A stretch of DNA of 64,000 nt. Source: Endozoicomonas sp. OPT23. GTDB taxonomy: Bacteria > Pseudomonadota > Gammaproteobacteria > Pseudomonadales > Endozoicomonadaceae. Numbering within the stretch: position 1 is the first letter of the stretch; each line of letters begins with the position of its first letter. This document shows positions 1 through 64,000 of the stretch, one piece after another. The position numbers were made by a program, and so were the translations under genes. The DNA lies in the NCBI RefSeq assembly GCF_009653635.1, contig NZ_PPFD01000003.1:762955-826954 (forward strand), written 5' to 3'. The notes under the pieces are model-generated. The model had not been told where the DNA came from. It made no database searches and worked only from the letters and a program-made list of their open reading frames with translations.

Positions 1-62
1 TAAGGCAGATATTTATCTTAATCCCCTTTTTCAGATAAAAGCTGATTTGAACGGAGATATTC

Positions 63-761
63 ATGCCTTCCACTGGAATAACATCAGGCATTGCTACTAC
101 CAGCCCTCCTTCAACCAGCTCGCCTACTTCAATACCAGAAAAAGTTGGCAGAGGGCTTAATGGCAAGGCTATTTCCAGCCTTCGGTCTATAGAATCTCAA
201 ATTCCCAGAGAAATGGCCTCGACGACTCCGACGACAAAACTCAGGTCCCGAAGGACATCTCTGCCTTCTACAGGCGCGTCATTACCCTCTGTCCGCCCTG
301 ATTCAGAGCAGCAGAATAAGGCGGCTTCTTCAGAGCGGGAGGTCGCTCAGCAAAAGGTTTCCAGGTCTTTCAAAAAGAAACTCTCCTCTGCTGCTCGAAA
401 GTTAAAATCAAAAACCTATGGAGACCTGAAACGCTGGGTTCTTGGACAAAAACTAAAACCATTACCCCAGTCATTACTGGGGCGTATTTCCTATGACCCA
501 AAGATGCAGGGCGCTCTGACTCAGAGAAATTCAATGCTTTCTACTTTGGCAGATTTAAAGGAGAAAGTGAGAGAGCTCAAGCAAGAATTATTGGATCACG
601 ATAAAGGTTCAGCACGATATCAGGAGATTCAGACGTTACTGAAAAGTATTCCTGTAGACAGAGAAGCTTTAAAGCAGGACATTTTGGATTTTAATAAAGA
701 GATAGAAAAAGATTTACCCAGATTTGCTGAGGCAGAACGACAACATAAGAAGATAAAGTAA
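63..761 (+). CDS. Hypothetical effector-like protein, disordered N-terminus and coiled-coil C-terminus
   Basis: I do not recognise this 232-residue protein. The first 110 residues or so are rich in Ser, Thr and Pro and look disordered. A basic stretch near residues 95-125 follows, and residues 155-232 are Lys/Glu-rich with heptad-like spacing, so a coiled coil is likely. There is no signal peptide or membrane segment. The start is supported by a CGGAG ribosome site 6 bases upstream. The make-up (disordered leader, basic patch, coiled coil) recalls secreted effectors of host-associated bacteria, but that is inference. The gene stands alone, followed by 174 bases with no clear terminator. Confidence 0.7.
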   Translation: MPSTGITSGIATTSPPSTSSPTSIPEKVGRGLNGKAISSLRSIESQIPREMASTTPTTKLRSRRTSLPSTGASLPSVRPDSEQQNKAASSEREVAQQKVSRSFKKKLSSAARKLKSKTYGDLKRWVLGQKLKPLPQSLLGRISYDPKMQGALTQRNSMLSTLADLKEKVRELKQELLDHDKGSARYQEIQTLLKSIPVDREALKQDILDFNKEIEKDLPRFAEAERQHKKIK

Positions 762-935
762 AACTTCCTGAACAGCATACCAATACTGCCTTCACAACTG
801 TAAGAACTGCATTATGAGTTGACCCTTTACATCAAAATAAGACATCAATTCAAAGGAATAGTACATATTAAACCGCTACTGAACGCCTTATAGTCTCATG
901 CTCTGATAAGGCTGTAGTCTTCAGGATAAATAATA

Positions 936-2282
936 ATGTCCAAAAACCTCCCATTGTCTCTAGGTGAGAAAACAGGATATGGACTTGGCGATTTCGGGAT
1001 CGGCCTGCTGTTTCACACCACCAGTATTTATCTGCTGATTTTTTATACTGATGTCTTCGGCATTTCAGCCATTGCCGCTTCCACTCTTTTCCTTGTTGCG
1101 CGACTTTGGGATGCTATCAATGACCCTATTGTCGGCGGCATTGTTGACCGTACCCGGAGCAGCTGGGGTAAGTTTCGACCCTATCTTTTGTTTGGCCCGA
1201 TTCCTTTAGGTATTGCCGGAGTACTTTGCTTTACTGTCCCTGACCTCTCAGATGTAGGCAAGCTGATATACGCCTATGTGACCTACATTACCTTCGGCAT
1301 GATTTACACTCTGGTAGCCGTTCCCTATAGCGCACTGACGTCATCCATTACCATGGATTCCGCTGAAAGAGGCGCCCTTTCTGGCCTCAGAGCCATGTTT
1401 ACACTGATGGCCGGAATGCTGGTTGCAAGTTTGCCTCTGCTGGTAACAGCGTTTGGTGGTGAAGATACAGCTGGCGGCTATCAGAAAAGCATAATGCTGT
1501 TCAGCGCCCTGATGGTTGCCTGTCTGTTTGTTACTTTTTATACGACCAAAGAACGTTATTCAGCACCTCCGCAGAAACAGGCCATAAGTCTTGCTGAAAT
1601 CATTTCAATACTGAAAACCAACCGACCACTGCAGATTGTCTGCCTGGCCTTTGTCGTCAGCTTTGGCAATATGTCTATCGCTGGGTCTGTAGGCACTTAT
1701 TTCTTTACCTACAATCTGGGGCGACCAGATCTTATCCCTGTATTTATGCTGATCAATGTTTCCACTGTTTTCGTGGGCATCCTTATCTGTCAACTGGTTC
1801 AGAAGAAGCTTGAGAAGAAGCAGATTATTATTCTGGGCACCCTGATCGGTATGATCCGCCCACTGTCCATGTACTTCCCTGATATCAATATCATTCTTAC
1901 CGGCAGTGTTATTGGCGGAATAGGTCAGGGTTTTGCCGTCGCGGTTATCTGGGCTTTTGTCGCAGATACCATTGAATACGGACAGTACAAAACCGGTCAG
2001 CGTAATGAGGGCATGACCTATGCGCTGGTTGGCTTCTTTATGAAAATGGGTGGAGCCCTTGGCGCCATGATTCCCGGTTTTGTATTGAACTACACCGGTT
2101 ATGTACCCAATGTCGAGCAGACAGAACTGACACTGTCTGGCATTACGATGCTTTGTGCCACCATTCCACTGCTTCTCTACGGCTGTTTTGCCCTGGTGAT
2201 GTCTCGCTACCCGCTGGATAAGAAAACTCATGACAGGATTGTCTGTGAGCTGGAGCAGCGGCAAGCAACAGTGAATGTGTAG
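936..2282 (+). CDS. GPH-family sugar:cation symporter (MelB/UidB-like)
   Basis: A 448-residue protein with about 12 hydrophobic segments. It carries the GPH signature around residues 57-83, where DAINDPIVGGIVDRT is followed by WGKFRP; family knowledge assigns the Asp residues here to cation coupling. It should import a glycoside, pentoside or hexuronide with Na+ or H+ across the inner membrane; the substrate cannot be read from sequence. It is a close full-length paralogue of the symporter at 8763-10103. Start ATG has AGGA 10 bases upstream. The stop codon TAG lies inside a copy of the palindromic repeat (TGTGTAGACACAC), so the 3' end of the gene is embedded in the element. Confidence 0.9.
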   Translation: MSKNLPLSLGEKTGYGLGDFGIGLLFHTTSIYLLIFYTDVFGISAIAASTLFLVARLWDAINDPIVGGIVDRTRSSWGKFRPYLLFGPIPLGIAGVLCFTVPDLSDVGKLIYAYVTYITFGMIYTLVAVPYSALTSSITMDSAERGALSGLRAMFTLMAGMLVASLPLLVTAFGGEDTAGGYQKSIMLFSALMVACLFVTFYTTKERYSAPPQKQAISLAEIISILKTNRPLQIVCLAFVVSFGNMSIAGSVGTYFFTYNLGRPDLIPVFMLINVSTVFVGILICQLVQKKLEKKQIIILGTLIGMIRPLSMYFPDINIILTGSVIGGIGQGFAVAVIWAFVADTIEYGQYKTGQRNEGMTYALVGFFMKMGGALGAMIPGFVLNYTGYVPNVEQTELTLSGITMLCATIPLLLYGCFALVMSRYPLDKKTHDRIVCELEQRQATVNV

Positions 2283-2364
2283 ACACACGCAATTTATTAG
2301 TCATAAGCTGTTTGCTAGAGTGCTCAGCCCAGTAACTCATCAGAGCTTATTTTTGAATCAGTCA
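2272..2364 (+). repeat. 93-bp palindromic element, copy 1 (eroded right half)
   Basis: The left end TGAATGTGTAGACACACG matches the family's TAAGTGTGTAGACACACG. The right half is only recognisable as GCTTAT plus TTGAATCAGTC, so the right limit is approximate. It overlaps the stop codon of the GPH symporter and the 5' end of the next gene. Confidence 0.5.
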
Positions 2365-3033
2365 GTCAAACTCGGTCTTCGCCTGCTGGCCATTGAACAA
2401 ATGGTCACCCGCCACTATGACAATATCTGGGATTGCTGTTGCGATCATGGCCTGCTTGGCATGCGCCTGCTGGAGAAGCAGGCTGCGGAAAAAGTGCACT
2501 TTGTCGATGTCGTTGAGTCACTGGTTAATGGTGTAAACCAGGCTCTTTCTGGCAATCCCGAGCTATACCCTGCTGACCAATGGCAGACACTCTGCATGGA
2601 TGTTGCTCGGCTTCCTGTCAGTGAAGCAAGCACCCATAAAGGTGATTCACACCTGGTCATTATCGCCGGAGTGGGCGGTGACCTGTTATTTGAACTGGTT
2701 GAAGCTATTCATAAGGCAAATCCTGAAACCAATATCGAATTTCTACTCTGCCCTGTTCGGCAGCACTTTCATGTGCGGGAAAGCCTGATAAACATGGGAA
2801 TGAAACTGATCAATGAATCTATTGTCTATGAAAACCGGCTGTTCTACGAAATCATTCATGTAGCCCGAAAAGGCAGGGAAGAGTTGACCTGTGTCGGTTC
2901 AAAGATGTGGGATTTCAGTGATGAAGACCATTGTCTCTATCTGCAGCAAACGGTCTCTCACTACCAGCGCCGCCTGAAAAGTGGCTGTGAAAAAACAGCC
3001 GCTATTCTTCAGCAATACCAAAACCTGCGTTGA
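2353..3033 (+). CDS. TrmK-like tRNA (adenine-22-N1)-methyltransferase family protein
   Basis: The motif IWDCCCDHGLLGMRLL is the SAM-binding loop of the COG2384/TrmK family, which methylates N1 of A22 in tRNA in Gram-positives; gammaproteobacterial members are less studied. A second family motif, LVIIAGVGGDL, is near the middle, and LLCPVRQHFHVRESL follows. The open frame extends up to an ATG at 2275, but those extra 26 residues fall inside the repeat element and have no counterpart in the family as I remember it, so I prefer TTG at 2353 (LNQSVKLGLRLLAIEQMV). The start is uncertain. The stop TGA lies at the edge of repeat copy 2. Confidence 0.75.
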   Translation: MNQSVKLGLRLLAIEQMVTRHYDNIWDCCCDHGLLGMRLLEKQAAEKVHFVDVVESLVNGVNQALSGNPELYPADQWQTLCMDVARLPVSEASTHKGDSHLVIIAGVGGDLLFELVEAIHKANPETNIEFLLCPVRQHFHVRESLINMGMKLINESIVYENRLFYEIIHVARKGREELTCVGSKMWDFSDEDHCLYLQQTVSHYQRRLKSGCEKTAAILQQYQNLR

Positions 3034-3121
3034 GCACCCAGCATACGACCTAATAAGCTGTTTACCCGCCTATGCAGGGCGGGCTGTAAGTTAATATTCG
3101 ATTAGTGTGTCTACACACAAA
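3030..3121 (-). repeat. 93-bp palindromic element, copy 2 (inverted orientation)
   Basis: Read on the plus strand it starts TTGAGCACCCAGCATACG and ends ATTCGATTAGTGTGTCTACACAC, the reverse complement of the family pattern (TAAGTACTCAGACATACG ... GTGTCTACACACTTA). The centre has CCCGCC / GGCGGG arms. The TGA stop of the TrmK-like gene (3031-3033) is part of the element end. Confidence 0.75.
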
Positions 3122-3345
3122 GAGAGCCGACTATCGAAGTTTATTCGAAGAGAGTTGTCTGAGTTCTGTACATGGAAATACGTTCTGTCCTTAAAAAACG
3201 ACACTATTGACATAAAAATCATAACTACAACATCTTGTGTCATAGGGGCTGTTTTTCACCTAAATAACCGGAAAATCATGATTGAGTTTTCGAGGGAATC
3301 TCAGTAAGGTTGCCGCCTCGTTTTTGCGCCCTCTTCCGGAGAATT

Positions 3346-4002
3346 ATGAAAGATAAAGCTTTTAAACTCGTTGCTATTGAAGGCAATATCGGTGCCGGCA
3401 AATCCACTCTGCTAGGCCCTCTGGTTGACGCCCTGAACACAGTGACCGGCGAACGCTGGCAGCTGATCAAGGAAGACGTAGACGAGAACCCCGAGTTTCA
3501 GAAGCTGCTGGCCGAGTTCACCCAGGATCCGTCTGCCCGTATCCGTTTCCAGCGCTTCATCACAAACCATCGTGCCAAGCTGCTGGAAGGCGTTGATGAG
3601 TCCATCAACTACATCATCGAGCGTTCTCTGGTCAGCGACCTGATTTTCTCTCAGGCTAACCTGTCCAACATGCCACGCCCTGACGGCGATGACATCTGCT
3701 ACTACTACGACATCCATGATCGCCTGGAAGACTACCCGAAGATCGACATGGTTATCTACCTGAAGACGACACCGAAGGTATGCTATGAACGTATGCTGGA
3801 TCGTGCCCGTGAATCAGAAGCAGGCACTCCGGAAGAGTATATCCGCCTGATTTCCGATTTCCACGACTGCATGCTGCCGCATATCTGCAAGGATCATGAA
3901 ATCGAACTGGCTGACCTGAACTGGGATGACTTTGGTTGCCCGAACAATGTTGCCGAGATGATCCATAAGTCATTCACCAAGAATAAGAAAGCTGCTGCCT
4001 GA
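3346..4002 (+). CDS. Deoxynucleoside kinase (dNK family)
   Basis: A 218-residue cytoplasmic kinase that phosphorylates deoxynucleosides with ATP or another NTP for the salvage pathway. The P-loop GNIGAGKS is at residues 13-20, and the family's (E/D)RS segment appears as IIERSLVSD, followed by the tyrosine-rich stretch ICYYYDIHDRL. The length matches bacterial and insect dNKs. The frame is open upstream to 3310, but ATG 3346 has a GGAG ribosome site 4 bases upstream and the N-terminus then aligns with the family. Which deoxynucleoside is used cannot be told. Codon use is more C/G-ending than in the neighbours, suggesting good expression. Confidence 0.88.
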   Translation: MKDKAFKLVAIEGNIGAGKSTLLGPLVDALNTVTGERWQLIKEDVDENPEFQKLLAEFTQDPSARIRFQRFITNHRAKLLEGVDESINYIIERSLVSDLIFSQANLSNMPRPDGDDICYYYDIHDRLEDYPKIDMVIYLKTTPKVCYERMLDRARESEAGTPEEYIRLISDFHDCMLPHICKDHEIELADLNWDDFGCPNNVAEMIHKSFTKNKKAAA

Positions 4003-4009
4003 TTGTGAC

Positions 4010-4044
4010 ATTTTAGAGGGCTGGGCCTGCCAGCCTTCTAAAAT
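4010..4044 (+). terminator. Hairpin terminator after deoxynucleoside kinase
   Basis: A 15-bp stem (ATTTTAGAGGGCTGG / CCAGCCTTCTAAAAT, one G-T pair) around a 5-base loop starts 8 bases after the stop codon. The A/T-rich outer arms give a short U tract on the plus strand. Confidence 0.6.
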
Positions 4045-4054
4045 AGCAAACTGA

Positions 4055-4147
4055 TGAGTGTGTAGACACACAATCCAATTTTTCAGCTATTTACCCGCCT
4101 GTAGCCTTCAATCAAACGCATTCGCGTTCCTCGATTATTGAACTTTT
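4055..4147 (+). repeat. 93-bp palindromic element, copy 3 (degenerate right half)
   Basis: It starts TGAGTGTGTAGACACAC, a clear match to the family's left end. The central arm TATTTACCCGCC is present, but the matching right arm and the GTATGTCT end are lost. The right limit is set only by the usual length. Confidence 0.55.
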
Positions 4148-4193
4148 ACTTCATTGTGAAGTCGAAAGAACAGTTTTCATGGAGGAATGCCCG

Positions 4194-5090
4194 ATGTTAT
4201 CGCCAAACGACCCCGCATTCAGCGCTGCTTTTTCTTACAGTGCAGACATACCCGTTCCGGTCAAAAATGAAAGTTCTCCCATTCCCGAGACAATGTGGCG
4301 CAAGTACCGTGTTACAGGGCTCGACCGCTGGGCAACGGCTCCTTCACTGACTGACTCAATATCAACAGCAGCCATGAGTGCATCTGTGATTGGGGGAATG
4401 AACCTTGCTTTGTGCACGAGAGAAATTATCAGTGCTAAAACCGCTCTGTTAATGACTGCTGCAGGCAGCGCCCTTTTAACAGCTGGGCATTGGCACACTA
4501 TGCGCCGGATAAACTCTGCAGATGCACCCATGATAGTCGCTCAAAACCACTATTATCGTTGTGTGGCAGTGATGGAAAAGATTAAGACAATAAAAAATCT
4601 TCTGAAAAAAGAAGGTTACAGCTCTGACAGTTTGAAGCCTCACTTTACGCAACTGGCCAGCCTCGGTTGTACTGTGAAGACAGAACAGCCAACCATTAAA
4701 CAGCCGCTCTCTCCTGAACAGGAAAATGACTTAATAATGAGCGTAATGCGCAAGCCTGGTGATTCAGATTCCGATGCACTGGATCGATTTAATCTATTCA
4801 GGAAGGAACCTGAATTAGTTGAACGCATTCAAGATGATGAGATGAAAAAAAAGGTTCAGTTAGTCATGGAGCAGATTGGTGACCACGCATTCATGACAAA
4901 GAGAATCATTGCAGAATTAAGCGAGGCAGAAAGAAGGCTCAGCCAGAGAACCATAGTTCTTTCTCGTGATATTCAAGCAATGGGACAAGCCCTTGGAATA
5001 GCTCATCCTGCAGAAAGAAAGCTTACTTCTCGCACCGATGAACATGAAGTGGTTCATCTTGTGACTATAGATCCAAAGCACTCCTCATAA
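4194..5090 (+). CDS. Hypothetical membrane protein with C-terminal coiled coil
   Basis: I do not recognise this protein of 298 residues. Two hydrophobic segments lie near residues 62-84 and 87-103, with a short polar turn between them, so a hairpin in the membrane is likely. The rest is charged, and residues 220-275 have helical, coiled-coil character. The upstream ATG at 4179 belongs to the ribosome site itself (ATGGAGGAATGCCCG), so I choose ATG 4194, which has GGAGGA at the right spacing. A two-helix hairpin plus a long helical domain occurs in many effectors of host-associated bacteria; that reading is speculative. A strong hairpin follows the stop. Confidence 0.65.
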   Translation: MLSPNDPAFSAAFSYSADIPVPVKNESSPIPETMWRKYRVTGLDRWATAPSLTDSISTAAMSASVIGGMNLALCTREIISAKTALLMTAAGSALLTAGHWHTMRRINSADAPMIVAQNHYYRCVAVMEKIKTIKNLLKKEGYSSDSLKPHFTQLASLGCTVKTEQPTIKQPLSPEQENDLIMSVMRKPGDSDSDALDRFNLFRKEPELVERIQDDEMKKKVQLVMEQIGDHAFMTKRIIAELSEAERRLSQRTIVLSRDIQAMGQALGIAHPAERKLTSRTDEHEVVHLVTIDPKHSS

Positions 5091-5092
5091 AA

Positions 5093-5124
5093 AAGCCTGC
5101 GTAATCAGGGGAATACGCAGGCTT
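5093..5124 (-). terminator. Terminator between the hypothetical gene and the GH2 gene
   Basis: A perfect 11-bp stem (AAGCCTGCGTA / TACGCAGGCTT) with a 10-base loop lies between two convergent genes. On the minus strand it is followed by TTTTTT, so it best serves the GH2 gene. It may also stop transcription from the plus side. Confidence 0.8.
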
Positions 5125-5157
5125 CAGGAAGTCAGCTGTTCACTGATTCAGTACAGA

Positions 5158-7251
5158 TTAACCGTTACGCTTTTCAAACGCTTCATAGAGCTCGTTATGA
5201 ATGCGGGTCAGCTCTTCCGGTGCAACCTTGGAGACTTCACGGTCGTAGGTGGCAACACCATTGATCTCAATCTCAACATCAGTCAGCTGAGTATAAACAG
5301 CACCCGCCAGACCATTTGTGATTGCAACTTTGGTCTCGTTTAACATCATGTTGGTATAGGCTTCCTGATAGGCGGCCTGCCCTTCAGTTTTACCGTAACC
5401 AAAGGTCTTGTCAGACCACAGGTGTCCTTCTACTGCCCAGGTCTGACCGCCGTATTCACCCAGCACACCAGCACGGAACTGACGAGGGTCTTCAACTCGT
5501 TCAATCTTACGACGGTAAATGTGCATATCGTAGATATCACCACTGCCCTGATCAAAGAAACCGGAAGCAGAGTTGATCAGACGGGTTGGGTCCAGCTTAC
5601 GAGTCATTTCAGTCACACGAACAGTGTCGAACTGACCCCAGTATTCGTTGAATGGAATCCACACAGCCAGAGACGGGAACATCTGCAGGCTCTGAACCAT
5701 CTCGGTGTATTCGTTAATAAACTGAGTCTTGTTATCTTCAGTACGGCCCCAGCCTTCATAGTCACGGTCAGGAATGTCGTGATGATGATCGATACCCAGA
5801 GGTGCCACATGCTGCAGGTAATCAACCCAGCCATCTTTCGGTGGTATTGGTGCTCCGCCACTGATCATGTCCTGCCAAACCAGAATACCCAGTTTGTCAC
5901 AGTGGTGATACCAACGGGCTGGCTCTATTTTAATGTGCTTACGCAGCATGTTGTAGCCGTAAGACTTAGCCAGTTCGATATCGTATTTCAGGGCAGCATC
6001 CGTTGGCGCCGTGTAAATACCGTCAGGCCAGTAACCCTGATCCAGTGGACCATTGTGGAATACAGGTTTGTTGTTCAGGGTCAGCAATGGAGTGCCGTCT
6101 TGTTTGATGACTCCCAGCTCTCGCATAGCGAAGTAGCTGTCTGCTTCATCAATGACCTTGTCACCATCCAGAAGGCGAACCTTGATGTCGTACAGGTTAG
6201 GGGTTTCCGGTGTCCACAGCTTCAACTCAGCAGGTTTCACCAGTACTGGCTGACCAACTTCTGCCTTGAAGGAACTGTTATCGTCTTTCAGTATCACTTC
6301 AACGGTCAGGCCATCGCAGTTATCTGTGGTCGTCACGTCTACAAGGGCTGTACCCTTGGTGATATTGGCATGGGTCAGAGTACGTTCAATACGACGATCG
6401 GCAACTGATTCCATCCATACTGTCTGCCAGATACCGGACGATGCTGTGTAACTGATAAAAGCTGGTTTGAGCGTCTGTTTGCCGCGCTGCTGGCTGGAAG
6501 TTTCAGCATTGGTTGGGTCCCAAACGACAACAACCAGCTCGTTTGCTTCACCACGCTTAACAGCGTCGGTAATATCAAATGAGAACGGCGTATAACCGCC
6601 TTGGTGACTGCCCTGTTCCACACCGTTCACTAGTACGGTGGTTTCCCAGTCAACAGCGCCGAAGTTCAGCACAATACGTTCTTCAGCATTCCAGTTGGCC
6701 GGAACATCAAACTTGCGGTTGTACCAGAGTTTTTCACCAGGCAGTAATGGACGCTGAACACCGGATAAAGCAGATTCAATGGCAAATGGCACCATAATCT
6801 GACCTGGGAATTCACCGACGCTGGTTGCTTCTTTGGCAACAACGTTAAAGGACCAGAGACCGTTCAGGTTGACCCACTTATCTCGGCTCAACTGTGGACG
6901 AGGGTATTCTGGCAGCGGTGCTTCAGGATCAATGTCCTTGCTCCAGCGTGTAGGCAGCTGCGCTTCTTTCTGCTTCCAGCCATCTTTCTGTTGTTGTTTG
7001 AACCAGTCAGCCCAGTCTTTGGACTGTGCTTCATCCTTGAACATCCAGCCATCTTCGCCTTTAGGGATACGCTTGATGATGTTGTTAACCAGAACACCCA
7101 CTTTTCGAGGAATGTAACGAACCGACAGACCCCAGGCCAAAAACAGGCCAACAATCACAGATACGAATCCGATGGGGAAAGCCCAGCCAAATGCGGCATA
7201 ACCTCCACCAAGAATCGCGGCCAGTATGGCCAGCGCGATATACTTCTTCAT
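5158..7251 (-). CDS. Membrane-anchored GH2 glycoside hydrolase (beta-galactosidase/beta-glucuronidase family)
   Basis: A 697-residue family 2 glycosidase. Two hydrophobic segments (about 1-20 and 25-46) precede a linker. A GH2 sugar-binding domain follows (about 115-290; WVNLNGLWSFN, RPLLPGEKLWYNRKF), then an Ig-like domain (about 290-390) and a TIM barrel from about 395. The acid/base is Glu536 in WIPFNEYWGQF and the nucleophile is Glu599 in VLGEYGGQTW, so the enzyme should be active. Galactoside versus glucuronide specificity cannot be decided. The N-terminus predicts an inner-membrane anchor with the catalytic domain probably periplasmic, unusual for GH2. It is divergent from the AraC regulator, with a 287-base region between them that carries a CCTTGAAAGG motif. 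Confidence 0.9.
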   Translation of the reverse strand: MKKYIALAILAAILGGGYAAFGWAFPIGFVSVIVGLFLAWGLSVRYIPRKVGVLVNNIIKRIPKGEDGWMFKDEAQSKDWADWFKQQQKDGWKQKEAQLPTRWSKDIDPEAPLPEYPRPQLSRDKWVNLNGLWSFNVVAKEATSVGEFPGQIMVPFAIESALSGVQRPLLPGEKLWYNRKFDVPANWNAEERIVLNFGAVDWETTVLVNGVEQGSHQGGYTPFSFDITDAVKRGEANELVVVVWDPTNAETSSQQRGKQTLKPAFISYTASSGIWQTVWMESVADRRIERTLTHANITKGTALVDVTTTDNCDGLTVEVILKDDNSSFKAEVGQPVLVKPAELKLWTPETPNLYDIKVRLLDGDKVIDEADSYFAMRELGVIKQDGTPLLTLNNKPVFHNGPLDQGYWPDGIYTAPTDAALKYDIELAKSYGYNMLRKHIKIEPARWYHHCDKLGILVWQDMISGGAPIPPKDGWVDYLQHVAPLGIDHHHDIPDRDYEGWGRTEDNKTQFINEYTEMVQSLQMFPSLAVWIPFNEYWGQFDTVRVTEMTRKLDPTRLINSASGFFDQGSGDIYDMHIYRRKIERVEDPRQFRAGVLGEYGGQTWAVEGHLWSDKTFGYGKTEGQAAYQEAYTNMMLNETKVAITNGLAGAVYTQLTDVEIEINGVATYDREVSKVAPEELTRIHNELYEAFEKRNG

Positions 7252-7370
7252 AGCACCCCCAGCGAAAAACCAGAAAGGGTCAATTCATTCAGTGGCTGAA
7301 CCACAGAACTAACCTATTAAATAATCTGGTCAGTAAATTACCGGCGAGGGATATTTAGAGCTATGCACAA

Positions 7371-7382
7371 ACCTTGAAAGGT
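7371..7382. promoter_or_regulatory. Candidate operator motif upstream of GH2 and AraC genes
   Basis: ACCTTGAAAGGT is a short palindrome in the divergent GH2/AraC region. The same CCTTGAAAG core occurs twice, as an inverted pair, before the second GPH symporter, and CTTGAAA recurs before galM. A shared binding site for the AraC regulator is the simplest reading. Confidence 0.4.
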
Positions 7383-7538
7383 TATGTCTGATTCTGATCA
7401 CGAAAAAACAGACAATGACAGAGTTATTAGACAGTTAATGAATAGGTCGATCGCTTTAAACGCATAGAGAACAGAGTTCATCAGTGTCAGAATAGATGCC
7501 ACTGCAAACCGGTATTTCCATTAGATTGATGCTACTGA

Positions 7539-8672
7539 ATGATAATTGCTGACTCCTCCCTGACACTTGATACAACGGCTCGATGCCTCTATCGATATGC
7601 ACTGGGGCAAGCAACTATTCCTGAAGTAAGAGCCAGTCTGAAATACCTGTTTATTAAAAGCAGAACCCCGATTAAAACCAGTGATACGCCTCTGGATTCC
7701 TACCTTGAAGGCCTTCTGTCCGTTATAAGAGCCGTTTCTATTTCCGAAGACTGGCATCAGCGGATGCATATTGATTATCCGTTGACGGATAAGGAAGCCA
7801 ACCGTTTTTTAAACCAGTTATTCAGCACTATTGAATCGGACCTGCAGTTTCTTCATTACCAGAATGTCGCTGTGCCTTCAGCTATCAGCAAGGACTCCTG
7901 GCGCGATCACGCTATCTTCAGACCACAACGAAAAGCTGGCTGGACCATGCATGTAACAACTTCGGGGTCCGGGTTCTACGACTGTGTGCGTACACAGATC
8001 AGGACGGAGCCCGGAGATATTATGTTGTTCAGCCCAACAGCTTATCTGGATGGGAGAAGAGCGGAAGAGAGCGAGCACTGGCATTATGAATGGATAATGT
8101 TTCAGAACACCCCTCGCATTACCGAGCTATTGAGCTGGCCGGAAGTGGCATCGGGCATTTATCACATTAAAGCAGGCAACAACCAGCAACTGGAAAGGGT
8201 TCGTTCTGTCACAGGTTTTATCAGGGAGCAGGGCTGGTCGCTGGAACCGGCGCAGGTTAAAGCCAGAGAAGTCTGTATCGAGCTGCTGATGCTTCGTTGC
8301 CACGAGATTATAGAAGAGCAGGGCTATCAGCAGACAGACAGAAGAATTCAGGACGCCATACACTTTATTGAGGACAGCCTGTTCAGGGATTTCACTCTGG
8401 AACAGGTTGCCGATGTCGCCTGCCTGTCGCCGTCTGCTCTGGCGTTACTGTTTAAAAAACATTGTGGTGTAACGGTTATGCAGTGGCGTGAAGAAAAACG
8501 GATGGCGGCGGCCTGCCACAAGCTGGTTCATACCAGTAAACGTATCTCACAGATTTCAGACGAGCTGGGGTATTTGAATCAGATGTATTTTGCCCGCTGT
8601 TTTCGTCGATACATAAATATGACACCTTCTGAATACCGCAGAAAGCACTGCCAGACAGAAACTTTCGAATAA
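7539..8672 (+). CDS. AraC-family transcriptional regulator
   Basis: A 377-residue regulator. A cupin-like sensing domain occupies about residues 130-210 (GSGFYDCVRTQIRTEPGDIMLFSPTAYLDGR). Two helix-turn-helix motifs of the AraC/XylS type fill the last 100 residues (DFTLEQVADVACLSPSALALLFKKHCG and QISDELGYLNQMYFARCFRRYINMTPSEYRR). Its place between the GH2 gene and the second GPH symporter suggests a sugar-responsive activator of both. About 100 residues before the cupin domain are longer than usual, and no ribosome site is clear at 7539; an internal ATG at 7764 would give 303 residues, closer to the family norm. Confidence 0.88.
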   Translation: MIIADSSLTLDTTARCLYRYALGQATIPEVRASLKYLFIKSRTPIKTSDTPLDSYLEGLLSVIRAVSISEDWHQRMHIDYPLTDKEANRFLNQLFSTIESDLQFLHYQNVAVPSAISKDSWRDHAIFRPQRKAGWTMHVTTSGSGFYDCVRTQIRTEPGDIMLFSPTAYLDGRRAEESEHWHYEWIMFQNTPRITELLSWPEVASGIYHIKAGNNQQLERVRSVTGFIREQGWSLEPAQVKAREVCIELLMLRCHEIIEEQGYQQTDRRIQDAIHFIEDSLFRDFTLEQVADVACLSPSALALLFKKHCGVTVMQWREEKRMAAACHKLVHTSKRISQISDELGYLNQMYFARCFRRYINMTPSEYRRKHCQTETFE

Positions 8673-8714
8673 TTCATATAAATCTGCGAATCTGAGGCAT
8701 ACTCAAAGCAACGG

Positions 8715-8752
8715 CCTTGAAAGATAGTGGCGACGTTATAAAACTTTCAAGG
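8715..8752. promoter_or_regulatory. Inverted repeat just upstream of the second GPH gene
   Basis: CCTTGAAAG and CTTTCAAGG form a perfect 9-bp inverted repeat separated by 20 bases and ending 10 bases before the start codon. The half-site is the same as the palindrome before the GH2 gene. It may be an operator, or an RNA hairpin that affects translation because it abuts the ribosome site. Confidence 0.45.
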
Positions 8753-8762
8753 TTGTTGTCTT

Positions 8763-10103
8763 ATGTCCACTGATGCCCCTCTGTCCGGTGGTGCCAAAGC
8801 CGGTTATGGTTTGGCCGAACTGGGGTCAGGTATTCTCCTGCAGTCCACCAGTGTTTACCTGATGATTTTCTACACCGACGTGTTTGGCATTTCGGTCGTA
8901 GCGGCTTCCACCCTGTTTCTGATTGCCCGTATCTGGGATGCCATCAACGACCCGTTGATGGGCGCTATTGTTGACCGAACAAAAACCCGCTGGGGCAAGT
9001 TTCGCCCTTATATGCTGTTTGGTGCCGTGCCACTGGGCATAGTAACCGCACTCTGCTTTACCACGGTTGACCTGTCAGAAACCGGCAAGCTGATTTATGC
9101 CTATGCCACCTTTATTGGCTTCGGCATGCTCTATACCATGGTCACCATCCCTTACGGTGCACTGGCGTCTTCCCTGTCCATGGATTCTAAAGAGCGTGGC
9201 AGTATTTCCGGTATTCGTATGATGTTCGGCATGGTGGGCGGCATGGTCGTTGCCATCATTCCTTTCCTGGTCACTGCGTTTGGAGATGGCGATACCGCTC
9301 AGGGCTATAAGATCACCATGTCCATTCTCTGCGGTTTGGCAGCCATCTGCTTTCTGGTCTCATTTGCTACGACAAAGGAACGCTACTCTGCACCACCTCA
9401 GGATACCCGTTTCAGTGTGAAGGACATTGTTGCCCTGCTGAAAGCCAATAAACCTCTGACTGTTCTCTGCCTCGCCTTTGTTGCCAACTCCCTTAACATG
9501 GGCGTTGCAACAGCCACAGGTACTTACTACTTCACTTACAATCTGGGTATGCCTGAGAAGTTCCCGCTGATGATGCTGACTCAGCTGGTGGTGATATTCA
9601 TCGGTATTATTGCTTCCCAGATTGCTCTGAAGAAGTTTGAAAAGAAGCAGATTCTGATTGTCGGTACTCTGCTGGGTATGGTGAAGCCTGCCGCTATGTA
9701 CTTCCCGGATCTGAACATCATTCTGGGTGCAACGATAATAGGCGGCTTTGGTCAGGGTCTGGCTGTGGCTCTGATATGGGCATTTGTGGCTGACACTATT
9801 GAATACGGCCAGCACAAAACCGGTAAGCGTGAAGAAGGCATGACTTACGCCGTATTCGGTTTCTTCCTGAAGTTTGGTGGTGCTATCGGCGCCATGATTC
9901 CAGGACTGGTTTTAAACTACACAGGTTATGTACCTAACGTAGAGCAAACCGAGCTGGCTACCTTTGGTATTACCACTCTGGCGGCGACTATTCCTCTGAT
10001 TGTCATGTCCATCTTTGTGTTGATCTTTACCCGCTATGATCTGGACAGTAAGAGCCATGCGAAGATTGTGGATGAGTTGCAGCAAAGGGAAGCTGTCGTT
10101 TAA
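8763..10103 (+). CDS. GPH-family sugar:cation symporter, second copy
   Basis: A 446-residue inner-membrane transporter with about 12 hydrophobic segments and the GPH signature DAINDPLMGAIVDRTKT followed by WGKFRPYMLFG. It aligns without large gaps to the symporter at 936-2282, with most residues identical by eye, so the two arose by duplication. It lies 90 bases after the AraC gene and is probably its target. A likely role is uptake of the sugar or glycoside handled by the GH2 enzyme. The C-terminal tail after the last helix (SKSHAKIVDELQQRE) matches the family's cytoplasmic end. Confidence 0.92.
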   Translation: MSTDAPLSGGAKAGYGLAELGSGILLQSTSVYLMIFYTDVFGISVVAASTLFLIARIWDAINDPLMGAIVDRTKTRWGKFRPYMLFGAVPLGIVTALCFTTVDLSETGKLIYAYATFIGFGMLYTMVTIPYGALASSLSMDSKERGSISGIRMMFGMVGGMVVAIIPFLVTAFGDGDTAQGYKITMSILCGLAAICFLVSFATTKERYSAPPQDTRFSVKDIVALLKANKPLTVLCLAFVANSLNMGVATATGTYYFTYNLGMPEKFPLMMLTQLVVIFIGIIASQIALKKFEKKQILIVGTLLGMVKPAAMYFPDLNIILGATIIGGFGQGLAVALIWAFVADTIEYGQHKTGKREEGMTYAVFGFFLKFGGAIGAMIPGLVLNYTGYVPNVEQTELATFGITTLAATIPLIVMSIFVLIFTRYDLDSKSHAKIVDELQQREAVV

Positions 10104-10111
10104 GTATAAAA

Positions 10112-10140
10112 TTGAGGGAAACTTATATGGTTTCCCTCAA
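10112..10140. terminator. Bidirectional terminator
   Basis: A perfect 11-bp stem (TTGAGGGAAAC / GTTTCCCTCAA) with a 7-base loop lies between the convergent GPH and secreted-protein genes. Confidence 0.7.
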
Positions 10141-10152
10141 CCTATTAACGAA

Positions 10153-11166
10153 CTATTGACCTCTCCTGTTTTCCCTGAAGGTTCCACCTCTGTTCACAAT
10201 TTGCCCGTTGGAATTAATTTGTCTCCTTACACCACTAGGGCACTCGTGAATGAACTGACGTAAATTGTCATCATTTCCAAGTAAAGCAGTCAGTAAGTTA
10301 TTCCAGCCCTGCTCTCCTCCAACATTTGCTGCTGGAACTAAACTAGTGCCTACTTCAGGCATTGGAATCTGTTGCAAGCGAGCAGCAAGATCAGCTATTT
10401 TTCCTTTACCATTAATGACCTTTAACAAATCATACAAACTTTTCATTGTCGCTTCTTGAAAGCCACCAAATTGTCCTGACTGCCATGGATGAGGTGGTGG
10501 CGGTGGTGAAGCACCTGCTGTAGAAGTGCCAGCCTGATCTGGAGTCGTTGTATCAGAACCACACCAGCAGCATAAGAATTTCCACTTTCCACCACCAGAG
10601 TTCCCGGCACTTTGAGAGCCACCATTTGTATCAGTACCGCCGCCCCCTCGCTGGTAGCAAATATAACTGCCTGGCAATACGTTTAATTCACCGCTCTGCT
10701 CGAAGGAATAACCTCCATGCATCACAGTTAAGACCGAACTCTCATTCTGTGTCGGTGAACAAACGTTTCCGGAATATAGCTCCGAGAATTTCACTCTCTG
10801 TCCATTTTCCATCTGAAAATAGCTACAGTTCGCTTTGGTTTCTGAAAGAGCTAAAGGAATTCGATTTAATGCTGCCTCGGCTTTTATTAAATACTGAGGA
10901 CCCAAAGGGGAGTCTTCTCTAGAAAGAACTTCATAGCCAGTGACAGGGTGCCCAGTACACAGAACAACATGCTTTATGGCTCCTGACAGTGCCAGGAAGT
11001 ACTCATCAGACAGTTGATTCTGCAATGGTAAGGAAAAAGTAGGAATAAATTGCTGAATTAAGTCATAAACCTGAGCTTCTGATGTCAAATCAGGTTGACC
11101 TGTAAATGGCTGAGCATTTACCTGAGAAATAGCAAAAAGCAGAAGATAACCGGAGGAGCATTTCAT
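10153..11166 (-). CDS. Secreted hypothetical protein with Pro/Gly-rich linker
   Basis: I do not recognise this 337-residue protein. Residues 1-18 are a signal peptide (cleavage likely after NAQ), so it is exported. Residues 20-180 form a putative folded part with several Cys. A Gly/Ser-rich stretch follows, then a short WKFLCCWCGSD segment, then a Thr/Ala/Pro linker ending in five prolines and HPW, and a helical C-terminal part of about 100 residues. The Cys cluster CCWC could bind metal or form disulfides. The gene stands alone between convergent neighbours. It might be a surface or secreted host-interaction protein, but nothing in the sequence proves it. Confidence 0.72.
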   Translation of the reverse strand: MKCSSGYLLLFAISQVNAQPFTGQPDLTSEAQVYDLIQQFIPTFSLPLQNQLSDEYFLALSGAIKHVVLCTGHPVTGYEVLSREDSPLGPQYLIKAEAALNRIPLALSETKANCSYFQMENGQRVKFSELYSGNVCSPTQNESSVLTVMHGGYSFEQSGELNVLPGSYICYQRGGGGTDTNGGSQSAGNSGGGKWKFLCCWCGSDTTTPDQAGTSTAGASPPPPPHPWQSGQFGGFQEATMKSLYDLLKVINGKGKIADLAARLQQIPMPEVGTSLVPAANVGGEQGWNNLLTALLGNDDNLRQFIHECPSGVRRQINSNGQIVNRGGTFRENRRGQ

Positions 11167-11289
11167 ACCAAATATCCGAAATTTCCAATCATGAATATCT
11201 AGTAGTGAATTTATATAAAAGCAAATGATAATAAGATATCAGCCCTGAGAATGATTACTCACAGGACTGAGTTATAACAATGACAGGAG

Positions 11290-12309
11290 TTATTTGACCT
11301 TAGTCTTATAGATCGTGGTATGGCGGTACTCCTGCCCAGGCTTCAGAATGGCCTGCTCGGCAGTGTTCATATTCACCTGATCCGGATACAACTGGGTTTC
11401 CAGACAGAAACCGTCGTATTGTTGATATACCTGACCATCACGACCTTTTTCATTGTCGATGTAGTTACCGGAATAGAGCTGAATGCCGATCTGGTTGGTG
11501 TAGGTTTCCAATGTCATACCGGATTCTGGAGAAGTCACCGTTACCGCCAGTTTTGGCTCTTCATTCATGTCAAAGTCCAGACACCAGCAGTGGTCAAAGC
11601 CTTTGCTCAGAGTGACCTGTTCTTCGTCAGCCTGAATATCCTGCCCCAGCTTTTTAGCGGTACGAAAGTCCATTGATGTGCCTGCTACAGGGCGCTTTTC
11701 ACAGGGAATCAGTTTCTCATCAACCGCTAGGAAATGTTCTGCATGAATCTGCATTTCATGATTCAGGTGAGTGGCTTCAGCACCTGTCAGGTTGAAGTAG
11801 GCATGCTGAGTCAGGTTGATGGGCATTGGCTTATCAACACGTGCCTTGTAATCAATCACCAGCTCATTGTCGTCAGTCAGGGTGTAGCTGACGGCCAGTT
11901 CGCTGTTTGCTGGATAACCGTTAAACCCTTCAGGAACCTTGATAGACAGGATCACACTGTTTGCCGTTGATGCTTCAACCACCCATTTCTGCGTGTCGAT
12001 AGCACCTTTGCCACCGTGCAGATGGTTTGAACCTTCATTCTGATGAACCTGAATGGTTTCACCATTCAATTCAAAGCGTCCTTCAGCAATACGGTTCGCC
12101 CATGGGCCTACTACAGCACTGAAATAGCAACCACCGCTCAGATACTCTTCAGGAGTGTCATAGCCCAGAACAATATTGATTTCTTTGTCTCCGGCAGGCA
12201 CCAGATAGTTAACAATCGTTGCACCAAGGTCGGAGATATCAACTTTTACGCCATTGCTGTTGCTCAGACGAATCAGTTTGTAATCAAACCAGTCAGAAAT
12301 ATTGCTCAT
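11290..12309 (-). CDS. galM: Aldose 1-epimerase (mutarotase)
   Basis: A 339-residue enzyme that interconverts alpha and beta anomers of galactose, glucose and related sugars in the cytoplasm. Conserved sites are visible: NEGSNHLHGG and NLTQHAYFNL carry the two catalytic-site His, GFDHCW the Asp, and FCLETQLYPDQ the general-base Glu. The length is normal. It lies close to the GH2/GPH/AraC genes, which release and import sugars, so it probably processes the same substrate. A CTTGAAA...AGTGGC motif about 55 bases upstream resembles the sequence before the second GPH gene, hinting at shared control. Confidence 0.93.
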   Translation of the reverse strand: MSNISDWFDYKLIRLSNSNGVKVDISDLGATIVNYLVPAGDKEINIVLGYDTPEEYLSGGCYFSAVVGPWANRIAEGRFELNGETIQVHQNEGSNHLHGGKGAIDTQKWVVEASTANSVILSIKVPEGFNGYPANSELAVSYTLTDDNELVIDYKARVDKPMPINLTQHAYFNLTGAEATHLNHEMQIHAEHFLAVDEKLIPCEKRPVAGTSMDFRTAKKLGQDIQADEEQVTLSKGFDHCWCLDFDMNEEPKLAVTVTSPESGMTLETYTNQIGIQLYSGNYIDNEKGRDGQVYQQYDGFCLETQLYPDQVNMNTAEQAILKPGQEYRHTTIYKTKVK

Positions 12310-12364
12310 TTTCGTGAATATCCAAGTACGAGAAATCTGCTCGAAATTTATCCCATTAAGGCAG

Positions 12365-12378
12365 CTTGAAACAGTGGC
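12365..12378. promoter_or_regulatory. Candidate operator half-site upstream of galM
   Basis: CTTGAAA followed by AGTGGC matches, with a two-base gap difference, the CCTTGAAAGATAGTGGC stretch that starts at 8715. It is only a similarity read by eye. Confidence 0.25.
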
Positions 12379-12438
12379 TTTAGAGAATATGGAATAAAGT
12401 AGAGCAGATAGTGTTAAGAGGCCGAGTCAGAGAAGCGG

Positions 12439-12465
12439 GTACGGCAAGAGGAAAGCCCTGCCGTA
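12439..12465. terminator. Hairpin downstream of the DsbA-like gene
   Basis: TACGGCA and TGCCGTA pair around an 11-12-base loop a few bases after the minus-strand stop at 12471. There is no U tract, so termination is only possible. Confidence 0.35.
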
Positions 12466-12470
12466 TTCAG

Positions 12471-13109
12471 TCAGACCAGATGCTGCTTCAGATAATCCAT
12501 AAATACCGACTCGTCCTGAGCTCCGGAAATCAGATCTTTTTGGTTAAAGATGATGGCCGGAACCGAATGAATACCCTGTTGCTGCCAAAAGGCTTCCTGT
12601 TCTCTGACCTCACTGACAAAACGGTTATCTTCCAGAGCCTGCCGTGCTAACTCAACATCAAGACCCGTTTTGGCCACAACATCCATTAATACCTGAGTAT
12701 CGGAAATATTACCGCCTTCAGAAAAATAGGACTCAAACAGAGCCATCTTTAACTCTGTCTGCTTACCATACAGCTCTGAGAAGCTGAGAAGCTGATGAGC
12801 CTTAAAAGTATTGTATATTTTCATCTCATCAGAAAATTGGAAATCAAAACCCAGCTCTGTACCCAGATCAGAAATTCGCTGTCTTATCATACGACTCTGC
12901 TCAGGTGTTGAGCCGTACTTTTCCTGCAGATGTTCCCTCAGTTCCTGTCCTTCGGCGGACATATCAGGGTTCAGCTCGAAGGGACGCCAACATATTTCTG
13001 CATGAATATCTCCCTGATACTGCTTGAGGACATGCTCCAGTCTTTTAAAACCGATAACACACCATGGACAGACAACATCAGAGACAATATCTATTCTAAG
13101 GCTACTCAT
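12471..13109 (-). CDS. DsbA-family oxidoreductase, FrnE-like
   Basis: A 212-residue thioredoxin-fold protein of the FrnE/2-hydroxychromene-2-carboxylate isomerase-like group. The active-site motif C14-P-W-C17 follows strand 1 (LRIDIVSDVVCPWC), and the helical insert and the C-terminal SVPAIIFNQKDLISGAQ segment, with its cis-Pro loop, are typical. There is no signal peptide, so it acts in the cytoplasm, where relatives support thiol redox or dithiol chemistry. The frame opens at 13139, but ATG 13109 (MSSLRIDIV) gives the family N-terminus. Confidence 0.88.
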   Translation of the reverse strand: MSSLRIDIVSDVVCPWCVIGFKRLEHVLKQYQGDIHAEICWRPFELNPDMSAEGQELREHLQEKYGSTPEQSRMIRQRISDLGTELGFDFQFSDEMKIYNTFKAHQLLSFSELYGKQTELKMALFESYFSEGGNISDTQVLMDVVAKTGLDVELARQALEDNRFVSEVREQEAFWQQQGIHSVPAIIFNQKDLISGAQDESVFMDYLKQHLV

Positions 13110-13175
13110 CACATATCCATATTTAACAGAGGTTGGCATTTTACCTTAAGTATCAGCCTTTTGTTTTAATCAAGA

Positions 13176-13483
13176 TCATTTTTTAGCCAACATATAAGAC
13201 TGCTGACTGAACTGCATCAATGCATTCGTCATCTCGCGATTATAGGGAAACCTGGTCACAGCGTCCGTCAGAGTTTTTACTGCTCTTTCGTTTTCACCGG
13301 TGGAGTTGAGCGCTACAGCGTAATCATTTTTGCTCTGTTCGAACGAGCCATAGACGAATACGTCATCCTGAGCCTGGCCGTCGTCAAAATACATTCATCA
13401 TCCAGCAGCTGTGGCTAAAACACTGTCGCTGCCGTAAGGGAAGAAGCCGACAGCATTAAGGTTATAAGTGACCCACGACACAT
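13176..13483 (-). pseudogene. Decayed secreted TPR-type protein
   Basis: On the minus strand, ATG at 13483 opens a 22-codon frame (MCRGSLITLMLSASSLTAATVF) that looks like a signal peptide and ends at a TAG (13415-13417). In another frame, 13394-13176 encodes 72 residues ending in a TPR-like repeat (NDYAVALNSTGENERAVKTLTDAVTRFPYNREMTNALMQF). The simplest view is a periplasmic TPR protein that suffered a large internal deletion and frameshift. The alternative, a genuine 72-residue protein, is less likely because its ATG follows directly on a stop codon and has no ribosome site. Confidence 0.45.
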
Positions 13484-13744
13484 CTTGAACAGCATCAAAT
13501 TAAATACCAATACAAAACAAAATAAGTCAAACAGAGACTTTTAAACAGCACCATTTAACAGCTAATAAACAGTGTTTCCCAAATACGGGAAACTCAATAC
13601 CCAACCCATGTCATTACTACAAGCAATTGCTTTAATTTGACATAATTACAATCAAATTTGGTATGGCCTTAACATCAGGTAGCACGTAGTTTCAGCGTCA
13701 TTCAGATACTTTTATTACCGTATGGCTTTCTGTAGAAATAGACG
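13484..13744. other. AT-rich intergenic region left of repeat copy 4
   Basis: No gene is supported here. The only structure seen is a small hairpin, GTTTCCC / GGGAAAC, near 13573-13593. Confidence 0.5.
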
Positions 13745-13837
13745 TAAGCGTATCTACACGCGTAGGGGAATATTGGATTGTCATTTCTCCACCACAGCCG
13801 GAGAAATGACATATGTATTCATATGTTCGGATACTTA
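13745..13837 (+). repeat. 93-bp palindromic element, copy 4 (complete)
   Basis: It starts TAAGCGTATCTACACGCG and ends ATATGTTCGGATACTTA, exactly 93 bases. The central arms GTCATTTCTCC / GGAGAAATGAC pair perfectly but differ from those of other copies. Confidence 0.85.
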
Positions 13838-14019
13838 TTCGGTCAATTAAGATCAGTGCTTAAACAATATATTTTAAGTATTATTACTTGATCGCCCAGC
13901 CAAAAAAATCAATTCCAACGACTCTTGTCATGGCAAAGCGTAAATCAGGATAAACCATAATTGATCAAGTTCAGTCGCTTGGTTTAAAACAGACACTATA
14001 TACAGAATTCATCGCCGTT

Positions 14020-15120
14020 TTGGGGGTTAAAACCTTGTTCACCAAAAAATCACTGGCCAGCGCCATAATGCTGGTAACTACACTCAGCCTGATAGGGTGT
14101 GGAGAGTCAAAGGAAGCTTCAACGGAGCAGCCTGCACAGGCAGCTATTGAGATTGTTCGCCCTGCCTTGATTGAGACAGTAACCTCTGAAGCAGCAGCGT
14201 TTGATTTTGCCTACGTGGGCACTGTTCAGGCAGCGCAGAGAGCAGACCTTTCTTTTGAACTGTCCGGCAAAATCATTTCCATGCTGGTTGAAGAAGGCGA
14301 CTATGTTCAGAAGGGGCAGGTGGTTGCAGAGCTCGACAAGAAAACCCTGAACAACAACTATCAGTCCAGCCTCGCTGAATACCGCAAAGCAGAAAAAGAC
14401 ACTGAACGTCTTGAAGCCATCTACGAAGCTAACCGTGCGATTTCCCTGAGCGATCTGGAAAACTCTCGCACACAGAAAGACATCCTCAAGGCTCGTCTGG
14501 AAAATCAGCGCCAGCAGTTGGAACACGCAACGTTACGCGCTCCTTTCCCGGGCGTGATCTCCCGCAAAGCTACCGAAGAATTCAGCTTTGTTCAGGCCAA
14601 GGAAACTATTTTCGGCCTGCAAAACCTGGAAGAGCTGGAAGTCGAAGTTTACATCCCGGGTTCTGTCGTACTGACTAACCCTGAAACAGCCAGAACACTG
14701 GTCGTTTTTGATCAGCTGCCTGACCTCAAGCTGCCAGCGGAATTCAAGTACATTGCCACCGAAGGTGATGCCAAGACCCAGACCTATAAAGTCGTTCTCT
14801 CTCTGCCAAAAACCACCAAGGCGAATATTCTGCCAGGTATGTCTGTCACCGTTATTCCTGATGAATCCATGTTTGATACCAGTAAGGATGCCGATGTAAT
14901 GGTTCCTCTGAGAGCAGTGGTATCAGACAACGCTGGCCGTAAGTACATCTGGAAAGTAAGAGAAGACGGCTCTGTCTATCAGGTATTTGTCGAAACAGGG
15001 GCGTTGCTGGGCGACAGAGTTACTGTTCTCAGTGGTTTGATGACTGGCGACAGGGTTGTTACTGCCGGTGTCAGCAGCTTGAAAGACGGTATGAAAGTAC
15101 GTCCACTGGATCAGGAGTAA
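14020..15120 (+). CDS. RND efflux periplasmic adaptor lipoprotein
   Basis: A 366-residue membrane-fusion protein. The N-terminus is a lipoprotein signal with lipobox LSLIGC (Cys27), so it should be anchored in the periplasmic leaflet of the inner membrane. The barrel-sandwich segment DLSFELSGKIISMLVEEGDYVQKGQVVAELD, a coiled-coil hairpin (about 105-165) and the returning half ATLRAPFPGVISRK are all visible. It pairs with the RND pump that starts 6 bases after its stop, and together they would expel drugs or other small molecules. The first codon is TTG at 14020; TTG 14035 is an alternative. No outer-membrane channel gene and no local repressor are present. Confidence 0.9.
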   Translation: MGVKTLFTKKSLASAIMLVTTLSLIGCGESKEASTEQPAQAAIEIVRPALIETVTSEAAAFDFAYVGTVQAAQRADLSFELSGKIISMLVEEGDYVQKGQVVAELDKKTLNNNYQSSLAEYRKAEKDTERLEAIYEANRAISLSDLENSRTQKDILKARLENQRQQLEHATLRAPFPGVISRKATEEFSFVQAKETIFGLQNLEELEVEVYIPGSVVLTNPETARTLVVFDQLPDLKLPAEFKYIATEGDAKTQTYKVVLSLPKTTKANILPGMSVTVIPDESMFDTSKDADVMVPLRAVVSDNAGRKYIWKVREDGSVYQVFVETGALLGDRVTVLSGLMTGDRVVTAGVSSLKDGMKVRPLDQE

Positions 15121-15126
15121 GCACCA

Positions 15127-18100
15127 GTGAACATTGCTGAATACACGATTAAAAAAGGCTTCAGCGCCTGGGTGATTGCCCTGCTGGTGCTGTTGGGAGG
15201 CTATATGTCTTACCAGCAACTGGCTCGCTTTGAAGACCCTGAATTTGTTATCCGTGCCGCCATGGTCATTACCCAGTATCCGGGGGCTGATCCGAAAATG
15301 GTGGCAGAAGAGGTGACAGACAAACTGGAAGAAGCCTTCCAGACCATGCAGGAAGTAGAGAAGATTGAATCTGTTTCCGAAACCGGTCTGTCCAAGATAA
15401 CCGTTAGTATTAAGCGGGAATACGCGCCAGGAAAGGAAGACCTGGCCAACATCTGGGACAAGCTTCGCCGAAAAATTGCTGACGTAAAAATCCAGCTGCC
15501 GCCTGACGCACTGGAGCCCATGGTTCAGGATGACTTTGGTGATGTATACGGCCAGTACTATGCCGTTACCGGTGAAGGCTACACCAACAAGCAGATCCAG
15601 AACTATGTGGATATGCTGATGCAGGAAGTATCCAAGGTTGATGGCGTTGCTCGCACTGCCAAACAGGCTGAGCAGAGTGAAGCCATTTTCGTGGAAATCT
15701 CCCGTGAACGTGCAACCCAGCTGGGTGTCAGCGTTAACATGGTGCTGGATGTTCTGAACAAGCAGAATACGCTGTCCGCAGCCGGTACTCTGGAAGCCGA
15801 TGAAATTCGTATTCCTATTCTGCCCAACCTGTATACGACCAGTGTCGAAGACATCAAGAACCTGACGGTTTCCGTTGGTAACAACCAGCAACTGATTCGC
15901 ATCAAGGATCTGGCCAATGTCTACCGTGACTACCAGACTCCGTCTCGCATGTTTATGTACTACAACGGTCAGCCAGCCATCGGCTTTGGTATTGCCAATG
16001 AGTCCGGCGGTAACATCGTCAAGATGGGTGCGGCTGTAAAAGCCCGCCTGGCTGAGCTGGAAAGCCTTCGCCCTGTTGGTATGGAACTGCATCCGGTTTC
16101 CCTGCAGTCAGACTCTGTTAAGGAGTCCGTTGCCGGTTTTGTTAATAACCTGGCCGCAGCCGTAGCGATTGTATTCCTGGTTTTGCTGCTGTTTATGGGC
16201 GTTCGTTCCGGTGTAATCATCGGTCTGGTTCTGCTGCTGATTGTTGCAGCTACCCTGATCATCATGCTCACCGATGGCATCGCCATGCAGCGTATCTCGC
16301 TGGGTGCTCTGATCATTGCTCTGGGTATGCTGGTAGATAACGCGATTGTTGTCACCGACGGTATTCTGGTCCGGCTGCAGAAAGGTGAAGAGCGCCTGAG
16401 TGCGATCAGCACTACGGTAAAAGCTACCATCTGGCCTCTGCTCGGCGGTACTGTTGTAGGTATTCTAGCCTTCAGTGCCATTGGTTTGTCACCGTCCGAC
16501 ATGGGTGAGTATGCCGGCTCCCTGTTCTGGGTTATCTGCTACTCCATGCTGATGAGTTGGGTGTTTGCGGTAACTCTGACTCCTCTGTTCTGCTATTTCT
16601 TCCTGCAGGTCAAAACCCTTGAGAAAGATGCCAAGCCGTCTGCAATGCTGCGTGGCTATAAGGCACTGCTTGGCTGGGTTCTCCATCACCGTCTGCTTTC
16701 TGTCGGTGTTGTCATTGCAATGCTGTTTGGCGGACTGGTCGCTCTGAGCACCGTGCCTTCCGGTTTTGCACCTGACTCTCAGCGTCCTCAGTTTGTCGTT
16801 GATATGTACCTGCCTCAAGGCACTGATATCAAGCGTACTGACAAACTGGCCAAGGATGTTCTGGCCTATGTTCAGAAGAAAGAAGGCGTAACCAATGTTA
16901 CCTCTCTGGTCGGTGCCGGCGGTCTGCGCTTTATGCTGACTTATGCCCCGAACTCAGGCGACAGTGGTTATGCACAGCTGCTGATTGATGTGGAAGACTT
17001 CACTGTTATTCCGGGCCTGGTCAAAGAGCTTCAGACTGAACTGAGCGACAGACACCCTGCAGCCCAGTTTAAAGCCTGGAAATTCATGCTCGGTCCGGGT
17101 GGCGGCAAGAAAATTGAGGCAGCCTTTATTGGTCCTGACCCTGTTGTCCTGCGTAACCTTGCTGAACAGGCTAAAAAGGTCATGGCTGATCAGCCCTACC
17201 TGATTGCTGTTCAGGACGACTGGCGTGAGCAGATTCCAGTGCTTAAGCCTGACTACCGCATGGATCTGGCGCAACAGCTGGGTTTGTCTCAATCAGAACT
17301 GAACCTGGCTCTGAACCAGAACTTCACAGGCCGCTCCATCGGTGCTTTCCGTGAAGGCAATGACCTGATTCCTATCATCATGCGTGCTCCGGCTGACGAA
17401 CGTGATCGTGCCAGCCAGATCAACGACGTAATGGTATCCAGCCAGGTAACCGGCTCCGTTGTGCCTATCAGCGAACTGATCAACAATGTTCAGCTGGTGT
17501 GGCAGGACGCCATGATCCGTCGTCTGGATCGTTCACCTACGTTGAAAGCACAGTCCGATCCGACATCGGGTATTCTAACCAGTGAAGCCTTCGATAAGAT
17601 CCGTCCACTGGTTGAAGACATTCAATTGCCACCGGGTTACAAGCTGGAATGGAAAGGTGAATACGACAACCTGAAGAAGAATAATGGCGCAGTAGCAGAT
17701 GCTATACCATGGGGCTTCTCTGCCATGATTCTGGCCGTTGTGTTTATGTTCAACGCATGGAGACAACCTCTGGTGATCTGGCTGACGGCTCCACTGGCTA
17801 TTATCGGTGTCGCTATTGGTCTCAGTCTGTTCAGAACACCTCTGGAATTCATGGCCTTACTGGGCATACTGAGTCTGGTGGGTATGTTGGTCAAAAACGC
17901 GATCGTACTGGTAGATCAGGCGGATGCGGATATCCGTGATGGGCTGGAACCTTACCAGGCTATTCTCGCGGCAGCACAGAGTCGTGCCCGTCCGGTAATT
18001 CTCGGTGCAGTAACCACCATCATGGGTGTTGCACCTCTACTGGCTGACCCGTTCTTCAAGAGTATGACCATTGCCATCATGTTTGGCTTGGCGTTTGCCA

Positions 18101-18174
18101 CAGCCCTGACATTAATCGTAGTGCCGCTGTTCTACAGTCTCTTTATGGGTATCAAGCCATCTACTGCCAAGTGA
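15127..18174 (+). CDS. RND-family multidrug efflux permease
   Basis: A 1015-residue inner-membrane proton-driven pump, the normal size for HAE-1-like RND proteins. It starts at GTG, 6 bases after the adaptor's stop. There is a first helix at about 10-30, a large periplasmic loop, helices 2-6 from about 335, a second periplasmic loop (about 550-860) and helices 8-12. Helix 4 has ALIIALGMLVDNAIVV, containing the proton-relay Asp. The repeat helix SLVGMLVKNAIVLVDQA is in the second half. It is typical of pumps exporting antibiotics, dyes or solvents; the substrate cannot be inferred. Confidence 0.94.
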   Translation: MNIAEYTIKKGFSAWVIALLVLLGGYMSYQQLARFEDPEFVIRAAMVITQYPGADPKMVAEEVTDKLEEAFQTMQEVEKIESVSETGLSKITVSIKREYAPGKEDLANIWDKLRRKIADVKIQLPPDALEPMVQDDFGDVYGQYYAVTGEGYTNKQIQNYVDMLMQEVSKVDGVARTAKQAEQSEAIFVEISRERATQLGVSVNMVLDVLNKQNTLSAAGTLEADEIRIPILPNLYTTSVEDIKNLTVSVGNNQQLIRIKDLANVYRDYQTPSRMFMYYNGQPAIGFGIANESGGNIVKMGAAVKARLAELESLRPVGMELHPVSLQSDSVKESVAGFVNNLAAAVAIVFLVLLLFMGVRSGVIIGLVLLLIVAATLIIMLTDGIAMQRISLGALIIALGMLVDNAIVVTDGILVRLQKGEERLSAISTTVKATIWPLLGGTVVGILAFSAIGLSPSDMGEYAGSLFWVICYSMLMSWVFAVTLTPLFCYFFLQVKTLEKDAKPSAMLRGYKALLGWVLHHRLLSVGVVIAMLFGGLVALSTVPSGFAPDSQRPQFVVDMYLPQGTDIKRTDKLAKDVLAYVQKKEGVTNVTSLVGAGGLRFMLTYAPNSGDSGYAQLLIDVEDFTVIPGLVKELQTELSDRHPAAQFKAWKFMLGPGGGKKIEAAFIGPDPVVLRNLAEQAKKVMADQPYLIAVQDDWREQIPVLKPDYRMDLAQQLGLSQSELNLALNQNFTGRSIGAFREGNDLIPIIMRAPADERDRASQINDVMVSSQVTGSVVPISELINNVQLVWQDAMIRRLDRSPTLKAQSDPTSGILTSEAFDKIRPLVEDIQLPPGYKLEWKGEYDNLKKNNGAVADAIPWGFSAMILAVVFMFNAWRQPLVIWLTAPLAIIGVAIGLSLFRTPLEFMALLGILSLVGMLVKNAIVLVDQADADIRDGLEPYQAILAAAQSRARPVILGAVTTIMGVAPLLADPFFKSMTIAIMFGLAFATALTLIVVPLFYSLFMGIKPSTAK

Positions 18175-18188
18175 TAGTCTGATACTGA

Positions 18189-18218
18189 AAAGCCCTGAGT
18201 AACCTTACTCGGGGCTTT
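18189..18218 (+). terminator. Terminator after the RND operon
   Basis: A 14-bp stem (AAAGCCCTGAGTAA / TTACTCGGGGCTTT, one T-G pair) with a 2-base gap lies 14 bases after the permease stop and ends in TTTAT. Confidence 0.75.
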
Positions 18219-18276
18219 ATGTCCATAGATAAACTGTATGCAGGCAATGCAGGAGCAATTGCCTGCATTATGTCAG

Positions 18277-18756
18277 CTACTCTGCAGTCTCACTCCCACC
18301 ACTCTTCACATATGCTTTTGTTCCCCATAGTGGAACGGTCGACAAACTGTGCTTATAACTGCCTGATGTTTCCTTGGTGGAATACGACAGGTAAAGCAGA
18401 GTCTGGTTTTTCGCATCGAATATACGACGAATTTTCATGGTCTTGAAAAAGATGCTTTTGGATTTTTTAAAAACCACTTCACCCGATTCTGAACGATCAA
18501 TATCAGTCAGCATTTGCTGAGTAATCTCACCGGTTTGACGGCAGGAGATAGATGAATCAGAAGGGTCCGAGAGACTCAGGTTGGCTTCAACGCTGGCAAC
18601 ATGACAGGTTACGCCCGGCACTTTTGGGTCGGACAGAACGTTCAATTTTATGTCTTTGGTGGTGAACATACCCAGAGAGACGTCGCCAACCTCGTCGTTA
18701 CTGCAACCAGTTAACAATAAAGATAAGCCAATAACGGAGAGTAAGGTCTTATGCAT
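18277..18756 (-). CDS. creA: CreA family lipoprotein
   Basis: A 159-residue member of the CreA family, whose function is unknown. The family pattern is clear: DIKLNVLSDPKVPGVTCHVAS, SSISCRQTGEI and GEVVFKKSKSIFFKTMKIRRIFDAKNQTLLYLSYS. Unlike E. coli CreA, the signal sequence here ends in a lipobox (LLLTGC, Cys18), so it is probably a lipoprotein. Its only neighbours are the RND operon, convergent, and a DAACS symporter; no creBCD genes are nearby. Confidence 0.88.
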   Translation of the reverse strand: MHKTLLSVIGLSLLLTGCSNDEVGDVSLGMFTTKDIKLNVLSDPKVPGVTCHVASVEANLSLSDPSDSSISCRQTGEITQQMLTDIDRSESGEVVFKKSKSIFFKTMKIRRIFDAKNQTLLYLSYSTKETSGSYKHSLSTVPLWGTKAYVKSGGSETAE

Positions 18757-18803
18757 TCCAATGCCTGTTGAATAAAGTAGTTGCAGGCTATTTTAAGGCA
18801 TAA

Positions 18804-18837
18804 AAAAATCCCCGCACCGTTAAGTGCAGGGATTTTT
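18804..18837 (-). terminator. Terminator after the dicarboxylate symporter
   Basis: Arms AAAAATCCCCGCAC / GTGCAGGGATTTTT (one mismatch) with a 6-base loop. On the minus strand it ends in a run of seven T. Confidence 0.85.
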
Positions 18838-18860
18838 AAGAGCTTTTTGCGTTTTCTTAA

Positions 18861-20138
18861 TCAGCTGTACTGAACTTCACCAGACACTTTAGTTTCAGTG
18901 CCTTCACCAATCTGACCTTCAGTCTTGGCGACGATTGTACTTACCGCTGTATCACCGACTACGTTTGTTACTGTGCAAGCCGCATCCAGAATACGGTCAG
19001 TAGCAACGATGATGCCCAGAGCTTCAATTGGCAGACCCAAAGTGTGAAGCAGAACACCAGTAGTCACAACCGCGCCGCCAGGAATACCGCCAGTAGCAAT
19101 AGCCAGCAGGAAAGCAGTGAAGCCAAGAGTGAACAGAGCTGTACCGTTCAGGTCGATGCCGTAGGCATTGGCAACAAAGATAGTCGCTACAACCATATAG
19201 ATAGCAGCACCTGACATGTTCATGGTGGCGCCCAGAGGAACGGAGAAGCCCGCTACTTTCTCTGACACACCCAGTTTTTCAGTCAAGGTACGGAAGGTTA
19301 CAGGGATAGTCGCGTTAGAGCTCGCTGTAGAGATGGAGAACAGCATCTGTTCACGAGTAGCGCGCAGGAACTCTTTAGGAGAAACACTGGTGGTAGCACC
19401 AATTACCAGAGGGTAGAACACAAATACCCACACAGCCATTACCGCCAGAGCTGTCGCAACGTACGTCAGTACACTGATAATGCTGTTACCGTCGAGCGTA
19501 GCACCCAGCTTGGCAGTCAGGAAGAATACACCGTAAGGAGCCAGGCTCATTACCATAGTGATCAACTTCATCATTACGCTGTTAGCCAGAGCAAAAGCAT
19601 TACTTACGCTGTGAGTTTCGTGATTTTCCAGCTTCTTAACGGCAACACCAGTGATGATGGCCATGAACAGAATCTGCAGGATATTGCCTTCAGCAAATGC
19701 CTGGAACGGATTGGTTGGCACAACGCCGATCACCATATCTAACAGGTTAGGCAGGTTTGTACGGCTCAGGGTCAGTGTTTCATCCACTAGGCCCAGGTTA
19801 GCGCCAACACCTGGCTGAACGATCATGGCCAAGCCAATCGCAGCAGAGATGGCGATAACGGTGTTAACCAGATAAAGGCCAAAAGTTTTAAAACCAAATC
19901 GACCAAACTGGCCAATATCTTCAAGACTACAAACCGCGTTAACAATAGAGATAAAGATCAGTGGAACGACCAGCAACTTGATCATGCCGACAAAAATGCT
20001 GCCACCGGCATGGAACAAACCATCTACAAGGTAAGACTGGAAAAATCCTTCAGGGCTGGCAAAAATCTGAATAGAGCCACCGAGAATAAGGCCGACAGCC
20101 AGGGCTGTCATAATGCGTGTTGCTAAGTTGTTATTCAT
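18861..20138 (-). CDS. Dicarboxylate/amino acid:cation symporter (DAACS family)
   Basis: A 425-residue inner-membrane transporter, related to GltP/DctA, that takes up glutamate, aspartate or C4-dicarboxylates with Na+ or H+. Family marks are the serine-rich hairpin SISTASSNATIPVTFRTLTEKLGV, the GATMNMSGAAIYM motif (NMDG-type loop) and the GGIPGGAVVTTGVLLHTLGLP segment near the end. The frame begins at a TTG (20156), but ATG 20138 (MNNNLATRIM) is the better start. The 370 bases upstream carry no gene. Confidence 0.92.
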   Translation of the reverse strand: MNNNLATRIMTALAVGLILGGSIQIFASPEGFFQSYLVDGLFHAGGSIFVGMIKLLVVPLIFISIVNAVCSLEDIGQFGRFGFKTFGLYLVNTVIAISAAIGLAMIVQPGVGANLGLVDETLTLSRTNLPNLLDMVIGVVPTNPFQAFAEGNILQILFMAIITGVAVKKLENHETHSVSNAFALANSVMMKLITMVMSLAPYGVFFLTAKLGATLDGNSIISVLTYVATALAVMAVWVFVFYPLVIGATTSVSPKEFLRATREQMLFSISTASSNATIPVTFRTLTEKLGVSEKVAGFSVPLGATMNMSGAAIYMVVATIFVANAYGIDLNGTALFTLGFTAFLLAIATGGIPGGAVVTTGVLLHTLGLPIEALGIIVATDRILDAACTVTNVVGDTAVSTIVAKTEGQIGEGTETKVSGEVQYS

Positions 20139-20156
20139 AAAACTCAAGTACTCCAA

Positions 20157-20526
20157 GCCAGGTTAATTACTGCATATGGCTTTCTTGTAATTATCGGTAG
20201 CGAATTTAATGGAACGGTTATATAGAAACAAGCCTTTATAAAACACTCGTTTTCAGGAGCATTCACCTATTGGAACACAGTATTCGGTAATAATTCCTAC
20301 AAACGATGGTTGATGTCGCGAAATGTTATTATTTGCCAACCTTATTTCAGGCAATAGTTATAAGTACAAATAACTAATAAGCACTGTAGTTCACATAACA
20401 TGCCAGATTATTTTTTGGGCAAATAGCCCAATATTAGAGAATATTCTTGTGATGCTTTTTTATACTGCTCGCAAAAAAGCCAGAATATTCACTGTAATTG
20501 GTCGTATAATAGACTCTGAAAGCTAT
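20157..20526. other. AT-rich intergenic region without gene
   Basis: Upstream of the symporter and downstream of the DUF1214-like gene, both on the minus strand. A small hairpin TTGGGC / GCCCAA is near 20417-20433. Short open frames here have no ribosome site or family resemblance. Confidence 0.5.
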
Positions 20527-21975
20527 TTAATAGCCACGCCAGCGATATTTTATGTGTTTTTGACGAACAGCAATTTCCTCTGCTCTTTGTTTCGTCGTTA
20601 TTTTCGGTGTATCCGAAGGAAGGAATGTCTCAATATCTTCGAGGTTAACCAGAAATGCGCTGGTTTCAGGTAATTGCTTCTTTTCCGTGTCATTACGGAA
20701 AACAAAACGCATGGAATGAGTGCCTTCCAGTAAACCGGTTGTCGATACCCACCCCTGATACCCTGGATCTTTTGCAGCAACAATATAGTATCTCGAACCA
20801 TCACTGCTGACTGGCAGCTGATGACCAGAAAGACTACTGACGTAATTCTGTTGATCTGGCCCCTCAAACCAGAGAGTTCCAAGCTGAAAGCCAACATAGT
20901 GTGGTTCAACCGGCGCTGTGACTTTTATTACCAGCGCTTCGTCTTCTTTCAGTTCAAACTTGCCTGCTGCGTAATACTGTTTTGCCCCTGCCGCTCCTCC
21001 TGCAGTAAAAGGTAGTGCAGGCTGATTAATGTCATTAACAGGCATCGGTCGTACACCATCACCGTTCACGTCCGCTCTTAACTCCATGGCGTATTCCTGA
21101 AGATAATTCCAGAAGCGAATCTGATTAGGCAGTTCTTTGGCTATCTTATCCAGTTTCTGGCTGACAAATTCTGATGTGATAGGTGGCCTGCTGTGGCCTT
21201 CCTTATCCAGCCTCACAATATCCAGTTCCAGCGTCTTTTCATTTTCCCAGTCAGAGAAAATTTTTCTTACGGTCAGACCGGTCGCTTTTCTTAGCTCTGT
21301 TTTTCCTGTAGCAGGGCAGAGCATCTCTTTCTGACTCAGAATAAAATTGCCCTGATAGTCTTTCGGGCGCTCCGGACCAATCAATATTTCAAAACGATTA
21401 TCTTTATCCAGTTGCAGAGAGAAGGAGTTTGCGAAATCCAAAGTCTGGCTGTTGCACAGAGCCATCTCTTTCAGGTCACCGGTTCTGCCGGGATAGTCTG
21501 TTGTGGTTTGAAAGGTAACCAGCCTTGGTGCTTTGGGTCCGACAACACCTCGTTCGGAGGTTTTCCACTCGAGAGTGTTTGCAGCCTGGCCAGTCACTCG
21601 ATAATAGGCATCAGCATCGAGAGCGGCAGAGATATACATGGTGTCAGGGTTTTCAGCTGTCCACTTTCGCAACATATCCACAGCACGATGAAACTCGGGA
21701 AATTCAGGATCCTGGCGCATTTCCAGTTCAATCATGCGGCTGATATGACCGAGCATGTATCGATAACCTTCAGCCAAATTGCGGTCAGTAGATTCAGGAG
21801 GGAAGTACTTTGGGTTCACCAGACTTTCTTTTGCCTGCTCAAGGCCTGCCATAAATCCTGACCAGGATTTATCAAGCCTGGCCACGGCCTCTTTATCAGC
21901 ATCAGCTTTTATATGATTTGACGAATATAAAGTAAGTAATGCCAAAAACGGTATGGCAAGGAATCTGGAGAGCAT
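20527..21975 (-). CDS. Secreted DUF1214-like protein
   Basis: A 482-residue protein with a signal peptide (residues 1-24, cleavage near IKADA). The N-terminal segment AEGYRYMLGHISRMIELEM and NPDTMYISAALDADAYYRVTG, and the C-terminal YVGFQLGTLWFEGPDQ with KDPGYQGWVSTTGLLEGTHSMRFV, resemble proteins that carry a DUF1214 domain (pattern QLG-W, DPG--NWLDT-G). The function of that family is not settled. The region between, with paired Cys, is not recognisable. It would act in the periplasm or outside the cell. It is a single-gene unit; upstream are 200 bases that include DnaA-box-like sites. Confidence 0.65.
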   Translation of the reverse strand: MLSRFLAIPFLALLTLYSSNHIKADADKEAVARLDKSWSGFMAGLEQAKESLVNPKYFPPESTDRNLAEGYRYMLGHISRMIELEMRQDPEFPEFHRAVDMLRKWTAENPDTMYISAALDADAYYRVTGQAANTLEWKTSERGVVGPKAPRLVTFQTTTDYPGRTGDLKEMALCNSQTLDFANSFSLQLDKDNRFEILIGPERPKDYQGNFILSQKEMLCPATGKTELRKATGLTVRKIFSDWENEKTLELDIVRLDKEGHSRPPITSEFVSQKLDKIAKELPNQIRFWNYLQEYAMELRADVNGDGVRPMPVNDINQPALPFTAGGAAGAKQYYAAGKFELKEDEALVIKVTAPVEPHYVGFQLGTLWFEGPDQQNYVSSLSGHQLPVSSDGSRYYIVAAKDPGYQGWVSTTGLLEGTHSMRFVFRNDTEKKQLPETSAFLVNLEDIETFLPSDTPKITTKQRAEEIAVRQKHIKYRWRGY

Positions 21976-22118
21976 TAGACGACCGCTTTATTATTTTTAT
22001 CGTTTTGGGAAACTAGCACAGCGGCAAAGAAAAGGTAAACATTCGATTACATTGCGATATTGAATAACTTTTTCCAGTGGTCTGGATTTATACCGTAATA
22101 ACCACATCTAAATCACAG

Positions 22119-22170
22119 TTATCCAACAAGATATCCACAGGTTAATACACATTACCCAACCTGTGGATAG
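22119..22170. other. DnaA-box-like inverted pair
   Basis: TATCCACAGGTT and AACCTGTGGATA form a perfect 12-bp inverted repeat with a 14-base spacer (22132-22169). Each arm contains a one-mismatch DnaA box (ATATCCACA; CTATCCACA on the other strand). A weaker TTATCCAAC precedes. It could also act as a terminator for the gene ending at 22177, though no U tract follows. Confidence 0.45.
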
Positions 22171-22176
22171 AAGGGT

Positions 22177-22521
22177 TTACCGCTGCATCATGGCGGAAAC
22201 CAATAGCATCATCTGCATTTCTGTTGCGCAAATTTTCTGAAGATCCTGCTGGGTTTCTTCACTCAGATGGGACAGATTACTGACTTGCTCATTCTGGTCG
22301 TGCCATTTCTCTGCAGCCATATCTTCAGGAAAACTGTTGACCAGCTTGTCCTGCAGCCCTTGCTGCTTTTCACAGAGTTTACTGAGCATTATCAATAGGA
22401 TAGGAGGTGCCTGACCGGTCAATGCTCGCAACTCAATATAGGTCCAGTAGAGATTAGCGATGCGTTGAGTACTGTCTCTAAGGCAGAGCAGGGAGAGATA
22501 AGCTTCTTCCTGATGAGTCAT
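22177..22521 (-). CDS. Small helical hypothetical protein
   Basis: A 114-residue protein I do not recognise. It is predicted to be almost all helical, with no signal or clear membrane segment; Leu and Met are frequent (LSLLCLRDSTQRIANLYWTYIELRAL; EMQMMLLVSAMMQR). The start ATG has GGAG upstream on the minus strand (GAGGAGACACTGA). It sits between two groups of DnaA-box-like sites. Whether it relates to them is unknown. Confidence 0.65.
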   Translation of the reverse strand: MTHQEEAYLSLLCLRDSTQRIANLYWTYIELRALTGQAPPILLIMLSKLCEKQQGLQDKLVNSFPEDMAAEKWHDQNEQVSNLSHLSEETQQDLQKICATEMQMMLLVSAMMQR

Positions 22522-22655
22522 TCAGTGTCTCCTCATTCCGTAGAGAGCCACCTGTGCCTACATCATTTCTGAACACTACTGCGGTCAGCTCGCAGGTTTT
22601 TACTGCTTCAATTTCCACTCTAACATGAGTCGGCAGAAGATAAAGAAATTCACCC

Positions 22656-22720
22656 TGTGGAAAAAGTTATTCACTTATTCACATTATCACTGATCAACCT
22701 GTTGAATGAATTGTGGATAA
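22656..22720. other. Cluster of four DnaA-box-like sites
   Basis: Within 65 bases: TGTGGAAAA (TTTTCCACA on the other strand) at 22656, TTATTCACT at 22667 (one mismatch), TTATTCACA at 22675 and TGTGGATAA (TTATCCACA on the other strand) at 22712. Three match the TTWTNCACA consensus exactly. A GATC lies between the third and fourth. Confidence 0.5.
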
Positions 22721-22723
22721 GTG

Positions 22724-22751
22724 AAAAAGGCTGCATATTTACAGCCTTTTT
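22724..22751 (-). terminator. Terminator after ybbP
   Basis: AAAAAGGCTG / CAGCCTTTTT with an 8-base loop, ending in TTTTT on the minus strand, 20 bases after the permease stop. Confidence 0.8.
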
Positions 22752-22770
22752 CGGATTGGTCATTTTTTGA

Positions 22771-25263
22771 TCAAACCTCTTTCAGGACATTACCAGGAGA
22801 TTCTTTTAATACACGACGAACACCCAACCATCCGGCAAAACCAATCAACAGCGAACTGAATACGGGCAAAGCAATCCACAACCAGATCACCGGCTGCCAA
22901 GGTAGTTCGAACACCTGAATGTTCAGCCACCAGCTGCAGAACTCGGTGACAATGGCGGCAATCAATCCTGACAGCGCGCCTATCAACACAAACTCACCCA
23001 CCTGCATCACCATCAACTGTTTACGGGTTCCACCCAGCGAACGAATCAAGGCACCTTCGCGCAGACGGCTGTCCAGTGTTGCTTCAATAGCAGCAGCCAA
23101 AACAAGCAGGCCAGCAACCAGCAGGGCAAACAACATAGCTTCAACCGCCAGAATGGATTGCGCCAGCATCTTCTGAACCTGACTGATCACTGCATCCAGA
23201 TCGAGCAAACTCACTGTTGGAAACTGTCTGACCAGATCGTTCAGCACCATCTGGTTATCACTGTCCAGATAGAAACTGTTCAACCAGGTTGAAGGCAATG
23301 ATTCCAGTGTTGCTTTGGACAACACCATATAGAAGTTAGGCTGGAAAGATTCCCACTGTACATCACGAATACTGGTTACTTTGGCCGTTACTTTTGTACC
23401 GGCAATATTGAAGCCCAGTTCATCGCCCAGCTTCAAACCAAGATGCTCGACCAGTGAGTCTTCAATAGAGACTTCATTATCTTCTCCCGGTTGCCACCAT
23501 TCACCTTCCTGAATAATGCCTTCTGCCGGCAGCTTATCCGACCAGGTCATATTCAGTTCACGGTTGAGAGAGTTGTGCTTTCTGTCTTCTTTATCCACAG
23601 CATCCTTGGCAGGAATACCATTGATCTCAACCAGACGGCCACGGACCATTGGGAACAGTCCGGTCGCATCAATGTCATTGCCTTCAAGGAAACTTCTGAA
23701 GTTATCCACTTCATGGGGCTGAATATTGATGGCGAAGTAGTTAGGGGTTTCTTCCGGCAACTGTTGCTGCCAGCGATCCAGCAAATCGGTACGAACCAGA
23801 AGCACCAGTGCCATGGCCATAAACGTCAGAGTGAAGGCAGTAAGCTGAGCGGAAGTCTGCCCCTGTTCCTGCAGCAAACGATTCAAACCTAGCCGCCATG
23901 TCAGGGAAACCGGCTTATTCGTAATACGTTTTTGAATTCTGCCCAGCAGGAAGCGTACACCTGAAGAAACCAATAGTAATGCAGCAACCATTCCCAAGGT
24001 CAGACCTACTGTCATCATCAGCTGTCCGGTGTGATACCAGAGCAACAGCAGCATAGCCGCAAAGGAGAAACCATAAACCAGCCAGGTTCCGGCAGCGGCA
24101 GGCATCAGTTCCCGGCGGAGTACACGCAGTGGTGTGACCTCTTTTAGCCTCAGGAGTGGCGCAAGACCAAAACCAGCCAGAGTAATAATACCCGTCAAAC
24201 CACCCACCAGCAGCGGCATAAAGCCTGCTTCCGGTAACCATGCAGGCAGAACACCGGTCAGCAGTTTTACGACACCAGACTGTAATAGCCAGCCTATAGC
24301 CACACCAGGAAGCGCAACCAGCACGGCCACCAGCATCAGCTCACTAACAAAAATCTGCACCACCTGATTCTGCTGGGCGCCCATGCAACGCATCACGGCA
24401 ATACCATCAAAGCGTCGTTCAGCAAAGCGACGGCTGGACATGGCAACAGCTATACCTGCCAACAACATGGCAGCCATACTGCCAAGGCCAAGGAATTGCT
24501 TCAGCAGGCTGACAGAATTACGCAGGTCTTCACGATTCGCTTCGGCCATGCTCAGCTTTTCACTGGCCACCAGCATCGGCTTTATCTGATTCTGAAACTG
24601 TTGCAAGTTGCTTTGTTCACCAGCAATCAGCTTCTTCCAGCTGACTCTGCTGCCAGGTTGAATGATGTTGGTTTTATCCAGATCCTGAATACTGAACATC
24701 AGTCGTGGAGAAAGGCTGTAAAAGCTGCTGCCACGATCGGTTTCCAGAGTAATGACCTTGCTGATTTTAAACTCAGCTTCACCCAGCTGAAGCGTGTCAC
24801 CAATTTTGACATTCAGCAGTGGAAAGAGTCGTGGCTCCAGCCAGACCTCACCCGGTAAGGGTGTCTCCCTGGTAACTTTATCTTCGGTAAAAGGTTGCTC
24901 CGATACACGAATATGGCCACGTAACGGATAGTTATCAGTGACCGCTTTGGCAGAAATAAGCTGCATCTCATCGCCAGCTATCACCACCGACGGAAACTCA
25001 AGAATGGTGGCGGTTTCAACCGTCTGATTACTGATGGCTTGTTGAACCTGTTCATTCAACTTTCGGGGACTGCTGATCACCATGTCAGCGCCCATCACTT
25101 CTGCCACCTGACGACCAAGCGCCAACTGCAATCTCTCACTGAAAATTGCGATAGCTGTGCTGACACTCACTGCCAACAGCAACGACAACACCAATAACCA
25201 GAGTTCACCGGATCGCCAGTCCCTGAGCATAAAGCGCCATGACTGTTTCAGGTTTCCGATCAT
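22771..25263 (-). CDS. ybbP: ABC transporter permease, YbbP/FtsX-like
   Basis: An 830-residue inner-membrane permease with the usual YbbP layout: one N-terminal helix (about 19-40), a large periplasmic domain (about 45-255), then helix groups near 260-450, a second periplasmic region (about 500-680) and three C-terminal helices. FtsX-type blocks (FDGIAVMRCMGAQQNQVVQIF and REGALIRSLGGTRKQLMVMQVGEFVLIG) are present in each half. It overlaps the ATPase gene by 4 bases (ATGA), so the two are translated as a pair. Relatives are thought to extract or move lipophilic molecules or lipoproteins; the substrate is unknown. Confidence 0.9.
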   Translation of the reverse strand: MIGNLKQSWRFMLRDWRSGELWLLVLSLLLAVSVSTAIAIFSERLQLALGRQVAEVMGADMVISSPRKLNEQVQQAISNQTVETATILEFPSVVIAGDEMQLISAKAVTDNYPLRGHIRVSEQPFTEDKVTRETPLPGEVWLEPRLFPLLNVKIGDTLQLGEAEFKISKVITLETDRGSSFYSLSPRLMFSIQDLDKTNIIQPGSRVSWKKLIAGEQSNLQQFQNQIKPMLVASEKLSMAEANREDLRNSVSLLKQFLGLGSMAAMLLAGIAVAMSSRRFAERRFDGIAVMRCMGAQQNQVVQIFVSELMLVAVLVALPGVAIGWLLQSGVVKLLTGVLPAWLPEAGFMPLLVGGLTGIITLAGFGLAPLLRLKEVTPLRVLRRELMPAAAGTWLVYGFSFAAMLLLLWYHTGQLMMTVGLTLGMVAALLLVSSGVRFLLGRIQKRITNKPVSLTWRLGLNRLLQEQGQTSAQLTAFTLTFMAMALVLLVRTDLLDRWQQQLPEETPNYFAINIQPHEVDNFRSFLEGNDIDATGLFPMVRGRLVEINGIPAKDAVDKEDRKHNSLNRELNMTWSDKLPAEGIIQEGEWWQPGEDNEVSIEDSLVEHLGLKLGDELGFNIAGTKVTAKVTSIRDVQWESFQPNFYMVLSKATLESLPSTWLNSFYLDSDNQMVLNDLVRQFPTVSLLDLDAVISQVQKMLAQSILAVEAMLFALLVAGLLVLAAAIEATLDSRLREGALIRSLGGTRKQLMVMQVGEFVLIGALSGLIAAIVTEFCSWWLNIQVFELPWQPVIWLWIALPVFSSLLIGFAGWLGVRRVLKESPGNVLKEV

Positions 25264-25976
25264 TGGCTTACCTCGGCAACGTCTTTTACTTCTTCCACCA
25301 GCTTGCCACTGACCAGTCGCAAGGCTCGGTCACAACGCTTTGCCAGAGCAGGGTCGTGGGTCACCAGAACCAGTGTCGTACTCTGTTCACGGTTCACTTC
25401 GAACAGCAGGTCGACAATCTTGTCGCCGGTTTTCTCGTCCAGGTTTCCGGTAGGTTCATCAGCAAAGAGAATATCCGGTTGTCCGGCAAATGCTCGAGCA
25501 ATGGCAACACGTTGCTGCTCACCACCAGAAAGCTGCTTTGGATAATGAGTCAGACGCTCCGACAGCCCCACACGTTCAAGCAGTCTGGTGGAACGATCTC
25601 TGGCATCAGACACACCAGCCAGCTCCAGAGAAAGCATGACATTCTCAAGTGCAGTCAGGTTTGGCAGAAGATGAAAAGACTGAAATACGAAACCTGTGTG
25701 ATCTGCTCGCACTCTGGCTCGGCCATCTTCATCCAGGTGATCTATACGTTTGCCAGAGAGGTGAACTTCACCAGCAGTTGGTAGATCAAGGCCAGCGAGA
25801 ATTCCCAGCAGTGTTGATTTACCGGAACCGGAAGTCCCGATGATAGCAACAGATTCGCCTGACTTGATTTGGAGCGAAAGTCCCGACAAGATGGTCAGCG
25901 AACCATCTCGGGCTGATACTGTTTTTTCAAGGGAGTCAGCCGAAACGGCAATGGAGGAATCTGTGCCTTTAGTCAT
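25260..25976 (-). CDS. ybbA: ABC transporter ATP-binding protein, YbbA
   Basis: A 238-residue ATPase of the LolD/MacB-type group. Walker A is GTSGSGKST (47-55), with signature LSGGEQQR and Walker B DILFADEP, followed by the H-loop LVLVTHD. It drives the permease YbbP, encoded next with an ATGA overlap. It is divergent from tesA, as in E. coli. The tesA start codon lies 13 bases inside this gene, so the two divergent genes overlap at their 5' ends. Confidence 0.93.
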   Translation of the reverse strand: MTKGTDSSIAVSADSLEKTVSARDGSLTILSGLSLQIKSGESVAIIGTSGSGKSTLLGILAGLDLPTAGEVHLSGKRIDHLDEDGRARVRADHTGFVFQSFHLLPNLTALENVMLSLELAGVSDARDRSTRLLERVGLSERLTHYPKQLSGGEQQRVAIARAFAGQPDILFADEPTGNLDEKTGDKIVDLLFEVNREQSTTLVLVTHDPALAKRCDRALRLVSGKLVEEVKDVAEVSQ

Positions 25977-26607
25977 AAGTCGTTACTTGTTTTCAGCCTT
26001 AGTTTTAAGTTGTGTATTTCTGGTCTCAGCCCCGTATGCATCTGCTGCACAGCAGAAAACCTTACTGGTTTACGGCGACAGCCTGAGTGCTGCCTATGGC
26101 ATCGATATAAAAAAGGGATGGGTTACTTTATTACAGGAAAAAATGAAGCAAACCAACCCGGGCTGGAAAGTGGTCAATGCCAGTGTCAGTGGTGAAACCA
26201 CTTCCGGTGGACTGAGTCGTCTAAAGGTCACTCTGGAACAACACACACCAGACCTTGTTCTGGTGGAACTGGGTGCAAATGACGGCCTGCGGGGCACTTC
26301 TCTTAAAATCCTGAAAAATAATCTCGGGAAAATCATTGAAACCGTGCAGTCAAAAGACACTCCAATGGCACTTTTTGAGATGAGAATTCCACCCAATTAT
26401 GGACCGATCTACACCAAACGTTTTACACAAACTTTTCATGACCTCGGCAAAAACTACAACATTCCTGTAGTGCCTTTCTTTCTTGATGGCGTCGCTGGTC
26501 ATCCTGAATTGAATCAGCCTGATGGTATCCATCCGGTTGAGAAAGCTCAGCCAAAGCTGCTGGATAATGTCTGGCCTGATATCCAGAAAATTCTTAAAAA
26601 CACGTAA
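25963..26607 (+). CDS. tesA: Arylesterase/acyl-CoA thioesterase I (TesA)
   Basis: An SGNH hydrolase of 214 residues exported by a signal peptide (about residues 4-28). It hydrolyses acyl-CoA, lysophospholipid and ester substrates in the periplasm. Block I is GDSLS (38-42, nucleophile Ser40), block III GANDGLRG, and block V DGIHP with the Asp/His pair. The frame is open far upstream, but GTG 25963, preceded by GGAGGA, gives a normal signal peptide. It is divergent from and overlaps ybbA by 14 bases. Confidence 0.9.
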   Translation: MPLVISRYLFSALVLSCVFLVSAPYASAAQQKTLLVYGDSLSAAYGIDIKKGWVTLLQEKMKQTNPGWKVVNASVSGETTSGGLSRLKVTLEQHTPDLVLVELGANDGLRGTSLKILKNNLGKIIETVQSKDTPMALFEMRIPPNYGPIYTKRFTQTFHDLGKNYNIPVVPFFLDGVAGHPELNQPDGIHPVEKAQPKLLDNVWPDIQKILKNT

Positions 26608-26743
26608 TGCCCGTTTCGTTTTATAAACCTGTTTAAAAAGCAAAGCTGGTATAAGACTTCTCTGACAACGACTCTCCAACCACTCTGTATTTTGCCGATA
26701 CCATGCCCATATATTCTGATTGCAGGGACGCAAGGAAGAAGGC

Positions 26744-29700
26744 ATGGATCCATTGAAGCCATCGGTATCGACTACCCAGTTTGAAAAAAATCTGGATGAG
26801 CTGGAACATGCCCACCGAAAAGGCGCACAGGTCACCTATCGTATGCGCCGTGATACGGGTGAAGTTGAAGTTAAAGTTGCCAAACACTGGTCTCCTTTTC
26901 GCTGGCTGGCCAATAAGTTTGGACACAAGCAGGCAAAGTCCCAACTTACCCAGGAAATAAAGCAAGCCCTTCACAATACTGATGCTCCCAAAAGGCTACA
27001 AGAACGGGTAATCAGGGACCTGGGCAGTAAAACCATTCCATTTCTCAGCTCTGCAACGGCTATCAGCTCTCTGTCCCACCAGCGTGAGTTTAAGCATTTA
27101 TCAGATACAGCAGAACTTCGTCAGCTTGCTTCCAGTCTCAAAAATCAAGAACCTGCAGGTATTTCTAAGGCCGATGCAAGCCGATTTCTTAAGCTTTGCC
27201 AGAAAGCCGAGCTGCTGGATCCACTGTCTTTGCAGGCTATGAATTTGGAAAAGGTGATAGGTAAAGTGCAGAAGGTTTTCGGCGGTCAATCCTCTGAAAG
27301 CTATCAAGAGGCCATCACTAAAGCTCTCGTTGAAGAACTCGAGAGTTTGCAAAAGACTCAGGGCGCAGGCACCGTCAGCTATCTATTGAGCAGGGTTGTT
27401 GAGAAAGCTTCACCCGGAAAAGCTTCTTCCGAAATGGAAAGCCTGACTGTGAAAGGAATGGAGCTTTCCGGGAGCGAAATCAGCCGTTTGAAAAAAGAAC
27501 CACCAGCTCTGCGTCTGCAATTACTTCAGGCTAAATATCAGTTAAAAGCGGAGGAACTGGCTCTAAGAGAGAAGATGCCAAACATCGGCATAGCAGATAC
27601 CTGGGGTTTCCTGGAAAAGTATTGTTTCTTAACACTGCTGTCAGGTATTCCGGATTACAATGCCAACTCTCTGGAGAGCGAGATACAAAAACAGTTTCGG
27701 GATACCCGACAGCAGGGTTTGTACGACCGAACCATCAATTTTGCGTCCGTTCGAGCGGTGCAGGATCTGACAGATACTTTCCCAAGAGGCAGAGCAAAAA
27801 ACATAATTTCCGAAGCTATGAGCAACTCTCCTTCTCCAGAATTCCGGGTAGCCAGTGCGGCTCTGGAAACTATCAAAGGTAATCTTAGTCGGGAATACTC
27901 AGTTACCGGTGACAGGCCTGACCAGGTAAAAGATAACGAAATTGAACTATTACCCTTCTTCGGTAGTAAAGAAGCTAATACGTTACTGAAAAGCCAGCTC
28001 TACGAGTTGAAGAGCGCCACAAAACTCTTTGAGCAAAGAACTGATATAAAAGCCCTTGAGCCTTACCTGAAAAAACTCGATCTACCAGTTTTACAAAACC
28101 AGCTGAAAGCGCTTGAGAAACCTGATGCTTTACCACCAGAAGCAAGGATTCAGGCTCAGGACGCAGCAAAGAAAGTCATTCAGGCGAAAAAGCTCTGGCT
28201 GGATCTTAATGCCGGAGTTGGCAGAAAATGGGGACAGGATGTATTACAAAACCCTTTATGTACCTCTTCTGAATTCAGCACCAAAATCAGGAAGCTTGAA
28301 CAACTGGCAGCACTCACATCACCTGCACTGGATCTTGAACAACTCAGCTGGATGCAACAGCAAAACCTGCAAGCAAAAGCTCACCCCAGAGCCGTCGTTG
28401 AGGGTGCCGGCCCCAATGGCCTGATGGCTGCGCTGAAACTCTATATGGAGGGTGCAGACGTCACGGTTTTTGAAAAGAGAGGAACAGACTATAACCGCTC
28501 GCAGATACTCAGGCTTGATTCACAGTGGATGAATGATCTTCGTTTTGTATTGGGCTCCAAATTTGATGACCTGTTTGACCCGAAGACCGGGATGGGTACC
28601 AAGTCTACCGACGGTTCCGGCTCCATTGTCACCCATGAGCTGGAAAAGGTTTTACACAGAAGATTTTCTGAACTGGTCAGCAAGGAAGAAAAAAGCAGGG
28701 CTGACAGCCCCCGTCTGAAACGTCTTGCGGCCCACTCTATTGATGATGTTCTCCCACCTGTAAAAGATGGCGGCCCTTACCGTATCAAGGCTGTCTATGA
28801 AAACCGATACGACAGTCAGAAGAGCGGACCGGGCTCTGCGAAAGGTACAGAGATTGTTGAGGCCGACCTCCTGGTTTGTGCAGGCGGCAAGAACAGTCCA
28901 ACCAGAGACATGTTTTTCACTCATGCGCCGGTGACAGATGAAGCCGAGTACGGGGTTGCCTCCTGGAACAATATAAATAATGACGGTATGAAGACGTTTC
29001 CTGCCATTCAGGGGGTCCTGCAATTCGATGGTGATTTCCGAGCAAACCTGATTACTAATCTTCAACAACGAACTGATTACAGTGGTGGTCTTTCAGAGAA
29101 AGCTGAAAAGCTGGCGATAAAATATACTTCCCTGGGAAATAACTCTCCTCTGAGCAAGATGATGCTCGAAACCAAAGACAAAGTTGTTCAGCTCAGAACC
29201 TTTGAAAACCGTGGAATGATCTATGTGGGAATGGAAATCCCTCACGGGACCAAAAGATGGCTGGAGAGCCTGGATCAAGCAGCGCAAACAGAGGGACTGT
29301 CGGACGGTGAAAGAAAAGAAGTGGTGGCCGCAGCAAAACAATCATGGTTTCAGGCTGTAGCGGACGTAAAAGGTATTACTGCTCAGACAGGAACCACCAT
29401 GGATAAGATGAGCTCGAAATTTACTGCTACGTTCCCTGTTGCCCAGTCAGCTCTTGCTCAATCGTTTCAGGTTATTCCTGGAACCAAAAGTAACCCTAAG
29501 GATGGAAGTTTGCTGGTTGTCCCTATCGGCGATGCAGCCACTTCTCCACACTTCATGAGTGCCAGTGGTCTAACCGGAGGCAGGGAAAGCCAGAATATTC
29601 TGGTTGAGTACCTCAAAAACTTTCAACAGACTCCTGAAAAACAGTCAGCGCACCTTGAAGCCATGCAGGAGCGCTTTGATAACAGCAAAAAGTATGTTCT

Positions 29701-30034
29701 GGATAAAGGCAAAGCTTACCTCACACCATTACAACCCCTGAAAGTTCGCCAGGGCTTGAGAATGCAGCAACGCAGGCAACTTGACCAGGTGAGTAAGGAT
29801 TCTACTCAGCCTGGCTGGAAGAAAAATTACACTCTGAAAGCTACCGGAAATTTACCTTCAAACACCAGTTACCAGTTGTCTACTTCTGAAACACCACCTC
29901 GGCAGTACATGCTGCACCTTCAGGAAAAAGGAAATCTCGAAGTCTGGAGAATTGATGGTCATCGAAATCAACTGGCAGGTACATTCAACTCGTTTAAGGA
30001 AGCCGAGTTAAAACTGCTCAGAACAAAGGCTTAA
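26744..30034 (+). CDS. Large FAD-binding protein with MICAL-like monooxygenase domain, effector-like
   Basis: A 1096-residue protein. Residues 1-545 are mostly helical and unrecognised, with a basic N-terminal segment and no signal peptide. A flavin domain begins at about 548: GAGPNG (554-559), then MEGADVTVFEKR, and NRSQILRLDSQWMNDLRFVLG, a spacing much like the MICAL hydroxylase. DLLVCAGGKNSPTRD (707-722) stands where class A flavoprotein monooxygenases have the DG motif, and GDAATSPHFMSASGLTGG (929-946) is the FAD-ribityl GD motif. The last 100 residues are unassigned. It could oxidise a protein or small molecule. ATG 26744 with AAGGA upstream is preferred over TTG 26720. It overlaps the convergent patatin gene by 17 bases. 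Confidence 0.75.
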   Translation: MDPLKPSVSTTQFEKNLDELEHAHRKGAQVTYRMRRDTGEVEVKVAKHWSPFRWLANKFGHKQAKSQLTQEIKQALHNTDAPKRLQERVIRDLGSKTIPFLSSATAISSLSHQREFKHLSDTAELRQLASSLKNQEPAGISKADASRFLKLCQKAELLDPLSLQAMNLEKVIGKVQKVFGGQSSESYQEAITKALVEELESLQKTQGAGTVSYLLSRVVEKASPGKASSEMESLTVKGMELSGSEISRLKKEPPALRLQLLQAKYQLKAEELALREKMPNIGIADTWGFLEKYCFLTLLSGIPDYNANSLESEIQKQFRDTRQQGLYDRTINFASVRAVQDLTDTFPRGRAKNIISEAMSNSPSPEFRVASAALETIKGNLSREYSVTGDRPDQVKDNEIELLPFFGSKEANTLLKSQLYELKSATKLFEQRTDIKALEPYLKKLDLPVLQNQLKALEKPDALPPEARIQAQDAAKKVIQAKKLWLDLNAGVGRKWGQDVLQNPLCTSSEFSTKIRKLEQLAALTSPALDLEQLSWMQQQNLQAKAHPRAVVEGAGPNGLMAALKLYMEGADVTVFEKRGTDYNRSQILRLDSQWMNDLRFVLGSKFDDLFDPKTGMGTKSTDGSGSIVTHELEKVLHRRFSELVSKEEKSRADSPRLKRLAAHSIDDVLPPVKDGGPYRIKAVYENRYDSQKSGPGSAKGTEIVEADLLVCAGGKNSPTRDMFFTHAPVTDEAEYGVASWNNINNDGMKTFPAIQGVLQFDGDFRANLITNLQQRTDYSGGLSEKAEKLAIKYTSLGNNSPLSKMMLETKDKVVQLRTFENRGMIYVGMEIPHGTKRWLESLDQAAQTEGLSDGERKEVVAAAKQSWFQAVADVKGITAQTGTTMDKMSSKFTATFPVAQSALAQSFQVIPGTKSNPKDGSLLVVPIGDAATSPHFMSASGLTGGRESQNILVEYLKNFQQTPEKQSAHLEAMQERFDNSKKYVLDKGKAYLTPLQPLKVRQGLRMQQRRQLDQVSKDSTQPGWKKNYTLKATGNLPSNTSYQLSTSETPPRQYMLHLQEKGNLEVWRIDGHRNQLAGTFNSFKEAELKLLRTKA

Positions 30035-31082
30035 CCTTCTTTGAGATTCGACCTGAATCCACCCACTCCATAAATACAGAACCAAGACGGTCACTCTCGG
30101 CAATCACGGTTTGCCAGTACTCAACCCGGTCATCGTACGACAACTTAACAAAATCATTACGGTCCGGAATTTTTCCAAAAGGCAGCTTGCTGACAAACTC
30201 CTCTGATGGCGATACCAGTATCAGATTCTTACACTTATCCACAGCAGGCTTACGCCATTTCAAAGCCTTATCAAACCAGCCGGGGATCATACGGTTGTAG
30301 AAGTGTGGATAAAGCACAAGCCCATCACCAAGGTCAAAATTCAGGTCAAAGTGATAGTCCGTTACACCACCATCCCGATACATACCTTTTGGAGCACCGG
30401 CGATATCCCGAATACCTTCCATCACCATGGGGATAGAGCCTGATGACAGAATCGCATCACTGACATTCTGTTCAGAGAAAGGCACTGTCTCAGTTGGCAA
30501 ATCGTTCATGTCCAAAAAAGGCGCTGAAGAGTCCGGATGATGAAACAGGGTACGGGTAAAGAAGTTGCTCAATGTTTTTCGACTGAACAGATTGGCTGTA
30601 GCCGCCAATCCCATACCAGCCATCAATGGCCATTTTTTCTCACTGGTTCCTAAACCATGACTTCTGACAGCAATAGAGTTGAACTTGAAAACAGGGTTCT
30701 CAATGATATCCCTGACACCAGTATCGCCCAACATCTCTCTGACCAGAATGCGGCTTTTCATGCTGATCTCTGCTGCATCCGGCTGTTCCGAATAACTGGT
30801 CAGCAGATAACCCTGCTCAAATCGTCTGTGGGCTTCAAGTGGGTCCTTCATCGCATAAGTACTGAATCGCCAGCTGCCAGCGGAAGTGCCTAGCAGGTGC
30901 AAAGGTTTTTCTCTGCCTTTGAAGAATTCACTGATCAGAACCTTGTCCAGACCACTGAGGACAAACCATTTAGGGCCGCCAGATGCGCCCAGCATGACGT
31001 TGATATCATCAGCTTTCAGGCCGTTGTCTCGAATTTGTTGCAGGGCATATTCTCCGGCCCTTATTTCCAGCACATCAGTCAT
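30018..31082 (-). CDS. Patatin-like phospholipase
   Basis: A 354-residue hydrolase of the patatin family, which cleaves acyl chains from phospholipids with a Ser-Asp dyad. The oxyanion-hole loop is GASGGP (32-37), the nucleophile Ser67 is in GTSAGS, and the Asp is D237 in YRDGG. There is no signal peptide. The start lies 9 bases after the stop of the 4HBT thioesterase, so the two form a minus-strand pair possibly acting on acyl chains in turn. Its 3' end overlaps the 3' end of the FAD-protein gene. Patatins in host-associated bacteria are sometimes secreted toxins; nothing here distinguishes that from lipid turnover. Confidence 0.87.
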   Translation of the reverse strand: MTDVLEIRAGEYALQQIRDNGLKADDINVMLGASGGPKWFVLSGLDKVLISEFFKGREKPLHLLGTSAGSWRFSTYAMKDPLEAHRRFEQGYLLTSYSEQPDAAEISMKSRILVREMLGDTGVRDIIENPVFKFNSIAVRSHGLGTSEKKWPLMAGMGLAATANLFSRKTLSNFFTRTLFHHPDSSAPFLDMNDLPTETVPFSEQNVSDAILSSGSIPMVMEGIRDIAGAPKGMYRDGGVTDYHFDLNFDLGDGLVLYPHFYNRMIPGWFDKALKWRKPAVDKCKNLILVSPSEEFVSKLPFGKIPDRNDFVKLSYDDRVEYWQTVIAESDRLGSVFMEWVDSGRISKKVKPLF

Positions 31083-31091
31083 TAAAAACGA

Positions 31092-31484
31092 TTATCTCTG
31101 CAGGTGTTCCATGAGTTTCTGACGAATAGAGTCGGGAATAGGAGATGAGCATTCATTCTCGTAATCGTAATGAATCAATACCGCCTTTCCCCGTGCAGCA
31201 AGCACATCATTCTGCCATGCCTCATGGTGGATATACATGGAAGAGTTACCGACCTTTTCCAGACAGGTTTTAAGAATCACATCGCTGTTGTATTGCAACT
31301 GTGCCGTATATTCCACTTCGATACGTGCAATGATCAACTTCCAGTTATTAGTGTCCAAATCGGGGGTAAACATTTTAAAGATGGGCGTACGAGCGTGCTC
31401 AAACCACTCGGGCACAACGGTATTGTTAATATGCCCAAGCGCATCGGTCTCGCAAAAGCGGGGAGTAATCGTTTCCTGAAGCAT
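31092..31484 (-). CDS. Acyl-CoA thioesterase, 4HBT hot-dog fold
   Basis: A 130-residue single hot-dog protein of the YbgC/4-hydroxybenzoyl-CoA thioesterase type. The motif RFCETDALGHINNTVVPEWFEHAR contains the catalytic Asp and the conserved HINN. It would hydrolyse a medium or long acyl-CoA in the cytoplasm. It is first in a two-gene unit with the patatin gene. Confidence 0.88.
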   Translation of the reverse strand: MLQETITPRFCETDALGHINNTVVPEWFEHARTPIFKMFTPDLDTNNWKLIIARIEVEYTAQLQYNSDVILKTCLEKVGNSSMYIHHEAWQNDVLAARGKAVLIHYDYENECSSPIPDSIRQKLMEHLQR

Positions 31485-31618
31485 GAGTGATATCTTTTTC
31501 TTATAGTAAAGTTGTTACCAGACTCATGTATCCAGGCATTTTTCACCCACCCTTCAGTGAGTGAAATGCGAATAATAGAATCCAGTCTATACCGCAATAA
31601 TGCCTGTATTTTTAAAAG

Positions 31619-33910
31619 TTACAACTCAATAGGCGGAGCCCACTTTAACCACTCATTTACCGACTTTTCGTGTAATTTGAAGCGAGAATTCTGCCCTACA
31701 CCGTCAGCAACCTCAGGCGTCGCGAAAGAAATACCGCCAGCCAGCAAGGATTCCAGAGACTCTGTTCTGATTCTCGCTCCACTGAAGAGCCCGACATTAA
31801 TATCGACACCACTGGCATTCCAGAACTGACTTTCCGCGGTCACAAGAGAAGCAAAACGATCTTCGATATTTATATAAATTACCACCTGGCTGGCAGGATT
31901 ATCCAGTCGGTAACCTGTGACCTTACCCACTGGAATTTCTCGATAATAAACAGGATTGTCCTTCCGTACAGAACCCAGCTTTGGTGACACAAGCTCAAGC
32001 CTAAGACCACTGGCAAGAGCCATATCATCAGGAGGACTTCGATCAGCATGAAAAAACGAAATCTCCTTCGAATTGGCTTTTTTAGCCGGGGACATTCCGA
32101 TGTAAAAACCGGTAATCAACGTTTCAAGGTTGGTGGTGCTGGTCAATCCGAGTTTGGGTTTAACCAGCCAGAAACGAGTACCGGAACGGGCAATCCAGCC
32201 TGCACTTTCTTTTAACAGAATCGTTGCCTGAACGCCTTCCCGCTTCTTATCCAGCTCCAGTCTGGTTACCCGCCCCATTTCCAGCCCACGGTATTTGAGT
32301 AGTGTGCCTTGTTTGAGACCAACCGCACTTTCAAACCAGACATCTATAACTGTGCCATTTTCCAGAGCTTGATCGGCATCGTCATAAATCGAAAATACTT
32401 CCTTATTAGCAACTGCTTTTACATCGGGTTCGGGCGTCATAAACTCAATACCACCGGCAAGAATACTTCCCAGTGTTCCGGTTTTTACTTTCAACCCCTG
32501 GAAATCGCCTTCCAGAGTAATGCCACTGGCATTCCAGAATACGGTACTGCTGTTAACCAGATGACTGTATTGAGGGTCTATCAATACCTGAATGGTTACA
32601 CCGTCGTCGTTCAATTCATGGGACTGAACAGAACCCACAGGCATCTTGCGATACAAAACAGGACTGCCATGGGAGATACCAGACAGAGATCTGGCAATAA
32701 GCGTCAGGTGTAAGCCGGGAGTAGAGAGTGCAGCAGGAGGCTTACTGGCAAGCCCTTTAAAACGGTCTTTAAATTTAGCGTTTTTAACATCGCTGTGGTT
32801 GATATCCAGAGCAATGTACTGGCCACCCAGCAGTGTCTCCAGACCAGTCACACCTTTCAGTCCAATCTGAGGTTTTACTCTCCAGAACCGAGCACCTTCC
32901 ACCATCAGTGAACGGGCTTCAGGACGGATGACTGCTTCTGTAATAATGGCTGAATAGTCTTCGTTGAACCGAGTCTCTCGAATCAGCCCCACTTCCTTAC
33001 CATGAAACAAAATTCGAGTCTTTTCCTGGCTGAAAGCAACATCCAGTGGAAACTCGATAGACACCTTAAAGCCAGCTTCTGCAGCATCATAGTCAGAATA
33101 GAGCTGGTAGCCACTGCCTTCTTCAGCGACGTCTGTCCCAGGTTCCCAGTCCGGAGTATAGAAAGCAATACCTCCCTGAACAATGGACAACAATGATTGT
33201 GTTCTGATCTTCAGGTTGGGAAAGCTACCAGAAACATCCACGCCACCGGCATTCCAGAAACGAGTATTTTTTCGAACCAGATGACCGAACTGAGGTTTGA
33301 TATTGATTTGAACAGCAACGTGTTCGTCGTCTTTCGTTAGCTTATAGCCAGTCACCTCTCCCACTTTCAAACGCCGATAGTAAACAGGGCTGCCATTCTG
33401 GATGGACGACAATTCGCTGGTTTTCAACGTAAGATTAAGACCGCCAATAGCAGAACGGGGTGGGAACTTTAATGCTTCAAATAAGCGACTTTTCTTACCT
33501 TTTTGTTCCGGACTAAAAGCAATGTAATTACCGGAAACCAGCGTTTCCAACCCTGAAACACCAGCAACCGTCACCTGTGGCCTCACCAGCCAGAAGCGAC
33601 TTTTCTCCAGTAGAAATTTATCCATATTGCGATCGATCTCAAGAGTCACATCGACTGCTTTCAGATCATCCGTCATCTGCATGCTGGCAACTCGACCAAT
33701 AGCAAGGCCGTTATAACGAACTTCTGTCGTACCCTTTTTTATGCCTTCTGCGGAGTTGAAAAATACATGAACTTCTATATGCCGAGCATAGGCGGCAGAC
33801 CAGACAAGATAGCCCACTACACAGAGCGCTATAAGCGGCAATAACCAGACAATAGAAACATTTCGGCGTCTGACGACTCTGGCATCAGCTGCGGGAAATT
33901 GTTCAGCCAT
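31619..33910 (-). CDS. pqiB: MCE-domain lipid transport protein, PqiB/LetB-like
   Basis: A 763-residue protein with one N-terminal helix (about residues 19-38) and a periplasmic part built of six MCE domains, each starting with a strand such as EVHVFFNSAEGIKKGTTEVRYNGLAIGRV or LHLTLIARSLSGISHGSPVLYRKMPVGSV. E. coli PqiB has three and LetB seven, so six is intermediate; domains 1, 3, 5 alternate with 2, 4, 6 in type. It should form a ring-stack tunnel that carries lipids between the inner and outer membranes. The frame opens at 33943, but ATG 33910 has GGAG upstream. Two PqiA-like genes precede it as partners. Confidence 0.9.
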   Translation of the reverse strand: MAEQFPAADARVVRRRNVSIVWLLPLIALCVVGYLVWSAAYARHIEVHVFFNSAEGIKKGTTEVRYNGLAIGRVASMQMTDDLKAVDVTLEIDRNMDKFLLEKSRFWLVRPQVTVAGVSGLETLVSGNYIAFSPEQKGKKSRLFEALKFPPRSAIGGLNLTLKTSELSSIQNGSPVYYRRLKVGEVTGYKLTKDDEHVAVQINIKPQFGHLVRKNTRFWNAGGVDVSGSFPNLKIRTQSLLSIVQGGIAFYTPDWEPGTDVAEEGSGYQLYSDYDAAEAGFKVSIEFPLDVAFSQEKTRILFHGKEVGLIRETRFNEDYSAIITEAVIRPEARSLMVEGARFWRVKPQIGLKGVTGLETLLGGQYIALDINHSDVKNAKFKDRFKGLASKPPAALSTPGLHLTLIARSLSGISHGSPVLYRKMPVGSVQSHELNDDGVTIQVLIDPQYSHLVNSSTVFWNASGITLEGDFQGLKVKTGTLGSILAGGIEFMTPEPDVKAVANKEVFSIYDDADQALENGTVIDVWFESAVGLKQGTLLKYRGLEMGRVTRLELDKKREGVQATILLKESAGWIARSGTRFWLVKPKLGLTSTTNLETLITGFYIGMSPAKKANSKEISFFHADRSPPDDMALASGLRLELVSPKLGSVRKDNPVYYREIPVGKVTGYRLDNPASQVVIYINIEDRFASLVTAESQFWNASGVDINVGLFSGARIRTESLESLLAGGISFATPEVADGVGQNSRFKLHEKSVNEWLKWAPPIEL

Positions 33911-33984
33911 AGCTCGGCTCCGTGATAGTGTCGTTTTTACCATGAAACTTGTTTATCACCGACGGTGACAAGAAAACGTTCCGT

Positions 33985-34647
33985 TCATGGCTGTTTATTT
34001 TCTGAAACCGCTGCATCCCACAGTAACCGGGGATCAAAGCTCTTTGCTGCCCACATGGTAATAATGACTACACTGGCAAAAGCATAAGCCGCAGGACCTG
34101 CTGTTACTGTTCCCAGTCGTCCGTACTGCACCAGCCCGGCTAGCAGGGAAATAATAAAAATGTCCAACATGGACCAGCGACCAATCCAGACAATCAGACG
34201 GTACATTTTCATCTGATAGCGCTTCTGGTTAAAGCGCATAGGGCTATTCATAGCCATGCCTCTCAACTGAAGAGTAATCAGCAACCAGAACATGATCAGT
34301 AGCTTTAGCAGCGGAACCAGAATACTTGCTGCAAACACCAACCCGGCAATGAACAGCATCTCCTTGTCGATCAAGGTAAAAATGCCGGACATAATAGTTT
34401 CAGGCTGACCAACGTCCAGCTTGCTTACCGTCATTATCGGTAACAGGTTGGCAGGGATATAGAGCATCATACCTGTAAGCGTCAGAGCCCAGCTTCGTGC
34501 CAGACTGTTTGGCTTGCGACGACTGAGTTTGCTGCCACACCGGGGACAATAACTGACACTATCCGATTTCGGTTCATGGCTGATTTTCTGGCAGTCCAGA
34601 CACAGTATCAGTCCGTTATCAGCTCCCCGACTGAGACCTGAGATCAT
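33985..34647 (-). CDS. pqiA: PqiA-like inner-membrane protein, second half
   Basis: A 220-residue PqiA-domain protein with a zinc-ribbon-like head (CLDCQKI...CPRCGSKL) and four hydrophobic segments. In E. coli PqiA/LetA a single chain holds two such units; here they are separate genes. It starts at ATG 34647 in an ATGA overlap with the upstream unit, with GGAGAGG as ribosome site, so the two are coupled in translation and probably pair in the membrane. It partners the MCE tunnel protein encoded 74 bases downstream. Confidence 0.9.
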   Translation of the reverse strand: MISGLSRGADNGLILCLDCQKISHEPKSDSVSYCPRCGSKLSRRKPNSLARSWALTLTGMMLYIPANLLPIMTVSKLDVGQPETIMSGIFTLIDKEMLFIAGLVFAASILVPLLKLLIMFWLLITLQLRGMAMNSPMRFNQKRYQMKMYRLIVWIGRWSMLDIFIISLLAGLVQYGRLGTVTAGPAAYAFASVVIITMWAAKSFDPRLLWDAAVSENKQP

Positions 34648-35336
34648 GACAGCCTCTCCAGTTGCTCCCAAAGGGCGTGGGGGTTCAGATAAATTGAAAT
34701 CACCAGTTCAACCAGCATCAGTCCGGCAAAGCAATAAAGTCCATAACCAACATTGACACTCGCCATGTCCGCCAGCTTGATCACAGAGATCAGCACGCCA
34801 AGCACATAGATCTCCATCATTCCCCACTCACCAAGGTGAGCATACCAGCGAAACATTCTCGCAGCCGTTTGGTGCATGGAAGCTGTTATCACAGACAGTA
34901 AAACCTGAAACAGAATCAGCAACCTGAACAGGGGAATAACAATAGCGGTAGCAATCACCAGCCAGGCGACAGCCTCAAGTCCTTCACTATGAAGCGCTAT
35001 AGCACCTTCGAGTACAGTACTTTGTTGAACATTCCCCATTATTTCCATGCTCAGCACAGGCAACATATTGGCAGGTAGAAACAACAGCAGGCCGGTCAAA
35101 ACCAGTGCCAGACAGATCAACACACTCGATGGCTGATGCAATTCCAGGCAACAACCACAACGGGGACACACTGCCTGCTGCTTCCAGCCCGGATGATTCT
35201 CAAACGATGGAATCCTTACCAGAAGGTCACAATCCCGACAGAGTCTTAGGCTTACTAGGCTGCTATTTTTCAAACCTGAGGTCCATATAGGTATTTCTTG
35301 GGAAGAATCTGAACGCAATCTGCCATATAATCCCAT
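34644..35336 (-). CDS. pqiA: PqiA-like inner-membrane protein, first half
   Basis: A 230-residue PqiA-domain protein with head LCRDCDLLVRIP...VCPRCGCCLEL and four hydrophobic segments. It is the first gene of a three-gene lipid-transport operon. I place the start at ATG 35336. The frame continues up to a TTG at 35435, which would add 33 residues unlike the family, so they are probably not translated. The 229-base region to the divergent DeoR gene must hold both promoters; no clear sigma-70 pair was picked out. Confidence 0.85.
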   Translation of the reverse strand: MGLYGRLRSDSSQEIPIWTSGLKNSSLVSLRLCRDCDLLVRIPSFENHPGWKQQAVCPRCGCCLELHQPSSVLICLALVLTGLLLFLPANMLPVLSMEIMGNVQQSTVLEGAIALHSEGLEAVAWLVIATAIVIPLFRLLILFQVLLSVITASMHQTAARMFRWYAHLGEWGMMEIYVLGVLISVIKLADMASVNVGYGLYCFAGLMLVELVISIYLNPHALWEQLERLS

Positions 35337-35565
35337 CTCAGAGTTTTCAAGGCTGAATGAGGGTGACAAACCTTCGCAATTGATTCCTGTACTGTCAATG
35401 CTGTCAGGACTCTTGCTCAAGGGGCCTTCAATCAAGCCATTACTGTTCTGTTGCTCTGTCTTTCTATCGGCAGGACTGATCAGTACTGCGCCCGCTGTAG
35501 TCTGGCCGGAATTTCACCAGTCAGTCCGGGTGTTCAAGACAAGTAATGATTCAAGAGGTTTAGGT

Positions 35566-36324
35566 ATGCTTCCCGTTGAGCGCCGCGAGCACATTCTGGC
35601 TTATGTAGAGGAAAAAGGTTGCGCAAACATCGAAGAAATGGCTGAAAAGTTCGATGTTTCACAGATGACCATTCGCCGTGACATCCGCACTCTTGAGCAG
35701 GAAGACAAGTTACGTGTTACCTATGGTGGTGCCGTATCCAAGAGTTTCCTGATGGAAGATATTCCATACGAGAAGAAAAATGCGGTAAATATTGAAGAGA
35801 AAAAATCGATTGCTTTCGAAGCCCTGAAGCTGGTGAGAGAAGGTCAGATCGTACTCCTCGATGCTGGCACCAGCACCATGGCTCTGGCCAAGCAGCTGAT
35901 GCGTATGAAGGTCACTATTATCACGCCTGACCTGAAGATTGCCCTGCAATTGTCTGACTCTTCTACTGCCAAGGTGTACACCACAGGCGGTCTGGTCAGT
36001 GCTATTACCAAGGCTCACAACGATACGTCTGCTTTGGCATTTCTGGACAGCATTAATGCTGACGTCGCATTCCTGGCGACCAACAGCTGGAGTATGGATC
36101 ACGGTGTAACCACCGCATCTACTGATCACTACTTTATCCGTCGTAAAATGCTGGACCGAGCTAATCGCAAGATTCTGCTGGCTGACTCCAGCAAGTTTGG
36201 CGCTTCCAGCATGAAGACCATCTGCGAGCTGTCCGAGCTGGACACTATCATTACCGACAGCCGCTTTGACAATGAAAGTCTGGCAACTATCGAAGAGTCA
36301 GGCACACAGGTAATTCGCGCCTAA
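35566..36324 (+). CDS. DeoR-family transcriptional regulator
   Basis: A 252-residue repressor of the DeoR/GlpR type. The winged helix at the N-terminus (RREHILAYVEEKGCANIEEMAEKFDVSQMTIRRDIRTLEQ) is followed by a sugar-phosphate-binding DeoRC domain (LVREGQIVLLDAGTSTMALAKQL, and near the end LADSSKFGASSM). It responds to a phosphorylated sugar or sugar acid. ATG 35566 with AGAGG upstream gives the family N-terminus; the frame itself is open further up. It is followed 53 bases later by a pdxA-family gene, which is the likely target. Confidence 0.92.
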   Translation: MLPVERREHILAYVEEKGCANIEEMAEKFDVSQMTIRRDIRTLEQEDKLRVTYGGAVSKSFLMEDIPYEKKNAVNIEEKKSIAFEALKLVREGQIVLLDAGTSTMALAKQLMRMKVTIITPDLKIALQLSDSSTAKVYTTGGLVSAITKAHNDTSALAFLDSINADVAFLATNSWSMDHGVTTASTDHYFIRRKMLDRANRKILLADSSKFGASSMKTICELSELDTIITDSRFDNESLATIEESGTQVIRA

Positions 36325-36340
36325 GCTTCAGTTGTCGACT

Positions 36341-36371
36341 AAACTCACAGCCTGTAGCAGGCTGTGAGTTT
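36341..36371 (+). terminator. Hairpin between deoR and pdxA
   Basis: AAACTCACAGCCTG / CAGGCTGTGAGTTT, a perfect 14-bp stem with a 3-base loop, followed by TGATTT. It may limit read-through from the regulator into pdxA. It ends only 6 bases before the pdxA start, so it may also influence translation. Confidence 0.65.
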
Positions 36372-36377
36372 GATTTG

Positions 36378-37373
36378 ATGCTCCCGCTGATCGCTGTTCC
36401 CATGGGTGATCCCGCCGGCATTGGTCCGGAAATTCTTGTTAAAGCCTTATCTGAATATAACTTTACAGACATTTGTCGTATTCTCGTTATTGGTTCCAAA
36501 TCAGTTTTATCGCAAGCTCTTTCTACCTGCAAAACCCACCTTCCCATAATCAATACAGACACTCTTGAAACCGTCTCAAACCGGAAACAAATAAACTTGC
36601 ATGCCTGTGCCGAATACGCCGTGGAAACAAGAGTAGGTAATGTTTCAGCCTTGGGCGGGCAGGCAGCCTACGACTGTATCGAGAACTCTGTGAAGCTAGC
36701 TCTAACAAAAAGAGTTGATGCCATCGCAACTACGCCTATTAACAAGTTGTCTTTGAAAGCGGCTGGCATCAATCACATCGGTCATACAGAAATTCTCGCA
36801 GCTCTCTCTGGAAGTGCTTCACCTCTGACGCTGTTTCAGGTTCACAATCTTCGAGTATTTTTTCTTTCGCGGCACTTGTCTCTCAGAAAAGCCTGCGACT
36901 TTGTCACAGCAGATAATGTTTATGGCTGCGCCACTAGAATCTATGAAGCAATGAGTTCACTGGGACTGAGAGACCCACATCTGGCGATTGCAGCACTTAA
37001 CCCTCACGGAGGTGAACAAGCATTATTTGGTGATGAGGAGGACAGGGAAGTTTTACCCGCTATCAGCAAACTGAAGGCAGAAGGCTATAAAGTAACCGGA
37101 CCTGTGCCTGCCGATGCGGTCTTTCATCAGGCGCTGAATGGAAAGTTCGACGCAGTGCTGTCCCTCTATCACGATCAGGGACATATCGCGACGAAGATGG
37201 TCGACTTTGAACGTACCGTTTCCATTACCTGTGGACTGCCTTTTCTAAGAACCTCTGTTGACCATGGCACAGCCTTCGACATTGCCGGAACAGGCAAAGC
37301 CAGTGCTGTCAGTATGATTGAAGCCATTCTGACAGCAGCGAAATACGCAGCTTCATTCCAACAGAAAAAATAA
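36378..37373 (+). CDS. PdxA-family 4-phosphohydroxy-acid dehydrogenase (PdxA or PdxA2)
   Basis: A 331-residue enzyme of the PdxA family. Three metal-binding His are visible in INHIGHTEILA, DAVFHQALNG and LYHDQGHIATKM. PdxA oxidises 4-phosphohydroxythreonine for vitamin B6 synthesis; the PdxA2 branch acts on phosphorylated four-carbon sugar acids such as D-threonate or D-erythronate. The DeoR neighbour and the absence of ksgA/surA favour PdxA2, though the usual DUF1537 kinase is not nearby. I start at ATG 36378, directly after a TTG that could add one residue. Confidence 0.85.
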   Translation: MLPLIAVPMGDPAGIGPEILVKALSEYNFTDICRILVIGSKSVLSQALSTCKTHLPIINTDTLETVSNRKQINLHACAEYAVETRVGNVSALGGQAAYDCIENSVKLALTKRVDAIATTPINKLSLKAAGINHIGHTEILAALSGSASPLTLFQVHNLRVFFLSRHLSLRKACDFVTADNVYGCATRIYEAMSSLGLRDPHLAIAALNPHGGEQALFGDEEDREVLPAISKLKAEGYKVTGPVPADAVFHQALNGKFDAVLSLYHDQGHIATKMVDFERTVSITCGLPFLRTSVDHGTAFDIAGTGKASAVSMIEAILTAAKYAASFQQKK

Positions 37374-37534
37374 CTAAAAGTTTAGAATTCAATCTGAAGG
37401 GCCGATACTCATCATCTTCGGGGGGACTCTCATCTTTGAGAGTGCAGTACTCCCGTTTTCATCAAACGATACCGCTCGCTGACACCAGCCTCTTGCTAAC
37501 TTTAAATGAATAATCAAATATTCAGGGATTCACC

Positions 37535-40500
37535 ATGAAGCTGGCTCTCTATCTGTTTTTATCTACCCTCAGCAGCTTTATCTTTGCCAGTGAAGGCTTT
37601 TATCGCTTCCCTGACCTCCATAACGATACGGTTGTCTTTACTGCAGAAGGGGACCTATGGAAGGTCTCTGTTAAAGGAGGTGAAGCAAGCAGGCTGACCT
37701 CTGACTACGGTTTTGAAAGTCATGCTCATATCTCACCGGATGGCAGCACCATTGCCTTTATTGGTAACTACGACGGTCCCAGAGAGCTCTATACCTTACC
37801 TGTAACTGGTGGCACGCCAAAAAGGCTGACTTTCTCTAACAGTTTGAGCAGAGTTCGTGGCTGGACTCAGGATAATCAGATCATTCTGGCCACCAATCGT
37901 CATTCGTCTTTCTGGGAAAGTCTGCAACTGGTACTGGTCGATGCAGAGTCTGGTTATCAGACACGTATTCCTCTGGCACAGGCTTCCGATGGCTCGTTCT
38001 CTGACAATGGCGACCTCTATTTCACTCGATTTACCGGCTCCAATGACAATATCCGTAACTATCAGGGCGGTACCGCTGAAAACCTCTGGCGCTATTCAGA
38101 AAACAAAGAAGCGATACCTCTCACCCATGGTTACCCTGGCACCAGTAAATCACCAATGGTCTGGCGGGAAAGGGTCTATTTTATCAGCGACCGTTCCGGG
38201 CGAATGAACATCTGGTCTATGGATTTTGAAGGCAAAGCTCTGAAGCAACATACCTTCTTTAAAGACAAGGATATTCAGACGCCGTCTCTGAATCAGGGAC
38301 GAATAATATTTCATGCCAATGCCGATCTGTTTATCTACGAAACGAAAACGAATGCTACCCGGAAGCTTGATATCACTCTTCCTTCAGACCTGGATCAAAA
38401 ACGCCAACGCTGGGTAGAATTTCCAGCCAGATTTTTGAGGGATTTCAGCCTTTCTCCTGACAATCAGGAGTTGATGCTGACCGCCAGAGGTCAGGTGGTT
38501 ATTAACCCGTTAATTCATGGCCGAACCATTACTCTTCCCAGACCGTCAAAAGACCTGTTCTTTGAGACAGCTCAGTTCGTACCTGCTCTGGAGTCTGTCC
38601 TTGCATCAAGCTCTCAGAGAGGAAAGCTGGCATTCTGGTTGCTTCCGCCTAATGGCGAAGCCAGATACCAGAAAATCCTTGAGACAGACAGAGCACTTTA
38701 TAGTGGGCCTTATCCCTCACCAGACGGCAGTCGCTTCGCCTGGTTTAACTCTGACTACCAGCTGAAGATAACCGATCTTCCCTCTGGCGATACCCGCACT
38801 GTCGATCAGGGCAGCTTCAACTGGCCATCTGATTTCGTTAATTGGTCACCTGACAGTAACTGGCTGATCTACACCAAAAAAGCCTCTAACCTGAACACGC
38901 AGCTTTATCTCTACAATATTTCCGAGGGTGCTCCAGAAGCCATCACCACAGACCGCCATCACAGTTTTTCTCCGGCCTGGAGCACTGATGGAGACTGGAT
39001 ATATTTTCTCTCCAACCGTCATTATTCATCCAGGGTTGAAGACCCATACGGCTTAAATCAGCCAGAGCCATACTCTGAACAAAATACCGGCATCTACATG
39101 CTGGCAGTTAATGAAAATCATGAATGGCCGTTCAGAGAACCTAATGAACTGTCGGGACAAAACACGCCTGCAGTTGTTGATGGTGAAGAACAGTCTGAAT
39201 CCTTTATGCAGGTGGATCGAAAGGGGCTGGCCAAAAGACTGTATCAGGTACCCGTAACACCTGGTGATTATCGCCGTCTCAAACTGGCAGGAGACTACCT
39301 CTACTGGCAGTCAAATGAATCCTCTGGCGCAATGCTTAAGGCAATGCCTATAACTCATGATGGTCCAAAGCCTTATACAGTTGCAGAGAATATAAGCTCC
39401 TACCGGGTTTCATCAGACGAACAGAATGTACTGATCAGTGATACTCAGGGGTTTTCTATCAAGCCCACAGGTGCCGATATATCGGTTCAGGTTGAGCTGC
39501 TTGAACTAAAGAACTGGCGTCTTCACATTGACCCCACAGCTGAATGGCAGGAGATTCTTTACCAAACCTGGTCTCTGTATAAAAACTACTTTGCTGATAC
39601 GACCATGGACCAGAATGTCTGGCAGCAGGAACTGGATAACCAGTTAAAACTGTTGCCAAGAATTACGGATCGCCGGGAGCTTGATCAACTTCTGGCTAAT
39701 ATGCTCGGCAGTCTTGGTGTTCTTCATGTATATACCTATCCCGGTGACCAGCGCACAGGCTTGAACTGGTCTTTTGAAGGTTCGTTAGGTGCTGAATTCG
39801 AGAAGACCAAGCATGGCTTTCTAGTTAAACATATACATAAGACAGACTATGAAACTCCTTCTTTAGCATCGCCGCTTGCCAGACCTTACAGCAGGATTCA
39901 GGAAGGAGATACGATCACCCATATCAACCAGCAGCCTCTAAATCAGGATATAGACCTGCAACAAAAGCTCACCTTTCAACATGACACGCAAACATTGTTG
40001 ACCATTGAAAGCAGCACTAACAAAAGTACCTGGCAGGAAATTGTTACGCCTTTATCCATAGAAGAAACCAACGCATTACGTTATCAGGAATGGCTGTTAC
40101 AACGTCGTCAGACAGTGGACGAGAAAGGCGAAGGTAAAATTGGCTATGTTCACCTACCGAATATGGAGAAAGACAGTTTTGCTGACTGGGTCAAACAGTA
40201 CTATCCAGTCTTTAATCGCGACGGCCTGATACTGGATATCAGACACAATACCGGCGGTAATATCAGCAGCTGGATTCTCAATCGGCTCATTCGAAAAGCC
40301 TTTGTTTACGCGTCTGCCAGAGGTAAAAACGAGAGTTGGAACATGCAGTATGCGTTCCGTGGACACATTGTGTTGCTGGTTAATGAACATACTGCATCCG
40401 ATGCAGAAGAACTGGCGGATGGTTTCAGAAGCCTTGAACTTGGAACCATAATAGGCACGCGTACATGGGGCGGAAGAATCTTCAGTACCGAAGAAGCCTT

Positions 40501-40744
40501 TACCGATAACGGTGCCGTTTCTTTACCTTTCTTCGGACACTACTTTGACAGCAATCGCTGGTCTCCGGAAAACTGGGGTGTCGAGCCCGATATCCGAATT
40601 GATAATCTGCCTTACGCGACATTCCATGGCGAAGATACCCAGCTGGATGCCGCACTTCGGCACCTGCAGAGAAAAATAGCTGATGAACCTATTATTCAAC
40701 CTCTTCCTCCCAGGCAGCCTATAGCCGTGCCGGTTAATCAGTAA
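37535..40744 (+). CDS. Tricorn-type S41 protease with N-terminal beta-propeller
   Basis: A 1069-residue Tricorn homologue. After a signal peptide (1-18), residues 20-640 hold beta-propeller repeats (HISPDGSTIAFIGNYDGPRELYTLPVTGGTPKRLT; WSTDGDWIYFLSNRH). A Tricorn core, a PDZ-like segment (about 750-830) and an S41 peptidase domain (about 860-1045) follow. Ser955 in NEHTASDAEE is the expected nucleophile and His731 (GVLHVYT) the expected base; the residue before that His is Leu where Thermoplasma Tricorn has Ser. A Glu in ENWGVEPDI completes the site. It would degrade peptides in the periplasm. It overlaps the convergent lactonase gene by 7 bases. Confidence 0.9.
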   Translation: MKLALYLFLSTLSSFIFASEGFYRFPDLHNDTVVFTAEGDLWKVSVKGGEASRLTSDYGFESHAHISPDGSTIAFIGNYDGPRELYTLPVTGGTPKRLTFSNSLSRVRGWTQDNQIILATNRHSSFWESLQLVLVDAESGYQTRIPLAQASDGSFSDNGDLYFTRFTGSNDNIRNYQGGTAENLWRYSENKEAIPLTHGYPGTSKSPMVWRERVYFISDRSGRMNIWSMDFEGKALKQHTFFKDKDIQTPSLNQGRIIFHANADLFIYETKTNATRKLDITLPSDLDQKRQRWVEFPARFLRDFSLSPDNQELMLTARGQVVINPLIHGRTITLPRPSKDLFFETAQFVPALESVLASSSQRGKLAFWLLPPNGEARYQKILETDRALYSGPYPSPDGSRFAWFNSDYQLKITDLPSGDTRTVDQGSFNWPSDFVNWSPDSNWLIYTKKASNLNTQLYLYNISEGAPEAITTDRHHSFSPAWSTDGDWIYFLSNRHYSSRVEDPYGLNQPEPYSEQNTGIYMLAVNENHEWPFREPNELSGQNTPAVVDGEEQSESFMQVDRKGLAKRLYQVPVTPGDYRRLKLAGDYLYWQSNESSGAMLKAMPITHDGPKPYTVAENISSYRVSSDEQNVLISDTQGFSIKPTGADISVQVELLELKNWRLHIDPTAEWQEILYQTWSLYKNYFADTTMDQNVWQQELDNQLKLLPRITDRRELDQLLANMLGSLGVLHVYTYPGDQRTGLNWSFEGSLGAEFEKTKHGFLVKHIHKTDYETPSLASPLARPYSRIQEGDTITHINQQPLNQDIDLQQKLTFQHDTQTLLTIESSTNKSTWQEIVTPLSIEETNALRYQEWLLQRRQTVDEKGEGKIGYVHLPNMEKDSFADWVKQYYPVFNRDGLILDIRHNTGGNISSWILNRLIRKAFVYASARGKNESWNMQYAFRGHIVLLVNEHTASDAEELADGFRSLELGTIIGTRTWGGRIFSTEEAFTDNGAVSLPFFGHYFDSNRWSPENWGVEPDIRIDNLPYATFHGEDTQLDAALRHLQRKIADEPIIQPLPPRQPIAVPVNQ

Positions 40745-41610
40745 CCGGCAAAGCCATCTGCAGAGAGATCAAAAACTTCTACTCTGCCTCGCTGGTACTC
40801 AGTGACATACAGCTGTTTGCTGTCTTCAGGTCCAAAAGAAACATTGGTTGGACAGGAACCCCTGGTGACCAGACTCCTGCTGACAACGCCCTCAGGACTT
40901 ACACAGGCAACATGCCCTTGTCCAAAGATGGCAGCGTAGAGATTACCTGCCTGATCAAATGTAATACCGTCGGGTCCAACCACTCTTGAAGGTCCCGATG
41001 GATCAGTCACACTGGTAAATATCTCTTTTGATTCAAGCTCAAGGTGACTAGAAAAAACGTAACGATAGATCAGTCCTGTCACCGTTTCTGCCAGATACAG
41101 ATTGCCATCAGGGCCAAACGCTAGGCCATTAGCAAACAACAGCCCCTCATCCAGACACTCAACACTGTGGGTAACGGGATCAATTCGGAACAACCTTCCT
41201 CTCATGGGAGAGTTCCAGACATCAGGATCAAGTCGGCCATCCTTGATCAAATCCCTGACCAGAATGCCGGAATCAGTCAGGTAGATATAACCGTCCGGTC
41301 CATAGACCAGATCATTCGGCCACATAAACGACAAATCGCCACAGGAAGTGATTCTTAATACTTCTGCTCCCAACTCATCAAACTTAATTAACGACGGTTG
41401 CCAGGTTTCTGCAGCCCAGATACTTTTTCCATCTTTATCCAGCAGTAAACCATTTGGCCGCGAGCAGTCAGTGAAGGTCTTTCGGTGTTCACCACAGGCT
41501 GACAACTGGGTCAGGCGGCCAGATCCCATAGCCATTTCAGCCACCAGCCAGTCATTATTACTTAGCAGCAATGGCGCTTCCGGATACTCAAGACCTTCCG
41601 CAAATATCAT
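40738..41610 (-). CDS. SMP-30/gluconolactonase-family protein
   Basis: A 290-residue six-bladed beta-propeller of the SMP-30 family, which opens sugar lactones using a divalent metal. Visible marks are EGLEYPEAPLLL near the start (metal-ligand Glu), SFMWPNDLVYGPDGYIYLTDSG (Asn and Asp ligands) and GPDGITFDQAGNLYAAIFGQG near the end. There is no signal peptide. Its 3' end overlaps the protease gene. The DeoR and PdxA-type genes nearby fit a sugar-acid theme, but the opposite strand means no shared operon. Confidence 0.88.
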   Translation of the reverse strand: MIFAEGLEYPEAPLLLSNNDWLVAEMAMGSGRLTQLSACGEHRKTFTDCSRPNGLLLDKDGKSIWAAETWQPSLIKFDELGAEVLRITSCGDLSFMWPNDLVYGPDGYIYLTDSGILVRDLIKDGRLDPDVWNSPMRGRLFRIDPVTHSVECLDEGLLFANGLAFGPDGNLYLAETVTGLIYRYVFSSHLELESKEIFTSVTDPSGPSRVVGPDGITFDQAGNLYAAIFGQGHVACVSPEGVVSRSLVTRGSCPTNVSFGPEDSKQLYVTEYQRGRVEVFDLSADGFAGY

Positions 41611-41827
41611 ACCTGTTTCCTGTTTTGACCAAGTGAAACAGTTTAGATACTCAACAGTTCATATCGTTTAGAACAATAAGAAACAAGTGATAGGTATATC
41701 TAGCTACTAGAGGTAATATTAAATCGCAAAAAGAACTTATAAAAATACCTAAAGAGCAAAGGATTATTAACTGTTAGCATTACAGTTCAATCTGCTCTTT
41801 GTTGCACCGCGGGGGATTTTCGACCTT

Positions 41828-42934
41828 ATGAGTCGTCCGGCCAGAGCTGTCTTCAATCTAGACGCACTCAAGCATAACTACCGACTGGCAAAACAACTTG
41901 CCGGTAACGGGAAAGTTATGGCTGTAGTAAAAGCAGATGCCTATCGTCATGGCGCCATCGCCTGTTCCAGAGCCTTGGCTGATGAAGCCGATGGTTTCGC
42001 TGTTGCCTGTATAGAAGAAGCCCTTGAACTCAGGGAAGCAGGCATTGAACAAAGCATTCTTATCCTTGAAGGTTTCTTCGAGGTGTCAGAGCTCACAGAT
42101 ATCGCACGACTGCGGCTGGATATTGTGATCCAGAATTCTGACCAGCTGGCTATGCTGGAACAAACCCCATTATCGCAACCCATAAGAGCCTGGCTAAAAA
42201 TGGACTCGGGTATGCACCGTGTCGGTTTTCTTCCAGATCAATACCGTGACGCTTGGGAACGCCTTAATAATCTGGCCTGGGTAAACGACATTGTATTAAT
42301 GAGTCATCTGTCTTGTGCTGATGATGAAGATCATGATTACACACTGAGCCAGCTGGAAACCTTTGAGAAATATACGCTTGGTCTGCCGGGTGAGCGCAGC
42401 ATTGCCAACTCAGCAGGTCTGGTCGAGTTTCCACAGGCACGCAGTGACTGGAGTCGTCCGGGGTTGATGCTTTATGGAGCATCGCCTTTTCCACACCCAC
42501 ACCCTATTGCTGATCAACTCAGACCTGTAATGGAGCTGCACTCTGCAATTATCAGTATCAAGGAAGTACCGGCAGGAAGCTCCGTGGGGTACGCCGGTAA
42601 AGGCGTGACTTCTCAGGTATCTCGTCTTGGTGTTATCGCTATGGGCTATGCCGATGGTTATCCGTTGCACGCCAGCAATGGCACACCTATTTTGGTGAAT
42701 GGTCAGCGGGTACCACTCATTGGCCGTGTTTCCATGGATATGCTGACTGTCGATCTGACGGGGCTGGATGATGTAAAAATAGGTGATCCTGCTCTGCTGT
42801 GGGGTGAAAGTCTTTCAGTCAGTGAAGTAGCTCAACACGCCAATACCATTCCGTACCAATTGTTCTGCAACTTCAACAGAGTTCCGGTCAGTTATCACGA
42901 AACAGTGAAAAACCTTGAATCCACTCACCAATGA
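41828..42934 (+). CDS. alr: Alanine racemase
   Basis: A 368-residue PLP enzyme that makes D-alanine for peptidoglycan. The PLP lysine is K35 in AVVKADAYRHG, and the second catalytic base is Y255 in SVGYAGKGVTS. MDSGMHRVGF and GYADGYP are also conserved. The length is normal. It stands alone with 217 bases upstream, and its 3' end overlaps a convergent lipoprotein gene by 10 bases. Whether another alr or dadX copy exists elsewhere cannot be told. Confidence 0.95.
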   Translation: MSRPARAVFNLDALKHNYRLAKQLAGNGKVMAVVKADAYRHGAIACSRALADEADGFAVACIEEALELREAGIEQSILILEGFFEVSELTDIARLRLDIVIQNSDQLAMLEQTPLSQPIRAWLKMDSGMHRVGFLPDQYRDAWERLNNLAWVNDIVLMSHLSCADDEDHDYTLSQLETFEKYTLGLPGERSIANSAGLVEFPQARSDWSRPGLMLYGASPFPHPHPIADQLRPVMELHSAIISIKEVPAGSSVGYAGKGVTSQVSRLGVIAMGYADGYPLHASNGTPILVNGQRVPLIGRVSMDMLTVDLTGLDDVKIGDPALLWGESLSVSEVAQHANTIPYQLFCNFNRVPVSYHETVKNLESTHQ

Positions 42935-43251
42935 ACTCTGATTCGATCGCTGCTGCTATTAACACCATGCTTTTTGTTATCGTTGCGGCGGTTCTCAATG
43001 TCCCGAGCGGATGAAGACCCACCACCATTAATACCCTGCAAGCTGTTGGATGTACACTTACACATACCACGGTTATCACAAGTCAGCTCAGTCCCTACAG
43101 GACATTTGTTTGAGCAATAGCAAGGCATTGATTCGCATATCAGCACATATCCAGGCGGACACTGACTGTTATCAGAGTCAACCGGCAGAAAATGACATCC
43201 GCCTATAATCGATACACTTGCCAGAAAAATGAATATGTATTTTTTGTTCAT
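42925..43251 (-). CDS. Small Cys-rich lipoprotein with tandem Cys repeat
   Basis: A 108-residue protein with a lipoprotein signal (lipobox SIIGGC, Cys19). The mature part has two tandem units of the form CPxGxxLxC...CxC: CPPGYVLICESMPCYC and CPVGTELTCDNRGMCKC. Eight Cys follow the lipid-anchored one, so a small disulfide-bonded domain on the cell surface or periplasmic face is likely. The C-terminal 40 residues are polar and disordered. I do not recognise the family. It overlaps the 3' end of alr by 10 bases. Confidence 0.65.
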   Translation of the reverse strand: MNKKYIFIFLASVSIIGGCHFLPVDSDNSQCPPGYVLICESMPCYCSNKCPVGTELTCDNRGMCKCTSNSLQGINGGGSSSARDIENRRNDNKKHGVNSSSDRIRVHW

Positions 43252-43518
43252 ATTTATATTCCAGCTAAAAAACGAATATAGCCTAAAAAATCATTATTTC
43301 ATGATGGCTTAATATTCCTTCAACTTCGTTTCAAACCAGAATATTTATTACTGCAGGACTTCATGGCAGAGTATTTACATAGGTTAGGGTTATCCACACT
43401 TGAATATTTTCTGCTGCTCCCCTAATCTTCGCCGCCGTATTGGCTGACTGATTTACCCACCAGCCTTAGCTCTATTTCAGCCTTACCAGGCTAACTTTAT
43501 CAGACGATTGCTGAAGCC

Positions 43519-44007
43519 ATGAGAAGCCGAAAAGAAGTTGTCCGCCAGCTGGACAGGATTGATCGAAATATCCTTCGAACTCTCCAGGAAAATGGTCGTA
43601 TTTCCTATGTAGATCTTGCCGATCGTGTAGGGCTGAGTACTACGCCATGCATGGAGCGTGTGAAGCGTCTTGAGCGTGAAGGCATTATTCAGGGCTACAG
43701 TGCTCGCCTGAACCCACAATATCTTCAGGCTGGACTGCTGGTGTATGTGGAGATCAGTCTCTATTCCAAATCAGCGGATGTTTTTGACGAGTTCCGTCGT
43801 TCAGTCATTGCTCTGCCAAACGTTCTGGAATGCCACCTGGTATCAGGTAACTTCGACTACCTGGTGAAAGCTCGTATTTCTGAAATGGCTTCCTACCGCG
43901 AGCTGCTGGGCGATATTCTGCTCAAACTGCCGGGTGTTCGTGAGTCCAAAAGCTATATCGTCATGGAAGAGCTGAAAGAAACTCTGAACCTGCCAATCCC
44001 TGAGTGA
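43519..44007 (+). CDS. lrp: Leucine-responsive regulator, Lrp/AsnC family
   Basis: A 162-residue global-type regulator. The N-terminal helix-turn-helix is LDRIDRNILRTLQENGRISYVDLADRVGLSTTPCMERVKRLEREG, close to E. coli Lrp, and the C-terminal RAM domain includes LPNVLECHLVSGNFDYLVKARISEM. It binds leucine or other amino acids and controls amino-acid metabolism. The leucine dehydrogenase operon 820 bases downstream is a natural target. The ribosome site is weak. A 12-bp palindromic hairpin follows the gene. Confidence 0.93.
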   Translation: MRSRKEVVRQLDRIDRNILRTLQENGRISYVDLADRVGLSTTPCMERVKRLEREGIIQGYSARLNPQYLQAGLLVYVEISLYSKSADVFDEFRRSVIALPNVLECHLVSGNFDYLVKARISEMASYRELLGDILLKLPGVRESKSYIVMEELKETLNLPIPE

Positions 44008-44027
44008 GTTTGAACTTCAGATTCATA

Positions 44028-44062
44028 CGTCATTTGCCAGCCATAAACGGGCAAATGACGTA
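44028..44062 (+). terminator. Hairpin after lrp
   Basis: ACGTCATTTGCC / GGCAAATGACGT, a perfect 12-bp stem with an 11-base loop. The arm GTCATTT is the same as in repeat copies 4 and 6, and a TGAGTG lies at the stop codon, so this may be a worn copy of the palindromic element. Confidence 0.55.
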
Positions 44063-44113
44063 TAGATAATCAACTCTGTTCGTCTACCGAATAAAAAAAA
44101 TCCCTGATAAAAC

Positions 44114-44500
44114 TCAGTAGTCCCTCATAAAGTAATTGAGAGCAACGGCATCCTGTTCTTCAATTTCCTTGAGCTGAAAACCCGCCGCATAATCCCGATT
44201 GTGGTCGCCCTGCTTATTACCAGACTGACACCAGACACACTCTGCCAGCATATTTATTCTGTGGGTACTTTCCAGAGGGCCAGGCAGAATGATGGTCACT
44301 TTTCTTAATTCCGACAGCCGAACCTGCTGTCCAGTGAGAACGCTGAAACCATTTCTAGACACATCCTCAAGCACGCCCATCAGTTGGCCAGTGTCGCTGT
44401 CGAGCACCTGCGCAGGCTCAGCGAGAGTCTTCCGGGGTGAGCGTCTTTTCTCAGTCAGCTCTTTCTCAGCTCTTTCTTTCTCAAGAATGTCATCCGTCAT
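44114..44500 (-). CDS. PilZ-domain protein
   Basis: A 128-residue protein with a charged N-terminus and a PilZ domain. The c-di-GMP signature is present in both parts, RRSPRK (RxxxR) and DVSRNGF (DxSxxG), so it should bind the nucleotide. It probably links c-di-GMP to motility, adhesion or exopolysaccharide, but no partner gene is nearby. It lies between lrp and the leucine dehydrogenase operon on the opposite strand. Confidence 0.88.
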   Translation of the reverse strand: MTDDILEKERAEKELTEKRRSPRKTLAEPAQVLDSDTGQLMGVLEDVSRNGFSVLTGQQVRLSELRKVTIILPGPLESTHRINMLAECVWCQSGNKQGDHNRDYAAGFQLKEIEEQDAVALNYFMRDY

Positions 44501-44667
44501 AACACGTCCTCTGTTTCAGGCGGAGTATTCTTGAACATACCTGTTTTTTTCGAGCATGACAAAACCTGCATGTTAGTTACTGCAAACGCTAAACCCCATG
44601 AAAAATAAGGTATTCGCCTGGAAACCTCTAAACGCTGTAGCCCTTAAGATGAGTCGTGCGTCTTCAA

Positions 44668-44696
44668 TTGACAATACACTGGCCGATGTTTTTAAT
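44668..44696 (+). promoter_or_regulatory. Sigma-70-type promoter for the branched-chain oxidation operon
   Basis: TTGACA (44668-44673), a 17-base spacer, then TTTAAT (44691-44696; five of six match TATAAT). It sits about 130 bases before the leucine dehydrogenase start. The leader contains a GGGG / CCCC hairpin and ends in a strong GGAGGA ribosome site. Confidence 0.6.
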
Positions 44697-44826
44697 GGCT
44701 AAAGGGGATAACAATTCCCCCACATAATGCTTTGGGGCATATCTGAAACCGGGCATAACTAAAATAAGAATAATAATAAACAAAGACAGAGCCTTATCAG
44801 CTCTGATACATACGGAGGATCCCGTT

Positions 44827-45873
44827 ATGTTTCAGTCGATAGAAGAGGCCGGGGTAAACGATCTTCATTTTAAATACGATGAAGCATCAGGCCTGAAAGC
44901 AATCGTTGCCATTCACAGCACTCGCAGAGGTCCTGCTCTCGGGGGTTGTCGAATCATTCCTTACGCCTCAACCGATGAAGCCGTTACCGACGCCATAAGA
45001 CTTGCCAAAGGCATGAGTTACAAAGCTGCTTTGGCCGGGCTTGATCTGGGCGGCGGCAAGTCCGTCATCATGGAACCCTCTGAGCCTTACGACAGAGAAA
45101 AGCTGTTTAAAGCCTTTGGTGGTTTTATTGAGGAGCTGGGTGGTCGCTATATCACCGCCATGGACAGCGGTTCCCGAGTCTCCGATATGGACACCATTGC
45201 AACTCAAACCCGCCATGTGTCCTGTACTTCTATCAGTGGAAATCCTGCACCTTCAACGGCTCTCGGAGTCTACAAAGGTATTCTTGCCACGCTGAAAGCA
45301 AACAAAAACTTAGGTAACTCGCTGAAAGGTATGGCTGTTGCCGTTCAAGGGTTAGGCAATGTCGGCTTTGCGCTTTGCCAGTTACTGCACAGTGACGGAG
45401 CCAGGCTCCTTGTGACTGACATTGATGAAAAGAAGATAGAACAATGCGTTGCTGATTTTGGTGCAACGGCGGTCAGCAGCAATGAAATCTATTCCGTTCC
45501 CTGCGATATTTTCAGCCCCTGTGGTCTTGGTGGAGTTCTTGACCCTGACCATATCAGCCAGCTGCAGTGTAGTGCCATAGCAGGCTCTGCCAACAACCAA
45601 CTGCTTACTCCTGAATGCGGACAGCAACTGTTCGACCGGGACATTATGTACGCTCCCGACTACCTGATTAATTCCGGCGGCCTGATCTTTGTGGCGATGA
45701 ATCACATGAAGCAAGGGCAGGTGGAAATTGATCGTCGTATTGATGCTATTGAAGACACTCTTCTACAGGTATTCCGTCACCAGCAACAACGCAAGGCTCC
45801 CAGCAGCCTGATTGCTGACCATATGGCAGAAGTTCTGCTTTACGGTGACGAGCACAGACGCCTAAGCGCCTGA
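44827..45873 (+). CDS. ldh: Leucine/valine dehydrogenase (Glu/Leu/Phe/Val family)
   Basis: A 348-residue NAD-linked amino-acid dehydrogenase that deaminates leucine, valine or isoleucine to the 2-oxo acid. The catalytic segment GMSYKAALAGLDLGGGKSVI and the nucleotide-binding loop VQGLGNVGFALCQLL are clear. The length fits leucine or phenylalanine dehydrogenases and is shorter than GDH. It is the first gene of an operon with E1 alpha, E1 beta and E2, which take the oxo acids on to acyl-CoA; that context favours branched-chain substrates. Confidence 0.9.
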   Translation: MFQSIEEAGVNDLHFKYDEASGLKAIVAIHSTRRGPALGGCRIIPYASTDEAVTDAIRLAKGMSYKAALAGLDLGGGKSVIMEPSEPYDREKLFKAFGGFIEELGGRYITAMDSGSRVSDMDTIATQTRHVSCTSISGNPAPSTALGVYKGILATLKANKNLGNSLKGMAVAVQGLGNVGFALCQLLHSDGARLLVTDIDEKKIEQCVADFGATAVSSNEIYSVPCDIFSPCGLGGVLDPDHISQLQCSAIAGSANNQLLTPECGQQLFDRDIMYAPDYLINSGGLIFVAMNHMKQGQVEIDRRIDAIEDTLLQVFRHQQQRKAPSSLIADHMAEVLLYGDEHRRLSA

Positions 45874-45930
45874 GCAGTAGCAAATAACATTACAAGAGCA
45901 CAATACGAGAGCACAATATGGGAGCAAACT

Positions 45931-47025
45931 ATGAAAGCTAAAGAATACTGCCATATTCCTTATATTCGCTACCTGAGCGATGAAGGAGAAGCGCTGCATC
46001 GACTGCCCGCCTGGACTGAAAACTCTGATGTTCTTGTTGATTACTACCGCAGCATGGTGATTGCCCGTGCCGGTGATGCCAAAGCTGTCGCTCTTCAGAG
46101 AACAGGGCAGATGGGAACCTATCCATCGGCCCTAGGACAGGAGGCTATCAGCACAGTCTGCTGCTCACTGCTGGAAAAAGAAGATGTACTGATTCCTTAC
46201 TACCGTGATCTTCCCGGCCTTATGAAACGGGGAATTCCTCTGTCCGATGTACTGCTCTACTGGGGCGGCGATGAAAGAGGCAGTGCCAGCGAAGCCTGGG
46301 GAAAAGACTTCCCAAACTGTGTACCTATTGCTACTCAGGCTGGTCATGCTGCCGGTGTGGCAACAGCCTTAAAGGTTCGCCACCAGCATCAGGTCGCCAT
46401 GGTTTCCATGGGAGATGGTGCAACTTCTAAAGGTGATTTTACAGAGGCTCTTAACCTTGCCGGGGTCTGGCAACTGCCCATCGTCTTTATTATTAACAAC
46501 AACCAGTGGGCGATTTCTGTTCCCCGCAAGATTCAGTCCGGCGCTCCAACCCTTGCCCAAAAAGGTGTCTCTGCTGGCTTAACCTCTATTCAGGTAGACG
46601 GCAATGACGTCATTGCTCTGCACGAAGCGGTCAACGCAGCGATCAAACAGGCCAGAAGTGGTAAGGGGGCAACAGTCATTGAAGCCATCACTTATCGACT
46701 GGGCGATCATACAACGGCAGACGATGCCAGCCGTTACCGAGAGAGTGAAGAGTTACAGGAAGCATGGGGCAGGGAACCGATCAAACGACTGCGAAACTTT
46801 CTTTATCAACGAGGTTTATGGAACGAAGAAAAAGAACAGGCACTGCAGAAGGAAGCCGCAGCCCTTATCGACAAAGAAGTTAAGCGCTACCTGAACACAC
46901 CACTCCCTGAAATCAGTGACCTCTTTGATCACCACTACGCTCAAATGCCCGCCCAGCTGGAAAAACAAAAACAACACGCAATAGCAAAAGCTGAAGCCAT
47001 GAACATGGGAGGGGTGCATTCATGA
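45931..47025 (+). CDS. 2-oxo acid dehydrogenase E1 component, alpha subunit
   Basis: A 364-residue thiamine-diphosphate enzyme subunit. The ThDP motif starts GDGATSKGDFTEALNLAGVWQLP and ends in IINNN. Conserved RTGQMGTYPSALGQEA and the phosphorylation-loop-like YRLGDHTTADDASRYR are visible. With E1 beta it decarboxylates 2-oxo acids; the leucine dehydrogenase gene upstream suggests branched-chain oxo acids, although pyruvate is possible. Its leader holds two direct repeats of GAGCACAATA (45896-45919) just before GGGAG. It overlaps E1 beta by 4 bases. Confidence 0.92.
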   Translation: MKAKEYCHIPYIRYLSDEGEALHRLPAWTENSDVLVDYYRSMVIARAGDAKAVALQRTGQMGTYPSALGQEAISTVCCSLLEKEDVLIPYYRDLPGLMKRGIPLSDVLLYWGGDERGSASEAWGKDFPNCVPIATQAGHAAGVATALKVRHQHQVAMVSMGDGATSKGDFTEALNLAGVWQLPIVFIINNNQWAISVPRKIQSGAPTLAQKGVSAGLTSIQVDGNDVIALHEAVNAAIKQARSGKGATVIEAITYRLGDHTTADDASRYRESEELQEAWGREPIKRLRNFLYQRGLWNEEKEQALQKEAAALIDKEVKRYLNTPLPEISDLFDHHYAQMPAQLEKQKQHAIAKAEAMNMGGVHS

Positions 47026-48053
47026 ACAGTTCTGTTTCCGAAACCGTCGACCAGTCCATTCCCAAAGAAGTGTCCGAAAAGCTGACCATGGTTGAAGCAG
47101 TAAACCTGGCTCTTGATCACGCTATGGCAGACGATCAGGACGTAGTTCTGCTGGGAGAAGATATCGGCGTCAATGGCGGTGTATTCCGTGCCACTCAAGG
47201 TTTAAGAGATAAGTACGGTTTGAAGCGAGTGATGGATACACCACTGGCTGAAACATTAATCGCAGGTATAAGTGTCGGCATGGCGACTCAGGGTTTAAAA
47301 CCTGTGGCTGAGATTCAGTTTATGGGCTTTATTTTTCCCGCCATGGAACAGCTGATCTGCCACGCTGCCCGTATGCGAAACCGCACTCGTGGACGCTTAA
47401 CCTGCCCGATGGTTTTGCGTGCTCCTTTTGGTGGTGGCATTCACGCACCAGAACATCATTCCGAAAGCACTGAAGCACTTCTGGCCCATATTCCGGGCTT
47501 GAGAGTTGTGATGCCTTCTTCTCCAGTTCGAGCCTATGGATTATTAAGAGCGGCTATCAACGACCCTGACCCAGTCATTTTTCTGGAACCCAAACGAATC
47601 TACAGAGCAGTAAAACAGGATGTCAGTTACGACACCGCTATTCTGCCTCTGGATAAGTGCTTCACTCTGAAGCAGGGCAATGATGTCACCCTGATCAGTT
47701 GGGGTGCGGCAGTTAAGGAAACCATGGAAGCCGCCAACACACTTCAGGAGTATGGAGCTTCGGTGGAAGTGATTGATGTGGCCACCATCAAACCTCTGGA
47801 TATGGAAACCATTCTGACTTCTGTTCGCAAAACTGGCCGCTGTGTGATTATTCATGAAGCCTGCAAGAGTTTCGGTGTTGGTGCTGAGATCAGTGCTGCA
47901 CTTGCTGAAGAAGCCCTGACCGATCTGAAAGCGCCAGTCGAACGGGTCACCGGATACGACATCACCATGCCTTACTACCGCATGGAAGATCACTACCTTC
48001 CAAAGCCTGATGACATTATCAAAGCGGCATTGAAAACATTGTCATTCCATTGA
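47022..48053 (+). CDS. 2-oxo acid dehydrogenase E1 component, beta subunit
   Basis: A 343-residue partner of E1 alpha, recognised by LLGEDIGVNGGVFRATQGL, RVMDTPLAETLIAG, PFGGGIHAPEHHSES and the C-terminal transketolase domain (ISWGAAVKETMEAA; GRCVIIHEACKSFGVGAEI). It starts in an ATGA overlap with E1 alpha. Its TGA stop is the first triplet of a palindromic repeat (TGAGTG...), which fills almost the whole gap to the E2 gene. Confidence 0.93.
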   Translation: MNSSVSETVDQSIPKEVSEKLTMVEAVNLALDHAMADDQDVVLLGEDIGVNGGVFRATQGLRDKYGLKRVMDTPLAETLIAGISVGMATQGLKPVAEIQFMGFIFPAMEQLICHAARMRNRTRGRLTCPMVLRAPFGGGIHAPEHHSESTEALLAHIPGLRVVMPSSPVRAYGLLRAAINDPDPVIFLEPKRIYRAVKQDVSYDTAILPLDKCFTLKQGNDVTLISWGAAVKETMEAANTLQEYGASVEVIDVATIKPLDMETILTSVRKTGRCVIIHEACKSFGVGAEISAALAEEALTDLKAPVERVTGYDITMPYYRMEDHYLPKPDDIIKAALKTLSFH

Positions 48054-48143
48054 GTGTTTAGACACACCTGATCGAATGTTTAATTTAGCCTCTTTCCCGC
48101 CTACGGCGGGAAAGAGGCATTAGGTTCGTATTTTAAAGAACAG
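48051..48143 (+). repeat. 93-bp palindromic element, copy 5 (right end worn)
   Basis: It starts TGAGTGTTTAGACACACC and has perfect central arms GCCTCTTTCCCGCC / GGCGGGAAAGAGGC around TAC. The right end keeps only TTCGTAT. It overlaps the E1 beta stop codon, ends about 12 bases before the E2 start, and could act as an RNA processing or attenuation site inside the operon. Confidence 0.75.
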
Positions 48144-48154
48144 GAATAATAACA

Positions 48155-49258
48155 ATGAAATTCTTTAATCTGCCCGACCTGGGTGAAGGCATACCCGAAG
48201 CAGACATTGTCGAATGGCACATTGCTGAAGGAGATAATGTTACAGAAGACCAAGTCATCGTTTCTGTAGAAACAGCCAAGGCTGTTGTGGAAGTACCATC
48301 TCCTGTCACCGGAGTGATTGCCAAACTTTATGGTCAGCCCGGAGATACCATTCTTACTGGCGCACCTCTGCTGGAGTTTGTTTCTGATCAGGAAGATACA
48401 GGAACTGTCGTTGGTGAGCTGGCCACTGCAAGTAGCTCAAGTGATACTGATGACTCTTTCTTTATTGGCACTCCACCATCAGATAACGCTTCTTCTGAAG
48501 GCAGTGATCAAACTGTTGCAGCGAAAGGTTCTTTGTCTGACCTTGCTGCAAACCTTGGCCTTTCCATGGAAAGTCAGAATGTGAACAGAGGACATCAGTC
48601 GGTCAGCTATCCACTAAACTCTCTATTAAAAAAACCTGAACCATTAAAAGGTGTTCGCAAACATATGGCTCGAACCATGGCTCAGTCCCACGCAGAAGTT
48701 GTACCTGTGACTTTGTTCGATGAAGTGGATATCGATCACTGGCAACAAGGAGAAGACATCACTGTTCGTCTGATAAAAGCCATCATCGCCGCTTGCAAAA
48801 AAGAGCCTGCTCTCAACGCATGGTTTGATGGTGCAAGTTTAAGTCGGGAAGTATTTGAGAACGTTCACCTTGGGCTGGCAGTGGACAGTGCTGAAGGTTT
48901 ATTTGTTCCTGTTATCAGAAATGCAGAACAACTGGACACCGCCTCTCTGAGAGATTCCATCAATGGTTATCGGGAAGCTGTCGCCAACCGTTCACTGGCT
49001 CCAGACACCATGCAGGGAGCCACTATTACTCTCAGTAATTTCGGTGTCTTTGCCGGACAATTTGCGACACCAGTAGTTGTTCCACCGATGGTTTGTATTC
49101 TCGGTACCGGGCGGCTGAAAGAAAAAGCGGTGAGTGTTGAAGGTTCGATAGTCAGTCGTCGAATCATGCCGATTTCAATGTCCTTTGACCATCGAGCCGT
49201 TACTGGTGGTGAAGCAACACGTTTTCTTCAGACTGTACTTGAGCAACTGAGTAAGTGA
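48155..49258 (+). CDS. Dihydrolipoamide acyltransferase E2, short form
   Basis: A 367-residue E2 core component. A lipoyl domain covers 1-77, with the lipoylated Lys42 in VETAKAVVEV. A catalytic domain runs from about 165 to the end, with active-site His346 in SFDHRAVTGG. Between them, only LSDLAANLGLSM (about 128-140) recalls the E1/E3-binding domain; its GTGxxGRI part is missing, and the protein is shorter than most E2s. It transfers the acyl group to CoA. No E3 gene is in the window, so a shared lipoamide dehydrogenase from elsewhere must serve. Confidence 0.9.
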   Translation: MKFFNLPDLGEGIPEADIVEWHIAEGDNVTEDQVIVSVETAKAVVEVPSPVTGVIAKLYGQPGDTILTGAPLLEFVSDQEDTGTVVGELATASSSSDTDDSFFIGTPPSDNASSEGSDQTVAAKGSLSDLAANLGLSMESQNVNRGHQSVSYPLNSLLKKPEPLKGVRKHMARTMAQSHAEVVPVTLFDEVDIDHWQQGEDITVRLIKAIIAACKKEPALNAWFDGASLSREVFENVHLGLAVDSAEGLFVPVIRNAEQLDTASLRDSINGYREAVANRSLAPDTMQGATITLSNFGVFAGQFATPVVVPPMVCILGTGRLKEKAVSVEGSIVSRRIMPISMSFDHRAVTGGEATRFLQTVLEQLSK

Positions 49259-49273
49259 GGCTGGAGTAAACCA

Positions 49274-49307
49274 AAAGCTGCTTCGTTAATCAGAGTGAAG
49301 CAGCTTT
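49274..49307 (+). terminator. Terminator of the branched-chain oxidation operon
   Basis: AAAGCTGCTTC / GAAGCAGCTTT, a perfect 11-bp stem with a 12-base loop, followed by CTCTTT, 15 bases after the E2 stop. Confidence 0.85.
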
Positions 49308-49794
49308 CTCTTTATAAATTACTTCTACAAGACTAAAGCCGTATTCTCCGCGTCAACTCTATCGTTACAGCCTTGTCACAATCTCTGCACAACTTAACTT
49401 CTATAGCCAGAAAGAAAGATAAACTAGCAATTAATAGTAAATAATCCGGAAAAAGCTATTGAAGTAAAAAATGATTCGCCACATTATAACTTTAAAGGGG
49501 CTGAATTTTTGCTCCATTCTGTTTGAGTCAACAGATAAGTCTTAGTTGAGATTTCCATGAAGTCAGCCAATGGATGACTGCCAGCTCCGGCCAAAAAAAG
49601 AAAAGAACAAAGGCTTTTTTGCGCAGTAATTTTTCACCGACAATTTTTACTGTCAGCTTTCTTTGACAGTGTCGCTGAAAAAGAGCAAAGCAAAAAAGAT
49701 ATGGCCAAAAAACTGATAGTGCCGATAGTCGTAAATGAAGAGTGCAAACTCACGACGCGTCAAATCAGAACAGCAGACAGGGCAGGGTGACGAC
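49308..49794. other. Long leader/intergenic region before prkA
   Basis: 487 bases without a supported gene; the open frame from 49735 is an upstream extension of prkA. The region is AT-rich, and TTGACA at 49662 has no good -10 partner. The family's known stress control may act here, but no sigma-S or RpoN site could be assigned. Confidence 0.4.
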
Positions 49795-51717
49795 ATGGAT
49801 ATCTTTGACCATTACCAGGAAAGGTATAAATCCTATCAAGAGGAAGAGCTGACGATTCAGGAGTATCTGAACCTCTGTAAGGATGACTCAGGTGCTTACG
49901 CCAACGCAGCAGAACGAATGCTGCTAGCCATTGGCAAACCGGAAATGATCGATACTTCCCGGGACCCGAGACAAAGCCGAATATTTTCTAACAAACTCAT
50001 TAAACGTTATCCCGCTTTCAAAGAATTCTACGGAATGGAAGAAGCTATCGAACAGATAGTTTCCTATTTCAAACACGCAGCTCAAGGGCTGGAAGAAAAG
50101 AAACAGATTCTCTATTTGTTAGGTCCGGTTGGTGGCGGTAAGTCATCTCTCGCTGAACGCTTGAAAGCCCTGATGGAACAGCAGCCTTTTTATGCCATTA
50201 AAGGCTCTCCTGTTTTTGAATCCCCACTGAACCTGTTTAACGCATCAGAAGACGGCGACATTCTTACCCAGGAATACGGTATTCCCGGTCGCTATCTGGG
50301 AAACATCATGTCTCCCTGGGCCGTGAAACGTTTGAACGAGTACGGTGGTGATATCACCAAGTTCAAAATCGTTAAACTCTACCCAAGCATTCTTAATCAG
50401 GTGGCCATTGCCAAAACTGAACCCGGAGATGAAAACAACCAGGATATCTCCAGCCTTGTCGGTAAGGTTGATATTCGTCAGCTGGAAGAATATTCACAGG
50501 ACGATCCGGATGCTTACAGTTTCTCCGGCGCACTCTGTAATGCCAACCAGGGTTTGATGGAATTCGTCGAGATGTTCAAGGCGCCCATTAAAGTACTGCA
50601 CCCTCTTTTGACCGCTACTCAGGAAGGTAACTACAACCCGACTGAAGGCATGGGAGCGATTCCTTTTAATGGTGTGATTCTGGCGCACTCCAACGAATCA
50701 GAGTGGCAGACCTTCAGAAACAACAAGACCAACGAAGCCTTTATTGACCGGGTTAACATCGTCAAGGTGCCTTATTGCACACGGGTAACCGAAGAAATCT
50801 TTATCTATGAAAAATTACTGGCCCACAGTTCATTGAAGGATGCCCCTTGCGCACCTGATACTCTGAAAATGCTGGCTCAGTTCACCACACTTTCTCGAGT
50901 GAAAGAACCGGAAAACTCCAACGTCTATTCTAAGATGCGGGTGTATGACGGTGAAAGTCTGAAAGATACCGATCCTAATGCCAAGCCTCTGCAGGAATAC
51001 AAGGATGCGGCAGGTGTTGATGAAGGTATGGAAGGTCTTTCAACTCGTTTCGCGTTCAAGATTCTTTCCAAGGTCTTCAACTTCGACCCAACTGAAATCG
51101 CAGCTAACCCGGTTCATATGCTTTATGTTCTGGAACAGCAGATTGAACAACAGCAGTTCCCGAAAGAAGTGCATGAACGATATCTGAGGTACGTTAAGGA
51201 ATTCCTGGCGCCCAAGTACATTGAGTTCCTCGGCAAGGAAATTCAGACAGCCTACCTCGAGTCTTACTCCGAATACGGCCAAAACATCTTTGACCGTTAC
51301 ATCACCTACGCTGACTTCTGGATTCAGGATCAGGAATACCGTGATCCGGAAACAGGCGACATCCTTGATCGTTCTTCCATTAACGAAGAGCTGGAAAAAA
51401 TCGAGAAGGCCGCCAGTATTGCCAATCCGAAAGACTTCCGTAACGAGGTGGTGAACTTTGTACTCAGAGCTAGAGCCAATAATAATGGTTCTAATCCAGC
51501 CTGGAACAGCTACGAGAAGATGAGAACAGTGATTGAGAAAAAAATGTTCTCCAACACTGAAGATCTGTTACCGGTTATTTCCTTTAACGCCAAAAGCAGT
51601 AATGACGACCAGAAAAAACATAATGAGTTTGTGAAACGCATGGTAGGAAGAGGTTATACCGAGAAACAGGTTCGCCTGCTGGCCGAGTGGTACATCAGGG
51701 TTCGTAAGTCTCAGTAA
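49795..51717 (+). CDS. yeaG: PrkA family serine protein kinase (YeaG)
   Basis: A 640-residue protein with an AAA-type N-terminal domain (Walker A GPVGGGKSS at 110-118; GVILAHSNESEW) and the C-terminal PrkA domain. The N-terminus MDIFDHYQERYKSYQEEELTIQEYL matches E. coli YeaG, which sets the start at ATG 49795; the open frame extends 60 bases further up. YeaG is a stationary-phase and nitrogen-stress kinase that works with YeaH. It is the first gene of the yeaG-yeaH-ycgB cluster. Confidence 0.95.
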   Translation: MDIFDHYQERYKSYQEEELTIQEYLNLCKDDSGAYANAAERMLLAIGKPEMIDTSRDPRQSRIFSNKLIKRYPAFKEFYGMEEAIEQIVSYFKHAAQGLEEKKQILYLLGPVGGGKSSLAERLKALMEQQPFYAIKGSPVFESPLNLFNASEDGDILTQEYGIPGRYLGNIMSPWAVKRLNEYGGDITKFKIVKLYPSILNQVAIAKTEPGDENNQDISSLVGKVDIRQLEEYSQDDPDAYSFSGALCNANQGLMEFVEMFKAPIKVLHPLLTATQEGNYNPTEGMGAIPFNGVILAHSNESEWQTFRNNKTNEAFIDRVNIVKVPYCTRVTEEIFIYEKLLAHSSLKDAPCAPDTLKMLAQFTTLSRVKEPENSNVYSKMRVYDGESLKDTDPNAKPLQEYKDAAGVDEGMEGLSTRFAFKILSKVFNFDPTEIAANPVHMLYVLEQQIEQQQFPKEVHERYLRYVKEFLAPKYIEFLGKEIQTAYLESYSEYGQNIFDRYITYADFWIQDQEYRDPETGDILDRSSINEELEKIEKAASIANPKDFRNEVVNFVLRARANNNGSNPAWNSYEKMRTVIEKKMFSNTEDLLPVISFNAKSSNDDQKKHNEFVKRMVGRGYTEKQVRLLAEWYIRVRKSQ

Positions 51718-51727
51718 AACGGTAAAT

Positions 51728-51828
51728 ATCAGCCCGCTGTCTGCTGAGATTATTTCACTGGTTGTTTCCCCGCCTTCGCTGGGGAAACAACTCTGAATTT
51801 TATAAGTGAGATAGTCTGTGGGCTGATT
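51728..51828. repeat. Long imperfect palindrome between prkA and yeaH
   Basis: Outer arms ATCAGCCCGC / GTGGGCTGAT (9 of 10 pair) enclose a weaker middle part and a central hairpin GTTGTTTCCCC / GGGGAAACAAC. The central hairpin resembles that of the 93-bp family, but the ends differ. The size is 101 bases. Confidence 0.65.
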
Positions 51829-52086
51829 CCTTTAGTGAGAACGTAGTAAGGAATTATTCTTTGATCATGGTTCAGTTGTCATGCACAAAACAGCATGATC
51901 AAAAAATGATTTCTCAGCGCAGAAAATAACAATAACAATAAAAAACGGTGGAAGAATGTCACCGCATTCCGATAACCCGTTTAAGGGCAAAGGAATGACA
52001 AGGTTTTGAACAAGGAGTGTTCAAAACCCTGGATACGAAACTCAGGCAATTCTTGTTTCGTATCAGTAACCACAGGGAGCGTGTTG

Positions 52087-53364
52087 ATGAGCATCATTAT
52101 TGATAGACGTCTGAACGGTAAAAACAAAAGTACAGTAAACCGTCAGCGTTTTCTCGACAGATACCGCAAGCATATAAAAAAAGCGGTGTCTGAAGCAGTC
52201 AACAAACGCTCCATTACTGATGTCGAATCCGGTAGCCAGGTCACCATTCCCACCAAAGACTTATCAGAACCGTTTTTCCGACACGGGCAGGGTGGACGTT
52301 ACAAGCAGGTTCATCCTGGAAATAAAGAGTTTATTTCAGGAGACCGCATCAAACGCCCTAATGGTGGTCAGGGACAGGGCTCTGGTAAAGGTAAAGCCGG
52401 TAACTCTGGCGAAGGCATGGATGAGTTCAGTTTTCAGATCAACCATGAAGAATTCCTGAACCATATGTTTGACGACCTTGAGCTCCCCAATCTGGTTCGC
52501 AAGCAACTGCAAGATTCCACCGAATACAAAATGAAGAACGCGGGTTACACCAGTGAAGGTTCTCCCGACCGTTTGAACATTGTTCGCTCTCTGAAATCAG
52601 CCCACGCTCGCCGCATTGCTCTGGGCGGTGGTGCCCGTAGAGAAGTGAGAGCGTTGAGAAGGAAACTGAGAGAACTGGAAGTCAGTGCAGACACCACGAA
52701 TATGGAAGAAGTCGAACAGCTCAGAATCCAGATTAAAGAGCTGAACAACAAGTTAAAGAAGCTTCCTTTTATTGATGACTTCGATCTCAAGTACAACAAC
52801 CTGATTAAAGTCCCCAGCCCAAGCAACAAGGCTGTGATGTTCTGTGTTATGGATGTTTCCGGTTCCATGACTCAGGAAATAAAGGATATGGCCAAGCGCT
52901 TCTTTATCCTGCTTTATCTCTTCCTGCAGAGAAACTACAAAGAAATCGAAGTGGTATTTATCCGTCACCACACCGCTGCCAAAGAAGTGGACGAAGACGA
53001 TTTCTTCTATTCACGGGAAACTGGCGGCACCATTGTTTCCAGCGCATTAGAAATGACCCGGGATATTATCGACGACCGCTACAGCCCTAACGACTGGAAC
53101 ATTTATGTCGCTCAGGCTTCTGACGGTGATAACTGGGAAGGCGATTCCAGCGTCTGCTCCAAAATTCTTACCGAACAGATTCTTTCCAAAGTTCAGTATT
53201 TCTCTTATGTAGAAATTACTGACCGCGCACATCAAAACCTCTGGCGTGAATATGAATCACTGAACGAACAGTTCCCTGATCAGTTCGCCATGGAACAAAT
53301 CAAAACCCCCAACGACATTTATCAGGTTTTCCGACGCCTCTTTGAGAAAAAAGAAACGGCTTAA
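52087..53364 (+). CDS. yeaH: YeaH/YhbH family protein (DUF444, vWA-like)
   Basis: A 425-residue partner of YeaG. The basic N-terminus ([20 protein letters not shown]), the Gly-rich linker ([13 protein letters not shown], about 95-115) and a von Willebrand A-like domain with MIDAS motif DVSGS (256-260) are typical. It starts at ATG 52087 with GGGAG upstream, although the frame opens at 52006. It probably binds the kinase or its targets in the stress response. The spoVR gene follows after 15 bases. Confidence 0.94.
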
Positions 53365-53379
53365 GAAAAAGGAAACAGC

Positions 53380-54882
53380 ATGAGTGAAGAACGACAGCCA
53401 ATATCCACTGGCCCGGAATGGACGTTTGAACTGATTCAGGAGTATGACCAGGAACTGGCTCGTCTGGCAGATAAATTCCGGCTTGATACCTTCCCCAACC
53501 AGATTGAAGTCATCAGCTCCGAACAGATGATGGATGCCTATTCGTCCACTGGCATGCCGTTAATGTACAGCCACTGGAGCTTTGGTAAACAGTTTCTGCA
53601 CACACAACAGAATTACGAACGAGGCAGAATGGGACTGGCTTATGAAATCGTAATCAACTCCAATCCCTGTATTGCCTACCTGATGGAAGAGAACACCATG
53701 ACCATGCAGGCACTTGTGCTTGCCCATGCCAGTTATGGTCATAACTCTTTCTTTAAAGGTAATTACCTGTTCCAAACCTGGACCGATGCTGACTCCATTA
53801 TCGATTACCTGATGTTTGCAAAAAAATACGTGGCCGAGTGTGAAGAGAAATACGGTGTTGAAGCCGTGGAAGATGTTATGGATGCCTGTCACGCCTTAAT
53901 GAATCAGGGCGTGAACAGATACAAGCGTCCTAGACCACTTTCAGCCGCCAAAGAAAGAGAACGACAGGAAGAGCGTGCTGAATACATTCAACGTACCCTG
54001 AATGATATCTGGAGCACTATTCCAAAAGCAGAGGAAATCGAAGAGACAAAAGTGAAACGCTTCCCCGAAGATCCGGAGGAAAATATTCTTTATTTTCTGG
54101 AAAAAAATGCCCCTCTGCTTGAAACATGGCAGCGCGAGTTATTAAGAATCGTTCGTAAAGTTGCTCAATATTACTATCCACAACGTCAAACTCAGGTAAT
54201 GAATGAAGGCTGGGCAACTTTCTGGCATTACACTCTGCTTCACGAACTTTATGATGAAGGTAAAGTAACTGAAGGCTTTATGCTGGAGTTCCTGCATTCA
54301 CATTCCAGTGTTATTTATCAGCCTCCTTTCGACAGCCCTAATTACAGTGGCATTAATCCTTATACTCTTGGCTTCAGCATGTTTACTGATATCAAGAGAA
54401 TCTGTGAAGACCCAACAGACGAAGATAAAGAATGGTTTCCCGATATTGCCGGAAGCGACTGGCTGGAAACATTACACTTCGCTATGAAGAACTTTAAGGA
54501 CGAGAGTTTTATTCTGCAGTTCCTTTCACCAAAAGTTATGCGAGATCTGCGTCTGTTTTCGATATTTGATGACGAAACCAAGTCTTACCTGGAAGTAAAT
54601 GCCATTCATGATGATCCGGGGTATAAAGAAGTCAGGGAATCATTAGCTGCTCAATATAACCTTGGCAACCGTGAGCCTAATATCCAGGTTTATGATGTTG
54701 ATGTCAGGGGCGACCGTACCTTAACACTTCGCCACTATCAGCATGAGAGTCGGCCTCTGGAAGCCCCTTCAACCGATGAGCTATTAAGGCACATTCACAG
54801 ATTGTGGCAGTTCGACGTGAAGCTGGACTCAGTTGCTGATGACAAAATAGGTAAAAGTTTTTGCTGCCCTGAGGCAAAGTAA
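53380..54882 (+). CDS. ycgB: SpoVR family protein (YcgB)
   Basis: A 500-residue member of the SpoVR/YcgB family. Characteristic segments are GMPLMYSHWSFGKQF, NPCIAYLMEENTMTMQALVLAHASYGHNSFFK and MNEGWATFWHYTLLHELYDEG. The molecular role is unknown; in E. coli it belongs to the sigma-S response, and in Bacillus it affects spore cortex. It is the last gene of the prkA-yeaH-spoVR operon. Confidence 0.95.
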   Translation: MSEERQPISTGPEWTFELIQEYDQELARLADKFRLDTFPNQIEVISSEQMMDAYSSTGMPLMYSHWSFGKQFLHTQQNYERGRMGLAYEIVINSNPCIAYLMEENTMTMQALVLAHASYGHNSFFKGNYLFQTWTDADSIIDYLMFAKKYVAECEEKYGVEAVEDVMDACHALMNQGVNRYKRPRPLSAAKERERQEERAEYIQRTLNDIWSTIPKAEEIEETKVKRFPEDPEENILYFLEKNAPLLETWQRELLRIVRKVAQYYYPQRQTQVMNEGWATFWHYTLLHELYDEGKVTEGFMLEFLHSHSSVIYQPPFDSPNYSGINPYTLGFSMFTDIKRICEDPTDEDKEWFPDIAGSDWLETLHFAMKNFKDESFILQFLSPKVMRDLRLFSIFDDETKSYLEVNAIHDDPGYKEVRESLAAQYNLGNREPNIQVYDVDVRGDRTLTLRHYQHESRPLEAPSTDELLRHIHRLWQFDVKLDSVADDKIGKSFCCPEAK

Positions 54883-54925
54883 AGGCTAACCCTTGTTAGT
54901 TCAAACTGCTGTTATCTGGGCATTT

Positions 54926-54962
54926 AAAAAGCACATCAAGAGTTTTCTTCGATGTGCTTTTT
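54926..54962 (+). terminator. Terminator of the prkA-yeaH-spoVR operon
   Basis: AAAAAGCACATC / GATGTGCTTTTT, a perfect 12-bp stem with a 13-base loop, ending in TTTTT. Confidence 0.85.
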
Positions 54963-54992
54963 GAATTTTACTGACTTCAATAAAATACCCAG

Positions 54993-55083
54993 TAATTGTG
55001 TAGCCAAACGTAATCGAATGTTAGATTGTCATTTCCCCGCCGGGCGGGGAAATGACATATGAATTCATATGTCCGGGTGCTGA
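54993..55083 (+). repeat. 93-bp palindromic element, copy 6
   Basis: It starts TAATTGTGTAGCCAAACG and continues TAATCGAATGTTAG. The perfect central arms are GTCATTTCCCCGCC / GGCGGGGAAATGAC. It ends ATTCATATGTCCGGGTGCTGA. Confidence 0.85.
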
Positions 55084-55464
55084 ATGTACTCTATTCAAAA
55101 TCAATCTGCTCGATTACTCGCTATTCCCTGAAAATTTTTGCGTAAAACTTACAAAGCCATCATCTAATATCTATAAATAAAAATTAACGATACAGATTAA
55201 TACTTTGCAAAAAAACAGAAGAGTTATACACTTGCCATGAATAAGGTAATAAAATTTGTATTGCCTGACTAACTAAGCGAAATTTCAAGCTGTGTTTGAT
55301 TGATTCGGTATGATCAATCTGATTTTGAGTAGATGTCCAAATGACTTCTCTCTCATCATATATCGATCACCACGATTATCATCAATTAACGTCATGCTCC
55401 AGCATTACGCTTTTATTAGTTTCATAATAATATTTTTATATTTACCACCTTCGGGAGTAATTGA
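55084..55464. other. AT-rich leader of the H-NS-like gene
   Basis: 381 bases, clearly AT-rich, with no supported gene. GATTGAT / ATCAATC forms a small hairpin near 55300. Curvature and self-binding of the H-NS-like protein would be expected in such DNA. A GGGAG ribosome site ends the region. Confidence 0.5.
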
Positions 55465-55884
55465 ATGAACGTTTTTGACGAAATCCATCACCGCCTGAGC
55501 AGTAAAACTCGTATCCGTTCTCTGTTTAAAGATGTTCACGTTGAAGATCTGGAACGCATCATCAAACGCATGAATGAAGTGCGTGAAGAAAAAATTGCAG
55601 CACGCAGCAAAGACGAAGAAAAGCGTAAAGCCAAGTTTGATAACATCGAAGCTATCAAACAGATCATGGCTGAAAAAGGCGTTTCCATGGACGATCTGGA
55701 CGCTCTGGAACTGATTGCTCCTAAGCGTAAACGCAACGTTCAGAAATTCACTTTTGAATACCAGACTGAAGCTGGCGACTCTGTTCAGTGGGATGGCTCT
55801 ACTACTGGCCGTCTGCCACGTGACTTCCAGGCTTACCTGGAACGCTCTGGCAAGAAGCGTCTGGACTGCGTTGTAGAAGACTGA
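55465..55884 (+). CDS. H-NS-family histone-like nucleoid protein
   Basis: A 139-residue protein with the H-NS layout. The N-terminal helical oligomerisation region runs to about residue 70 (LERIIKRMNEVREEKIAARSKDEEKRK). A linker with basic patch PKRKRNVQ leads to a C-terminal domain KFTFEYQTEAGDSVQWDGSTTGRLPRDFQAYLERSGK, which fits the H-NS DNA-binding fold with the loop motif altered to TTGRLP in place of QGRTP. It likely silences AT-rich DNA. Codon use is biased to C/G-ending codons, as expected for an abundant protein. Confidence 0.85.
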   Translation: MNVFDEIHHRLSSKTRIRSLFKDVHVEDLERIIKRMNEVREEKIAARSKDEEKRKAKFDNIEAIKQIMAEKGVSMDDLDALELIAPKRKRNVQKFTFEYQTEAGDSVQWDGSTTGRLPRDFQAYLERSGKKRLDCVVED

Positions 55885-55921
55885 GTTGTAGAAGACTGAG
55901 TAATAAATGACTTAGTGTTTT

Positions 55922-55946
55922 AAAAAGGGGCTTTCTGCCCCTTTTT
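55922..55946. terminator. Bidirectional terminator between the H-NS-like gene and phoR
   Basis: AAAAAGGGGC / GCCCCTTTTT with a 5-base loop; T and A runs on both sides serve convergent genes. Confidence 0.85.
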
Positions 55947-55972
55947 AAATTCTCTCATTTATTATCCACAGG

Positions 55973-57295
55973 TTATTCTGCAACAACTAATTCAAGGCAC
56001 CTGTCCGGAAAATGACAAACAAATTTACTGCCCTTGCCTGGATGACTACTGATGGTTAGCCGGCCACCGTGTCGCAGCATAACGTGTTTCACAATAGCCA
56101 AGCCCAGCCCTGTACCACCGGTATTCTGGCTCCGGCTTTTATCAATCCTGTAAAACCGTTCAGTCAGTCGAGGGATATGCTGAGGATCAATACCGACACC
56201 ATTATCTTCAACGATCAAACGTCCGCCTTCCTTACTCTGTTTCCAGCGAATCTTTACCTTTCCACCCAACGGAGTGTAACGAACTGCATTGAATACAAGG
56301 TTAGAAAATGCACTTCTTAATTCATGACCACTGCCAGAAAGTACAATATCGTCATCACACTTGAGTGAAATCTGATGCTGATTTTCACCACTCAGCGCAC
56401 GTCCATCCTCAACAATACTCTGGAGCATGGAAGACAAATGAATACCGTTTGGATCAACATTCGCTTCTGCAGACTCCAGTTTCGACAGTAATAATAAATC
56501 TGCCACCAGGTTCTGCATTCGCAGCGACTGCTCCTGCATACGATTCAGTGCTTTTTCCCAGACAGGAGGCAGGTCAGAATCCGGCCCCAGGTTGTCCAGC
56601 ATGGTTTCCAGATAACCCGCTACCACGGTAAGTGGTGTTCTCAGCTCATGGGACACATTGGCAACAAAATCTTTTCGCATGACTTCCAGTTGATTCAACC
56701 GGGTTACATCCCGAACAATCATCAACCGATTGCCTTTACCGTAAATAGTAATATTGAACTGAAGCTGAGCATCGTCATTAACCGGTGACGGTATTTCCAA
56801 TGCCTTTTGATATCGCCCCAGCTCAAAATAATCAGCAAAGCGAGGATCGCGCAACAGGTTGGTTATATTTTGCCCCTGGTCATCTGGTGACTGTAAACCC
56901 AGCAGTGCTGCAGCAGATGGGTTCCACCATTCAAGGCTGTGGTTATGGTCAATCAACACCACACCATCACTGAGCGCAGAAGTTGATTCTTGAATTCGTT
57001 GAATCACCATGGTCAGCTTTTGACGGGAACGACCATGGTTCTTCTGCATTCGATAAATGCTGTCGAACACTTCACCCCAAAGACCAGTACTTTCCGGTGG
57101 TTCTTTAGATGATGTTTTAGGGTCGTTCAGCCAATCCAGCAGCTTAATCAGCTGCCGAATGCTCCAGATAAAATAGCTGCCCATGGCAATGGACAACCCC
57201 AGAAAAGGTTTGCCAAACAGCGAGCCAAGAAGCAAACCAGCACCAAGCAGAAGCAACAGCTGCCTGATAATGCTGGATTTGGAAAATGTCGTCAT
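55973..57295 (-). CDS. phoR: Phosphate regulon sensor histidine kinase PhoR
   Basis: A 440-residue inner-membrane kinase that senses phosphate status through PstSCAB/PhoU and phosphorylates PhoB. Two N-terminal helices (about 8-45), a PAS domain (about 90-195), the H-box FVANVSHELRTPLTVVAGYLETM, N-box NLVFNAVRYTP, and G-boxes DNGVGID and GTGLGLAIVKH are visible. The ribosome site GGGAG sits 4 bases before ATG 57295; a TTG 15 bases upstream is not needed. It is separated from phoB by 163 bases that contain a palindromic element. Confidence 0.93.
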   Translation of the reverse strand: MTTFSKSSIIRQLLLLLGAGLLLGSLFGKPFLGLSIAMGSYFIWSIRQLIKLLDWLNDPKTSSKEPPESTGLWGEVFDSIYRMQKNHGRSRQKLTMVIQRIQESTSALSDGVVLIDHNHSLEWWNPSAAALLGLQSPDDQGQNITNLLRDPRFADYFELGRYQKALEIPSPVNDDAQLQFNITIYGKGNRLMIVRDVTRLNQLEVMRKDFVANVSHELRTPLTVVAGYLETMLDNLGPDSDLPPVWEKALNRMQEQSLRMQNLVADLLLLSKLESAEANVDPNGIHLSSMLQSIVEDGRALSGENQHQISLKCDDDIVLSGSGHELRSAFSNLVFNAVRYTPLGGKVKIRWKQSKEGGRLIVEDNGVGIDPQHIPRLTERFYRIDKSRSQNTGGTGLGLAIVKHVMLRHGGRLTISSHPGKGSKFVCHFPDRCLELVVAE

Positions 57296-57338
57296 AACTC
57301 TCCCGGTCAAACTGCCTGTACCGATCAGAAGACAGAAC

Positions 57339-57431
57339 TAAGTGTATAAACAGACGTAACCGAATATTAAGTTGCTGTTTGATCGCCTGCAGCAGGTAAA
57401 CAGCTCCTGAATTCGTATGTCTGGCTACTTA
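57339..57431 (+). repeat. 93-bp palindromic element, copy 7, between phoB and phoR
   Basis: It starts TAAGTGTATAAACAGACG and ends ATTCGTATGTCTGGCTACTTA, exactly 93 bases. The central arms GCTGTTT / AAACAGC and CCTGC / GCAGG pair with an internal bulge. It lies inside the phoB-phoR transcription unit. Confidence 0.85.
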
Positions 57432-57458
57432 TTGTCCTGACAATCAATAGCCCGAACT

Positions 57459-58148
57459 TCAGACTTTTGTAGAGAAACGATAACCTGTTCCACGAACCGT
57501 CTGAACATAACCTTCATAGCTACCGCCAAGCGCTTTTCGAAGACGACGAATATGTACGTCTACTGTTCTCTCTTCTACATACACATTGCCACCCCAGACC
57601 TGGTCAAGCAACTGCCCACGGGTATAGGCCCGTTCCTGGTGAGTGAGGAAGAACTGCAGCAAACGATATTCTGTGGGTCCTATATCAGCGGGATCACCAT
57701 CAATAGAAACCCGGTGACTGATAGGATCAAGCTCCAATCCTTGAATCACAATCGGCCCCTGACTATCAAAACCACCGGTTCTTCTCAGAACCGCTTTCAG
57801 TCTGGCAGCCAGTTCACGGGGTGAAAATGGTTTGGTGATGTAATCATCAGCGCCGGTTTCCAGGCCCTGAATTTTATGGTCTTCCTCACCTTTGGCTGTG
57901 AGCATGACGATGGGTATTTCAGACGTAAGTTCACTGCGCTTCAAGCGTCGCGCCAGTTCAATTCCGGAAATGTCCGGCATCATCCAGTCAAGCAGGATCA
58001 AATCAGGCTTGTGGTCCACGATTAATGAATGAGCTTCTCTGGCGTCAGCTGCTTCCATGCAGTCGTAGCCTGCCATTTCCAGAGCTACGGTGACCATCTC
58101 TCTAATGGGGGCTTCATCATCAACAATGAGGATCTTTTTTCCCGACAT
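57459..58148 (-). CDS. phoB: Phosphate regulon response regulator PhoB
   Basis: A 229-residue OmpR-type regulator. The receiver domain has phospho-acceptor Asp54 in [13 protein letters not shown], acidic pair DD 10-11 and the conserved Lys in LTAKGEED. The winged helix ends with [23 protein letters not shown]. It activates phosphate-starvation genes at Pho boxes. A candidate box lies upstream (58228-58244), consistent with autoregulation. Confidence 0.95.
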
Positions 58149-58227
58149 TGCTCTCTACCTGTGTCCGTTCTTTTTCTCGACAGCGTAAGCACCAAGACAT
58201 TTGAAATCACAAGTCACTTGTATGCTC

Positions 58228-58244
58228 ATGGCAACCAAATGACA
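58228..58244 (-). promoter_or_regulatory. Candidate Pho box upstream of phoB
   Basis: On the minus strand TGTCAT, five bases, then TGCCAT, giving 11-base spacing between repeat units as in the Pho box. It lies 80 bases before the phoB start. Confidence 0.4.
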
Positions 58245-58314
58245 AACTGATATTCTATAACCTGTGTCTACAGACTTACTGTCCCTCTTATCTGATTGCA
58301 TTCTCAGCTTTAAT

Positions 58315-58407
58315 TGTTACAGACACATGACAGTCGCATATGTTCTACCTCCTCCACCGCCGAGGATAGAACAACCTGATATTCGACTACATGTGTCTAC
58401 ACACTTA
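58315..58407 (-). repeat. 93-bp palindromic element, copy 8 (inverted)
   Basis: The end TACATGTGTCTACACACTTA is clear on the plus strand, and arms TGTTCTA / TAGAACA with CCTC / GAGG form the centre. The left end (TGTTACAGACACATG) is a weaker match. It starts 6 bases after the ubiA stop on the minus strand. Confidence 0.7.
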
Positions 58408-58413
58408 TGAAAC

Positions 58414-59343
58414 TCAACTCATCAGATAGCTGCCAACAATCCCGGCAAAGACAATAGCGCCTGCCCAGTGATTGTTGAGAAACGCCTTGAAGCAGGGGTC
58501 TCTCTCACGCTTGCTGGTCAGTTTTTGTTGAAAAACAAACAACGCTGAAACACCTGCGAGAGACAGATAAAAAGGCAGTTCCATGGACAACTGCTGACCG
58601 ACAAAGAACAGTGTCACAACAGTCAAAGCCTGCAAACAGCCAATAATCAGGTTATCCATTTCACCAAACAGAATAGCAGTGGACTTAATGCCGATCTTTA
58701 AATCGTCATCTCTATCCACCATGGCATATTGAGTATCATAGGCTACCGTCCAGAACAGATTCGCCAGAAAGAGCAGCCAGGTTACCTGTGTCAGCTCACC
58801 ACTTTCTGCGGCAAAAGCCATGGGAATAGACCAGCCAAAAGCAGCCCCGAGAACCACTTGAGGAAGATGTGTATAACGTTTGGCAAAAGGATAAGCTGCT
58901 GCCAGCACTACACCGCCAAATGACAGCATGATGGTGAAAGTATTAGTAAATAAAACCAGCAAAAATGCCGTAGAAACCATCGCCATAAAAAAGGATAACG
59001 CCTCTTTGACGGTCACTTTTCCTGTCACCAGAGGGCGTGCTTTGGTTCGCTTAACGGCACCGTCAACATTTCGGTCAGCAAAGTCGTTAATGACACAACC
59101 AGCGCTTCTCATCAGTACGACACCGAGAGAAAAAATAGCAATATTGGCAAGCGAAGGAATACCTTCTGCAGAAAGCCAAAGAGCCCAGAAGGTTGGCCAC
59201 AGTAACAGGTAGATGCCAATGGGGCGATCAAGCCTGGCAAGTTGTAAAAAATCATTAAAACGGGGAAAGCGTTTATCAAAAAGAGTTGGTTCTAAAGTGC
59301 TTCCCGCCGGTTTTCTGAAAAGCATCGTTTTTTTTGAAAGCAT
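58414..59343 (-). CDS. ubiA: 4-hydroxybenzoate polyprenyltransferase UbiA
   Basis: A 309-residue inner-membrane enzyme that joins the polyprenyl tail to 4-hydroxybenzoate in ubiquinone synthesis. Both Mg-diphosphate motifs are present: [20 protein letters not shown] and [19 protein letters not shown]. About eight to nine hydrophobic segments follow. The 20 or so residues before [28 protein letters not shown] are variable, so the start (59343 or 59325) is uncertain. It lies downstream of ubiC and upstream of phoBR on the same strand. Confidence 0.93.
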
Positions 59344-59371
59344 AAGAGCTGCTCGCCCATTTCGGGCCTAT

Positions 59372-59464
59372 TAAGTGTGTGGACACACGTAATCGAATAT
59401 TAAATTGCTCTTTGCCCGGCTCCGCCGGGCAAAGAGCTTATGAATTCGTATGTCTGAGTACTTA
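59372..59464 (+). repeat. 93-bp palindromic element, copy 9 (best-preserved)
   Basis: It starts TAAGTGTGTGGACACACG, continues TAATCGAATATTAAATT, and ends ATTCGTATGTCTGAGTACTTA, 93 bases. The central arms GCTCTTTGCCCGGC / GCCGGGCAAAGAGC form a perfect 14-bp stem with loop TCC. It sits between ubiC and ubiA. Confidence 0.9.
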
Positions 59465-59492
59465 TGTACGGCAGAATGATGCGGTCAGTTTA

Positions 59493-60101
59493 TCAGGTTA
59501 CATGGGTAACTTCTTTATCATGAAGGTTTTCTTCATCGTGATTTGAGTAATCTGGCAAGAATATTTCGCACACTGAAATAGGCTTATCGTTCAAGTAAAA
59601 CAGCGAGCGACGTCCCCATGCTGTTTCATTTTCATAGCTCTGATCAAGATGAGCATTGAATTGTCTGGCGGGCAGTGCAGCGATTTCAAAAGGGCCTCGC
59701 TTCATAGCCGGATGGGTAAACAGAAACTCTCCCAGAGGCCTGTTTCCTAATTCAAGTAGTTCTCTGTTTGCACCTTCCAGACTGGTCAGCGGCAATACAC
59801 TTCTGGCAAACACTCTTGGCTTATCATCACAAATGAGCAGAACTTCTCGTATGTTTGCCTCAATTGCTGGCTGATTCAGAAAATTCTGTTCGGAGTCCGT
59901 GGGCATTTCACATTCATGTTTCACCACTCGAACCTTAAAGCTGTTTTGACACTCCTGCTTTAATCGTTGAGTTAACGAACCACTGTCCAGCAACCAGTTC
60001 CGCCACTGCTCAGGTATCTGATCTGGCGAATACGGTTTCGGGTTCCAGGGTAATCCGGTGAAATCAAAAAAGGGCACTACTACTCCATTTCTTACAGTCA
60101 A
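59493..60101 (-). CDS. ubiC: Chorismate lyase UbiC
   Basis: A 202-residue cytoplasmic enzyme that releases pyruvate from chorismate to give 4-hydroxybenzoate, the substrate of UbiA. Family segments are WRNWLLDSGSLTQRLKQ, REVLLICDDKPRVFARSVLP and the C-terminal GRRSLFYLNDKPISVCEIFLPD, where the Arg and Glu line the active site. ubiA lies 149 bases downstream, with a palindromic element between them. The last 20 residues (after EIFLPD) are a charged extension of no known role. Confidence 0.9.
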   Translation of the reverse strand: MTVRNGVVVPFFDFTGLPWNPKPYSPDQIPEQWRNWLLDSGSLTQRLKQECQNSFKVRVVKHECEMPTDSEQNFLNQPAIEANIREVLLICDDKPRVFARSVLPLTSLEGANRELLELGNRPLGEFLFTHPAMKRGPFEIAALPARQFNAHLDQSYENETAWGRRSLFYLNDKPISVCEIFLPDYSNHDEENLHDKEVTHVT

Positions 60102-60112
60102 AACAGTCTACT

Positions 60113-60205
60113 TAAGTGTGTAGACATATACGCACGAATATCTGATCATTCTTTACACAAAAATGATCGATAAAGATCCTGCGAATCGATATGCACGGTT
60201 GCTTA
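60113..60205 (+). repeat. 93-bp palindromic element, copy 10
   Basis: It starts TAAGTGTGTAGACATATACG and ends GATATGCACGGTTGCTTA, 93 bases. The GC-rich centre is replaced by arms GATCATT / AATGATC, but a stem at the centre is kept. It lies 11 bases upstream of the ubiC start codon. Confidence 0.75.
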
Positions 60206-60405
60206 TACACCAGAGCCTATGTGCTCTCCAAAGCGAAGGTCTCATTAAACTTACATCGTATATAAGCCCTTCGGGTGATTCGTATTATTGGTCAAAATGG
60301 TTCAATTGAGAATTGAAAAATTTACCAGGAATCTGTCGGGCTTAAGTTCAACAGGTTTTTGGAACCATATGAACGCATCATTTCCAGGGAAGGGATGACA
60401 ACACA
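60206..60405. other. Leader region of the TetR gene
   Basis: No gene is seen. The divergent ubiC and TetR promoters must lie here or in the element to the left. An AGGGA ribosome site lies 11 bases before the TetR start. Confidence 0.4.
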
Positions 60406-61029
60406 ATGATCAGTAGCACAGGGCGAATAAGAACTGAACGAAGCCGCATCATTTTAGAGGCGGCAATGAAAGAGTTTGCCCATTATGGTTATGCCGGTGC
60501 CACCGTTCAGGGTATTGCAGACAGGGCAGAACTGCCAAAGCCCAACATTATCTATTACTTCAATAATAAACAGGCTGTTTACGACAAAGTCTTATTAAAC
60601 ATCCTGAAACTGTTTCAGGAACGGCTCAGTCCGATTACAGCAGAAGATGACCCTGCACAGGTTTTAAAAACCTACATCCATTCGAAGGTTTCTCTAGCGA
60701 GAGACTATCCGGCAGCCTGTCGTATCTTTGCCAGCGAGATCGTTCATGGTGGCCAGAACCTATCACCAAATATGAAGCAGGCTATGAGAAAGTGGGCCAA
60801 CAGATCCACGACAGTTTTTCAGCAATGGGTTGATGAAGGAAAAATGACTCCTGTCGACCCTACCCACCTGCTGTTCATGATTTGGGGTTCCTCTCAGTTT
60901 TACGCTGACTATGAAACACAGGTGAAAACCGTTATTAACCGTAAAAAAATATCCAGGGCACATTACCAGCAGGCCGCTGAGACTATCTGCGATATCGTTC
61001 TCAGAGGATGCGGACTCAATAGCGGGTAA
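60406..61029 (+). CDS. TetR-family regulator, RutR-like
   Basis: A 207-residue repressor-type protein. The N-terminal helix-turn-helix spans about 10-57 (RSRIILEAAMKEFAHYGYAGATVQGIADRAELPKPNIIYYFNNKQAVYDKVL). The C-terminal part (IFASEIVHGGQNLSP, LLFMIWGSSQFYADYETQV) resembles the ligand domain of RutR, which senses pyrimidines. The target is unknown; the LysE exporter 61 bases downstream on the same strand is the natural candidate. Confidence 0.88.
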   Translation: MISSTGRIRTERSRIILEAAMKEFAHYGYAGATVQGIADRAELPKPNIIYYFNNKQAVYDKVLLNILKLFQERLSPITAEDDPAQVLKTYIHSKVSLARDYPAACRIFASEIVHGGQNLSPNMKQAMRKWANRSTTVFQQWVDEGKMTPVDPTHLLFMIWGSSQFYADYETQVKTVINRKKISRAHYQQAAETICDIVLRGCGLNSG

Positions 61030-61090
61030 AAATCGTCGCGATCATCGGCTATAGTGTCTGATTGTCACAGCTCAAATAAAGAGAACTCCT

Positions 61091-61723
61091 ATGCTGTTGG
61101 ATTTCTGGCCTGCACTGGTCGCCTTAACCCTGCTCACAATGACACCAGGGGCTGACACTCTTATCATCATGAAGAATACCAGTCGCGGTGGTTTGATGGA
61201 CGGAAGTATCACAAGTCTCGGCATCTGCTCCGGCCTGTTTATTCATGCTTTGGTTTCTGCAGCGGGCATTTCTGTCATTCTTCTACAATCTGCAACAGCT
61301 TTCAGTGTACTGAAGCTTGCGGGTGCGGCGTATCTTGTCTGGTTGGGTGTTGGTAGCCTGAAACAGGCCTTTCGATCGAACACAGCCATGTTTGATGTTC
61401 AAAGCAAAGAGCACTTTTTCTCTGCTGTTAAGTCTTTTCAGGAAGGGTTTCTCTCTAATGTCTTGAACCCGAAGACCGTGATCTTCTACATGGCCTTTCT
61501 GCCACAGTTTATTAATCCGGAAGGCTCAGCTCTTGTGCAATCAATGACACTGGCCGCCCTGCATTTCACCATCGCCATGATTTGGCAGATTTCTCTGGTG
61601 CTGATGGTTAACAAAGCCAGAGTCTGGTTATCACGCCCAATAGTTAATCGTGGATTTAATGGCGTAACAGGCTCTCTACTGGTGTCTCTGGGTATTGGTC
61701 TGGCATTACAGAAAAGTGATTAG
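61091..61723 (+). CDS. LysE/RhtB-family exporter
   Basis: A 210-residue inner-membrane protein with about six hydrophobic segments and the family N-terminus LTLLTMTPGADTLIIMKNTSRGG, then LKLAGAAYLVWLGV and NVLNPKTVIFYMAFLPQFI. It exports amino acids or derivatives. It probably forms a unit with the TetR gene in front. The ribosome site is AGAGA. A palindromic element follows the stop. Confidence 0.92.
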   Translation: MLLDFWPALVALTLLTMTPGADTLIIMKNTSRGGLMDGSITSLGICSGLFIHALVSAAGISVILLQSATAFSVLKLAGAAYLVWLGVGSLKQAFRSNTAMFDVQSKEHFFSAVKSFQEGFLSNVLNPKTVIFYMAFLPQFINPEGSALVQSMTLAALHFTIAMIWQISLVLMVNKARVWLSRPIVNRGFNGVTGSLLVSLGIGLALQKSD

Positions 61724-61734
61724 TCCGACGGTTA

Positions 61735-61825
61735 AAAGTGTGTAGGCACACATTGGAGTACTAAATTGCTGTCTGCCCGCTTCAGGCGGGTAAACAGCTT
61801 ATGGATTCGTATATCTGGGTGCTTA
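61735..61825 (+). repeat. 93-bp palindromic element, copy 11
   Basis: It starts AAAGTGTGTAGGCACACA and ends ATTCGTATATCTGGGTGCTTA, 91 bases. The central arms GCTGTCTGCCCGC / GCGGGTAAACAGC pair with wobble and one mismatch. It lies directly after the LysE exporter gene and could act as its terminator. Confidence 0.85.
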
Positions 61826-61924
61826 AAATAGTCCTGCCTAATTACATACAAAAGCAACCGAATTGGTAAACTCCAGACCAGCACTGAAAACAATAAATAG
61901 AATCAATAATGTGAGTCACAGAGT

Positions 61925-62016
61925 TAAGTACTCGGGCACGCAAATTCGAAGCCTCTTTATCTGCTGAAAGCACGTAAGAGCTGGTGGTTGTTCGAATTTG
62001 TATGTCTACACACTTA
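61925..62016 (-). repeat. 93-bp palindromic element, copy 12 (inverted), rubredoxin leader
   Basis: On the plus strand it starts TAAGTACTCGGGCACGCAAA and ends TTCGAATTTGTATGTCTACACACTTA (92 bases). The centre is weak (CCTCTTTATCTGC / GCACGTAAGAG). It is convergent with copy 11, 99 bases away, and ends at the rubredoxin ribosome site. Confidence 0.75.
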
Positions 62017-62027
62017 CGGAGATAACT

Positions 62028-62195
62028 ATGAAGAAGTGGCATTGTGTAGTCTGCGGTTTTATTTACGATGAAGCTTTAGGCTGGCCTGAAGAAGGTATTG
62101 AGCCGGGAACACGCTGGGAAGACGTTCCTGAAGAGTGGTTATGCCCGGATTGCGGCGTTACTAAAGAAGACTTTGAGATGGTTGAAATCGACTAA
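62028..62195 (+). CDS. rubA: Rubredoxin
   Basis: A 55-residue iron protein with the two knuckles C6-x-x-C9-G and C39-P-x-C42-G that hold one Fe, and the conserved Y13, W37 and PGTRWEDVP loop. It carries electrons in the cytoplasm, for example to alkane hydroxylases or in oxidative-stress defence. The start is ATG 62028 with ACGGAG 8 bases upstream, directly after the end of repeat copy 12. No rubredoxin reductase gene is in the window. Confidence 0.95.
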
Positions 62196-62353
62196 ACCAA
62201 CCGCTAAAAAGCAAAAAACCTACGGCCTGCAAGGTTTTCAGGGCAATTTCTATTGCCCTGACTGCTCCAGTGTTTTAGTCTGTTGAAGGTTGCCTACCCA
62301 ACGACCTATCCAAACTACGGAAGATAAAAAAAATAAAAGGAGTGCATGACATC

Positions 62354-62629
62354 ATGCGTAAGCCAGACCTAGTAAACGCTATTGCCGACCAGGCTGACCT
62401 GACCAAAGATCAGGCCAATCAAGCTCTGAACGCATTACTCGAAACCATTACCGCTGCCTTAAAAGAAGAAGACACTGTCAGCCTGGTAGGTTTCGGAACG
62501 TTCCTGCAAAGAAGCCGTGCTGCCCGCACCGGCAAAAACCCACAAACCGGTGAACCCATTCAAATTGCTGCAAGCAATACTGTTGCCTTTAAACCAGGCA
62601 AAGCTCTGAAAGATGCTGTAAACGGTTAA
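62354..62629 (+). CDS. hup: HU-family DNA-binding protein
   Basis: A 91-residue HU protein: MRKPDLVNAIADQADLTKDQANQALNALLETI, then VSLVGFGTF and the DNA-binding arm with GKNPQTGEPIQI, and AFKPGKALKDAVN. It bends and packs DNA as a dimer. ATG 62354 is the family start; a GTG 12 bases upstream overlaps the AAGGAG ribosome site and is not used. Confidence 0.95.
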   Translation: MRKPDLVNAIADQADLTKDQANQALNALLETITAALKEEDTVSLVGFGTFLQRSRAARTGKNPQTGEPIQIAASNTVAFKPGKALKDAVNG

Positions 62630-62704
62630 TTATTTTTCAAACCTACAATCAGATTTGCGGTAGAAGTAACTGTTTGTCCAACAACCTGTTATGCAACCCG
62701 TCTT

Positions 62705-62732
62705 GAGGCTATTCAATGAGTAGCCTCTTTTT
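62705..62732 (+). terminator. Terminator after HU gene
   Basis: GAGGCTA / TAGCCTC, a perfect 7-bp stem with a 9-base loop, followed by TTTTT. Confidence 0.85.
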
Positions 62733-62893
62733 GGTTCTGCCTTCCATTTAGCTACAAATTCCCCTGTATCTCTTCTGAATAGCCCTTATTCGTAGAAGCC
62801 GAAATCATAATTTCAATCCAAAGTGTTGACAGTTTCGCCTGATATCCATAATATTCGCCGCACTTGCTGAGCAGCACTTTGCAGCTTAACAGG

Positions 62894-62980
62894 GCCCAGG
62901 TGGCGGAATTGGTAGACGCGCTAGCTTCAGGTGCTAGTGTCCGAAAGGGCGTGGAAGTTCGAGTCTTCTCCTGGGCACCA
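62894..62980 (+). tRNA. tRNA-Leu (anticodon CAG), copy 1
   Basis: 87 bases including CCA. The acceptor GCCCAGG pairs perfectly with CCTGGGC. The D-arm GGCGGAATTGGTAGACGCG, anticodon arm CTAGC-TTCAGGT-GCTAG with anticodon CAG, long variable arm GTCC-GAAA-GGGC and T-loop TTCGAGT are all typical of tRNA-Leu. Confidence 0.97.
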
Positions 62981-63043
62981 ATCATTTAGCTTTCATATGG
63001 CGATGACTGGTCGGGTTTTTAACCCATAAAATATATATGATTT

Positions 63044-63130
63044 GCCCAGGTGGCGGAATTGGTAGACGCGCTAGCTTCAGGTGCTAGTGTCCGTTAGGGC
63101 GTGGAAGTTCGAGTCTTCTTCTGGGCACCA
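63044..63130 (+). tRNA. tRNA-Leu (anticodon CAG), copy 2
   Basis: 87 bases including CCA, almost identical to copy 1. The variable-arm loop reads GTTA instead of GAAA, and the last acceptor pair is G-U instead of G-C. The duplicate begins 63 bases after the first and both probably come from one transcript. Confidence 0.97.
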
Positions 63131-63142
63131 AATCATATAGTT

Positions 63143-63170
63143 AAAAGCTGATCTTTTGATCGGCTTTTTT
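63143..63170 (+). terminator. Terminator after the tRNA-Leu pair
   Basis: AAAAGCTGATC / GATCGGCTTTT (one T-G pair) with a 3-base loop and a following T run. Confidence 0.85.
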
Positions 63171-63276
63171 CGTTTTTATTCCCCAAAAATAATTTCTCAC
63201 TCAGTAACATCTTTGCATTCCCCTTTCTCCAAGCTATTCTCCTGCTCATCACAACTATAAATATTGCTTTTACATC

Positions 63277-63882
63277 ATGGAATTCAATACTTGGCTGGCT
63301 TTTCTGGCTGCAACCGCATTAATCAGTATCACTCCTGGTGCTGGTGCAGTGAACACTATGTCGACCGCCATTAAATTTGGCTTTGTGAAAACCCTGCCAT
63401 CAATCATGGGCTTGCAGGTTGGGTTGATTATTTATCTGCTTATTGTGGCTGCAGGGCTAGGGGCTATTCTTGCCGCATCAGAACAACTGTTTAATGTCAT
63501 CAAATGGTTTGGTGTCGGATATCTGGTTTATCTGGGAATAATGAAATGGAAAGAGTCTGAGTTGTCCAAAGGCTCGTGCCGTAATCAGAGTAAAAGAAAA
63601 TCATTTGCCAGTGCTGTTGTTGTAAACCTGACTAACCCTAAAGCTATCGTTTTTCTCGCTGCATTTCTGCCTCAGTTTGTACAACCTGATCTACCTTTAT
63701 GGCCACAGTATCTGATTATGGGCGTAACAATGATCGTCATAGATATTCTGGTAATGCTGGGTTATTCATCTTTGGCGTTAAGAATTACACCTGCTTTATC
63801 AAGGCATGAAAAATTGCAGAGCAGAGTTTTTGGTTCAATGTTTATCGCCTGCGGAGGGCTGCTGGCAGCCAGCCAGAAATAG
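63277..63882 (+). CDS. LysE/RhtB-family exporter, second copy
   Basis: A 201-residue inner-membrane exporter with about six hydrophobic segments and family marks AATALISITPGAGAVNTMSTAIKFG, WFGVGYLVYLGIMKWKE and VNLTNPKAIVFLAAFLPQF. It differs clearly from the LysE protein at 61091, so it is an older paralogue with its own substrate. Its last 41 bases overlap a kinase-like gene on the opposite strand. Confidence 0.92.
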   Translation: MEFNTWLAFLAATALISITPGAGAVNTMSTAIKFGFVKTLPSIMGLQVGLIIYLLIVAAGLGAILAASEQLFNVIKWFGVGYLVYLGIMKWKESELSKGSCRNQSKRKSFASAVVVNLTNPKAIVFLAAFLPQFVQPDLPLWPQYLIMGVTMIVIDILVMLGYSSLALRITPALSRHEKLQSRVFGSMFIACGGLLAASQK

Positions 63883-64000
63883 TTCTGAGCCCACTTACCC
63901 TGGGAGGATTCTTTGGAAATCTTGAAAGAGCTTCACTACTTGAAATTCGCTGGTTAGGATCACCTTTCAGCATATCGTGTAAAATTTCAGTGATTTTTGG
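63842..64000 (-). CDS. C-terminal end of a protein-kinase-like gene (partial)
   Basis: A frame on the minus strand is open from the right edge to a TAA at 63842 (52 residues seen). It begins PKITEILHDMLKGDPNQRISSSEALSRFP, which has the form of subdomain XI of eukaryotic-type Ser/Thr kinases: a helix ending in ML, then DPxxR, then Ser/Ala-x-x-E-A-L. The catalytic part would lie beyond the window. The final residues overlap the LysE gene, a convergent 41-base overlap. Only this short piece is visible, so the call is tentative. Confidence 0.45.
   Translation of the reverse strand, partial: PKITEILHDMLKGDPNQRISSSEALSRFPKNPPRVSGLRTISGWLPAALRRR

What the first reader, a model, noticed from the sequence alone, without database searches (positions are those of the whole stretch)
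54993..62016. A family of about 93-bp intergenic palindromes, twelve copies in 64 kb
Copies at 2272, 3030, 4055, 13745, 48051, 54993, 57339, 58315, 59372, 60113, 61735 and 61925; seven lie in this 7-kb stretch. Complete ones are 91-93 bases, start TAAGTGTGTAGACACACG, end near GTCTGAGTACTTA, and enclose a stem whose two arms change together (GCTCTTTGCCCGGC, GTCATTTCCCCGCC, GCCTCTTTCCCGCC, GCTGTTT). Fixed length and paired changes point to selection on a folded form in RNA or cruciform DNA. I do not recognise it as REP, BIME, ERIC or a known MITE.
Basis: seen in the sequence. Interest (0 to 1): 0.75.

Follow-up and report, generated by a model that had tools for sequence, protein, structure and literature searches.

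The report
Hairpin mini-transposon family in Endozoicomonas
The repeated 93-letter hairpins are copies of a tiny hitch-hiking transposon that inserts at TA sites, most likely with the help of a larger IS630-type element; this kind of element is known, but the hairpin arms here change in matched pairs in a way that points to a DNA-level process rather than to a working RNA.

Summary
The repeat is real. A covariance model finds at least 149 copies in the 4.94-Mb genome (149 of 150 candidates scored) and 39-43 in one congener; 35 of 37 genomes of the family gave none. It is a mobile element. In the syntenic region of the congener the sites are empty, with one TA where the window has TA at both ends (four clean cases, two more consistent). 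The congener carries a 1147-bp IS630-family insertion sequence whose ends resemble those of the repeat. The repeat is therefore an IS630-type MITE, like pneumococcal RUP. The window's own genome shows no IS630 or Y1 transposase, so its copies look orphaned unless the draft assembly misses the partner. Covariation in the stem is strong. But one-sided changes are common, G-U is not favoured over C-A (35 versus 52), and some two-sided changes separate nearly identical copies. That argues against selection on the sense-strand RNA and for a DNA-level process: arm-to-arm template switching, or a hairpin needed for transposition. New member of a known kind; the paired-change pattern is the interesting part.

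The parts
2272..2289 (+). left-end fragment of the element; holds the TAG stop of ORF 936-2282
   Evidence: 18-mer with 2 mismatches; no R1 match at E 0.05; ORF list
3031..3121 (-). decayed full-length copy
   Evidence: R1 28.1 bits, E 0.003
4055..4072 (+). left-end fragment
   Evidence: 18-mer with 2 mismatches; no R1 match at E 0.05
13745..13837 (+). full-length copy
   Evidence: R1 83.9 bits; absent from the congener, junction not exact
   Evidence: R1 27.1 bits, E 0.0055; absent from the congener, junction unclear
48051..48144 (+). copy with cut right end; its first three bases are the TGA stop of ORF 47022-48053
   Evidence: R1 46.2 bits; ORF list
54993..55083 (+). full-length copy with perfect stem
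   Evidence: R1 96.7 bits; flanks too diverged for an empty-site test
57339..57431 (+). full-length copy between phoR-like and phoB-like genes
   Evidence: R1 88.5 bits; clean TA empty site; genes by Pfam
   Evidence: R1 83.3 bits; clean TA empty site
   Evidence: R1 40.8 bits; bases up to about 58335 align with congener flank
59372..59464 (+). full-length copy, second-best score in the genome
   Evidence: R1 111.5 bits; TA empty site
60113..60205 (+). divergent copy
   Evidence: R1 24.5 bits, E 0.023; absent from the congener, consistent with a TA site that reads CA there, short alignment
61735..61825 (+). full-length copy
   Evidence: R1 85.2 bits; absent from the congener, consistent with TA but a run of A blurs the junction
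61925..62016 (-). divergent copy
   Evidence: R1 29.4 bits; clean TA empty site
59407..59437 (+). central hairpin of the 59372 copy (14-bp arms, 3-base loop; family positions 36-66)

Best explanation
The repeat is a non-autonomous mini-transposon (MITE) of the IS630 type. It has two imperfect inverted ends that share TAAGT-n4-(A/G)GACA, joined by a hairpin with 14-bp arms that is perfect in the best-preserved copies. It carries no gene; an IS630-family transposase acting in trans inserts it at TA dinucleotides, leaving TA on both sides. Shown: family, copy number, TA empty sites, restriction to two of 37 genomes, and an IS630 element with similar ends in the closest relative. Inferred: that this IS, or a lost relative of it, moved the MITE. 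The window's genome lacks such a transposase in its assembly. Also inferred: the arms of the hairpin stay matched because one arm is rewritten from the other during DNA replication (template switching), or because only well-folded elements transpose, rather than because inserted copies act as RNA.
For: At least 149 copies in own genome (149 of 150 scored at E<=0.01); 43 of 75 scored in G001; 2 of 37 genomes of the family positive (115 candidates scored per genome); end motif at <=1 mismatch in 1 of 390 genomes of the order, the own one (G001 not drawn). Empty sites in G001 with a single TA: clean for 57339, 58186, 59372, 61925; consistent for 60113 and 61735. 1147-bp IS in G001 with an IS630 transposase in two ORFs (second ORF NF033545 126 bits, cut-off 100, and DDE_3 105 bits), bounded by TAAGTAGCCAGACAACAG and TAAGTACTCAGACAAATG. 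MITE right end versus IS right end 22/29 (0 of 20000 shuffles as good), MITE left versus IS right 21/36, P 0.00005. 75 of 78 copies lie outside or at the ends of ORFs, against 22% of random 93-mers. Identical copies at different loci, L100 and L101, suggest fairly recent spread.
Against: No transposase of the right kind is found in the window's own genome: 0 DDE_3, 0 Y1, 0 DNA matches to the IS. The MITE left end resembles the IS right end only moderately beyond the first 14 bases (11/22, P 0.036). The IS is seen as one full copy plus three right-end pieces in G001, and no experiment links the two. Only 53 of 90 aligned copies have TA at both ends. For the two G001 copies tested, no clean empty site was recovered in the window. 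Of the 12 window sites put to the empty-site test, six gave no exact TA junction: 13745, 44005, 48051, 54993, 58311 and 3031.
Confidence: 0.92

Rival explanations
1. The folded form is selected as RNA in the inserted copies (terminator, mRNA stabiliser, RNase site or small RNA), and the paired changes are ordinary RNA compensation.
For: Strong covariation: 305 cells with change on both sides against 94 in shuffles. Over copies of greater divergence one-sided stem changes fall to about half of what the arm rate predicts, as selection would give. The C-A excess (52 versus 35 G-U, P 0.04) would be G-U on the minus strand. Copies often sit just after a stop codon (median 28 nt in tandem gaps).
Against: G-U is not favoured on the plus strand, and G001 gives 12 G-U and 10 C-A. 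In close copies (arm divergence under 6%) one-sided changes number 59 against 69 expected. Copies in tandem gaps face both ways, 26 versus 23. No Rfam match at gathering threshold. The sister genome lacks the copies at the same genes where this could be tested.
Confidence: 0.08
2. The hairpin is selected at the DNA level during transposition: only elements with a well-paired centre (cruciform or fold-back that brings the ends together) are mobilised, so paired changes accumulate in source lineages while inserted copies decay freely.
For: The commonest stem types are perfect or nearly so. Five hairpin-less derivatives of 46-71 bp in the fetched stretches each have their own junction and none is seen twice there. 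Tip branches carry many pair-breaking changes: 64 against 34 paired on the all-sites tree, 66 against 63 on the arms-only tree.
Against: Two-sided transversion-type changes separate nearly identical copies, e.g. A-T to C-G with 1 of 62 arm sites different, and direct one-sided intermediates are rare at the flipped pairs 41 and 43 (one each in 90 copies); that is hard to get by two successive mutations.
Confidence: 0.3
3. REP/BIME-type repeat mobilised by a RAYT (Y1 tyrosine transposase), because GTAG lies in the left end.
For: GTAG within GTGTGTAGACACAC; hairpin; intergenic position.
Against: 0 Y1 transposases in the own genome, while the same search rings in 5 of 7 relatives; the repeat has a TA duplication and IS630-like ends.
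Confidence: 0.01
4. Repeated exchange of whole centres between subfamilies by recombination, not new mutation, makes the paired differences.
For: Several pairs often differ together between close copies (four pairs between L089 and L091).
Against: Single-pair two-sided changes also occur (L105, L091 against L095 or L096). There are 64 different left-arm sequences among 90 copies, many of them decayed forms, and 11 distinct two-sided changes among close copies; exchange cannot create the variety.
Confidence: 0.1

Closest known systems
RUP (repeat unit of pneumococcus)
   Same: 107 bp, 108 intergenic copies, ends like IS630-Spn1, which is the proposed partner, and insertion at TA (passages of PMC2229807 seen)
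   Different: other host, and no sequence comparison was run; here the candidate partner is found only in the sister species; whether RUP has a sequence-diversified perfect stem was not looked at
Correia / NEMIS elements
   Same: short repeated element with inverted ends and TA at the termini (table passage of PMC2229807), more than 120 copies (passage of PMC10969869)
   Different: other length; promoter, IHF and RNase III roles reported there (passages) were not tested here
ERIC (enterobacterial)
   Same: 127-bp repeat with inverted ends, target duplication and TA at the termini (PMC2229807 passages)
   Different: other length and hosts; no sequence comparison run
about 165-bp palindromic elements of another Endozoicomonadaceae genus (G024, G028, G030) and a 209-bp one in the congener G008
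   Same: ends such as TAAGTAGTTAACCAAATGAAATCATATATT, close to the right end of the same IS630 element; palindromic
   Different: longer, different centre; these genomes give no match to model R1

Membership tests
bacterial MITE | short, no transposase gene | tested here: met
   complete copies mostly 91-94 bp, too short for a transposase
bacterial MITE | terminal inverted repeats | tested here: met
   both ends TAAGT-n4-(A/G)GACA; alignment A2, RNAalifold
bacterial MITE | target duplication shown by empty sites | tested here: met
   single TA in G001: four clean, two consistent, six not resolved of 12 window sites tested
bacterial MITE | high copy number, mainly intergenic | tested here: met
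   >=149 copies; 75 of 78 outside or at ends of ORFs
IS630-derived MITE | ends like those of an autonomous IS630 element | tested here: met
   L258 in G001, 22/29 for the right end, 21/36 for the left
IS630-derived MITE | partner transposase in the same genome (usual, not strictly required) | tested here: not met
   0 DDE_3 and 0 IS DNA matches in G000; the assembly is in 30 contigs, so a repeat may be missing; a candidate is in G001
IS630-derived MITE | mobilised by that transposase | not testable with these tools
   needs a transposition assay
REP / BIME | RAYT (Y1) transposase partner | tested here: not met
   0 in own genome
curated RNA family | match to an Rfam model | tested here: not met
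   only two tRNAs in the window at gathering threshold
ERIC | ERIC sequence, 127 bp | not tested
   length differs; no sequence comparison run

The most novel reading that the evidence does not exclude
The family is a natural record of DNA template switching: hairpin arms of a mini-transposon are rewritten pairwise in single events, so strong 'RNA-like' covariation arises without any RNA function. If so, covariation alone is not proof of a structured RNA for any mobile palindrome.
Probability: 0.4. Interest if true: 0.6.

Novelty: new member of a known kind. Interest (0 to 1): 0.42.

Why it matters
It adds a large, lineage-restricted IS630-type MITE family to Endozoicomonas, symbionts of corals and other marine animals, with empty sites and a candidate partner IS in hand. 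More generally, some 150 copies of one hairpin with neutral flanks let one ask whether paired changes come from selection or from a copying mechanism. Template switching has been proposed for RNA genes (PMC8794818; abstract and start of the introduction read). A mobile palindrome that passes a covariation test yet shows no clear RNA signature is also a warning for automated searches for structured RNAs.

Tried and rejected
Rejected: Rfam family; REP/RAYT; IS630 partner inside the own genome; a longer autonomous element with the same ends inside the fetched stretches of the own genome (none recognised; only part of the genome was read); presence in phages or plasmids (no match). Four viral contigs hold the 18-mer exactly; R1 gives only 19.7-20.7 bits there (E 0.017-0.03), and the four stretches are versions of one unrelated sequence without the rest of the element, so I take them as a chance match. 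General clustering of copies (not above random except the window patch). Empty-site test for the two copies of G001 on contig C22 (no clean answer). Empty sites for 3031 and 54993 (flanks too diverged); 13745, 44005, 48051 and 58311 gave no exact junction. The transition share of two-sided changes (85 of 126) lies between that of the arms (347 of 583) and that of one-sided stem changes (97 of 134) and does not decide between the readings. Literature: four searches for Endozoicomonas repeats, MITEs or IS630 MITEs listed no paper that names this family in title or shown abstract; only the listings were seen, papers of subscription journals are largely missing, and ISfinder was not available.

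Rows dropped: the stem statistics use 90 of the 124 matches. Identical copies, two reverse-strand doubles, lengths outside 88-95, more than one inserted base, more than three gaps, and fewer than 64 of 93 consensus matches were left out. The ORF test uses 78 of those 124 matches, typed from the list; left out were the copies in 3-kb loci, reverse-strand doubles, window 58311 and several weak or short ones. ORFs there are mechanical (100 aa or more), not gene calls. Counts over pairs of copies are not independent: of 35 two-sided cells among close copies 11 involve one copy, L105; they come down to 11 distinct changes in 19 copies, against 15 distinct one-sided changes.
Full report
WHAT IS THERE. 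The window lies at G000:C23:762955-826954 of a 4.94-Mb genome in 30 contigs. The UbiA protein at 58414-59343 is closest, among the named genomes returned, to Endozoicomonas sp. ISHI1 (73%). G004, listed as same genus, has a contig of the same length (202,194) as that ISHI1 record, so the host is an Endozoicomonas by inference. The start motif TAAGTGTGTAGACACACG has 12 matches at up to 3 mismatches in the window (0.04 expected) and 110 at up to 2 mismatches in the genome, against 1 for the reversed control. A covariance model R1 built from 12 copies finds 149 places of 150 scored at E<=0.01 in the genome, so 149 is a lower bound. In the window the model adds a full copy at 58186-58278 and a decayed one at 44005-44093, and does not report 2272 and 4055, which are fragments.

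DISTRIBUTION. With R1, 2 of 37 genomes of the family are positive, the own one and G001; in a wider set 2 of 57. Candidates scored per genome were limited to 115 and 75. The end motif at up to 1 mismatch is found in 1 of 390 genomes of the order, the own one; G001 was not drawn there. No match in phages or plasmids; four viral contigs share the 18-mer by what looks like chance.

IT MOVES. G001 is syntenic with the window at about 70-87% DNA identity in the larger aligned blocks. Aligning the sites shows G001 without the copy and with a single TA where the window has TA at both ends of the copy. This is clean for 57339, 58186, 59372 and 61925. It is consistent for 61735, where a run of A blurs the junction, and for 60113, where G001 reads CA and the alignment is short. 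13745, 44005 and 48051 are absent from G001 but without an exact junction; 58311, 3031 and 54993 could not be resolved. None of the window copies that could be tested is present in G001. Of 90 aligned copies 72 begin with TA, 70 end with TA and 53 do both. Identical copies at distant loci exist (L100 and L101).

THE PARTNER. The own genome has no Y1 transposase and no DDE_3/IS630 transposase. DDE_3 matches exist in 19 of 37 genomes searched. The one at G001:C156 lies in a 1147-bp element whose two ends begin TAAGTAGCCAGACAACAG and TAAGTACTCAGACAAATGAAATCATATATT. Its transposase is spread over two ORFs, with HTH domains in the first and DDE_3 in the second; the second passes the NCBIfam IS630 cut-off (126 bits against 100). 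The right end of the repeat agrees with the right end of the IS at 22 of 29 positions and the left end at 21 of 36 (0 and 0.00005 of 20000 shuffles as good). Beyond the first 14 bases the agreement is weaker (P 0.007 to 0.036). The DNA of this IS has no match in the own genome; in G001 there is one full copy and three right-end pieces. Genomes of one other genus (G024, G028, G030) and the congener G008 carry longer palindromes with the same kind of ends, so MITEs seem to have arisen from this IS lineage more than once.

THE HAIRPIN. The central stem (positions 36-49 with 53-66) is standard-paired in 92% of cells in 90 copies, against 35-54% when one side is slid by 1-3 positions. On the model alignment 28 of 29 pairs have a two-sided change and 305 cells carry one, against 94 in shuffles, 0 of 500 as high. 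Three results go against RNA selection. First, G-U cells (35) are fewer than C-A cells (52); in 15 copies of G001 they are 12 and 10. The C-A excess (P 0.04) would read as G-U on the minus strand, so a minus-strand RNA is not excluded by this test. Second, between copies whose arms differ by less than 6%, one-sided stem changes number 59 against 69 expected from the arm rate, while two-sided kept changes number 35 against about 1 expected. These counts repeat events: they come down to 11 distinct two-sided and 15 distinct one-sided changes. Third, copies in tandem gene gaps lie in both orientations (26 and 23). At greater divergence one-sided changes fall to about half of the prediction from the arms, so either some constraint or a conversion of one-sided into two-sided changes is needed. 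Tip branches carry 64 pair-breaking and 34 paired changes on a tree from all sites, 66 and 63 on a tree from the arms alone. Two-sided changes include transversion types (41 of 126 in nearest-neighbour pairs); one copy, L105, differs from L100 by an A-T to C-G swap with 1 of 62 arm sites changed. Direct intermediates for the C-G/G-C flip at pair 43 and the T-A/A-T flip at pair 41 are rare (one copy each of 90). A template switch that copies one arm onto the other does this in one step (mechanism: PMC8794818, abstract and start of the introduction read). Selection for a paired centre during transposition is the main rival. It is favoured by the fact that the five hairpin-less forms of 46-71 bp in the fetched stretches each have their own junction.

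LOCATION. Of 78 copies 50 are intergenic, 25 overlap an ORF end and 3 lie inside an ORF; 22% of random 93-mers fall outside or at ORF ends. Two window copies hold the stop codon of the ORF they abut (936-2282 and 47022-48053). The patch of six model hits in 7 kb is rare under random placement (1 of 2000), but copies elsewhere are not clustered.

VERDICT. An IS630-type MITE family, new member of a known kind, close in kind to RUP (PMC2229807, passages read). The likely partner sits in the sister species; the own copies may be orphaned, or the partner may be missing from the draft assembly. The paired-change pattern is the part worth following.

Noticed in passing
L281, L291, L292 (G028, G024, G030); L280 (G008): Palindromic elements of about 165 bp (209 bp in G008) with ends TAAGTAGTTAACCAAATGAAATCATATATT or similar, i.e. 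apparently other MITE families built on the same kind of IS630 ends, in one other Endozoicomonadaceae genus and in a congener.
   Followed up: partly
L201:4826-4912 (own genome C12): An 87-bp relative with the left-end motif at both ends and a different stem (GGCCATTACCCGCC), possibly a second, symmetric MITE family; L197:4754 looks related.
   Followed up: partly
L007:1501, L194:4390, L199:4921, L202:4906, L205:11065: Short derivatives of 46-71 bp that have lost all or most of the central hairpin, each with its own junction, as expected of palindrome deletion.
   Followed up: partly
window 62894-62981 and 63044-63131: Two tRNA genes, 97% identical, 150 bases apart.
   Followed up: no
window 1770-2177 and 9597-10004: Two related stretches (70-73% DNA identity); the first lies in a GPH-type sugar:cation symporter gene.
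   Followed up: no
L193:8453-8577: A full copy with a second left end directly behind it, a possible nested insertion or partial duplication.
   Followed up: no
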